A stretch of 37,742 bases of DNA from Phycisphaera mikurensis (lineage in GTDB: Bacteria; Planctomycetota; Phycisphaerae; UBA1845), in NCBI GenBank assembly GCA_005240095.1, contig SBAX01000482.1:1-37742 (forward strand), read 5' to 3'. The first letter of the stretch is position 1; the number at the start of each line of letters is the position of its first letter. The position numbers were made by a program, and so were the translations under genes. This document shows, one piece after another, positions 1-37,742 of the stretch. The notes below the pieces were generated by a model. It was not told the origin of the DNA. It worked only from the letters and a program-made list of their open reading frames with translations, and searched no databases.

Positions 1-2913
1 GGCCAGCAGGGTCTCCCAATGATCGCCGACGAGGATGCCGAGCTCACCCTGCGGCTGGCCACTGGCCACTGGCCACCGGCCACTGCCAAGACCCCCCTCG
101 ATCCCCCCTTGGCAAGGGGGGAGGCGCTGCGAGCCTGCGTCATACCCACCCTTGCTTTCGCCCCCGCCGATGCCATCGATCTCTTGGCCGGGGCGCCGCG
201 GGCGGCGAGGGATCAAGAGATTTCCATCGGCGATTCGTTTCGCTACTGGTCCAAGGTCGCCGAGCTGGTGCTGGAGCTGCTCGCCCGGCAGCAGTTCGTC
301 CCGGCCGTGCATCATGCAGGCGGCGACGAATACCGCGGCTACTGGCGGGTGATCATCGAGGATGAGGCTACGACCTCGCGCCTGGCCGCGCTGGTGGCGG
401 CCATGCCCCCCGTGTGCCGCGCGATGGCACTCGACGCTGCGCCTCAGGCCTCCGCCTTCATCGAAACCTTCCTCTGGAAATCCGTAGACGGCCTGGTGCG
501 CCGCTGCCTGGAGGCCGACGAACTGGCCCAAGCCCTGCACGAGCGCCCGGACTCCACGCCCACGCTCTCTATGCGCTGGCTGCGCTCCCTGGTCGAGGCC
601 GACGCCGCCATCCACGGCTCGCCCGCAGAGCGCGCCGCCATCTACGCCATCGTCGGCAACTGGCTCAGCCGCCTCAGCCCCACCGCCCCGCAGCGCGGCT
701 TTCGCACCTGCCTGCGTCTGCACGCCCCGGCCAAAGGCGACGGCGCATGGCTGCTCACCATCCACGCTCAGGCCCTGCACGACCCCGCGGTGATCGTCGA
801 TGCGCAGGCCCTCACCGACGCCCAGGCAGCCTATCCGCACGTGCTGCCTCGTCCCTTCGATCACGCCGCCCAGCGGGTCCGCGCCGACATCGCCCAGGCG
901 GCCCGACATTTTCAGCCGCTCGCCCCCTGCGGCGAGCCCAACGGACCGTGGAGCTGCCCCCTCACCGCCGCGGAGGCGTACACTTTCCTTCGCGACGCCG
1001 CGCCCGTGCTGCAGATGGAGGGCTTCGGCGTGTTCCTGCCGCCGTGGTGGCAGGAGGAGCGCCCGCGCCTGCGCATGCGCCTGGACGTGCGTCCTCGCAG
1101 CGCCGACGGCCGCACCGCCTCGATGCGCCTCGACGCCCTCGTGGAATACGACTGGAAGGTCGCCCTCGGCGACGAGGAGCTGTCACTGCAAGAAATCAGC
1201 CAGCTGGCCGCCGCCAAGGAGCCCTTAGTGCGCATGCGCGGCAAGTGGACCGAGGCCAAGCCCGCCGACGTGCAGGCCGCCTTGCGCTTCATGGAAAAAC
1301 ACGGGCGCGGCGAGATGACCCTGATGGAAGCTCTGCGGCAGTGCTACGTGGCCGACGACCTGCCCACGGGCTTGCCCGTCATCGGCCTGCGCAGCCACGG
1401 CTGGATCGATACGCTGCTCAACGCCACCGAACATCAGCGCATGCAGCGCCTCGCCCCGCCCGCCAACTTCCACGGCGAGCTCCGCCCCTATCAGCTTAAG
1501 GGCCTCGAGTGGCTCAACTTTCTCTCCAGGCTCGGCCTGGGCGGATGCCTTGCCGACGACATGGGCCTGGGCAAGACCATTCAGCTAATCGCCCTGCTAC
1601 TGGAAGAGCGCGAGGCTGCCCCGGCGCCGGGTCCGACGTTGCTGGTGGTGCCCATGTCGCTGGTGGGCAACTGGCAGCGGGAGATCGAGCGCTTCGGGCC
1701 CTCGCTGAAGGTCATGGTGCATCACGGCCTGGAGCGGCGAACGGGGCAGGAGTTCATCGACGAGGTCGCCCGCCATGACGTGGTCATCTCTACCTACGCC
1801 CTTACGCATCGCGACTTCGAACACCTCAGCGCTGTGCAGTGGTATCGGGTGGCCCTCGACGAAGTCCAGAACATCAAGAACCCGGCGGCCAAGCAGTCCG
1901 CGGCCGTGCGGGCCTTACGCGCCGTGCATCGCGTGGCTCTCACCGGCACGCCCGTGGAAAACCGGCTCGCCGAGCTGTGGTCCATCATGGAGTTCCTCAA
2001 CGTCGGCTACCTGGGCAGCGCCCACGATTTTCGCCGCCGCTTCGCCGTGCCCATCGAGCGGTTCCACGATGAGGACCGTTCCGCGCGACTGCGAAGTCTC
2101 ATCCGCCCCTTCGTCCTGCGGCGGCTCAAGAGCGACCCACTGGTGCAGGTGGACCTGCCCGCCAAGATGGAGATGAAAGTCTTCTGCAACCTCACTAAGG
2201 AGCAGGCGGCGCTCTATGAGGCTACGGTCGGCGACATGCTCGGGCAGATCGATCGCGCCGGCGGCATTCAGCGTCGTGGCCTCATCCTCGCCACTCTCAC
2301 CAAGCTCAAGCAGATCTGCAACCACCCGGTGCTGTTCCTGTCGGACGGTACCGAGCTGCCGCGGCGCAGCGGCAAGTGCGAGCGGCTCACCGAGATGCTC
2401 GATGAGGCCCTCTCCGAGGGCGATAAGGCCCTGATCTTCACGCAATACCGCGAGATGGGCGAGCTGCTTAAGAAGTTCCTTGAGAGCAGCCTCGGGCGCG
2501 CCATCCTGTTCCTGCACGGCGGCACGCCGCGTACCCAGCGCGACGCCATGGTCGACCAATTCCAGAGCGGGCCGGACGGCCCACCGATTTTCCTGCTGTC
2601 GCTCAAGGCCGGGGGATTCGGCCTCAACCTCACCGCCGCCAACCACGCGTTTCACTTCGACCGGTGGTGGAACCCGGCCGTCGAGGACCAGGCCACCGAC
2701 CGCGCTCACCGCATCGGCCAGACCCGCGGCGTGCAGGTCCACAAGTTCGTCTGCATCGGCACCCTCGAGGAACGCATCGACGCCCTGCTGGAGCAGAAGC
2801 GCAACCTCGCCGACCGCATCATCGGCGCCGGCGAGGAATGGCTCACCGAGCTCTCCACCGACGCCCTCCGCGACCTCTTCGCCCTCTCCCGCGACGCCGT
2901 GGCCGAAGAATAA
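1..2913 (+). CDS. SNF2/SWI2-family ATP-dependent helicase (5' partial)
   Basis: DNA-dependent ATPase of the bacterial SNF2 (HepA/RapA-like, helicase superfamily 2) group, expected to act on DNA-protein complexes in the cytoplasm. Counting from the first ATG at 19, the Walker A motif DDMGLGKT is near residues 513-520, motif II is DEVQ at 614-617, motif III is LTGTPVENR near 640, motif V is near 862-870 and motif VI DRAHRIGQ is near 894-901. Residues 1-470 match the SNF2-associated N-terminal region of bacterial members. The frame is open to base 1, and members of this group are usually longer at the N-terminus, so the true start probably lies to the left and the ATG at 19 is internal. Residues 12-35 are encoded by two adjacent repeat elements (families C and B) that look inserted. 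Motif II DEVQ replaces the commoner DEAQ or DEGH. Family assignment is firm; the cellular role is unknown. Confidence 0.93.
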   Translation, partial: GQQGLPMIADEDAELTLRLATGHWPPATAKTPLDPPLARGEALRACVIPTLAFAPADAIDLLAGAPRAARDQEISIGDSFRYWSKVAELVLELLARQQFVPAVHHAGGDEYRGYWRVIIEDEATTSRLAALVAAMPPVCRAMALDAAPQASAFIETFLWKSVDGLVRRCLEADELAQALHERPDSTPTLSMRWLRSLVEADAAIHGSPAERAAIYAIVGNWLSRLSPTAPQRGFRTCLRLHAPAKGDGAWLLTIHAQALHDPAVIVDAQALTDAQAAYPHVLPRPFDHAAQRVRADIAQAARHFQPLAPCGEPNGPWSCPLTAAEAYTFLRDAAPVLQMEGFGVFLPPWWQEERPRLRMRLDVRPRSADGRTASMRLDALVEYDWKVALGDEELSLQEISQLAAAKEPLVRMRGKWTEAKPADVQAALRFMEKHGRGEMTLMEALRQCYVADDLPTGLPVIGLRSHGWIDTLLNATEHQRMQRLAPPANFHGELRPYQLKGLEWLNFLSRLGLGGCLADDMGLGKTIQLIALLLEEREAAPAPGPTLLVVPMSLVGNWQREIERFGPSLKVMVHHGLERRTGQEFIDEVARHDVVISTYALTHRDFEHLSAVQWYRVALDEVQNIKNPAAKQSAAVRALRAVHRVALTGTPVENRLAELWSIMEFLNVGYLGSAHDFRRRFAVPIERFHDEDRSARLRSLIRPFVLRRLKSDPLVQVDLPAKMEMKVFCNLTKEQAALYEATVGDMLGQIDRAGGIQRRGLILATLTKLKQICNHPVLFLSDGTELPRRSGKCERLTEMLDEALSEGDKALIFTQYREMGELLKKFLESSLGRAILFLHGGTPRTQRDAMVDQFQSGPDGPPIFLLSLKAGGFGLNLTAANHAFHFDRWWNPAVEDQATDRAHRIGQTRGVQVHKFVCIGTLEERIDALLEQKRNLADRIIGAGEEWLTELSTDALRDLFALSRDAVAEE
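52..88 (+). repeat. Family C repeat, copy 1 (inside SNF2 gene)
   Basis: Tandem copies of a CTGGCCA(C/A) heptamer-like unit (ctggccactggccactgg and onward). The same unit occurs at 14801-14827 and 26815-26844. Here it encodes the peptide ATGHWPPATA in the helicase. The membrane protein copy at 14801-14827 is read in the same phase and also gives GHWP. It is directly followed by a family B element, so the two form a composite insertion. Confidence 0.7.
91..123 (+). repeat. Family B palindromic element, copy 1 (inside SNF2 gene)
   Basis: The layout is ACCCCCCT-n4-CCCCCCTT-n3-AAGGGGGGA. The second C-tract and the G-tract form a hairpin arm, CCCCCCTT ggc AAGGGGGG. The same layout recurs at 26673-26706, 31743-31775 and, inverted, 31806-31840. 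In the helicase it is read in frame as TPLDPPLARGE. Confidence 0.8.
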
Positions 2914-2950
2914 CTCATCTTGAGCCATCGCGTGCGACGGCGGCATGCGC

Positions 2951-2960
2951 TTGCTATAAT
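2951..2960 (+). promoter_or_regulatory. Extended -10 promoter for the antitoxin gene
   Basis: TTGCTATAAT contains a perfect TATAAT at 2955-2960 preceded by TGC, the extended -10 form that can work without a -35. No good -35 stands at the right distance. It lies 53 bases before the antitoxin start and just after the helicase stop, so it fits as the toxin-antitoxin promoter. Confidence 0.5.
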
Positions 2961-2977
2961 AAACAGGAAGTTCCGGA

Positions 2978-2990
2978 CGAACGGAGTTCG
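2978..2990 (+). promoter_or_regulatory. Inverted repeat, possible antitoxin operator
   Basis: CGAAC-GGA-GTTCG is a perfect 5-bp inverted repeat with a 3-base centre. It sits between the extended -10 and the Shine-Dalgarno (AGGAGG at 2998-3003) of the RHH-like antitoxin. Antitoxins of this fold bind short palindromes, so autoregulation here is plausible but unproven. Confidence 0.3.
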
Positions 2991-3012
2991 CACCGGCAGG
3001 AGGTAGGAATCC

Positions 3013-3276
3013 ATGAGCATCAGCATTCCGTTGTCGCCCGAGGCCGAAGCGAAGCTTCGCGAGCGGGCCCAGGCCGCCGGGGAGGATATCACTTCCTACG
3101 CCGCCCGTGTCCTTCACGACGCACTGACTACGCCCAGCGTGGATGAGCTTCTGGCGCCATTTCGCGGACATGTGGAAGCAAGCGGCATGAGCGACGACCA
3201 ACTCGATGAATTCTACGAAGAACTCCGCAAGAAGGTGTGGGAGGAGAAACAACTCCAGCAGCCCAGGTCCGCGTGA
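3013..3276 (+). CDS. RHH-like antitoxin of a PIN toxin-antitoxin pair (orphaned)
   Basis: An 87-residue protein starting MSISIPLSPEAEAKLRERA. The N-terminal beta strand with alternating residues plus two helices resembles a ribbon-helix-helix DNA-binding domain (about residues 1-45). The acidic/basic C-terminal tail (residues 55-85) resembles toxin-binding tails of antitoxins paired with PIN-family ribonuclease toxins. The start has a strong AGGAGG nine bases upstream and an extended -10 promoter. Its stop overlaps a GTG start (GTGA, 3273-3276), the usual coupling of antitoxin and toxin, but the toxin behind it is only a stub. It therefore appears to be an antitoxin left without its partner. 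Family call is by resemblance, moderately sure. Confidence 0.7.
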   Translation: MSISIPLSPEAEAKLRERAQAAGEDITSYAARVLHDALTTPSVDELLAPFRGHVEASGMSDDQLDEFYEELRKKVWEEKQLQQPRSA

Positions 3277-3329
3277 GCACCCTCGTAGTCTATGATTGCA
3301 TGCTCTTCTTTCGTGCCGTTGCGCGTCCA
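3273..3329 (+). pseudogene. Truncated PIN-domain toxin remnant
   Basis: From the GTG at 3273, overlapping the antitoxin stop, the frame reads VSTLVVYDCMLFFRAVARP. This is the first strand and helix of PIN-family toxins, with the first acidic metal ligand (the D of YDCM) kept. Homology then stops and the frame runs straight into the signal peptide of the TPR protein, whose ATG is at 3339. A PIN toxin should be about 130-150 residues, so all later catalytic acids are missing. The remnant is in frame with the downstream gene, which suggests a deletion joined the two loci. Confidence 0.6.
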
Positions 3330-3338
3330 CGGCTGTCA

Positions 3339-6266
3339 ATGGTCACAATTCATCTCAGAACGGTCCCCTCCGTCGCGTTGTGCGTCTCGGGTTTGATTGC
3401 AGTTGGGCGCGTGCCGGCTATGGCCCAAGACGGAACAGCCTTGCCAAACGAGGTTGCGCCCAAGACCGTCTCCCTTGCGGAAGCGCGGGAGCTTTTGATG
3501 GGAGGGTCGTATGCGGAGGCGAAGGAGGCGTTTGAGAAACTGTTGGTGGAGGCGGAGGCTTCGGATGTCGGCGCGGCCGCGGAGCGGGCGTTGCAGGCGA
3601 ACCTCGGAATCGCCGAGTGCCTGATGAGGACAGGAAAGTATGAAGAGGCCATTGAGAAGCTCACGCTCATAACTCAGATGACGGCGCCGGCGCGCTGCCT
3701 GCTGGCGGAGCTTTACGTGCGGGTCGGGCGATACGAGGACACCCAGAGGCAGCTTGAGGAAGCCATCAAGCTCGATCCACGACATGCGGGGGCGCGGCGG
3801 ATACTGGGTGAGCTGCACGAGTACCTCGGACGGCGCGAGCAGGCCATCGAGACATACCAGTGGTTCGACCGGCAGCTCCTGGAGAATCGCGAGCTGCCAA
3901 AGGACCCCACATGGCTTACCGACGCGGCCATCGGCTTTTATCGCTACAGCGTGCTGACGGGCACGGATGTGGCTCGGCGGACGCAGCACGTGCTGCATGA
4001 GATGCTCCAGCCGGCCTACTCGCGGCTGGATCGCAGTTACTGGCCGGCGCGGATCGCGGCCGGGCGGCTGCTGCACGAGAAGTTCAACGACGACGAGCAG
4101 GACGGCAGCGTTTCGGAGTTCAAGGGAGCCCTGCGGATCAATCCCAATCTGGCTGAAAGCTACGTGGGTCTGGCCGAGGTGGCGGTGGAAAACTGGGCCT
4201 TCGAGGAGGTCGAGAAGCAGGCCGAGCGGGCCCTGGAAATCAACCCCAACTTCGCTCCCGCCTATCACGTGCTGGCCAAGAAGCTGATTTTCGAGCGCCG
4301 CCACCGTCAGGCGGTGGAAATGGCGGGCAAGGCGCTGGCCATCAATCCCAACGATCTTGTGGCCATGTCCCTCGCCGCGGCCGCCTCGGCCTGCCGCTAC
4401 GATCAGGCCACCGTCGCCGAGATGGAAAAGAAAGTCGCGGCGCTCAATTCCCGCTGCGCGCTTTTCCATCGCATCATGGGCGATGCCCTCGGCGGCATCC
4501 GCCAGTATGAGGCCTCGGAGCGGGCGTATCTCAAGGCCATTGAGCTCGACCCCACGGACGCCAACGCCCGGACGGAACTGGGCATGATGTACATGCAGTG
4601 GGGGCCGGAGGACAAAGCCCGCGATGCCCTGGACGCCGCTTGGGCGCTCGACCCGTACAACGAACGCACCAAGTTCACGCTTGATCTGCTGGATCGTTTA
4701 ACCAAGTTTGCCCGCTTCGAGACGGCGCACTTCATCATCAAGTTCGATCCCGACAAAGACCCGGGCTTGGGCGAGTACGTGGCAGCCTATCTGGAGCCGA
4801 TCTACGAAACGGTCACCTCGGATTTCGAAACGCCGCTGTCCGAGAAAACCATCATCGAGTTCTTCCCGACCTCGCGGGCGTTTGCCGTGCGGATCACAGG
4901 CAAGCCATGGATTCACACGGTGGGCGCCTCCACGGGACGGGTCATCGCGATGTCTTCACCACGGCAATCCACAGACCTGATGGGTAATTACAACCTCGCT
5001 CACGTGCTCAAACACGAGTTTACGCACACGGTGACGCTGGCGGCCACGGAGAACCGCATACCGCATTGGTTCACGGAAGGGCTGGCGGTGTATGAGGAGG
5101 ACGCCCCGCGCCCCTTCGTGTGGTACGAGCTGCTGGCCGATGCCTGCCGGCAGGATCGGCTGTTCACGTTGGAGTCGATCGACTGGGGATTCATGCGTCC
5201 GCGCAGGCCCAGCGACCGGCAGATGGCCTATGCCCAAAGCGAGTGGATGGTGGAGTTCATCATCGAACGATTCGGCTATGACTCCATCGCCTCAATGATC
5301 AAGGACCTGCGTGCGGGCAAGACGCAGCCGGAAATCCTGGCCGAGAAGTTCAAGTGGACGCCGGAGGAGTTCGACGCGGAATTCCGCAAATGGGCCAAAC
5401 CGCAGGTGGCGCAGTGGTCCTGCCCATTTGATGTCAGTCCACCCGCCGATCTTGCCGAGTTGCGGGCTCTGGCGGAGCGCGAGGACGCCACGGCGGCGGA
5501 CTTCGGCAAGCTGGCCAGGGCCGAGCTGGATGAAGAAAACGAGGAGCGCGCCCGGGCCGCCGCGGCCAAAGCGCTGGAACTCGACGAAGACGAACTCCAC
5601 GCCATCAAGGTGCTAACGACGCTGCTTCTCAGCGCGGCCCGCGACGCTTCCAGCAAGCAGGAACGTCGCGAGTACGACGACGCAGCCCAGCCGCTGCTGG
5701 AGCGCTGCATCAAGCTTGATCCCAACGCCCGCTCATGCATCGAGTACCTGGCCGAGATCGCCTTGGGTCGGAAAGAGTGGGACCGGGCCGAGCAGCTTCT
5801 GACGCGGCTGCAGCAAATCTGCCCCATCGATCCGATGAGCTGGCGAGGGCTGGCGGGAATCTACCTCGATCGCGGCGACGAAGAGCGGGCGCTCCCGCAG
5901 CTGATGGAGCTAGCCCGCGCGGAGCAGAACGACGCCACCATCCCGCAGAAGGTGGGCACGATCCTGTGGTCCCGGGGGAAGCTGCCCGAGGCCCAGTACT
6001 GGCTGCGGCATGCCCTCGCCATCGACCCCTTCGACGTGAAGATCCATGAATTCCTGGGCGATCTGTGTACGCAGATGAACGACCATGCCTGCGCCCTTCG
6101 CGAATACGGCATGCTTACCAAGCTCCAGCCCGACAAGGTCAAGCATTTCGAATCGGCGGCCTTGGCCGCGGAACGGGCCGGCGACAAGTCCCAGTCGCGG
6201 CGCTTCGCCGAGCAGGCCCTCAAGCTCGACCCGGCATCGCCCGTGAAATCGCTGCTGGGGGAATAG
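3339..6266 (+). CDS. Exported TPR protein with MA-clan (gluzincin-like) peptidase domain
   Basis: A 975-residue protein. The ATG at 3339 is preferred to the GTG/ATG starts further upstream because it opens a clean signal peptide with a likely cut after AMA (before QDG). The upstream codons belong to the PIN remnant and antitoxin. Roughly residues 45-440 and 690-970 are tetratricopeptide repeats (many LDP/INPN turn motifs). Between them is a metallopeptidase-like domain with HEFTH at 559-563 and HWFTEGLAVYEE from 576, giving the HExxH...E pattern of the peptidase MA clan. The combination is frequent in uncharacterised exported planctomycete and deltaproteobacterial proteins. Substrate unknown. 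No Shine-Dalgarno is obvious, and since it directly follows the toxin stub it may be transcribed from the antitoxin promoter. Confidence 0.85.
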   Translation: MVTIHLRTVPSVALCVSGLIAVGRVPAMAQDGTALPNEVAPKTVSLAEARELLMGGSYAEAKEAFEKLLVEAEASDVGAAAERALQANLGIAECLMRTGKYEEAIEKLTLITQMTAPARCLLAELYVRVGRYEDTQRQLEEAIKLDPRHAGARRILGELHEYLGRREQAIETYQWFDRQLLENRELPKDPTWLTDAAIGFYRYSVLTGTDVARRTQHVLHEMLQPAYSRLDRSYWPARIAAGRLLHEKFNDDEQDGSVSEFKGALRINPNLAESYVGLAEVAVENWAFEEVEKQAERALEINPNFAPAYHVLAKKLIFERRHRQAVEMAGKALAINPNDLVAMSLAAAASACRYDQATVAEMEKKVAALNSRCALFHRIMGDALGGIRQYEASERAYLKAIELDPTDANARTELGMMYMQWGPEDKARDALDAAWALDPYNERTKFTLDLLDRLTKFARFETAHFIIKFDPDKDPGLGEYVAAYLEPIYETVTSDFETPLSEKTIIEFFPTSRAFAVRITGKPWIHTVGASTGRVIAMSSPRQSTDLMGNYNLAHVLKHEFTHTVTLAATENRIPHWFTEGLAVYEEDAPRPFVWYELLADACRQDRLFTLESIDWGFMRPRRPSDRQMAYAQSEWMVEFIIERFGYDSIASMIKDLRAGKTQPEILAEKFKWTPEEFDAEFRKWAKPQVAQWSCPFDVSPPADLAELRALAEREDATAADFGKLARAELDEENEERARAAAAKALELDEDELHAIKVLTTLLLSAARDASSKQERREYDDAAQPLLERCIKLDPNARSCIEYLAEIALGRKEWDRAEQLLTRLQQICPIDPMSWRGLAGIYLDRGDEERALPQLMELARAEQNDATIPQKVGTILWSRGKLPEAQYWLRHALAIDPFDVKIHEFLGDLCTQMNDHACALREYGMLTKLQPDKVKHFESAALAAERAGDKSQSRRFAEQALKLDPASPVKSLLGE

Positions 6267-6322
6267 GGAATGGCAGCCGGGAGGCGATAACCTGACCGGA
6301 AGCAAGCATGAAGGGTATGGTC

Positions 6323-6350
6323 TTGACAATTATGCTAATAATGGCATAAT
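6323..6350 (+). promoter_or_regulatory. Sigma-70-type promoter of the HigB/HigA-type pair
   Basis: TTGACA at 6323-6328 and CATAAT at 6345-6350 are separated by 16 bases, close to consensus. The toxin ATG at 6354 is only four bases beyond the -10, so a transcript from this promoter would be leaderless or would start at about the ATG itself. Confidence 0.65.
6329..6350 (+). promoter_or_regulatory. Palindromic operator overlapping the -10 element
   Basis: ATTATGC-TAATAATG-GCATAAT is a perfect 7-bp inverted repeat with an 8-base centre that fills the promoter spacer and the -10. This is where a Xre-type antitoxin would bind to shut off its own operon. Confidence 0.6.
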
Positions 6351-6353
6351 CCT

Positions 6354-6683
6354 ATGGCCGATCGACTCAAGCCGTTGTTCTGGCTGGGGACGAGCCTCAA
6401 GGAGGTTCGACGGTTTCCGGAGCCGATAAAGGAGACGATCGGCTATGCGCTGTATCTCGCCCAGAAGGGCCAGAAACACCGTGACGCAAAACCGCTCAGG
6501 GGATTCGGCAGCGCGGCGGTGCTGGAGATTGTGGACGACCATGACGGTGGTACGTACCGTGCCGTGTACACCGTGCGTTTCGCCGAGGCTGTATACGTGT
6601 TGCACGCGTTCCAGAAGAAGTCCAGGACGGGAATCAGTACCCCAAAGCACTTGATCGAATTGGTCAGACGGCGTCTCCAATAG
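6354..6683 (+). CDS. HigB/Gp49-type toxin of the RelE superfamily
   Basis: A 109-residue protein with the Gp49-like RelE-fold signature: KPLFWLGTSLKEVRRFP at the N-terminus, the YALYLAQKG helix, KPLRGFGSAAVLEI, TYRAVYTVRFAEAVYVLHAFQKKS and a C-terminal TPKHLIELVRRR helix. Members are ribosome-dependent mRNA endonucleases, and the basic HAFQKKS stretch is the usual active region. It is complete and in toxin-first order with the Xre antitoxin 29 bases downstream, as is typical of HigBA. The start is the ATG directly after the -10, which agrees with the usual N-terminus of the family. Confidence 0.88.
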   Translation: MADRLKPLFWLGTSLKEVRRFPEPIKETIGYALYLAQKGQKHRDAKPLRGFGSAAVLEIVDDHDGGTYRAVYTVRFAEAVYVLHAFQKKSRTGISTPKHLIELVRRRLQ

Positions 6684-6712
6684 GCGCGGCGGCATCACGC
6701 GGAGCAGAAGCG

Positions 6713-7063
6713 ATGAAACCGAGGAAAAGAATCAAGGGTCGGCGAGCTTCGGTTGATGCGAGCAGCGGAAATGTCTTTGCGGACATCGGTGTGGTGGAAC
6801 CGGAGGTGGCGTTGGCGAAGGCCGAGCTTGCCCGGCAGATCGAGCGGATCGTTCGCTCGCGCGGGCTGACCCAGGCGGAGGCAGCGAAGGTTCTGGGGGT
6901 TGACCAGGGCAAAGTATCAGCCCTGGTGCGCGGGCGGCTCTCGGGGTTCTCGACTGACCGGCTGTTTCGATTTCTGGCGGCGCTGGGAAGCCGCGTGGAG
7001 ATTGTTGTGCGACCGGGACGCGGGACGAAGCGTGGACACGTGAGCGTGTACTCGGCTGCCTAG
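6713..7063 (+). CDS. HigA-type Xre antitoxin
   Basis: A 116-residue helix-turn-helix protein. The HTH lies around residues 43-90 (ARQIERIVRSRGLTQAEAAK, then VLGVDQGKVSALVRGRLSGF), as in HigA2-like antitoxins. A basic flexible N-terminus (MKPRKRIKGRR) precedes it and the end is a short basic tail. It should neutralise the toxin encoded just upstream and repress the operon through the palindrome at 6329-6350. The pair looks intact and free-standing, with no link to its neighbours. Confidence 0.88.
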   Translation: MKPRKRIKGRRASVDASSGNVFADIGVVEPEVALAKAELARQIERIVRSRGLTQAEAAKVLGVDQGKVSALVRGRLSGFSTDRLFRFLAALGSRVEIVVRPGRGTKRGHVSVYSAA

Positions 7064-7089
7064 GTGGCTGTGGGCTCCGAACATCAAGC

Positions 7090-7120
7090 GGCCCGCGTGA
7101 GCCAAGCGCTCGCGCGGGCC
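7090..7120 (+). terminator. Hairpin between convergent genes
   Basis: GGCCCGCG (7090-7097) pairs perfectly with CGCGGGCC (7113-7120) across a 15-base loop. It lies between the stop of the HigA-type gene and the stop of the convergent DUF1579 gene. There is no clear T-tract, so terminator function is only plausible. Confidence 0.35.
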
Positions 7121-7133
7121 GTCGACTATTACT

Positions 7134-7168
7134 CCTCACCCCGACCCTCTCCCTGAGAGAAAGAGGGG
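7134..7168 (+). repeat. Family A palindromic element, copy 1 (intergenic)
   Basis: It begins with the 20-mer cctcaccccgaccctctccc, identical to the left arm of the copy at 36245-36283. The right arm is imperfect (gagaaagagggg). It ends three bases before the DUF1579 stop codon at 7172. Confidence 0.75.
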
Positions 7169-7171
7169 TTG

Positions 7172-7879
7172 CTACTTTTTGGTGTGGACGATTTCCATCA
7201 TCTTGAATTCCTTGCCGGTTTCGTCGGGGCCGTACATTTCGAAGACGAACGTCTTGTCGTCGATGACGCGGTTGACGGTGCGCATCTTGGTCATCTTGCC
7301 GGTGATGGGGTCGGCGTATTCACCGGTGTAGGTAAAGGTTTTTCCGGATCCGTCGGCGGCGCCGGTGAAGACCATGATGCCGGTGCCGAAGTTGTCGAGC
7401 CAGGCGGTGACGTACTTCTTCTGGACGTTGTCGTAGCCGGCGATGCCCATACCCTGGAACTTCATGCCCTGGAACTCGCCGGTGTAGTGCTCCTCAAGGA
7501 AGCGTCCATCCATGATCCACTTGGCCTCGCGAGTGCCCTTGCTTTCCTCGGGCGCGCTGGCGGCGTCGTGCCAGGACTTTGTCACCGTGGTCCAGCTTCC
7601 CTCGAGGGACTTGAGCTTGGCGTGCTCGGGGCCGGGCTGGGCGGCCTTCACATAGGCCTCCATGATGGCCGCGTGGGGGTCCTGATCGGCGGGCTGGGCC
7701 GCGGGCTTGGCGGCCGCGGTGGGCGCCTTGGGGTGATCCGACTTGCCCGTGGGATGATCGGGCTTGGCAGGCTGCGCTGCCGGCTTCTCGGCGGGTTTCT
7801 TCTCCTCCTTGGTTTGAGCAAAGGCGCTCGCGCTCCATGCGAAGGCCAGGGTCAGGGCAGACAACCAACGCGACCTCAT
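7172..7879 (-). CDS. DUF1579 exported protein, paralogue 1
   Basis: A 235-residue protein. The ATG at 7879 opens a signal peptide (MRSRWLSALTLAFAWSASAFAQ) and has GGAAAGG upstream; an in-frame TTG at 8041 would only add unrelated residues. After the signal comes a low-complexity Ala/Pro/Lys linker (residues about 23-70). Then comes a DUF1579 domain with the conserved order GSWTTVTK, MDGRFLEEHYTG, GIAGYDNVQKKY, WLDNFGTGIMVFTG and VFEMYGPDETGKEFKMMEI. The family is widespread in Planctomycetes and Acidobacteria with no known activity. It is the downstream member of a tandem trio. Confidence 0.85.
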   Translation of the reverse strand: MRSRWLSALTLAFAWSASAFAQTKEEKKPAEKPAAQPAKPDHPTGKSDHPKAPTAAAKPAAQPADQDPHAAIMEAYVKAAQPGPEHAKLKSLEGSWTTVTKSWHDAASAPEESKGTREAKWIMDGRFLEEHYTGEFQGMKFQGMGIAGYDNVQKKYVTAWLDNFGTGIMVFTGAADGSGKTFTYTGEYADPITGKMTKMRTVNRVIDDKTFVFEMYGPDETGKEFKMMEIVHTKK

Positions 7880-7980
7880 TGTTTTTCCTTTCCATGAATC
7901 GGGACCCACGGAAGTCGCATGACAGCGCTCCGCGTGGCCAAGCCGCTTGTACACCTCATCGATCCTTCTAGATACGCGAT

Positions 7981-8033
7981 CCAGCCCGAAAGGCTGGCCG
8001 AGAAAAGCCGCGAGCGGGCGCGATAGCCCGCTC
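7981..8033 (-). terminator. Paired hairpins behind DUF1579 paralogue 2
   Basis: GAGCGGGC/GCCCGCTC (8012-8033, 6-base loop) is a perfect 8-bp stem. Read on the minus strand it is followed after five bases by TTTT and then by a second hairpin, CCAGCC/GGCTGG (7981-7997). It stands between paralogues 2 and 1 and could attenuate read-through between them. Confidence 0.4.
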
Positions 8034-8059
8034 ACGTGCAATGCCTCGGTTAGTGCGCG

Positions 8060-8782
8060 CTACTTCTGCCGCGTGTAGGTGACCTCCAGGCCCATGAACT
8101 CCTTGCCGTCGGGCCCCTTGTCATACATTTCGAAGACAACCTTGTCGTCGCCGACGATCTTCAGGACGGACTTGGGCGTCTTCTTCTCGCCGGTCATGGG
8201 GCAGATGTATCCTTCCTCGCTGGCGTAGGTGAAGGTCTTGCCGCTGGCGTCCACGGTGCCGGTGCTGGTCATGATGCCGGTCCCCATGTTGTCCGCCCAT
8301 GTGTTCCAGTACTTCTGGGTGGTGTTGTCATAGCCGGTCATGCCGAAGCCTTCGAAGGGACCGCCCATCATGGCATCCTTCTCCGGGTTCGGATTGGCCT
8401 TGACTTCCTGGACGAGGATGCGTTTGCCAAGTGTCCACTTGTATTCAGCCTTGCCGGGCGACTCTTCCCAGGGCTGATCGGGTGCCATGCGGAACTTGGT
8501 CACGAAGGTCCACTTGCCCACCAGCGGATTGAGCTTGGCATGGTACTCGCCGGGAGTGGCGGCCTTCTTCATGGCCTCCATCATCTTGGCCTCGTCGGCG
8601 CTGGGTTGACCCGTGGGCTTGTCGCCGGCCTTGGCGGCGGGGGCCTTTTCCGCAGGCTTTGCGGCGGGCGGCTGGGCGGAAGGCTTGTCGGAAGGCTTCT
8701 TTTCATCCTTGGCCTGAGCGTAGGCGGTGAGGGCCGTGGCGGCCAGGAAACTGAATGCAAACAGCAGATTTCGTGCTCTCAT
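8060..8782 (-). CDS. DUF1579 exported protein, paralogue 2
   Basis: A 240-residue protein. The start at 8782 follows GAGAGGAGAG and opens a signal peptide ending near AYAQ. A Lys/Pro/Ala-rich linker follows (residues 22-65), then the DUF1579 domain with VGKWTFVTKFRM, LGKRILVQEV, GMTGYDNTTQKYWNTWADNM, GTGIMTSTGTVDASGKTFTY and VVFEMYDKGPDGKEFMGLEV. It is clearly paralogous to the genes on both sides, all with the same architecture, so the trio arose by tandem duplication. Function unknown; a periplasmic or secreted location is expected. Confidence 0.87.
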   Translation of the reverse strand: MRARNLLFAFSFLAATALTAYAQAKDEKKPSDKPSAQPPAAKPAEKAPAAKAGDKPTGQPSADEAKMMEAMKKAATPGEYHAKLNPLVGKWTFVTKFRMAPDQPWEESPGKAEYKWTLGKRILVQEVKANPNPEKDAMMGGPFEGFGMTGYDNTTQKYWNTWADNMGTGIMTSTGTVDASGKTFTYASEEGYICPMTGEKKTPKSVLKIVGDDKVVFEMYDKGPDGKEFMGLEVTYTRQK

Positions 8783-8824
8783 CAGACTCTCCTCTCAAAA
8801 GCTGATTCGTATCTTTCACGCGAA

Positions 8825-9561
8825 CTACTTGCGCGTGCAGGTCATCTCGAAGTTCATGAACTCTTTGCCGTCCGGGCCGGTGTCGTACATCTTAAACAGG
8901 TGCTTGTTGGGGTCGGTCAAGTCCATCGTGGACTTGCCCTTCTTCTTCATCTTCGCCATGGGGTCGAAGTTTTCGCCGGTGAAGGTGAAGACTTTGCCCG
9001 CGGCGTCGGCGGGCCCCGACATCGTCATCCACCCGGTACCATGTTGTCGATCCAGTAGAAGTGATACACCTTCTGCAGCTTGTCGTAGCCGATGAAGCCG
9101 AGGCCCTCAAAGGGCATGTTCATCCAATTGCCCTTGACGTCTTCCTGAAGGTAGCGGTTGCCCATGATCCACTTGCGGGTGACCTCGCCGGTGGACTCGT
9201 TGGGTGGGGCGCCCGGGCCGGGGTAGAACTTGTTGGCACAGGTGAAGGAACCGACCAGGGGCTTGAGGGCTTCGTGCTCTTTTCCCGGCGCGGATTCAGC
9301 TTGCATGGCCTTCATCATGGCTTCCATGTCCGCGCTGCCGGGGGGCGCGCCGGGAGTCGGATGGGCAGTCGGCTTGTCGCCGGGCTTGGCGGCCGGGGGC
9401 GTTGCCGGCTTGTCGGCGGGCTTGGGTGGTTGAGCAGCCGGAGCTGGCTGGGCGGCGGCGGGCTTCTCCGCAGGCTTCTTCTCCTGAGCGGTAGCGGTTG
9501 CGGTCCAGGCGGCCGACACGGCGCAGAACACTCCCACAAACAACCAATGACGCGTTTTCAT
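8825..9561 (-). pseudogene. DUF1579 paralogue 3, broken by a one-base frameshift
   Basis: The frame from 9561 (after AAAGGAG) encodes a signal peptide (cut near ATAQ), a Pro/Ala linker and most of a DUF1579 domain up to FYWIDNMVPGG, then hits a stop near 9025. The remaining domain (MTMSGPADAAGKVFTFTGEN to FEMTCTRK, stop at 8825) continues in another frame. The paralogues read DNMGTG and DNFGTG here. This copy has ATGGTACC, where ATGGGTACC would restore NMGTG and join both parts. The lesion is one missing G at about 9036-9041 in a short G run. It is either a recent mutation or a sequencing/assembly error; the downstream part shows no further decay, which favours recent or artefactual. Confidence 0.85.
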
Positions 9562-9626
9562 CTGTTACTCCTTTCGAGTTAAACCAGGATTGTCTCGCAG
9601 ATCTCCAGATACCGGCACGGGCGGGG

Positions 9627-9635
9627 ACTATAACA
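9627..9635 (-). promoter_or_regulatory. Extended -10 for the DUF1579 cluster
   Basis: On the minus strand TGT-TATAGT forms an extended -10 about 65 bases before the start at 9561. No convincing -35 was seen. It is the only promoter-like site in front of the three tandem genes. Confidence 0.35.
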
Positions 9636-9777
9636 CAGTCCAGCGGGCTGGAAAGGTTCCCTTACAAAAACCTACCATTTTTTTGCCGAGGCTAGAAAAG
9701 TGCCTTGATTCCGAGGATCGGCGGTGGTCGGCCAGTCCAGGGTACCGGAGGGCTGGTCGGCGGGGTATGCTGGGGGT

Positions 9778-11088
9778 GTGAGCGAACACGGGACGGGGGC
9801 TGAGTCAGTGCCACTTTTCGAAACCGGGGAGGATTTCGCGCTCGGTCTTGATGCGCAAGACCCACTGAGGGGTTATCGCGATCGTTTCCTGATTCCGGCG
9901 GGGCGCGATGGGCGGCCGGTGGCGTACTTCGCGGGCAATTCGCTGGGACTCCAGCCGCGGGCGGCGCGGGAGTACGCCGAGCGGGTCCTGACGGACTGGG
10001 CCAAGCTCGGGGTCGAGGGGCACTTCGAGGGGGCGATGCCGTGGTATCCGTACCACGAGATGTTCCGTGAGAGCGGGGCACGGCTGGTGGGAGCCAGGCC
10101 CGGCGAAGTGGTGATCATGAACAGCCTGACGGTGAACCTGCACCTCATGCTGGTCAGCTTCTACCGGCCGACGAAGACTCGATACAAGATCATGATGGAG
10201 GAGCCCGCATTTCCCTCCGACACGTACGCGATCAAGACGCAGTTGCGCTATCACGGGCATGATCCCGACGAGGCGCTGGTGGTGGCACGTCCACAGGGCG
10301 GGCAGCACACGCTGGTGATCGAGGACATCGAGGAGCTTCTGGTCCGCGAGGGGGAGGCTGCCTCCGTGGTGGTGCTCTCCGGGGTGAATTTCGTGACCGG
10401 TCAGCTACTGGACATGGGGCGCATCGCGCGGGCGGCCAAGAAGCGGGGCTGCGTGGTTGGGTTCGATCTGGCGCACGCGGCGGGGAACATTCCGTTGCAA
10501 CTGCACGACTGGGACGTCGATTTCGCGGTCTGGTGCAACTACAAGTACCTCAACAGCGGACCGGGGGCGGCGGGCGGCTGCTTCGTACATGAGCGGCATG
10601 GAGAGCGGGTCGATCTTCCGCGATTTGCGGGATGGTGGGGCAACGACCCGAGCACGCGTTTCCGGATGCACCTGGAGTCGGAGTTTGTTCCTCGGCGAGG
10701 CGCGGACGGATGGCAGGTGAGCAACCCGCCGATCTTGGCCATGGCCCCGGTGAAGGCGTCGTATGATATCTTCGACGAGGTGGGGATGGAGGCGCTGCGG
10801 AGCAAGTCGGCGCGCCTGACGGCCTATCTGGAGTTTCTGCTCAAAGGGCTCGGATCGTCGACGTTCGAGATCATTACGCCGGCTGATCCGGCGCAGCGCG
10901 GGTGTCAGCTCTCGCTCATGTTTGGCCAGGAGGCGAAGACGGTTCTGCGCGAGCTGCGGGACCGCGGCGTCGTGTGCGACTTCCGCGAGCCGAATATCAT
11001 CCGGGTTGCCCCGGTGCCGTTGTACAACACCTTTCATGACGTCTGGCGGATGGCGAAGGCGCTGGGCGAAGTGCTGCGCGGAGCATGA
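9778..11088 (+). CDS. kynU: Kynureninase
   Basis: A PLP-dependent hydrolase that splits kynurenine or 3-hydroxykynurenine into (3-hydroxy)anthranilate and alanine in the cytoplasm. Family motifs seen are VAYFAGNSLGLQPR near the N-terminus, GHFEGAMPWYPYHE, GFDLAHAAGN with the PLP-contacting Asp, and the Schiff-base lysine in WCNYKYLNSGPG (Lys256 from this start). The aromatic GWWGND loop is also present. I chose the GTG at 9778, preceded by a G-rich stretch, which gives 436 residues, close to the usual 415-430. A start at 9724 would add 18 residues with no family match. The stop overlaps the kmo start by four bases (ATGA), so translation is coupled. Confidence 0.93.
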   Translation: MSEHGTGAESVPLFETGEDFALGLDAQDPLRGYRDRFLIPAGRDGRPVAYFAGNSLGLQPRAAREYAERVLTDWAKLGVEGHFEGAMPWYPYHEMFRESGARLVGARPGEVVIMNSLTVNLHLMLVSFYRPTKTRYKIMMEEPAFPSDTYAIKTQLRYHGHDPDEALVVARPQGGQHTLVIEDIEELLVREGEAASVVVLSGVNFVTGQLLDMGRIARAAKKRGCVVGFDLAHAAGNIPLQLHDWDVDFAVWCNYKYLNSGPGAAGGCFVHERHGERVDLPRFAGWWGNDPSTRFRMHLESEFVPRRGADGWQVSNPPILAMAPVKASYDIFDEVGMEALRSKSARLTAYLEFLLKGLGSSTFEIITPADPAQRGCQLSLMFGQEAKTVLRELRDRGVVCDFREPNIIRVAPVPLYNTFHDVWRMAKALGEVLRGA

Positions 11089-12431
11089 CCGGACCTCCCA
11101 TGCAACAGCCGGCCAAGTTCGTGATTGTGGGGGGCGGCTTGGGGGGCGCCCTGCTGGCGGTGTATCTGGGGAAGGCGGGGTACGCCGTCGAGGTGTATGA
11201 GATGCGTGACGATCCGCGCATGGCGGGTCCGGTGGGCGGACGGTCGATCAATCTCGCCCTGTCGTATCGAGGATTGTGCGCCTTAGAGCCTGTGGGGCTG
11301 GCCGAGGAAGTGCTCCGCCAGGCCGTGCCTATGGGCGGGCGGATGATCCACGCCACGGACGGATCGACGGTGTTCCAACCGTACGGCGTAGAGGAGTCGC
11401 AGGCGATCAACTCCGTGTCACGGGGCGGGCTGAACACGACGCTGATCCGGGCGGCGGCGGAGTATCCCAATGTCCGGCTGTTCTTCAATACCAAGTGCGT
11501 GGACGTGCATCTGGAAACCGCAACGGCGGATTTCGTAGACACGCGGACGCAGGGCAGCTTTTCCGCATCGGGCACGGCGGTGCTGAGTGCCGACGGGGCG
11601 TTTTCGGCGGTGCGGCGGGCGATGCAGCGGCAGGAGCGCTTCAACTACAGACAGGACTATCTCGAGCACGGTTACAAGGAGCTGAACATCCCGCCGGCGG
11701 CGGGCGGCGGGTTTCAACTGCAGAAGCACGCCCTGCACATCTGGCCGCGGCGCTCGTTCATGATGATCGCCCTCCCCAACGCCGACGGGTCGTTCACCTG
11801 CACGCTGTTCTGGCCGTTCGACGGGGAAAACAGCTTCGCGGCAATTCGCGGCGAGTCCGATCTGCTCGCGTTTTTCCACAAGGAATTTCCGGACGCTGTC
11901 CCGCTCATGCCCACGCTGGTGGAGGACTACTTTGCCCATCCGGTGGGGTCGATGGTGACGGTGCGGTGCCAGCCGTGGCACGTGGGCGGCCGAGTTGCGC
12001 TTCTCGGTGACGCCGCCCACGCGGTGGTGCCGTTTTACGGGCAGGGCATGAACGCCACGTTCGAGGATGTGCTGGTTTTCGACGAGTGCATGACGCGGCT
12101 GGCGCCCGATTGGGAAGGCGTTTTTGCGGCCTACGAGGCAGCGCGGAAGCCCAACACCGATGCCCTGGCCGACTTGGCCCTGCACAATTTCGTGGAGATG
12201 CGCGACTACACGGGATCACGATGGTTTCACGCCAAGAAAAAGGCGGAGAAGCTGCTGGCGAAGCTGCTGCCGGGGTGGTTCGTTCCGCTATATGTTCTGG
12301 TGACCTTCACCCGGACGCCCTACGCGGAGGCAGTGCGGCGGGCGAGGGTGCAGGCCCGGGCAGTGGCGATCGGCCTGGCGGCCATCATCCTGCTGCTCGC
12401 CACGGGGCTGCTGGTATACGGAGGTCAGTGA
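11085..12431 (+). CDS. kmo: Kynurenine 3-monooxygenase with C-terminal membrane anchor
   Basis: An FAD-dependent aromatic hydroxylase that turns L-kynurenine into 3-hydroxykynurenine using NADPH and O2. The Rossmann dinucleotide motif VIVGGGLGGALLA is near residues 11-23, the family motif GRSINLALSYRG follows, and the second FAD motif GDAAHAVVPFYGQGMNATFED is near 305-325. Residues about 425-447 form one hydrophobic helix (AIGLAAIILLLATGLLVYGG), so the enzyme is probably tail-anchored. Eukaryotic mitochondrial KMO has such a tail, while the well-studied Pseudomonas enzyme is soluble. It is translationally coupled to kynU upstream and sits three bases before kynA. Confidence 0.93.
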   Translation: MTGPPMQQPAKFVIVGGGLGGALLAVYLGKAGYAVEVYEMRDDPRMAGPVGGRSINLALSYRGLCALEPVGLAEEVLRQAVPMGGRMIHATDGSTVFQPYGVEESQAINSVSRGGLNTTLIRAAAEYPNVRLFFNTKCVDVHLETATADFVDTRTQGSFSASGTAVLSADGAFSAVRRAMQRQERFNYRQDYLEHGYKELNIPPAAGGGFQLQKHALHIWPRRSFMMIALPNADGSFTCTLFWPFDGENSFAAIRGESDLLAFFHKEFPDAVPLMPTLVEDYFAHPVGSMVTVRCQPWHVGGRVALLGDAAHAVVPFYGQGMNATFEDVLVFDECMTRLAPDWEGVFAAYEAARKPNTDALADLALHNFVEMRDYTGSRWFHAKKKAEKLLAKLLPGWFVPLYVLVTFTRTPYAEAVRRARVQARAVAIGLAAIILLLATGLLVYGGQ

Positions 12432-12434
12432 GCC

Positions 12435-13217
12435 ATGGCTCTTACCTACTGGTCGTATCTTCACTTGGATGAGCTGCTCGAACTCCAGCAGCCGCGGTCG
12501 ACGCCGCCGGCGCACGACGAGATGCTCTTCATCGTCATTCACCAGACCTATGAGCTGTGGTTCAAGCTGCTGCTGCACGAGCTGGACAAGATCAAGGCGG
12601 ATTTCTCCAGCAATGATCTGTATGGGGCGATGCACACCTTCAAGCGAATCCGCACGGTGATGAAGACGCTGGTGGAACAGATCGACGTTCTGGAGACGAT
12701 GACGCCAATGTCGTTCTCCAGTTTCCGCGACCGGCTGGACACGGCGTCGGGATTTCAGTCGGCGCAGTTCCGGGAGCTGGAGTATGTCCTGGGCTACAAG
12801 CGCCCGGCTATGCTGCGATATCAGACGGGCGCGGCGCCCCATCGCGAGAGGCTGGAGCGGCGGCTGAGGGAACGCAGCGTGGTGGATCATTTCTATGACT
12901 TCCTGGAAGCCCGCGGCGTGACGATCCCCGCGGAACTGCGAAGCAAGGATCCCGCCGAGCCGACGGCACCGAACGCGGTCGTTCAGGAAGGGTTGTTCAA
13001 CCTGTACAAGGGGAACCCGGATGTGGCGATTCTGCTGGAGCTGATGACCGACTTCGATGAGGGCCTGCAGGAGTGGCGGTATCGGCACATCAAGCTGGTG
13101 GAGCGGACGATCGGCTCGAAGCACGGGACGGGCGGGTCGCTGGGCGTGGAATTCCTCAAAGAATCGTTGTTCAAGCCTGTGTTCCCCGATCTATGGGCCA
13201 TCCGGCACCGGCTCTGA
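12435..13217 (+). CDS. kynA: Tryptophan 2,3-dioxygenase
   Basis: A haem dioxygenase that opens the indole ring of L-tryptophan to N-formylkynurenine, the first step of the kynurenine route. At 260 residues it has normal length. It has YELWFKLLLHELD, with the distal His36 in IHQTYELWFK, SGFQSAQFRELEYVLG, and the proximal haem ligand His218 in the RHIKLVERTIGSKHGTGGS block with the GTGGS substrate loop. It is the last gene of kynU-kmo-kynA. No kynurenine formamidase, 3-hydroxyanthranilate dioxygenase or nadC is in the window, so the fate of the product (NAD synthesis or catabolism) is not shown here. Its last 27 bases overlap the convergent membrane-protein gene. Confidence 0.95.
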   Translation: MALTYWSYLHLDELLELQQPRSTPPAHDEMLFIVIHQTYELWFKLLLHELDKIKADFSSNDLYGAMHTFKRIRTVMKTLVEQIDVLETMTPMSFSSFRDRLDTASGFQSAQFRELEYVLGYKRPAMLRYQTGAAPHRERLERRLRERSVVDHFYDFLEARGVTIPAELRSKDPAEPTAPNAVVQEGLFNLYKGNPDVAILLELMTDFDEGLQEWRYRHIKLVERTIGSKHGTGGSLGVEFLKESLFKPVFPDLWAIRHRL

Positions 13218-15224
13218 CGCACCCGCTGGCCGGACCTCGTAGAGTTCGACGTAGCGCCTGCCCGTAGTTGGATGCGGGAAGTCTCGAACCAGAGACAGTC
13301 CTTCCGAAGCGAGGTTCGCAAACAGCTCCGGCGTAACGCGCTCGGAGAATCCGTACGTACGGCGGAGGCGCTCGATCTCCGCCCAGTGAATCAGAACATG
13401 CGAGTACCCTGCGCGGCGCAACCAGTCAACGATGGATGCCGCGTCAGGAGACTGTTGCAACGCCTCCACAACGGGATTTCGATTGAAGACCACTGTGTAG
13501 TCGACTCGGCGTTGGATGTAGAACGCGCGGGCATCTCCGAGCATGAGAAGTCGCGCGTGCTGGGGCAATTCCCGGTTGACTGCGGCAAGGTACTCGAAAC
13601 CCGGCGCGTGACCATCGTAGAAAACCGACGCCATAGCGCCGCCAACTGCCTCTCGCCGGTACATGCGGACTTCGAAGGCCAGGTTCCACGCGGCGCCTAC
13701 GACGATCGCCGCGATGAAGAAGCGAGCGCGCCGGGCGCTTACGCTGCCGATGGCGCGGGCGAGCAGCACCGCAAGGGGAATCAGAATGGGGACGGCGAAC
13801 CGAGCGTAGAGGTGAGTCCAGCCGAGCCAGACGCACACCTGAATGGCCAGAAAGATGAGCAGGAAGGCATCGATTCGCTGTAGTCGGCGGCCTGCAAGTC
13901 CGGCCAGTGCCAGGCCGATGATGGCCGGACCGATGCGCTGGTCGTGATCAGCGAGGGTGTGCCGCAACAAGGCGCGAAGCCGCGCGGGCACGGCGTACTC
14001 CGCGCCGGGTATGGAATGTCCATGATCCCAGCGCGCCTGCTCTTCGATTCCCCAGCCGCGCGGGTAGGCGCGAAACACAGAGTTGGCCAGTGGAAACACC
14101 GGATTGCCGGTCATGGCGGCATTCTTAATCAGCCAGGGGGAGAAGGTGACCGCGCAACCGAGCAGGTACACGAGGACTGCCGAGAAGCGCTGCCGCGCCC
14201 TTTGGATGAGCAAGAGCACTCCGACAGCAATTGGGATGGCGATCATCGCCACGGCGGTGTACTTGCAGCCGCAGGCGAACCCGGCGAGCAGCCCGCCGAC
14301 GACCAGCCAGCGCATGCGCTGGGGCCCGCCTGCCACAGAGGCCGCGCGAATCGCCGCGGCTAGGGAGGCGGTGCCGAAAAACAGGATCCCGTTCTCCACG
14401 TAGGCCAGTCCCGAGAGGTAGCCGAGCCAGCCAACAGTTCCTATTCCCAGGGCGGCGGCCAGGCCGGCGAGCGGCGACCACTCCGCGCCGAGCATCCAGG
14501 CGGCGTAGACGGCGAGTACGCCGAGCAGAAGATGGATGAGATTGGCCACCGTGGCGACGTCGTAGACATCACCATGCACGACCATGGTGAGCAGGTACAG
14601 CATCTCCACATTGGCAGGGAAGTTGGCGTAGACATTGCGGGGTGCGTAGGCAATGCGCCCGGACTCGTAGTATTCCTTGGGCATTTGCAGGTGATATTCG
14701 AGGATGTCGTAGCCGAAGCCTTCTTCCGCCCAGAGAAAGCCCGGAGCGTAAGAGGCGGCGAGAATGGCGAGCACGGCAAAGGGGACGAGGATGAGCCAAA
14801 GTGGCCAGTGGCCATTGACCAGTGGACGGCCCTGGGTACGAACGGACCATACGCGCAACCGAAGAACCCCGGCGAGGGAAAACATGAACAGGAGAGGAAG
14901 CCAGAGCGTGGGCGTCAGAAACCCGGCGAGGCCAAGCAGAAGGACAAGCAAGGAGAGTGTGCCGATTCCCAGGGCCGCGGCCAGGAGGACACGCCAGCGA
15001 GGTGGCAAGTCCTTCAGTCCGAGTAAGGGGAGGATGCAAACCCCAAGCAAGAACGCAGGTCCGAGCACCAGCAAGGCGGATAATGCGTCTACGGCGAAAT
15101 TCAAGATGGCGTAGGATGAAATAAGCGCGACGCCGGCGAGGGTCGCGCCCACGAAGGCGACCGTCACGGGGGCGGCGTCATGTCGCAGGAGCCGCCCGGG
15201 TTCGGAGAGGGTGGACGGAGTCAC
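13191..15224 (-). CDS. Polytopic membrane protein, GT-C/GT39-like glycosyltransferase
   Basis: A 677-residue integral membrane protein with about 12-14 hydrophobic segments. An acidic motif after the first helices (EEGFGYDILEYHLQMPKEYY, about residues 167-186) is like the Asp/Glu-containing first loop of GT-C enzymes that use polyprenyl-phosphate sugars. A C-terminal soluble part follows (about 540-677). No conserved family name could be fixed by eye. Residues 133-142 (NGHWPLW) come from a family C repeat placed between two hydrophobic segments. Its last nine codons are read antisense to the end of kynA. It starts seven bases beyond the stop of the AMMECR1 fusion gene upstream, so both are probably one operon. 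Confidence 0.7.
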   Translation of the reverse strand: MTPSTLSEPGRLLRHDAAPVTVAFVGATLAGVALISSYAILNFAVDALSALLVLGPAFLLGVCILPLLGLKDLPPRWRVLLAAALGIGTLSLLVLLLGLAGFLTPTLWLPLLFMFSLAGVLRLRVWSVRTQGRPLVNGHWPLWLILVPFAVLAILAASYAPGFLWAEEGFGYDILEYHLQMPKEYYESGRIAYAPRNVYANFPANVEMLYLLTMVVHGDVYDVATVANLIHLLLGVLAVYAAWMLGAEWSPLAGLAAALGIGTVGWLGYLSGLAYVENGILFFGTASLAAAIRAASVAGGPQRMRWLVVGGLLAGFACGCKYTAVAMIAIPIAVGVLLLIQRARQRFSAVLVYLLGCAVTFSPWLIKNAAMTGNPVFPLANSVFRAYPRGWGIEEQARWDHGHSIPGAEYAVPARLRALLRHTLADHDQRIGPAIIGLALAGLAGRRLQRIDAFLLIFLAIQVCVWLGWTHLYARFAVPILIPLAVLLARAIGSVSARRARFFIAAIVVGAAWNLAFEVRMYRREAVGGAMASVFYDGHAPGFEYLAAVNRELPQHARLLMLGDARAFYIQRRVDYTVVFNRNPVVEALQQSPDAASIVDWLRRAGYSHVLIHWAEIERLRRTYGFSERVTPELFANLASEGLSLVRDFPHPTTGRRYVELYEVRPAGASEPVPDGP
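14801..14827 (-). repeat. Family C repeat, copy 2 (inside membrane protein gene)
   Basis: GTGGCCAGTGGCCATTGACC and the following AGTGGAC is the reverse complement of the CTGGCCAC/TGGTCAC unit also seen at 52-88 and 26815-26844. It is read in frame as VNGHWPLW in a loop between hydrophobic segments. Confidence 0.6.
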
Positions 15225-15230
15225 GCGCGG

Positions 15231-17021
15231 TCAGTTTCCGGAAGGGAACAAGGCATCATGGGTCTTCATGAGAGCCACGAGGGCATGCTGGCAATGGTCG
15301 ATGCGCAGGGTATTCAGCGCCGGGGCGGTGCGAATACCGCCGACGGCGTCGGTGGGGCTGCGCATGTAGTAAGCCTCTTCGGGGCGGACCTGGAGTTGCA
15401 TGATGAACCGCGCCGCCTGGCGGACGAGATCTTCGTAGCGCCTGGCCCGGGCCTCGTCCTTGACTTGTCGAGCGAGGTCCAGAGCATCGGCGAAGGCTTC
15501 GAGATAGGAGGCGGTGGCTACGCCCGCCCGCCCTTGGCTGTGGGCGGCGATGCCGCCGTGGAGTTCCGGCCAAGGGCAGTTGGCCACGGTCAACTGCTTT
15601 GCGGCGAGGTAATCCGCCAGGGCGAACACGTAGTCGATGTAGTCCTGCCTTTTGGTATGCCTGGCCATGAGAGCGAAGGCCTGCACCTGCCACGGCACGA
15701 ACGCCGGAGAGCGCGAGCCCTCGAAATAATCGCGATAGAAATCGATCGCCCGGTCGAAGGCCTGGAGGATTTCGGCGCTGGGGTCGCGGTCGTACTCCGC
15801 CCCGAGAGCAAGTAATGCTTCCCCGGGGAAGTAATCCTGTCCGCCCACATCCAGTGCGGGGGGGAATGCGGTCATGAACATTCCGGAGGGGCGTTGCAGG
15901 AAGAGCATGCCCTTGACCAGCCGGCGGCGGACGGCCTCGTAGCCCTGCGGGTTGGGATGATGGGTCACCGCCAGGGCAAGCAGGGCGGTGACGCCGAGCT
16001 TGTTGCTTCCGTCGGCGGTGGCGATGAAGGCGGCGCCCTCGACGGAGGGGACGTCAGTGAGCCCCTGGAGGTGATAGGCGATCGCGGCATCTGCGGCGGC
16101 GAGCGATGCGCTCTTGCCGGACGACCGTGCGTGCATGGCCAGCCCTAAGGTTGCGCCGACCTGGCGGACAACGTTGTCCTCGTCGCTGTAGCGGTCGGCG
16201 CCGGGTTCGAAGCGGTAGGCGAACAGCCCGGAGGCGCGCTGCCGGTAGGTCATATATTCGGCGGCGCGGTCGATCGACTCTTTCAGGCCCCGCGACGAAA
16301 CGGCCTCCGGCGGGACGACGGTGAGTCCACGATGCAGCGAGACAATCGGTTGACCGGCTTGGGGCTCGTACCAGTGGGCGGTGCGAAAACGCATAAGGGG
16401 AGTCTGGGTGATTTTGTTGCCGCTAAGTTGGAGGCCCTGAGCGAGGAGCTTGAGGGCGTCAGCCACGGGCAGGTCGCTGGCGATCATGTCCGACGGGCAC
16501 ACGCGACGGGCCTTGTCGCCGGCGACCACGACCACGCCGTCGATTCCGGGCTCGATGGCGGCGTCCGCGGTGCCGGGCTTCGTCCAATCCGTCCCAGACG
16601 AAAGCGGTACCGGCTGACCGATTACTTCGATCTCGATTAACAGTTCGTCAATCGTCGCCGTGTACTCGGCTTGGGCAACCACCCGGCCTGCGATGAGGGA
16701 GGCATCACGGGTGGCGGTTGTGATGGGTCCCTGTCCGCCGACTCCCACGCCGAGCAGGTAGCCGTGATGGCGGATGCGGACCATGACTTCCGCGGACTGG
16801 GAGGCCAAAGCGTCCGGCGTGTAGCCCGGCTGGTACGTCCCACGGGCCGCTACCGTATCGGTGACGGTTCGCCGCGCGACGCGTGAGAGGAACTCCCGGT
16901 GTGGGGAGCTGATCACCACGGAAGGAGGAGCTGGAAGGTCATCTGACGCGGCGCTCAGGCCGGTCGCGGTGAGGTTGTGAGCGGTGAGCAGAACGGCGAT
17001 CGCCAGTTTGTGACCCGGCAT
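15231..17021 (-). CDS. Exported AMMECR1-domain / alpha-alpha-toroid fusion
   Basis: A 596-residue protein with a signal peptide (MPGHKLAIAVLLTAHNLTAT, cut near residue 25). Residues about 40-205 match the AMMECR1 fold: an initial helix (REFLSRVARRTV), ATRDASLIAGRVVAQA, ATIDELLIEIEVIGQPVPL, IEPGIDGVVVVAG and a C-terminal ADALKLLAQGLQL helix. The usual GCIG-type signature is replaced by LLGVGVGGQGPI. Residues about 225-590 look like an alpha/alpha toroid (paired helices; YSDEDNVVRQVGATLGLAMH; SYLEAFADALDLARQV) as in six-hairpin glycosidases and terpenoid-cyclase-like folds. AMMECR1 proteins are normally cytosolic and linked to Memo/radical-SAM partners, so an exported toroid fusion is unusual. 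It heads a likely two-gene operon with the GT-C-like membrane protein. Activity unknown. Confidence 0.7.
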   Translation of the reverse strand: MPGHKLAIAVLLTAHNLTATGLSAASDDLPAPPSVVISSPHREFLSRVARRTVTDTVAARGTYQPGYTPDALASQSAEVMVRIRHHGYLLGVGVGGQGPITTATRDASLIAGRVVAQAEYTATIDELLIEIEVIGQPVPLSSGTDWTKPGTADAAIEPGIDGVVVVAGDKARRVCPSDMIASDLPVADALKLLAQGLQLSGNKITQTPLMRFRTAHWYEPQAGQPIVSLHRGLTVVPPEAVSSRGLKESIDRAAEYMTYRQRASGLFAYRFEPGADRYSDEDNVVRQVGATLGLAMHARSSGKSASLAAADAAIAYHLQGLTDVPSVEGAAFIATADGSNKLGVTALLALAVTHHPNPQGYEAVRRRLVKGMLFLQRPSGMFMTAFPPALDVGGQDYFPGEALLALGAEYDRDPSAEILQAFDRAIDFYRDYFEGSRSPAFVPWQVQAFALMARHTKRQDYIDYVFALADYLAAKQLTVANCPWPELHGGIAAHSQGRAGVATASYLEAFADALDLARQVKDEARARRYEDLVRQAARFIMQLQVRPEEAYYMRSPTDAVGGIRTAPALNTLRIDHCQHALVALMKTHDALFPSGN

Positions 17022-17142
17022 GCCGATGAGTATAGTGCGTGCCGTGAGAAGTCACAAACGCGAACGCCCGCGGCAGGATGCAGTTTGTGAAGACAGTTGT
17101 CCCGATCCACGTATGGTTCAACGGGCAGGCCCCGCCCTTCGC

Positions 17143-18066
17143 ATGGCCGTGACCGACGCCGACTTCGCTGCTCCGATTGTCACCGCTGCCGCAGAAGTTG
17201 CCCATGCGGTGAGTGCCCGCGTGCTGTTCGCCTATGTGAATGCGGTGGACGACCTGGCCAACCTGCAAGCAGCGGTCAAGCCGCCGACCAAGTTGATCGT
17301 CGTCTGCCGCGATCCCGACGAAGAGCAGAGGGCACGCGAACTGTCGATCGCCTACCTCTCCGTTCCGGCGTTCGATCTGTCGCGCATGGGACAGATCAAG
17401 ATGGCCACGCTGATTGCGTTCTCGCAGCAGTTGCTTAAGGCCGGGGACGTCTTCGTGTTTCTCAGTGGGGTGGTGGGGCACGGCATCGACACGCTGGTCA
17501 CCATGCGCGTCGGGGAGGAGTATGAGCTGTTCCAATCCGTGGGGCAGCCTCAACTGACGGAGCACATTCGCCGGCCGGTGTTCGAAAAGCTGCTGCGGAT
17601 TGCCCTGGAACTGGCCCATGAAGGTCGCGAGGGCAAGCCCGTGGGGGCGCTGTTTGTGCTGGGAGATCATCGCGAGGTATTGCGCTGCAGCCTGCCCGGG
17701 CGGATCAATCCCTTCAAGGGCTACACCGAAAAGCAGCGCAACATTCTTGATGACACCATGGTCGAGTCGGTCAAGGAAATCGCCAAGCTCGACGGGGCCT
17801 TCATTCTTAAGGGCAATGGAGTAATCCTGGCGGCGTGCGCGACGCTGCGTCCAGCCGTGGCGGGGGAGATCCTGCCGCAGGGACTCGGAGCGCGGCATGC
17901 GGCGGCGGCGGGCATCACCGCGACCACCAAGAGCATTGCGATTACGCTGTCCGAATCGACCGGCGACGTTCGTGTCTGGCGACGCGGGGCGATGATCACG
18001 GAGATTGAGAAGGCCCCGCGAGCGCTGGTCGATCCCACGTCTCCGGCAGCGCTCAAGAAGCCCTAG
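17143..18066 (+). CDS. DisA_N-domain (diadenylate cyclase-like) protein with altered RHR motif
   Basis: A 307-residue protein. The DisA_N nucleotide-binding domain occupies about residues 180-285. The DGA motif is present (LDGAFILKGNGVILA, D217-A219), and LGARHAAAAGITATTKSIAI and SESTGDVRVWRRGAM follow. In active diadenylate cyclases, which make c-di-AMP from two ATP, the second motif is RHR; here it is R251-H252-A253. The N-terminal 170 residues are a separate alpha/beta region (ARVLFAYVNAVDDL; VFLSGVVGHGIDTLVTMRVG), similar to DisA_N proteins outside Firmicutes. I chose the ATG at 17143 because upstream starts (17020, 17113) overlap or crowd the divergent gene and add basic, non-family residues. 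Cyclase activity is uncertain. Confidence 0.8.
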   Translation: MAVTDADFAAPIVTAAAEVAHAVSARVLFAYVNAVDDLANLQAAVKPPTKLIVVCRDPDEEQRARELSIAYLSVPAFDLSRMGQIKMATLIAFSQQLLKAGDVFVFLSGVVGHGIDTLVTMRVGEEYELFQSVGQPQLTEHIRRPVFEKLLRIALELAHEGREGKPVGALFVLGDHREVLRCSLPGRINPFKGYTEKQRNILDDTMVESVKEIAKLDGAFILKGNGVILAACATLRPAVAGEILPQGLGARHAAAAGITATTKSIAITLSESTGDVRVWRRGAMITEIEKAPRALVDPTSPAALKKP

Positions 18067-18128
18067 GCAGACCGTTTCCTCGCAGGCACACCGTGCAGTA
18101 AGATTGGGGCGTGGTTGGGAGAGCGCGT

Positions 18129-18770
18129 ATGTATATCCGCGTGGTGGGTTTGTCCCTTGCAACGTTGCTGGCGGTGGGTTGTGATCGCGGGAGGGTCGCC
18201 GGCAGCGGGGTTGCGGCGTCCGAGCGACGCACGGTTGCGGGCTTCGATGAAGTCAGCCTGGTCGGGGGGATGGAGGTGGAACTCGCCACGGGTGAAGCGG
18301 CTCCCATCGAATTGACCGCGGATGACAATATCCTTCCGCTCGTTGTCACGGAGGTGGTCAACGGGCGGTTGGAGGTTTCGACCAAGGAGCCTGTTCGTCC
18401 GAAGACCACCATCAAGCTCAAGCTGCAGGCGCCCACGCTCAAGGCTGTGGTGTTAAGCGGAGCGGCGAGTATCGCAGCGCGCGATCTGCGCGGCGAGCAG
18501 GTGAGCTTTGAGCTTATGGGGGCCGCGAAGGTTAACGCTTCGGGAAGGGTCGAGCGGCTTACGATCAAGGCCGAGGGGGCCGCCGCTGTTTGGGCGGATG
18601 GCCTGGAGGCCGATCACGTCGAGGTGGAAATCACGGGAGCGGGCGAAGCGGAAGTTCACGCCGTGCAGACGCTCAAGGTATCGATGACCGGCGCGGGAGC
18701 GGTCCGCTATCGCGGCGACCCGAAGATCGAGAAGAGTATCGCGGGCGTGGGCGTCCTCAAGAAGAAATAG
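18129..18770 (+). CDS. DUF2807 (GIN-domain) lipoprotein
   Basis: A 213-residue protein whose ATG at 18129 has GGGAG seven bases upstream and opens a lipoprotein signal with lipobox LAVGC. The mature part is the DUF2807/putative auto-transporter head GIN beta-helix domain: FDEVSLVGGMEVELATGE, LTADDNILPLV and repeating beta turns (LSGAASIAARDLRG, MGAAKVNASGRV, GAAAVWADGL, ITGAGEAEVHA, MTGAGAVRY). It is probably anchored in the outer membrane. The gene lies 62 bases after the DisA_N gene and 36 before folE, all on the plus strand, but no functional link is evident. Confidence 0.85.
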   Translation: MYIRVVGLSLATLLAVGCDRGRVAGSGVAASERRTVAGFDEVSLVGGMEVELATGEAAPIELTADDNILPLVVTEVVNGRLEVSTKEPVRPKTTIKLKLQAPTLKAVVLSGAASIAARDLRGEQVSFELMGAAKVNASGRVERLTIKAEGAAAVWADGLEADHVEVEITGAGEAEVHAVQTLKVSMTGAGAVRYRGDPKIEKSIAGVGVLKKK

Positions 18771-18806
18771 TCATGGCAGGCGAGTGCTGCTCGCCTACGG
18801 AACGTT

Positions 18807-19361
18807 ATGGACCTGGAACGCATTGAACACGCCATTCGTGAAATCCTGGCCGCGGTGGGGGAGGACCCGCAGCGTGAGGGGCTGGCACGTACGCCGCGTC
18901 GGGTAGCGAAGATGTACCAGGAGCTGTTCTCGGGGCTGACCAAGGACCCGGCCGAGCACCTGACGGCGGCCTTCACCGAGATTTATGACGAGCTGGTTGT
19001 GCTGCGGGACATTCCATTTCATTCCATGTGCGAACACCACCTGATGCCCTTCGAGGGCAAGGCCCATGTGGCGTACCTGCCGGAGGGGCAGGTGGTGGGC
19101 ATTTCCAAGCTGGCCCGGGTGGTGGACGATTTCGCCCATCGGCCGCAGGTGCAGGAGCGGCTCACTTCTCAGATTGCGGATCTGCTGATGGAGCGATTGA
19201 AGGCCAAAGGCGTGGCGGTTGTGCTTCAGGCCACGCATACGTGCATGACCTGCCGAGGCATCAAGAAAGCCGGCAGCACGATGATCACCTCCGCGGTGCG
19301 GGGTTTGTGCAAGAGCGATGCCCGGACGCGCAGCGAGGTGATGACCCTGCTGCACGGATGA
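18807..19361 (+). CDS. folE: GTP cyclohydrolase I
   Basis: It converts GTP to 7,8-dihydroneopterin triphosphate, the entry to tetrahydrofolate and other pterins (also queuosine precursors). It is a 184-residue protein of normal length. Zinc ligands can be placed at Cys75 and His78 (CEHHLMPFEG) and Cys146 (HTCMTCRG), with the same spacing as in the E. coli enzyme (110, 113, 181). Other family motifs are REGLARTPRRVAKMY, GISKLARVVDDFAHRPQVQE, and RGIKKAGSTMITSAVRG. An extra Cys in CMTCRG replaces the commoner CMxMRG. The start is the ATG at 18807, in the family position. Confidence 0.97.
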   Translation: MDLERIEHAIREILAAVGEDPQREGLARTPRRVAKMYQELFSGLTKDPAEHLTAAFTEIYDELVVLRDIPFHSMCEHHLMPFEGKAHVAYLPEGQVVGISKLARVVDDFAHRPQVQERLTSQIADLLMERLKAKGVAVVLQATHTCMTCRGIKKAGSTMITSAVRGLCKSDARTRSEVMTLLHG

Positions 19362-19380
19362 CGCGTTTGTTCTTCCCCAT

Positions 19381-22300
19381 CTACTGCACTGGGCAGCCGC
19401 ACTGGCTCTCGACGGCCTGGCCGGTGTTGAAGAAGGCCCGGGCCTGCTCGAAGGTGATCACCCCCGCGAAGGCGTTCTGCATGGCGGACCGTACCTGGCT
19501 GACCGTCAAGGGGTAATCGACGTCCGGATGGGCGGCGTTGAGCAGAGCGGCGGAGCCCTGCAGAAGCGCCTGGTTGAACGAGCCGCCGGTCATGTTCGCA
19601 GCTTCGAAGAAGGTGATGCCCGGATCGAAGTTGCCGGGGATCTCCGGTGATGACAAGTCGGTGATGCCGAAGGCGTCGACGAAGAGCATCGACGGCGTGA
19701 AGCCCGTGGGGCCCCAGCGGTCGACGTGGTTCTTCCAGAAGCCCTGAGAACAGGCCTCGCGCCCGAGCCGGGCTTCGGCGGTGAACCGGAACGGCGCGCT
19801 GGCGTTGCCGCAGTCATCGGTGGCGGCGAACTCGCCCATAATGTAGGCCGGACCCGGAGCGGTGATCTTGATGGAGCCATCGGGCTGAACAGCGGCGATG
19901 ATCTGGTCGCGGCTGTTGGCGGTGATGGCCGTCAGGCGAGCGAGGCTCAAGCCCACGTCGGAGCAGTTATCGCTGGCCCGGGCGGTGAACACGGCCGGTC
20001 CGCTTTGACAGATGTAGTCAACGCCGCCGGTGAATGTGATTACCGGCGCCTTCGTGTCCTGCACCGTCACGACCTGATCGACGCTTGCGGGGTTGCCGCA
20101 GTCGTCCTCGGTGGACCAGGAACGGAAGATGGTCGATTCGCCCTCGCAGTCCCCGGGGACTTCCTTCTCCGCGAAAGCCACGGAGATGGAGGGATCGCAG
20201 TTGTCCGAAGCAGAGAGAGTCGGCGCGCGTGGGATGCTGTCGCATTCCGCGGTGATGTCCTGCGGGTCGCCGCTTAACTGCGGAGAAGTCGTGTCCACTA
20301 CGGTCAGCACCTGCACATGGGCGGATTGGTTTCCGCAGTCGTCGGTGGCGGTCCAGCGTCGCGTGATGGTGGAGCGTCCTTCGCAATCGCCGGGCTCGGC
20401 GGTCTCGTCAAGATCGACGTTTGCCACGGAGCAGGTGTCGGTGGCGGTCACGTTGGCGGGCTCGGGCACGGCGTCGCACTCGACGGTGGCGTCAGCCGGC
20501 AGCTCGCCGAAGCTGGGGGGCTTTGTGTCGGCGACATGGATGACCTGTGTCTGAGAGACCTCATTGCCGACAGCGTCGGTGGCGGTCCAGGTGCGAATGA
20601 TGGTCCAACGTCCGTCGCAGTCGCCGGGCTGAGTCGTCTCGCGCAGGGTAACCGTCGGCGTGGCGCAGTTATCCGTGGCGGTCACGTTGGGCGGCGTGGG
20701 AATCGCGTCACACTCCACGGTGATATCCGCGGGAACGCCTTGAAGCGTCGGGTCGCTAGTGTCGACGACGTCCAGAATCTGGTTTTGCGACGTTTCGTTG
20801 CCGCAGGCATCGGTGGCAATCCAGGTTCTGGTGATGGTGGCGGTACCCACGGTCGGTCCAGGGACGACATCCTCGATCAATTCGATGGTCGGCTCAGAGC
20901 AGTTGTCCGTGGCCGTCACGGTAGGAGGATTCGGGATTCCGCTGCACTCCACCACGCCATCCGCAGGAACGCCGAAGAGCTGGGGCGGCATGGAGTCGAT
21001 CACGTCAATGATCTGCGTGCCGCTCGAGGCGTTTCCGCAGTCGTCGGTGGCGGACCACTGCCGGGAGACGGTCCACTCGCCTTCACAATCACCGTCGATC
21101 GTTGTCTCATCCAGCACGACAATGGGCGTGGAACAGTTGTCCGTGGCGGATACGTCGGCGGAAGCCGGCACTGCGTCGCATTCGACCATTGTGTCGGCCG
21201 GAACGCCCGACAGTTGGGGGGCGGCCTGATCGGTCACGGTGATGGTCTGAGTCTGTGAGGCTTCGTTGCCGCACTCATCAAGAGCGATCCACGTGCGCGA
21301 GACGGTGGCCTCACCGTCGCAGCGACCGGGCATAAAAACGTCAGCCAGCTCGACGAAGGCCTGCGAGCAATTGTCGGAGGCAGTCACTTCGGCCGGCGCG
21401 GGGATGGCGTCGCAGGAAGCGGAAGCATCCTGAGGGACGCCCTGGAGCGTGGGGGCACTGTTATCCTGCACATCGATGACCTGCACGTGAACATCGCTAT
21501 TGGCGCAGTCATCGGCGGCGCTCCAGGTTCGCAGGATCGTCGCCTCGCCCAGGCACTGGCCCGGCTGGTTGTCTTCCTCGAAGACCACATCGACCGGCCC
21601 GCAGTCATCGGTGGCGGTGACGGTAACGGGGGCGGGGACGGCGTCGCATTCCACTGTCTGATCGGCGGGCTCCTGGCTGAGCACCGGGTCGGAATCGTCG
21701 CCGACGGCGATGGAAACCGATTCCCAGGCCACATGGCCGCACTCGCCGCCGCTGGCGGTGACGGATAACTCCATCACGCAGCCGCACACCGGATCGGCGG
21801 CGATGTTCACCGTGTTGCCGGTGGCGTCGCCCACAATCTGGCCGCATCCGCTGACGCTCCACAGGAACGACAGGTTCGGTAAGCCGGAGTAGTCGACGAC
21901 TGAGGCCTGGAATCCGCTTTCGCTGCACGAGGCCTGCGGCGCGGTGATCTCCAGATCAGGGGCCGGTTCCAGAGGGAACCGAACAATGGCGAAGTCCTTC
22001 AAGTCTGCCGTCCACGAGGAGGACGACCGTGTCTTGGCGGTGAAAGTGGCGTCAGTGTTGCAGGCGTCCACGTCGACGCCCAACGCCGAAAGGTTGGCGG
22101 CGCCTTCAACCAACTGACGATGAGTAAGGACGTTCACCATCGCCCCATCCGTGGTGAAGTGCTTCCACGTGCCTCCGGCACCGTGAGGAATATCCAGAAG
22201 ATTGGTGGCACTGAACATGGAATCAGGCACGTCGACGAGAATGAACTGCGCGCCGTCCCAGAACCGGATGCTGGCCACAGGGTGCGTTCCGCCCTGCTCG

Positions 22301-22947
22301 AAGTCCACGTTGATGAGGAAATCGTTGATGGTGCGCCCGCCGTCGGGGCCGAGGCCGACGATAAGACCGCTCGTCGTGCCGGTGGTGATTACGCCAGCCT
22401 GATTGAATTCGAAGTCCACGTGACTGTCGCCGCTGATGGATCGCGTTTCCGCGGCTACGAACACCCAACGATCACCGGTCAGCGGATCGACGCGGGTGTG
22501 GAAGTAGCAGTTGGTGATGTCGTTCTTCTGCGGGCTTCCGCCGCCGCCGCCCCAGTCCCACGGGCTCTGTCCGAGTCCGATCAGGTCGAGGTTTTTATTG
22601 CCTCCGCCAAAGAGAGTCGGGTCGAAGCCGTCGCCCTGATTGCCCCAGTTGGGGTCGACCATGTGCGCAGCCCGGAAGGCGGTGCCTCCCGCGTCGAGGG
22701 CGGGAAGTCCGTTTGCATCGAGCACTCCGCGGAACGAAGCACCCTGCGCCCAGCCGTCACCCAGTTGGAAGCCGGCCGGGGCGCTGCCCGAGTAGAGTAG
22801 CCCATGGACTTCAAACGGTGCGCCCGGAGATGCCGTACCCGGAAAAGTCTGGGCCACGACGACGCCGATCAACGCGGTTGCGACCATGATCGCACCGGTC
22901 AGTACGCGCCGTTTCCAGGTGCGCTGCGAACGTGCCATGCTGCTCAT
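19381..22947 (-). CDS. Exported HYR/Ig-like repeat protein with SQGFWKNH domain
   Basis: A 1188-residue secreted protein. The start at 22947 has GGAGGGG about eight bases upstream and opens a long, basic signal peptide (membrane segment near residues 16-33). Residues 34-345 are a beta-rich domain (PWDWGGGGG; SHVDFEFNQAGV). Residues about 346-415 form one Ig-like unit. Seven HYR-like Ig units follow (about 416-962), each ending in a W-A-T-DDCGN/Q-V-DT pattern and starting GVPAD-VECDA-P. The C-terminus carries CSQGFWKNHVDRWGPTGF, a motif found at the ends of many exported bacterial proteins. The even cysteines suggest disulphide-bonded domains outside the cell. Likely a surface or extracellular structural/adhesive protein. 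Confidence 0.85.
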   Translation of the reverse strand: MSSMARSQRTWKRRVLTGAIMVATALIGVVVAQTFPGTASPGAPFEVHGLLYSGSAPAGFQLGDGWAQGASFRGVLDANGLPALDAGGTAFRAAHMVDPNWGNQGDGFDPTLFGGGNKNLDLIGLGQSPWDWGGGGGSPQKNDITNCYFHTRVDPLTGDRWVFVAAETRSISGDSHVDFEFNQAGVITTGTTSGLIVGLGPDGGRTINDFLINVDFEQGGTHPVASIRFWDGAQFILVDVPDSMFSATNLLDIPHGAGGTWKHFTTDGAMVNVLTHRQLVEGAANLSALGVDVDACNTDATFTAKTRSSSSWTADLKDFAIVRFPLEPAPDLEITAPQASCSESGFQASVVDYSGLPNLSFLWSVSGCGQIVGDATGNTVNIAADPVCGCVMELSVTASGGECGHVAWESVSIAVGDDSDPVLSQEPADQTVECDAVPAPVTVTATDDCGPVDVVFEEDNQPGQCLGEATILRTWSAADDCANSDVHVQVIDVQDNSAPTLQGVPQDASASCDAIPAPAEVTASDNCSQAFVELADVFMPGRCDGEATVSRTWIALDECGNEASQTQTITVTDQAAPQLSGVPADTMVECDAVPASADVSATDNCSTPIVVLDETTIDGDCEGEWTVSRQWSATDDCGNASSGTQIIDVIDSMPPQLFGVPADGVVECSGIPNPPTVTATDNCSEPTIELIEDVVPGPTVGTATITRTWIATDACGNETSQNQILDVVDTSDPTLQGVPADITVECDAIPTPPNVTATDNCATPTVTLRETTQPGDCDGRWTIIRTWTATDAVGNEVSQTQVIHVADTKPPSFGELPADATVECDAVPEPANVTATDTCSVANVDLDETAEPGDCEGRSTITRRWTATDDCGNQSAHVQVLTVVDTTSPQLSGDPQDITAECDSIPRAPTLSASDNCDPSISVAFAEKEVPGDCEGESTIFRSWSTEDDCGNPASVDQVVTVQDTKAPVITFTGGVDYICQSGPAVFTARASDNCSDVGLSLARLTAITANSRDQIIAAVQPDGSIKITAPGPAYIMGEFAATDDCGNASAPFRFTAEARLGREACSQGFWKNHVDRWGPTGFTPSMLFVDAFGITDLSSPEIPGNFDPGITFFEAANMTGGSFNQALLQGSAALLNAAHPDVDYPLTVSQVRSAMQNAFAGVITFEQARAFFNTGQAVESQCGCPVQ
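20050..21700 (-). repeat. Seven tandem 234-bp HYR-like coding repeats
   Basis: The VECDA-type anchor of each unit (gcgtcgca or close) occurs at 21641, 21407, 21173, 20939, 20705, 20471 and about 20237. All six intervals are exactly 234 bases (78 codons), with no insertions or deletions although the sequences differ clearly. It is a protein repeat array, not a CRISPR array: there are no constant repeats with variable spacers. Confidence 0.85.
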
Positions 22948-23019
22948 TGGACTTCCCCTCCACTGACCGCCGGCCCTTTGAGTTTCTGGGGCGCGACGGC
23001 CGCTTGTGATCCGCCTCGA

Positions 23020-24156
23020 CTACTTCGAGCCGGTGTACGTCTGCTGGAAAACCGCAATGTCGTACAAATCGACTTGCCCGTCGGCGTTCAGGTCCGTGCA
23101 GGTGCAGGTACTCGAGGTAATGGCCTGGACGCCCAGCACACAAGGATCGAGGGCGGTGTAATCCGCAAGGTCCACATCGCCATCGCCGTCGAAGTCCGGC
23201 GGCCCGAGATGTTCACATACGCCGTCTACACAAATATCGATTGTGCACGGATCGGAGTCGGTGCAATCCATCTGCGTAAACGTGCAGCCGGAGCTCGGAT
23301 CGCAGGCATCCACCGTGCACAGATCCTCATCGGCACAGGTGATCGGCGTGGCCTGGCAGCCCTGCGACGGATCGCACGAATCGGTCGTACAGGCGCTGCC
23401 GTCGTCGCACGTGATCGGCGTGGATACGCACGAGCCGGCGGCGCAGGAATCCGCAGTGCAGGCGTTGCCGTCGTCGCAGGCGACGGACTGGGGGAGTCCG
23501 AGCAGTCGAAACGCCAGATCGCCGTCATCCGGCACCGCCGTCCACGCAGGCAGCAGAAGGAGATCGAAGTACTGCATGGGGCCTAAGCCGAGCCGGGTCT
23601 GGGTGATGTGCAGTCCCCACTGCGGGGGGTACTCGGCGATAGCCTGGATCTGCACCCAATAGCGCACGCCGGGCATGAGTTCCAGGCTCGAAGGGAGTGT
23701 CGCCTCGTAGGCATAGGCGTCAGGGCCGCTTGACGACTCGCCGGCGCTTCCGGCAATGTCGAAGACGGCCAGCGCCTGGTTCAAGTCCGCGGTGGGCAGG
23801 CCTCCGCCTCGCGGCGTCCCTGCGTCGTCATTCCAGAACACAATCCGGAAGCCGGTGATGGCGCCGGGCGTCGCATCGTTCCAATACTTTCCGGTCCACT
23901 GCAGGCCGGTCACGCCCCAACGGCACAGCGGACTGGCGGGGAGGATGAAGTCGTCGGCCGCCGCGGCCTCGAAGGGAAACGCAGGATCGGTCTGTGAGGC
24001 CGGGGATGCGCCGGCCGGGTCCGGTCCGCCGTTGGCTTCGATGTTGTCGTAGATGACCGCCGGCACCTCACCTGCCCGTGCGTCCAAAGCAAGCTGGCCC
24101 GCGAGGATGCATGCGAGGCATGCCGCCCGCCCGATCGGCCGCGCAAAGATGTTCAT
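23020..24156 (-). CDS. Exported protein with Dictyostelium-type Cys repeats and dockerin-like end
   Basis: A 378-residue protein. The ATG at 24156, after GGGGGGAAAGG, opens a signal peptide (MNIFARPIGRAACLACILAG, cut near ARAG). Residues about 30-220 are a beta-sandwich-like domain (IYDNIEANGG; ADDFILPASPLC; GITGLQW-like WGVTGLQW; YWVQIQAIAEYPPQWG). Residues about 222-316 are four units of a C-DDGNACT-DSC type, the pattern of the Dictyostelium CTDC extracellular repeat. The end (318-375) has two EF-hand-like calcium loops, DFDGDGDVDLADY and DLNADGQVDLYDI, as in type I dockerins and planctomycete C-termini. It lies 72 bases ahead of the HYR protein on the same strand, so both may be co-expressed extracellular proteins. 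Confidence 0.8.
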   Translation of the reverse strand: MNIFARPIGRAACLACILAGQLALDARAGEVPAVIYDNIEANGGPDPAGASPASQTDPAFPFEAAAADDFILPASPLCRWGVTGLQWTGKYWNDATPGAITGFRIVFWNDDAGTPRGGGLPTADLNQALAVFDIAGSAGESSSGPDAYAYEATLPSSLELMPGVRYWVQIQAIAEYPPQWGLHITQTRLGLGPMQYFDLLLLPAWTAVPDDGDLAFRLLGLPQSVACDDGNACTADSCAAGSCVSTPITCDDGSACTTDSCDPSQGCQATPITCADEDLCTVDACDPSSGCTFTQMDCTDSDPCTIDICVDGVCEHLGPPDFDGDGDVDLADYTALDPCVLGVQAITSSTCTCTDLNADGQVDLYDIAVFQQTYTGSK

Positions 24157-24608
24157 GAGCCTTTCCCCCCCAAAGGCAACCCGACATCCTGTCCTAAGAA
24201 ACCAAGAAGCGAGCCTATGCGGCGTCCCCCCTGCTCGCGCCGGCAGCACGCATCGTGACGTAGCAACCACAGTTCCCCAGGTCCAATAGCGAAGCAAACT
24301 CAAACCATTGACCGCTGTGGTTGCGAAGAGCGTACTTGCAAGGAACTCTTCCCCGCTCGAGGTGCGAAATCAAGTGCTATGATTGCGCGAAGCGGTGCGA
24401 TAAGTGGGACACTCTCGTGGACACCGATAATAGGCGCCGTGCAAGGACGGTAGATCAATGCCCGGTATTCGCATGCGTTGAATTCTGGCGGACGCTCACG
24501 AACGATGCAGAAGAAAAAACTGCAGACGTGAGCTTTCGTATCTGCTCGAAGCGCGGGAGATTTGACCCACCCCTCTCCCTGCGAGGGAGAGGGGCTTGAA
24601 ACGCGTTT
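24157..24608. other. Gene-poor intergenic stretch of about 450 bases
   Basis: It separates the start of the dockerin-like gene from the stop of the secretin-N-like gene. It has no convincing coding sequence: the plus-strand frame 24321-24599 has a cysteine-rich but non-family composition and ends inside a palindromic element. Base composition is less GC-rich than the flanking genes. A weak TGC-TATGAT (24375-24383, plus) is the only promoter-like motif noticed. Its right end carries the family A element. Confidence 0.5.
24566..24594 (+). repeat. Family A palindromic element, copy 2 (intergenic)
   Basis: CCCCTCTCCCT (24570-24580), GCG, AGGGAGAGGGG (24584-24594) form a perfect 11-bp stem with a three-base loop. 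It sits 15 bases beyond the stop codon of the secretin-N-like gene and could also end its transcript. Confidence 0.8.
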
Positions 24609-25619
24609 CTAGTGGCCTGCGGCAGAGCCCGTGGAGACGCGCACGGCGAGGACGATGGCGTCGCCCTCGGTGGTGGAGCTCGGGGCCGCGGCAAGAATGA
24701 CGTAGCTGTCCAGCTTGGCGGCGATCGACGACTTCAGCTCGAACCACGTGTGCTTTTGCTCCGCGGGCGGGGCGGCGTAGCGTCCGCTAACGACCGCGTG
24801 CAAGTTCAGCTGGACGGTCGTGCCGTCGGGCGCGAGGTGCGGAGTGCCTTCGAGCTCGAATCTCAAGTCACCGGTTTGGCCTTCCTTTCCAGAGACGTTC
24901 AGCGTGGATTGCGATTCGAAACGCGCCCCGTCCCTGGCGTGAATGCCCACCGGGGCTACGAGCGTGACGTTGGAGAACCCCGACTGCTGCAGGGCCTTCA
25001 CCGCGGGGACGAGTTCTTTGGGGACGTCCGTCGGCTCGGCGGCGGACGTACCGATCTTTGCCCGCAGGAAGAGAAAGTGCATGTGCAGGGATTCGGCGGG
25101 CTTATCCACGGTCTGGACGAGCTTGCGGATGGTTGCCACGGTGTCGGCCGGCGCATTGACCACCAGCAGGTTGCTGGCCGGGTCCAGGGCGAAGTGCCTT
25201 CCAAAGGGGCCGGGTGCGACCGCTTCCAGCAAAGGCACGATCGTTTCCGTCGAAGCGTGCGACAGCGGAATGTACTCCACGGTGGATCGTGTAGTAGCGG
25301 AGGCCGGCGTATCGACCTTGCCGACGACCTGCTCTAAGACCACCTTGACGTCCGCCGGAGCGCCGCGCACGAGCAGGCGGTTCTCCGATGCGGGCGCAAC
25401 CCGCACGGGGAGGTTGAGGACGCGGATGGCTTCGGCGACGTCCTCGACGGCCGCGTGGGTGAGGTTAATCGCCTGAACAATGTCGCTGTCCCGAGGAAGC
25501 TCGTTGACCTTCTTGGGAGTCGCTTCCTTGGGCGGCGTTTCCTGGGCGAGCACGAGGCAGGGAGCGACGACGGACAGCGCGATTACCCAAACAGTCGTTT
25601 TGGTCATGAGGACGCTCAC
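24609..25619 (-). CDS. Exported secretin-N-domain-like protein
   Basis: A 336-residue protein. I chose the GTG at 25619 because AAGGAG (25627-25632) ends exactly seven bases before it; the ATG at 25607 is also possible. A signal peptide follows (VIALSVVAPCLVLAQ). Residues about 45-100 and 110-170 are two repeats of the ring-building fold of secretin N-domains (VEDVAEAIRVLNLPVRVAPA, then LVRGAPADVKVVLEQVVGKV; TETIVPLLEAVAP, NLLVVNAPADTVATIRKLVQTVDKP). The C-terminal 150 residues are beta-rich (GDLRFELEGTPHLAPDGTTV) and there is no secretin pore domain. It is the last gene of the sigma/anti-sigma operon (14-base gap), so it is probably controlled by that pair. Confidence 0.75.
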   Translation of the reverse strand: MSVLMTKTTVWVIALSVVAPCLVLAQETPPKEATPKKVNELPRDSDIVQAINLTHAAVEDVAEAIRVLNLPVRVAPASENRLLVRGAPADVKVVLEQVVGKVDTPASATTRSTVEYIPLSHASTETIVPLLEAVAPGPFGRHFALDPASNLLVVNAPADTVATIRKLVQTVDKPAESLHMHFLFLRAKIGTSAAEPTDVPKELVPAVKALQQSGFSNVTLVAPVGIHARDGARFESQSTLNVSGKEGQTGDLRFELEGTPHLAPDGTTVQLNLHAVVSGRYAAPPAEQKHTWFELKSSIAAKLDSYVILAAAPSSTTEGDAIVLAVRVSTGSAAGH

Positions 25620-25633
25620 GGTCAATCTCCTTT

Positions 25634-26137
25634 TCAGTTCGCCCCTTGCGGGGAAGGTTCATGTTGTTTTCGATCCGCCGCCAGCAGGCGCGGATACAGT
25701 CGGTAGACCTGAACATTGGGCTGATCCGTCGCGAATGCGACGGCGAGCAACTGCGTTTTCGATTCTCCGTGCAGGGTGATGCCCAGCGGCGAAGCAGGCT
25801 GCGTGGACTCGTCGCGCGAGGCCACGAGGCTTGGCGGCACGTGCGGTTCCTGTGTCGCGGGCCGATAGATGACAAAGGCGAGGGCAACGGCAGCCGCCGC
25901 CGCCAGCCAGGGCATCAGTCGAATGACCCGTCTCGACGAGCCCTTCGCCGGTGGTGCGACGACTGCCTCGGTTTCGTGGCGGATGCGATCCAGGGCGGCG
26001 CACAGCCCGCTCATCTGGCCCGCGTATTGGCGGCAGGCGAGGCACTGGGCGAGGTGTTCGTCCAGGGCGGCGTCGGGCGTGCCCTCGTCAAATCGAAGAT
26101 GCCAGCGCTGTCTTGCTTCGCTACAGTTCATTGCCAT
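25634..26137 (-). CDS. Zinc-finger anti-sigma factor
   Basis: A 167-residue protein with a ZAS-type N-terminus: Cys5, then His28-x3-Cys32-x2-Cys35 (DEHLAQCLACRQY). This cytoplasmic domain holds the cognate ECF sigma factor. One membrane segment (MPWLAAAAAVALAFVIY, about residues 75-91) follows a basic stretch, leaving a periplasmic C-terminal part of about 75 residues. It starts 21 bases after the stop of the ECF sigma gene. A second ATG two codons inside (26131) is equally possible. Confidence 0.88.
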   Translation of the reverse strand: MAMNCSEARQRWHLRFDEGTPDAALDEHLAQCLACRQYAGQMSGLCAALDRIRHETEAVVAPPAKGSSRRVIRLMPWLAAAAAVALAFVIYRPATQEPHVPPSLVASRDESTQPASPLGITLHGESKTQLLAVAFATDQPNVQVYRLYPRLLAADRKQHEPSPQGAN

Positions 26138-26158
26138 GCCCTCGCGAGCGCAAATCTC

Positions 26159-26740
26159 TCAATCCTTCTTCCCGGCGAGCATCAGATCGCGCAAGGCCTC
26201 CCGCGCGGTCTGGGCGTGGACTCGCGCCGTAGCGGGGGAGATGCCCAGGACCTCGCCAATCTCGTCGAAGCTCATGCCTTGCAGATGCCGCAGGACGATG
26301 ACTTCGTATTGGCGGTGTTGAAGCTGCGGCAGCAGCATTCGGACTCGCTCGGCCGCCTCGGATTCGCTTGGGGGAGCAGACGCAGCAGCCCGGGCGTAGG
26401 CGGGAGCATGTCGCTGGCGGGTCGATTCCTTTCGTCGCAGTTCGCGACATCGTTGTACCACGATGGAACATAGCCAGGTCCACCATTTGCCGCCTTCGCG
26501 AAGCTGGTCTGATTTCTGCCAGGCAGTGACCACGGCGCTTTGCACGGCGTCCTCCGCGTCGGCGTGGTTCCATGCGAAGCGATAGGCCAGCCGATACAGC
26601 CGCTGCCGGGCGTCGGCGTCCAGGGTCGCATGCGCGGGCAGCCTCGCCGCAACCGCGTGGCCGGCACCTGCCGGCCGTCCCCCTTCAGAAGGGGGACCGC
26701 AGGGGGTAGTGGCCTGTTGCTGCTGCGAAGCCTTCGCCAT
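26159..26740 (-). CDS. ECF-type RNA polymerase sigma factor
   Basis: A 193-residue protein. Sigma region 2 spans about residues 45-110 (RLYRLAYRFAWNHADAEDAV; KWWTWLCSIVVQRCRELRRK). Region 4 is at about 130-185 (LQHRQYEVIVLRHLQGMSFD, then EIGEVLGISPATARVHAQTA). Residues 1-35 form a non-conserved N-terminal extension, part of which (about 13-22) is encoded by a family B palindrome. It heads the operon with its anti-sigma factor and a secretin-N-like protein, the normal arrangement for autoregulated envelope-signal ECF systems. No clear promoter was recognised in the 99 bases upstream. Confidence 0.92.
   Translation of the reverse strand: MAKASQQQQATTPCGPPSEGGRPAGAGHAVAARLPAHATLDADARQRLYRLAYRFAWNHADAEDAVQSAVVTAWQKSDQLREGGKWWTWLCSIVVQRCRELRRKESTRQRHAPAYARAAASAPPSESEAAERVRMLLPQLQHRQYEVIVLRHLQGMSFDEIGEVLGISPATARVHAQTAREALRDLMLAGKKD
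26673..26706 (-). repeat. Family B palindromic element, copy 2 (inside ECF sigma gene)
   Basis: GTCCCCCTTC-A-GAAGGGGGAC (26677-26697) is a perfect 10-bp stem. With the extra AGGGGGTAGT flank, its minus strand has the same layout as the other family B copies (C-tract, spacer, C-tract, G-tract). It is read as PCGPPSEGGRPAG in the non-conserved N-terminus. Confidence 0.8.
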
Positions 26741-26814
26741 GCGCCCGCCCTGTTCGTGGCTATTGGATGCGCCAGGCCGGGAAAGTGTTTAGTGGGCGGC
26801 TTCCCCTTCCGTTA

Positions 26815-26844
26815 CCGGTCACTGGCCACGGGTCACTGGTCACT
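26815..26844 (-). repeat. Family C repeat, copy 3 (over a stop codon)
   Basis: CGGTCACTGGCCACGGGTCA and the following CTGGTCACTC repeat the TGGCCAC/TGGTCAC unit. On the minus strand the element supplies the TGA stop (26840-26842) of the 536-residue exported protein, so its insertion may have trimmed or replaced that protein's end. Confidence 0.65.
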
Positions 26845-28450
26845 CGTCGCTGGGCCAGAGGAGCCGGACCTGCCAGGGTCCGAAATCCACGCGGTCGTTG
26901 GGAACGGGCACCGCCCCCTGCGAAATCACGTCCTTCGAGGGTCCGACCGCCGGGCGGCCGCGGAGCTTGAGCACCCGCGGGGCGTCGGAGAGGTTCACGA
27001 TCCCCACGCAAGCCCGCCCACCGGGGGTCTTGCCGACACGGAGGAACACGTCTTTCGCGACCGTGCCGTCCGTCTCCCTCGCCGTCAGGCGATTGACATG
27101 CTCCGAATCCAGCGCCAATCGCCGCTCGATCGTCAGGATGGCTCGTGAGGCGTCCCCGAGTTCCAACGGGATCAGGATCCGATACCGATCGCGGAGTCTT
27201 TGCGGATCGACGCCCGATGGGACGAGGTCGAAGCGAGTCTGTCGCGACACGAGTCGCTCCCAGATCGACAGCGCCCAAGGTGCCCACTGGTTGGGATGAG
27301 CACTGTCGGCTACGTTGGCGTCTACGGTCAAGACGAGGAGCGGCGGCTGGCTGAAACCCTCGAGAAATGTCCCAAGCCGAAGAACATCCAACGCCGTATG
27401 CGCGGTCGTCTCCAAGGCGCCCGGCTGACTGCAGAGGCTAGGACACATCTGGTCTGAACGACTGTGATGGTCGCATGATTCGTTGATCAGACCCAGGAGC
27501 TGGCCGTCGAAAGCGTGGATCCACATGACCGCCGCGACGGGTCCGCGATCCTGTCCTGCCGCCTTCGTCCCGGGGATTCCGCAATACATAGCCGCGTAGC
27601 GGCTGCCAAAAAACACGCCTCGTATGAGGGCCCGGCGCGCCACCGATGCAGCGATGAACTCGCTGAGAGTTTCTGCGTCTTCATCGAAAACAGCGGGTAG
27701 TCCGCCCCTCTCCTCGGAGGGTGGCGGCCAAGTGTCTGCGATTGATCGGAAGAGTGTCCAGAATACCGGATGAACAGGTGCAAGGGCCAGAAGTTCCCCT
27801 CGGTCCCCCCAAACCGGACGCCCCGCCGGAAAGATCCTGAGGAGCACACGATCGACCAGAACCATACCTAGCGCGTCGGCGCGGTCGGCGATCACCTGAG
27901 ATCTCTCGGCCGCGCAGTCCTCCAAGCTGTCTCGGGTGTAGACTCGTTGTCCCAGCGCCGCGAGGAGATCCATACTGCCGAAGGCTGTGGGACTCGCGTT
28001 ACCTACCCCGTCGATGAACGCGTACAGAGGAGGAGTCCGCGCATCAAGCGACAAGTCCTTCTTCGTTAGCGGCAGTCGGTGGAGCTGGAAATCCTCGGTC
28101 ACGTTGGAACGCACTACGCGTTGAAGGGCACGATCACTCCAGTCCAGTATCGAATGGAGGGTTGCGTCGTCGAGGCTCCCGCTACCGTTCTTTCTGACGT
28201 CGGCTTCGCACTCGAGGACGCCAACGGCTTTGATCAGGATGGCGAGAGTCGCGCGGGCGTAGGGGCGGTCGAACCAGGCGAAGTAGAGGGTGTCGAGATA
28301 GTCGGTGCCGTCGCCCGCGAGTTCGACGACCTGCTCCTTGAGCGCGGCGACGCGGGCCTGAAGATTGGCGAGGTCGGTTTGGGCGGACGCGGGCGAAGCG
28401 ACTACCGCGAACAGGAGTGCGGCGGTGCACGATGTCGTCAGGCGCTTCAT
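26840..28450 (-). CDS. Uncharacterised exported protein
   Basis: A 536-residue protein. The ATG at 28450 opens a signal peptide (MKRLTTSCTAALLFAVVASP, cut near ASAQ). A short heptad-like stretch follows (LANLQARVAALKEQVVELAG). The middle has segments reminiscent of glycoside hydrolase-like TIM barrels (ADALGMVLVDRVLLRIFP; PVAAVMWIHAFDGQLLGL) and the end is beta-rich (CVGIVNLSDAPRVLKLRG; VDFGPWQVRLLW), as in the C-terminal sheet of some glycosidases. I could not assign a family or catalytic residues, so the function is unknown. It is 25 bases behind the two-CxxC gene, probably one operon. Its stop codon lies in a family C repeat. Confidence 0.6.
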   Translation of the reverse strand: MKRLTTSCTAALLFAVVASPASAQTDLANLQARVAALKEQVVELAGDGTDYLDTLYFAWFDRPYARATLAILIKAVGVLECEADVRKNGSGSLDDATLHSILDWSDRALQRVVRSNVTEDFQLHRLPLTKKDLSLDARTPPLYAFIDGVGNASPTAFGSMDLLAALGQRVYTRDSLEDCAAERSQVIADRADALGMVLVDRVLLRIFPAGRPVWGDRGELLALAPVHPVFWTLFRSIADTWPPPSEERGGLPAVFDEDAETLSEFIAASVARRALIRGVFFGSRYAAMYCGIPGTKAAGQDRGPVAAVMWIHAFDGQLLGLINESCDHHSRSDQMCPSLCSQPGALETTAHTALDVLRLGTFLEGFSQPPLLVLTVDANVADSAHPNQWAPWALSIWERLVSRQTRFDLVPSGVDPQRLRDRYRILIPLELGDASRAILTIERRLALDSEHVNRLTARETDGTVAKDVFLRVGKTPGGRACVGIVNLSDAPRVLKLRGRPAVGPSKDVISQGAVPVPNDRVDFGPWQVRLLWPSDE

Positions 28451-28475
28451 GCGGTTTAGTCCGTTGTACCCGCGG

Positions 28476-29084
28476 TTAGCCCATCGGCCGCATTGGGTAC
28501 TCCGTGGGAAGCTTGCTTCGCAGGGCAAGCAGGCGCTGCCGCGAGAACTGCTCGGGGTGCGTGCGAAGGCGCTGCCGCGAGCCCTCGTGAAAAAAGGCCG
28601 CGGGTGGCGGCAGGTCGTTGCCGGGTTCGTAGAACTTGAGCGCCTCCTCCAGGCACTGGCCCGCCTCCAGACGAAGCCGTCGGGCGGCTTGTTTGTCGGG
28701 TTGGCGCTCGGCGGCCGCGGTGATCATTCCGAAAAGCGTCAGCCACTGGGCCACGTCGAGAATCTCCGAGGGGCTCGAGGTTGGATTGATGACCGGCGGC
28801 TGATCGACGGGAGTGGGCGTTGCCGTGGGCAACTGGAAGACCCAGTGTGACATCGCGTGGCATGCGCCACAGTCCGCGGTGATTCGCAGCGCCGCGAGGC
28901 CCTGACCCTCACCCCCGCCCTCTCCCTGGGAGGGAGAGGGGGTTTGAGACTTCGCCGTGGTGTCCTCCGCGGCCAGTGGATCGCCGCCGTGGAGCGGGCC
29001 TTTGCCGCACGAGGGGCAGGGAGTGGCCATAAGGAAGAGGTACACTTCGGCAAGGCTGTGGGCGATGAGCGGCGCGTCATCCAT
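28476..29084 (-). CDS. Conserved-looking protein with split CxxC pair (zinc-ribbon-like)
   Basis: A 202-residue cytoplasmic protein. Two CxxC knuckles, C23PSC26 and C72GAC75, would form a zinc ribbon. The ~45-residue gap between them includes about 17 residues (SQTPSPSQGEGGGEGQ, residues ~45-61) encoded by a family A palindrome. The C-terminal half is helical (EILDVAQWLTLFGMI; LRLEAGQCLEEALKFY; HPEQFSRQRLLALRSKLP). I remember similar short helical proteins of unknown function from Planctomycetes but cannot name the family. It lies between the lipoprotein gene (44 bases upstream) and the exported protein gene. Confidence 0.65.
   Translation of the reverse strand: MDDAPLIAHSLAEVYLFLMATPCPSCGKGPLHGGDPLAAEDTTAKSQTPSPSQGEGGGEGQGLAALRITADCGACHAMSHWVFQLPTATPTPVDQPPVINPTSSPSEILDVAQWLTLFGMITAAAERQPDKQAARRLRLEAGQCLEEALKFYEPGNDLPPPAAFFHEGSRQRLRTHPEQFSRQRLLALRSKLPTEYPMRPMG
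28904..28941 (-). repeat. Family A palindromic element, copy 3 (inside two-CxxC gene)
   Basis: CCCTCTCCCT (28918-28927), GGG, AGGGAGAGGG (28931-28940) form a perfect 10-bp stem, preceded by the typical left arm gaccctcacccccg. It is read in frame and adds Ser/Pro/Gln/Gly-rich sequence between two metal-binding knuckles. Confidence 0.85.
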
Positions 29085-29128
29085 GGCCGCATCCAGAAAC
29101 GGCGACGATCCAATGAGGGGCTTACACC

Positions 29129-29998
29129 CTATTCCTCGTCCGCCGGCGGTTCTTCGTCCGACTTGGGCTCGGCTCCGGGAGGCGCTTCCGGTTTCGGCGC
29201 AATGCCGCCCGGCGGCATGAGGGCCTTGAGCATTTGATCCATGGCGGCGGCCTGCTGGGCGGCCACGCCCTGGCTGATCTGGCCGGACTTGATGCCCGCG
29301 ACCATGGTGTCGAGTTGCTCAAGGCTCTGCTGGAGGGCGGGCAACGTCGGGGCCATCGCGCGAATCTGCGGGTGATCGATGTACCAGAATTCGCCGTCTT
29401 CCTCCTTCACCAGGACGAAGCGCACCTCGGCGCCGCCGGGCCCCTTGGCCACGGCCTTGCCCTCGCCTGCGGCGCGGATGTCCGAAACGTCGAGCGTGAG
29501 AATCGACGCGAGCGTCAAAGCCGAGGCGACTTTCTTGAGGTTCTCGTTGTCTCCGGGCAGGGCATTGGCAAGCTCAGAGAGCTTCGCGGCGAACTGCGGG
29601 AAGACCTCGATGACCTGCTTGGCCGAGGACGCTTGGTCCTCGATGATGAAGTCAGGGACTTCTTCGAGTTTCCCTTCGGCGACGGCGGCGTTGAAGTCAT
29701 CCACGGCCGCGCGGATTTCCCCGGTGAGCTTGTCATCGGCAGGAGCGGCGCCGCGACCCTCTTTTTCCCCTTTAGCCGGCTCCGCTGGCTTGGCGGTCAG
29801 GTCGAGCTTTCGATAGGGGTGCCAGTCGGCGGTTCCCTTGGCTAGGGAGGCGTCGTGATAGACGCCGGCCGTGGGCAGCAAGTGACGCTCCTCCGTGCCG
29901 AGGTCCTGATAGAGCGTCGGCGGAGGCTCGCTCGGACGGCAGCCGACCAACAGGATCGCGGCGACCGCGGACACTTTCAGAATGTTCGATGCTGGCAC
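29129..29998 (-). CDS. Uncharacterised lipoprotein
   Basis: A 289-residue protein beginning MPASNILKVSAVAAILLVGC, a lipoprotein signal with the lipobox LVGC at residues 17-20. The mature region has a central helical/alpha-beta part (IRAAVDDFNAAVAEGKLEEV; FPQFAAKLSELANAL) and a segment like a stress-response or NTF2-type pocket (GPGGAEVRFVLVKEEDGEFW, YIDHPQIRAMAP). Those residues suggest a DUF4878-like fold, but this is a guess. The tail is acidic and Pro-rich. First gene of the three-gene minus-strand cluster 26840-29998, divergent from the DUF3052 gene. Confidence 0.65.
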   Translation of the reverse strand: MPASNILKVSAVAAILLVGCRPSEPPPTLYQDLGTEERHLLPTAGVYHDASLAKGTADWHPYRKLDLTAKPAEPAKGEKEGRGAAPADDKLTGEIRAAVDDFNAAVAEGKLEEVPDFIIEDQASSAKQVIEVFPQFAAKLSELANALPGDNENLKKVASALTLASILTLDVSDIRAAGEGKAVAKGPGGAEVRFVLVKEEDGEFWYIDHPQIRAMAPTLPALQQSLEQLDTMVAGIKSGQISQGVAAQQAAAMDQMLKALMPPGGIAPKPEAPPGAEPKSDEEPPADEE

Positions 29999-30128
29999 GT
30001 TCGTCTCACCGTGGGAAAACCTATCCCGGTTTGGCGTGCGGATGGTAGGGTCCCAGTGCCTTCAGGTCAACTCGCCATTACCGCACCTCGCGGGGACCCG
30101 GGCGGGCCGGTACGATCCGCAAAAAGCC

Positions 30129-30908
30129 ATGGCCAAGGTCGCCCTCGTACACTGGAATGCGGAAGAATGGGCCGAACGTGCCCTACGGCTTGCCCGCGCC
30201 GGGCACGTCGTACCCAAGGTGCCCGTGGAGAAGGGGACAGCGGGATTGCGCTCCCTCGTGGTGAACCCTCCCGATGCCATTGTGATTGACTTGAGCCGGT
30301 TGCCTTCTCACGGACAAGCGGTCGCCATCGCTTTCCGGCAGCAAAGAGGCACGCGGCAGGTACCCCTCGTCTTCGTCGAGGGTGAGCCGAAGAAAGTCGC
30401 CAAAGTGCGCGAACAACTTCCCGATGCCGAGTACAGCCGCTGGCGCACCATCCGCTCCGCAGTGAGCGCGGCATTGCGTCGAAGAAACATGAAGCCCGTC
30501 GTCCCTGGGACGATGGCGGGCTATTCTGGCACCCCTCTTCCGAAGAAGTTGGGGATCAAGGCGGGGTCGAGCGTGGCGCTGCTCGGCGCACCGCGGGACT
30601 TTCTCAACACCCTCGGTCATCTGCCTGACGAGGTGAGCGTTCACAACCATCCCCGCACACCCGCCGACGTCGTGATCCTTTTTGTTCGTTCTTCGGGTGA
30701 ACTGCGCCGCAAGCTGCCCACGGGTAAGCGGGCTATGAGTCCGCGGGGCCGGCTGTGGATGGCGTGGCCCAAGAAGGCCTCCGGCGTGGTCACCGACGTG
30801 ACCGAACGAACGATTCGCGAAACGGGCCTGGCGTCCGGTCTGGTGGACTTCAAGATCGCCGCCATCGACGCCACGTGGGCGGGGTTGTGCTTTGCGAAGC
30901 GCAAGTGA
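30129..30908 (+). CDS. DUF3052 protein with receiver-like N-terminus
   Basis: A 259-residue protein. The C-terminal half (about residues 130-258) matches DUF3052: YSGTPLPKKLGIKAGSSVAL, LGAPRDF, ADVVILFVRSSGELRRKL, LWMAWPKKASGV, DVTERTIRETGLASGLVDFK and the final WAGLCFAKRK. The N-terminal half (1-120) looks like a receiver-type alpha/beta fold (VALVHWNAEEWAERALRLAR; PDAIVIDLSRLPSHGQAVAI; VPLVFVEGEPKKV), with an Asp in the phospho-acceptor position but without clear acidic partners. I chose the ATG at 30129, because the upstream extension overlaps the divergent lipoprotein gene. Function unknown. Confidence 0.75.
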   Translation: MAKVALVHWNAEEWAERALRLARAGHVVPKVPVEKGTAGLRSLVVNPPDAIVIDLSRLPSHGQAVAIAFRQQRGTRQVPLVFVEGEPKKVAKVREQLPDAEYSRWRTIRSAVSAALRRRNMKPVVPGTMAGYSGTPLPKKLGIKAGSSVALLGAPRDFLNTLGHLPDEVSVHNHPRTPADVVILFVRSSGELRRKLPTGKRAMSPRGRLWMAWPKKASGVVTDVTERTIRETGLASGLVDFKIAAIDATWAGLCFAKRK

Positions 30909-30931
30909 ACCCTTGAGCAAGTCTTGCGCGC

Positions 30932-33118
30932 CTATCGCGGAAAAGCGTCCGGCAGTCCGCCGTCGATGGGGAGCGTGGCCCCGGTGGTGGGCGTGGCATT
31001 GCTGGCGAAGAAGACCACCGCATTGCCCACGTGCCGTCCGGTCACGCGGGCCTTAAGCAGGTTGCGCTGGCGGTAGTACTCGGGCAGATCATCGGGCTTC
31101 AGGTCATGCGTCTGGGCACGCCGCGGGGCGACTTCCTTCCATAGACCGGAGGGCGTCTCTTCGTCGCCGAAGACGGCATCGGGGGTCAGCATGTTCACGC
31201 GAATGCCGAAGGGGGCCAGCTCGACGGCGGCCAGTCGTCCGAGCTGGTGGGCGGCGGCTTTGGAGGCGCTGTAGGCGGCGAACTCCTTGCCGGGCGAGAG
31301 CACGTTCTTGCTGGAGATCATCACGATGTGCCCGCCCAGACCTTGCTCTTTCAGGATGCGGATTCCTTCGCGCATGAACAGCAGATAGCCGGTGGCGTTG
31401 ACATCCATGACCCGGCGGAAGTCGTCGGCGGAGAGTTCGTCGATGGGGGCGACGTGGGCGATGCCCGCGTTGGGGACGATCACGTCCACGCCGCCGTACA
31501 TGCGGACGATCTGCTCGTATCCGCGGCGGACCCCGGCCTCGTCGGTCACGTCCATGACCACGGCGATTGCTGCACCGGCGCCGTGCGTCTTTTCGATGCG
31601 CTGGACGACGGGCATCAGGCGGCGCCCGTCCACGTCGGCCACGGCCACGTGCGCCCCGGCCTCGGCGCAGACTTCGGCAATCGCTGATCCGATGGCCCCA
31701 GCACCTCCGCTGATGATCACCACCTGGCCCTCCAGGGGACGAACCCCCCTTAATCCCCCCTTGTGAAGGGGGGACGCCTGAAGGGACGGGTCGACCTCGG
31801 TTTCGCCTCCCCCCTTACCAAGGGGGGACACAGGGGGGTTGTCGAGCTTGGCGCGCTGCAAAGCGCGGTACTCCATGTCGTAGAGATGCTGGGGTGCGAG
31901 TGATTCGAAGGAATCGATGGCGTGGGCCTTGGCCAGAGCGATGAGGGTGTGTTCGGCGATGTCGGCCGCGACTCGTGCCTCGCGCTTGGAGCGCCCCCAG
32001 CAAAGCAGCCCCGCACCGGGAAGCCAGACCACGCGGGGGCCAGCGTCGGCCAAGGCCGCGGTCGACCCGCCGTGGCGCTGGACGTAGGCGGCATACTTTT
32101 CGCGATAGCCCGCCACGGCGCTGCGGAACTGCTCACGAAGGGCACCCGCGTCGTTCCAGTTTGGGTGTTCGATCAGCAGCGGCCAGGGCTTCGTGCGAAT
32201 CAGGTGGTCCGCGGTGAGGGGGCCGCAGGCGGCCAGGGTCGTGATCGCCGGACTCTCCAGGATTCCCAGCAGCTCTGGCGTAGCCCGCCAGTCGAGGACT
32301 AGCCGGGAATAGGGTCGGTCTGCATCGCCGGTCGGCGCGGCGAGCAGTCCGCGGAGGACCGGCGCTGCTTGGGCGACGTTGAGCGCCGGCTGCTGGTCCA
32401 TGGGGCGCGGTGCGGCCGCCGCATGACGTGGCGCACGCGTTTCGATGAACTGCTCACAGCGACTGACCAGATCGATGTGTCGCTCGTACGAAGTCCGGGC
32501 ATCATCACCAAAGGTGATGAGCCCGTGTTGCAGCAGCACCATGCCCTCTATGTTGGGGTTTTCTTCGTGGGCTCGCCCGACGGCCTTGGCCAGGTCGAAT
32601 CCGGGGCGCACGTAGGGCAGGATGGCCACGCGCTCGCCGAGCACCTCCCGAATCAGCTCCGCGTCGCTGGGTTGGTTGGTCAGGATGATGACCGCGTCGG
32701 CGTGACTGTGGTCCACGTACCGCGGAGGCAAGACGGCATGAACCAGCGTCTCGATGGAGGGAGTCGGCGCGCTCGCGTCGAGCAGGCGGGTGCGAAGTTC
32801 GCGGACCATCGCTTCGTCGTCGAGCTGGCTCAAGCCCGTCAGCCGGCGTAGGTTTAGTAGATCGAGGGCGGGAATGTCCTGTGGCTCCAATAGAGCCATA
32901 TCCGCGCCCGATGCCTTGACGTAGACCACTTCTATGGCCTCGCCGAAGCGGTTCGTGATCACGCTCTTGAGGGAGACGTTCCCCCCGCCGTGGAGGACGA
33001 GGTCGGGCTCCGCGCCGATGAGCCGCGCGGTGTAGAGTCGAAGGGCAAGGTCCTCGTTGAGGGATTTCCATCGCTGGATCGCCTCCTGGGCCCCGTGTTG
33101 CGTCCAGCGGTTTTTCAT
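30932..33118 (-). CDS. Bifunctional class II aldolase / short-chain dehydrogenase (RhaD-like)
   Basis: A 728-residue fusion of the rhamnulose-1-phosphate aldolase/alcohol dehydrogenase type. Residues about 20-415 are a class II aldolase domain: [10 protein letters not shown] near 43, zinc-ligand HSHADAVI near 137 and [12 protein letters not shown] near 197. Residues about 462-728 are an SDR domain with the NAD motif [13 protein letters not shown] in VPNAGIAH, the catalytic Ser (MISSKN) and YSASK. It should split a sugar phosphate to DHAP plus lactaldehyde and act on the aldehyde. Residues 426-459 between the domains are encoded by an inverted pair of family B palindromes ([13 protein letters not shown] ... 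[10 protein letters not shown]). Followed upstream by an LsrF-like aldolase gene at 24 bases, one operon. Confidence 0.88.
31743..31775 (-). repeat. Family B palindromic element, copy 3a (inside aldolase/SDR gene)
   Basis: ACCCCCCTTAATCCCCCCTT, GTG, AAGGGGGGAC: the same C-tract, spacer, C-tract, G-tract order as the copy at 91-123. It is read on the minus strand in frame in the linker between the aldolase and SDR domains. Confidence 0.88.
31806..31840 (-). repeat. Family B palindromic element, copy 3b (inverted partner)
   Basis: CCTCCCCCCTTACCAAGGGG and on to GGGGGGTT is the reverse orientation of copy 3a, 31 bases away. The two outer arms (aacccccct and aggggggtt) can pair, so 31742-31840 forms a large inverted repeat, like a two-unit REP/BIME structure. 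It is in frame in the gene. Confidence 0.88.
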
Positions 33119-33142
33119 GTCCGTCGACTACGGAAAAGGGAG

Positions 33143-33922
33143 CTATCTGGCCGGCTTGAGCGTGTCCCAGGCCTGGGTGTCGGTCTTGTTGTCGTGAACG
33201 ATGGTCCGTACCGCCCGAATCATTTCCACGGGCCACTGGGACTGGAAGATGTTGCGGCCCATGTCCACACCGGCGGCGCCGTCGCGCACGGCGTGATAAG
33301 CCAGCTTCAGGGCCTCGCGCTCTTCGATCTTCTTGCCCCCCGCGATGATTACCGGGACCGGACAGCCGCCCACGACCTTTTCGAAGCCTTCGCAGTAATA
33401 CGTCTTCACGAAATGGGCCCCGAGTTCCGCGGCGATGCGGCAGGCCAGGCTCAGATAGCGGGCGTCGCGAACCATCTCCTTGCCCACCGCGGTCACCGCC
33501 AGAACCGGCAGGCCGTAGCCTTGGGCCTCATCCACAAGCCGGCCGAGATTGGTCAGCGAAGCCTTCTCGTGCGGGGAGCCCACGAAGATGGACATGGTGA
33601 CGCACGCGGCATTGAGGCGGATGGCCTCTTCCATGGAGACGGTCAGTTCTTCGTCGGAGAGATCGTCCTTAAGGACGCTGGTTCCGCCGGAGACGCGCAG
33701 CACGATGGGCACCCTGGCGGCCGGATCGACGCAGTTCCGCAGCACGCCGCGAGTGAGCATGAGGGCATCGGCGTAGGGCAGGAGGGGCTTGATCACCCGC
33801 CCGGGCTGCTCCAGCCCGGTGGTGGGGCCCTGGAAGTAGCCGTGGTCCACGGCCAGCATGACGCATCGCCCCGTGGCCGGTTGCAAGATGCTGGAGAATC
33901 TGTTCCGCAGGCCCCAATCCAT
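33143..33922 (-). CDS. DeoC/LsrF-type class I aldolase
   Basis: A 259-residue TIM-barrel Schiff-base aldolase or thiolase of the LsrF/FbaB group. It begins MDWGLRNRFSSILQP and contains VMLAVDHGYFQGPTTGLEQP, LRVSGGTSVL, the lysine-bearing strand HFVKTYYCEGFEKVVGGCPV, VIIAGGKK and GVDMGRNIFQS, all as in E. coli LsrF. LsrF itself thiolyses a DPD-derived (AI-2) phosphate; no other lsr genes are visible here. It is paired by 24 bases with the aldolase/SDR gene, so a sugar-phosphate breakdown role fits better than quorum-signal processing. It is a little shorter than LsrF at the N-terminus. Confidence 0.85.
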   Translation of the reverse strand: MDWGLRNRFSSILQPATGRCVMLAVDHGYFQGPTTGLEQPGRVIKPLLPYADALMLTRGVLRNCVDPAARVPIVLRVSGGTSVLKDDLSDEELTVSMEEAIRLNAACVTMSIFVGSPHEKASLTNLGRLVDEAQGYGLPVLAVTAVGKEMVRDARYLSLACRIAAELGAHFVKTYYCEGFEKVVGGCPVPVIIAGGKKIEEREALKLAYHAVRDGAAGVDMGRNIFQSQWPVEMIRAVRTIVHDNKTDTQAWDTLKPAR

Positions 33923-34115
33923 GTCGATCCTCGATGGCGATGTTGACGGAATGTACGGCAGGCGGGCGACCGGGGCAATAACCTCAACTGACGGCAGGCC
34001 GCGGAAATCGAATCCGGGGCTTCATGGCCGTGCCCAAGGGCAGTACGATTCGGTCCGATACGTGGAATAGTCCCCAGCAGGGAGGCCAGCCATCGCCGGC
34101 AAGAAGACGATCCGA

Positions 34116-35102
34116 TTGCTGCTGAGTTGCGTCGGTCGGCGCGTGGAGCTGGTGCGTGCCTTTCGCGAGGCCGGCAAACGCCTTCGCGTCGGCCTGGAAA
34201 TCCACGGCACTGACGCGACCGCGTTGTCGCCCGCCATCCATCACGTGGACCGGCCTCATCTTGTGCCCTCCATCGCCAGCGGGGACTACATCCGTGCACT
34301 ACTGCGGATCGTGCAGAGGGAGCGCATCGACCTCCTGATCCCGCTCATCGATTCGGAGCTTGGACTGATCGCTGAGGCGGCGCCGAAGTTTGAGCGCCTC
34401 GGCTGTCTGGCCCTGATCTCTTCGCCGCGGGTCGTCGAGGTTTGCCGGGACAAGATCGAGACCTTCCGCGTTCTTCGCGGCGCGGGCATCGATACGCCGC
34501 TCACGTGGACCTGGGCCCAGGCCATGCGGCAGCGACGACACAAGTTCCCCTATTACCTCAAACCTCGCGCGGGCAGCGCCGCCAAGGGCAACTACGTGGT
34601 GCGGAATCGCGCCGAGCTGGAGGTCTTCGGGCGGCGCGTGCCGGACGCTATCGTCCAGGAATACGTCAGCGGCGTGGAGCACACGCTCGACGTGTACACC
34701 GGACTCGACGGAGTTCCGCGGTGCGTCGTGCCTCGGCGGCGGCTGGAAGTCCGCACCGGGGAGGTCAGCAAGGGCATCGTGGTGAAAAACTCGGCGATCA
34801 TGGAGGTCGGCCGGCGCGTCGCCGAGGTGCTTGGGCAGTGCCGGGGGGTCATTACGGTCCAATGCATCGTGACGCCCAAGCAGCGCATCCGGGCCATTGA
34901 AATCAACCCGCGTTTCGGGGGCGGGGCTCCGCTCGCCATTTACGCCGGCGCGGACTTCCCGAAGTGGGTCCTGCAGGAGCTGCTTGGGGCTGTTCCGAGA
35001 ATCGACCCCGACGGCTTCCGCGATGGTGTGGCCATGCTGCGCTACGATGAGTCCGTGTTCCTCGAAAACGCAGCGGGCATGGTCGCGGAGGGCGAGTTCT
35101 AG
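34116..35102 (+). CDS. ATP-grasp enzyme (CarB/PylC-like)
   Basis: A 328-residue carbon-nitrogen ligase-like protein. The N-terminus LLLSCVGRRVELVRAFREAG is the pre-ATP-grasp Rossmann-like domain. The ATP-grasp core has VEVCRDKIETFRVLRGAGID, PYYLKPRAGSAAKGNYVVRN, DAIVQEYVSGVEHTLDVYTG and RAIEINPRFGGGAPLAIYAG (the metal-binding E-x-N-x-R). Substrate unknown. The start is unclear: the TTG at 34116 falls inside the family's first strand, while GGAGG (34081-34085) stands six bases before an in-frame ATC at 34092. This would give a more natural N-terminus with eight more residues. The stop overlaps the convergent membrane gene by four bases. Confidence 0.8.
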   Translation: MLLSCVGRRVELVRAFREAGKRLRVGLEIHGTDATALSPAIHHVDRPHLVPSIASGDYIRALLRIVQRERIDLLIPLIDSELGLIAEAAPKFERLGCLALISSPRVVEVCRDKIETFRVLRGAGIDTPLTWTWAQAMRQRRHKFPYYLKPRAGSAAKGNYVVRNRAELEVFGRRVPDAIVQEYVSGVEHTLDVYTGLDGVPRCVVPRRRLEVRTGEVSKGIVVKNSAIMEVGRRVAEVLGQCRGVITVQCIVTPKQRIRAIEINPRFGGGAPLAIYAGADFPKWVLQELLGAVPRIDPDGFRDGVAMLRYDESVFLENAAGMVAEGEF

Positions 35103-36763
35103 CGGCGTGTGGAGTCCGCGGCGCTGAGGCTCTTCCGGTCCCAATCCCAGTTGATCTGCCTGATCGGACGGTCCTTCCGTGCGAATACGAACATGATGGG
35201 GTCGCTTTGGTACTGGTCGTGGTAGTCCACGCCTACGGCCGGCCCGTAGTGCGCTTCCAGAAACGCCAGCCATTCCTTGAAGGGCTTTTCATCGAAGAGC
35301 ACGATGATCACGCGAGGCAAATGCCGCTCAAGGTCTTCGATGAGCGTCCTCCTGCGTTGCTCAACCTTGGGCATACCCGCGGCCAGGCCGGTGATCATCG
35401 TGTAGCGGGAAGCGCACCTTCGCCCGGAATAGTAGTAGATTTCCGCATCGTTGCCGTAGACGAAGATGGAATCATCCGGCTCCGTGACCGAGGCGACGTT
35501 CGCGCCCTGGGCGCGTCCCCAGAAGTCGCGAAAGTTGTAGCGCTTCACGGTGATCTCATGGCTCGGCAGGAAAAGGTAATGGCGTGCCTGGGAGTAGAAG
35601 AGGAACCCCGGCACCAGTAGAAAGAGTCCGGCGGGCGCCGCGCCCCGCCATGCGGTCACGCGCCCTACCCTGCGAACCAGCGACTCCATCACGACTGCAA
35701 CCGCGAGGACCGCCGGTCCGACCAGCAGATAGTAGTAGTGCGGCCAGAAGCGCCCCGATAGACACGTCGCCAGGTATCCCGCCGCGGCCAACGGAATGAT
35801 CGCCGCGACGTCGCGCTGCCTACGTGTCGCCGTCGCGGTGACGAGCACGACCAGCGCCGCCGCGCCCGTGATCCAAAGGGGCAGTGCGCTTTCGAAGATG
35901 AAGGGATGTCGCACGGGCTTGAAGAAACGGAAGAACCGGTAGTAGAAGGGCTCGCCCGTTTCGCTGTAGCCCACGTTGAACAGCAGGGCGGCATCGACGA
36001 ACTCGGAAAACCGATCCGTCGCGGCGAAATAGGAGAACGCCGCAATCCACACCAACAAGGGACCGGCAGCGAACACGGCCAGTGTGGCAACTGGTGCACG
36101 TGCTCGCGAGGTTCTTGCAGACCGCGCCACGAGCCACAGGGCAAGCAGGAGCCAATAAATGGCCACGATCGGCTTGAGCGTGGACGCCAACGCCAGAAGG
36201 AGGCCCGACAGGAGGACCGAGGGCCATTGCGCACCCGGGCCTTTGACCCTCACCCCGACCCTCTCCCGAAAAGGGAGAGGGGGCTGGGCGCGGATGGCGA
36301 AATACCATGCGGCGAGGATCAGGGTGTTCATGTAGATTTCGCGGTTGCACCCTTCGCCGCCGGTGCCCGGATCAGAAGATGCCAGTGCGAAAAGGGCCGC
36401 GCCGAGAATCGCTGCCTGACGTCCGCTCGTGCGCTGCAGGATCAGGGCGATGAACGCCAGCGACACGATGGAAAACGCCAGGGCGACGAGGCGAAAGACA
36501 ACCGGCGCATCCCCAAACAAGGCAATGACCAGCGCAAAGAGGGCGAAAACCCCGAAGGGCTGATGGTCCCACACGTCCACGTACAGGCGATCGCCAGCGA
36601 GAAGTCGAGCGCCGATGTATGCATAGTTGCACTCGTCGGTTTCCAGAGGCAGGCCGAAGGCGCGCAGCCGGAAAGCAACCAGGACCGCAATCGCCACCAG
36701 GATGCCGACCCAAGGAAGGCGGGACGAGGTGCGGCTGTTACCTGCTTCGGAGGCGACCGCCAT
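35099..36763 (-). CDS. Polytopic membrane protein, GT39/ArnT-like glycosyltransferase
   Basis: A 554-residue integral membrane protein with about 11-13 hydrophobic segments. After the first helix the loop PLETDECNYAYIGARLLAGD carries the acidic pair typical of GT-C (ArnT/PMT-type) enzymes, followed by RLYVDVWDHQPFG. The enzyme would transfer a sugar from a polyprenyl phosphate on the outer face. The C-terminal ~120 residues are soluble (SIFVYGNDAEIYYYSGRRC). The ATG at 36763 avoids overlap with the divergent hydrolase gene. Residues 161-174 (PPLPFRERVGVRVK) come from a family A element in a loop between membrane segments. No partner polysaccharide genes are in the window. Confidence 0.75.
   Translation of the reverse strand: MAVASEAGNSRTSSRLPWVGILVAIAVLVAFRLRAFGLPLETDECNYAYIGARLLAGDRLYVDVWDHQPFGVFALFALVIALFGDAPVVFRLVALAFSIVSLAFIALILQRTSGRQAAILGAALFALASSDPGTGGEGCNREIYMNTLILAAWYFAIRAQPPLPFRERVGVRVKGPGAQWPSVLLSGLLLALASTLKPIVAIYWLLLALWLVARSARTSRARAPVATLAVFAAGPLLVWIAAFSYFAATDRFSEFVDAALLFNVGYSETGEPFYYRFFRFFKPVRHPFIFESALPLWITGAAALVVLVTATATRRQRDVAAIIPLAAAGYLATCLSGRFWPHYYYLLVGPAVLAVAVVMESLVRRVGRVTAWRGAAPAGLFLLVPGFLFYSQARHYLFLPSHEITVKRYNFRDFWGRAQGANVASVTEPDDSIFVYGNDAEIYYYSGRRCASRYTMITGLAAGMPKVEQRRRTLIEDLERHLPRVIIVLFDEKPFKEWLAFLEAHYGPAVGVDYHDQYQSDPIMFVFARKDRPIRQINWDWDRKSLSAADSTRR
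36245..36283 (-). repeat. Family A palindromic element, copy 4 (inside GT39-like gene)
   Basis: The left arm contains the 20-mer identical to copy 1. CCCTCTCCC (36259-36267), gaaaa, GGGAGAGGG (36273-36281) form a perfect 9-bp stem. It is read in frame on the minus strand, giving PLPFRERVGVRV. Confidence 0.88.
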
Positions 36764-36833
36764 GGGATCGGATGGTAACCCGCGCGCCCCTGCCCGCCAA
36801 CTTTCCATTGGATTCGCGCATCGGCACGGTACA

Positions 36834-37604
36834 ATGTCGCTGGTGTTGACCTTCTCGCTGCAGTCCGGGTCCAATGGGAACTCGATCTATGTCGAGGCCA
36901 ACGGAACGCGGCTGCTGTTCGATGCGGGCATCAGCGGGGCGCTGGCCGCCCGGCGGATGGCCGAGCACGGGCGGGACATCCGCTCCGTGGACGCTGTGAT
37001 CATCTCCCACGACCACGTCGATCACATCCGCTGCGCCGGCGTGTTTCATCGCAAGTTCGGCATCCCTTTGTACGTCACGCGGCGCACGCTGGCCTCGACA
37101 TGGTGCAGCCTGGGCAAGCTGTGCGACGTTCATTACTTCGAGTCCGGCGACGTACTTCGATTCGGACACGTGGCGGTTCACACCATCCGCACGCCCCACG
37201 ATGCGGCCGACGGGGTCGTCTTTGTCGTGGAGTGCGAGGGCCGGCGGCTGGGCATTCTTACGGACTTAGGTCACCCCTTCGCCGGTTTGCAGGACATTCT
37301 GGAGTCCATCGACGCGGCCTATCTGGAGTGCAACTACGATCCCGACATGCTCGAGCGCGGCCCCTACCCTCTTGCCCTCAAGGCCCGGATTCGCGGGCAC
37401 GGCGGGCACCTCTCCAACGATGAATCCGCGGAGCTCCTTCGCGCCTGCCGACGCCGCCGGCCTAAGTGGATCGCCGTAGCGCACCTCAGCGAGGAGAACA
37501 ACCATCCGCAGCTCGCCGTCGGCGCCCAGCGCGCCGCGGTGGGGTGGGACTATCCGGTGTATCACGCCTCGCGCTATTCCACATCCGGCCTGTGGGCCGT
37601 CTGA
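36834..37604 (+). CDS. MBL-fold metallohydrolase (YycJ/WalJ-like)
   Basis: A 256-residue metallo-beta-lactamase-fold protein. It starts MSLVLTFSLQSGSNGNSIYV, then ANGTRLLFDAGISGALAARR. The metal motif is SHDHVDHI (HxHxDH), followed by HTIRTPHDAADGVVF and LGILTDLGHPFAGL (later His/Asp ligands), YLECNYDPDML and RIRGHGGHLSNDE. These are the features of YycJ/WalJ, a predicted nuclease-like MBL protein of cell-wall and DNA-related regulons. The ATG at 36834 is chosen because it matches the usual N-terminus; an upstream extension would run into the divergent gene. Confidence 0.88.
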   Translation: MSLVLTFSLQSGSNGNSIYVEANGTRLLFDAGISGALAARRMAEHGRDIRSVDAVIISHDHVDHIRCAGVFHRKFGIPLYVTRRTLASTWCSLGKLCDVHYFESGDVLRFGHVAVHTIRTPHDAADGVVFVVECEGRRLGILTDLGHPFAGLQDILESIDAAYLECNYDPDMLERGPYPLALKARIRGHGGHLSNDESAELLRACRRRRPKWIAVAHLSEENNHPQLAVGAQRAAVGWDYPVYHASRYSTSGLWAV

Positions 37605-37605
37605 C

Positions 37606-37742
37606 CTATTGCAAAACGGGCAGGGGGCGCGAAAGGGGCGGACAAACGTCCGCGCTGACCAGTTCGGCAATCACCGCATCCGCCACAAGGCGCCCCTCGC
37701 GGGCGAGGGCTAAACGCGTGCCATCGCTTGCGACTTCGAGGA
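37606..37742 (-). CDS. C-terminal end of an incoming gene, possibly HemW-like
   Basis: The minus strand has an open frame from the window edge to a TAG at 37606-37608. It reads LEVASDGTRLALAREGRLVA, then DAVIAELVSADVCPPLSRPL and PVLQ. The pattern of a small winged-helix end (beta turn, LA-REGRLVADAVIAEL helix) resembles the C-terminus of HemW/coproporphyrinogen-oxidase-like radical SAM proteins. Only 44 codons are visible, so this is a tentative call. It converges with the MBL-fold gene, with the stops one base apart. Confidence 0.4.
   Translation of the reverse strand, partial: LEVASDGTRLALAREGRLVADAVIAELVSADVCPPLSRPLPVLQ

Follow-up and report, generated by a model that had tools for sequence, protein, structure and literature searches.

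In-frame copies of a REP-like palindrome, and the additional linker that two of them encode in an aldolase/dehydrogenase fusion of a Phycisphaerae-related genome

The window analysed here (the whole stretch of DNA, 37,742 nt) carries a gene that fuses a class II aldolase with a short-chain dehydrogenase, in which two inverted copies of a palindromic repeat are read as protein between the two domains (table 1), raising the question of whether such a pair is a special linker device or one instance of a repeat that enters genes more widely. The product matches NF006194 with 804 bits (NCBIfam cut-off 686), and Pfam assigns Aldolase_II to residues 32–223 and adh_short to residues 465–649. The copy on the forward strand reads AACCCCCCTTAATCCCCCCTTGTGAAGGGGGGACGC and that on the reverse strand belongs to the same repeat family; together with their spacer, the two 36-nt copies (31742–31840) code in frame for N427–V459. 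The in-frame inverted pair that a first-pass annotation of the sequence had described as an interdomain linker is hence confirmed, opposite orientation included, although the copies are separated by a measured 27 nt and not by the 31 bases given there. In a structural model of the fusion that is only fair overall (mean pLDDT 65), residues 422–458 all score below 50; they follow the last aldolase helix (419–426) and precede the first dehydrogenase strand (466–470), as a loose linker would be expected to do. Directly upstream of the fusion gene and on the same strand lies a gene for an LsrF-type thiolase/aldolase (33143–33922; NF006081 above cut-off).

Table 1. Positions of the fusion gene, the repeat copies and the comparison loop (window positions unless a locus is named)
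Feature	Position	Strand	Remark
Fused class II aldolase / short-chain dehydrogenase gene, 728 aa	30932..33118	-	NCBIfam, Pfam
Repeat copy 1 in coding order, residues 427-438	31805..31840	-	agrees with genome consensus
Spacer, 27 nt, residues 439-447 (ETEVDPSLQ)	31778..31804	-	
Repeat copy 2, opposite orientation	31742..31777	+	coding (-) strand reading gives residues 448-459
Third window copy, near N-terminal end of SNF2-helicase ORF 19-2913	91..126	+	
D-glutamate cyclase loop inserts	L091 2013-2175; L153 1859-1948; L146 2001-2019		

Comparison with orthologues establishes that the linker is an insertion. Sixty genomes, the host included, were searched with the fusion protein and 14 fusion-bearing loci were compared closely; once two partial loci (L025 and L035) had been left out, all 12 alignable family relatives lacked exactly 29 residues at the linker point. 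A named genome collection gave a further 10 loci, of which a partial one (L110) and a distant dehydrogenase (L111) were left out, and the same 29 residues are missing from all eight full-length homologues that remained. Seven of these eight come from metagenome-assembled genomes (MAGs) labelled Proteobacteria, Deltaproteobacteria, Desulfobacteraceae or Syntrophaceae, and the eighth (L102), from a Phycisphaerae MAG, duplicates L027, giving 19 distinct orthologues in total. The fusion is the same two-domain enzyme as the RhaD-like fusions of NF006194, yet its 29 additional junction residues set it apart; orthologues with the same linker peptide were also looked for, and the peptide of residues 427–459 was found in none of the 19. 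At the DNA level, a same-genus relative (G001) reads AAA CTC GAC GGG CGG CTC GAT CGA CCG, whereas the fusion gene reads AAG CTC GAC (99 nt) CGT CCC, with 99 nt in place of 12; the net gain is 87 nt, or 29 residues, and the frame is therefore kept. No target-site duplication is readable against the G001 DNA, and the comparison is equally compatible with one pair that replaced 12 nt and with two single copies that arrived on either side of the old loop.

The repeat is abundant in the host genome (4.67 Mb, 488 contigs). Its 36-nt consensus, drawn from 62 host-genome copies, is 5'-RACCCCCCTnnnTCCCCCCTTnnnAAGGGGGGAGGC-3', with a stem of 8 bp and a loop of 3 nt, and 42 copies from a second genome (G013) fit the same consensus with a less fixed first base. 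The core CCCCCCTTnnnAAGGGGGG, allowing two mismatches, occurs at 120 host-genome sites, singly and in clusters, as against one site for a reversed-pattern control. Across genomes the distribution is patchy: the tagged core was found in 9 of the 60 genomes searched, host included (76 sites in G013, 69 in G000, 24 in G019 and at most six in the others), and a looser pattern in 28 of 392 genomes of the phylum. A known structured RNA was rejected as an identity for the repeat, all six Rfam matches falling far below the gathering score. The third copy in the window is probably upstream of the true start of the SNF2-helicase; along this ORF, Pfam domains start only from residue 316.

Copies of the repeat recur in frame in other genes. 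We fetched 48 host-genome stretches, taken from the exact-core list and a BLAST list and covering part of the 120 sites, which with the window hold 73 cores (one place, 26678, was dropped as doubtful), and 40 of the 46 exact sites listed for G013; a hand-picked set of 21 host-genome and 16 G013 ORFs was read in detail, a coding-score classification serving only for the choice of candidates, and 40 ORFs were put through Pfam for in-gene copies. Host-genome copies fall within a single Pfam stretch in SpoIIE (L051), Metallophos (L052), Amidohydro_1 (L055), Formyl_trans_C (L080), HAD (L081), Asn_synthase (L086) and Mur_ligase_M (L095), as do G013 copies in tRNA-synt_2 (L118, AspRS-like), topoisomerase I (L130) and a class I tRNA synthetase (L149). 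Not counted as proof were eight loci without a Pfam family (L054, L075, L077, L079, L089, L090, L094 and L151) and those with a copy outside the Pfam domain (such as L062, L067, L070, L116, L144, L145 and L150). Alignments give the same picture for individual enzymes: peptidase T gains 20 aa (60 nt) at its copy that are absent from 14 of 14 aligned relatives, D-glutamate cyclase has 62 residues against one in 3db9, thymidine kinase 82 against two in 2ja1 and TopA of G013 24 against none in 4rul, and residues 431–467 of a KDO transferase align to only 103–113 of 4bfc, an insertion. In the formyltransferase Fmt the copy mostly replaces loop residues, for a net gain of about four residues. The structure match of asparagine synthase ends ahead of the copy, so that this case rests on Pfam, and Pfam is likewise the sole source for DnaK of G013 (L114), in which the best HSP70 stretch runs to residue 293 and copies stand at 296 and 311. 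Judged from these alignments and domain matches, in-frame copies lie within real enzymes, often inside a domain, both in the host and in a second genus of the family (topoisomerase I, AspRS), and the first-pass view of a repeat read as protein as something unusual, in the sense of a one-off, is not supported. With several copies falling inside one domain (those in the SpoIIE, Asn_synthase, Formyl_trans_C, Mur_ligase_M and HAD proteins), a position between domains is also no general pattern. Two genes have features of their own: in thymidine kinase (L069, 2024–2953) the roughly 82 extra residues directly follow the DEAHFFD motif and the repeat supplies only part of them, and a valyl-tRNA synthetase (L053, 3–2768) holds several repeat-like peptides (RRSDEATKG, that of the 36-nt repeat itself and LTPAPLPGRERG).

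We hypothesize, with a probability of roughly 85%, that the repeat is a REP-like palindrome whose insertions survive where the reading frame is kept and the loop is permissive, and that the fusion linker is one such insertion. A 36-nt palindrome would have spread through the genome of a member of this Phycisphaerae-related family, and two copies would have reached the short loop between the aldolase and the dehydrogenase, where the insert would have survived as a multiple of three with no stop in that frame, at a point of the protein that can take flexible residues. We infer a transposition-like copying process behind the spread, and a fusion linker that is neutral or nearly so. Insert sizes differ from the 36-nt unit (60 nt in peptidase T, about 12 nt net in Fmt, 87 nt in the fusion), and deletions or later indels must therefore be added to this explanation. 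The in-domain inserts elsewhere argue against a role at the domain boundary and, together with the absence of the linker from 19 distinct orthologues, against a special need for the pair in the fusion; the insert is no special device for linking domains.

The loop of D-glutamate cyclase behaves as such a permissive site. Eight of 10 aligned relatives have no long insert there; G013 has one copy of the 36-nt repeat and the host genome three, and in G001 the loop holds a pair of a different palindrome, which by sequence is the other family named in the first-pass annotation and codes for a different peptide. Different elements with different peptides in one loop indicate a tolerant site rather than a needed peptide. 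The loop, hit by two repeat families in three genomes of the family, is an insertion hot spot.

The reading register of the copies is the main point that our preferred reading leaves unexplained. In the host genome, 25 of 29 in-gene copies are read as xSPLxKGG, where about 11 would be predicted from open-frame frequencies, and a count by gene gives 19 of 23 (p ~1e-5). The ORFs were chosen by hand and adjacent copies depend on one another, so that this strong preference is suggestive only; simple tolerance does not fully account for it. One reading built on it makes the palindrome a mobile peptide module that inserts in a preferred register, so that many enzymes receive one and the same xSPLxKGG linker and selection keeps some of the copies; this is unlikely, and if true it would mean that a genome remodels loops of its proteins through copies of a single DNA element. 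It is also quite improbable that the peptide SPLxKGG itself is selected, the repeat serving as a mobile cassette that brings in a hydrophilic, glycine-rich linker in a preferred register: the host register would be in keeping with that idea, but in G013 the three registers stand at 8:9:4 against 7.9:7.6:5.5 expected from openness, with no preference, and the D-glutamate cyclase site takes the 36-nt repeat in two genomes and another palindrome with another peptide in G001.

The inverted pair does form one large inverted repeat, as first proposed. The 111-nt strand at 31735–31845 (-) folds at -74 kcal/mol, compared with -49.6 +/- 3.8 for 200 shuffles (z -6.5), and the 99 nt alone fold as a single long hairpin of -69.5, stronger than each of 500 versions in which synonymous codons spell the same peptide (mean -46.0, best -64.8), so that the peptide alone does not account for the hairpin. 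This stability and the position between two domains are what speak for the proposal that the pair has been kept since its mRNA hairpin slows ribosomes there and aids sequential folding; we nevertheless hold it to be highly improbable, as all 19 distinct orthologues manage without the pair, other copies sit inside single domains so that a between-domain position is not general, and close inverted pairs of this kind do not recur as a unit. In the BIMEs of enterobacteria, inverted neighbouring palindromes can form one larger hairpin, and inverted REP pairs recur between genes as mosaics. The fusion pair is like them in its inverted neighbouring palindromes and its single hairpin, but as a close inverted pair it is the one clear case in this genome, and it is coding. 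Among 17 neighbouring pairs with cores less than 120 nt apart (in 49 host-genome sequences), it is the only one called forward-reverse and closer than 86 nt, the orientation of at least one copy being beyond the script in eight of the 17, such that a few more forward-reverse pairs may exist. The middle of its spacer (query 52–65) is covered by no listed genome match besides the window itself. The BIME-like standing unit suggested by the first-pass annotation is accordingly rejected. That the insertion is an assembly error at a short and frequent repeat in a genome of 488 contigs is scarcely credible, given that both flanks belong to one orthologous gene in frame and with no stop, that the spacer has no second match among those listed for the genome, and that similar cases occur in the better assembled G013 (~80 contigs).

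As to its class, the element is an imperfect palindrome of 36 nt, within the 20–40 nt of REPs in the broad sense, with many dispersed single and clustered copies, and the first-pass label of REP-like stands. Its ends are RACCCCCC and GGGGGGAGGC, and the GTAG terminus of that REP superfamily is absent from the consensus of the 62 host and 42 G013 copies. Nor does the repeat flank a RAYT (Y1_Tnp) gene: among Y1_Tnp genes sought in G000, G001, G013 and G019, with about 1.5 kb on each side checked for the core at up to three mismatches, none of 18 loci has a core nearby, and these genes were rejected as the transposase source of the repeat. CGTC REPs have a terminal CGTC tag, a stem of 8–9 bp and a loop of 4–5 nt according to Table 1 of PMC3733652; the 8-bp stem of our repeat fits, but it has no CGTC tag and its loop is 3 nt. 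With neither tag, we call the repeat REP-like and place it in neither superfamily. Regarding MITE features, there is, besides the lack of a readable duplication, no adjoining Y1 transposase, Y1 being the sole transposase family looked at. Two of the three Y1_Tnp genes of the host seem, by eye, to be surrounded by other palindromes, and those genes may hence serve other families. At L100 (~1350–1500 and 1840–2250), a Y1_Tnp gene is flanked by another palindrome (GTAGGAGGCCAGCCGTTCTACGGCTGG and a near copy), likely a REP/RAYT pair of a different family, as judged by eye.

Rickettsia genomes are small, AT-rich and intracellular. Their palindromic elements (RPEs) are described as dispersed palindromes found in frame in many unrelated protein genes with a recurrent peptide (PMC10969869; PMC3733652), as about 150 bp long (PMC10969869) and, for RPE-4 and RPE-6, as corresponding to CGTC REPs (PMC3733652). 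Our repeat is likewise found as in-frame inserts in several unrelated open genes with a recurrent peptide, absent from orthologues by alignments and domains; the likeness is one of behaviour only. The repeat of these Phycisphaerae-related genomes is GC-rich and 36 nt long. Intragenic GTAG and CGTC REPs, given in PMC3733652 for Opitutus terrae, R. conorii, Thauera and others, are palindromes of 20–40 bp, single or as dimers, with more than half of the in-gene inserts being dimers or groups that code 20–30 residues and with targets that include tRNA synthetases and repair genes. They share with our repeat short palindromes, single or paired, inside genes that include tRNA synthetases, but our repeat has neither tag and no adjoining tyrosine transposase. 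In its behaviour, this REP-like dispersed palindrome matches both intragenic REPs and the Rickettsia elements. In a literature search, no paper gave the DNA sequence of the repeat and, besides PMC3733652, none of those listed dealt with palindromic repeats inside Phycisphaerae or Planctomycetes genes.

The spread of palindromes in frame into enzymes is an uncommon but known phenomenon. Best known from Rickettsia, it also reaches conserved enzymes in two genera of a Phycisphaerae-related family, through a repeat with neither of the REP tags described so far (GTAG, CGTC). As the relatives supply the empty sites, the inserts form a natural map of tolerated loops, in topoisomerase I, peptidase T and thymidine kinase among others. 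Elsewhere in the window, the other palindrome family is represented by a copy (CCCTCTCCC..GGGAGAGGG; 36244–36283) that codes for PPLPFRERVGVRV in frame in ORF 35099–36874 (-), an ORF with no NCBIfam match; and six direct repeats of 160 nt, spaced at 234 nt, lie at 20340–21669 inside ORF 19381–22947 (-).
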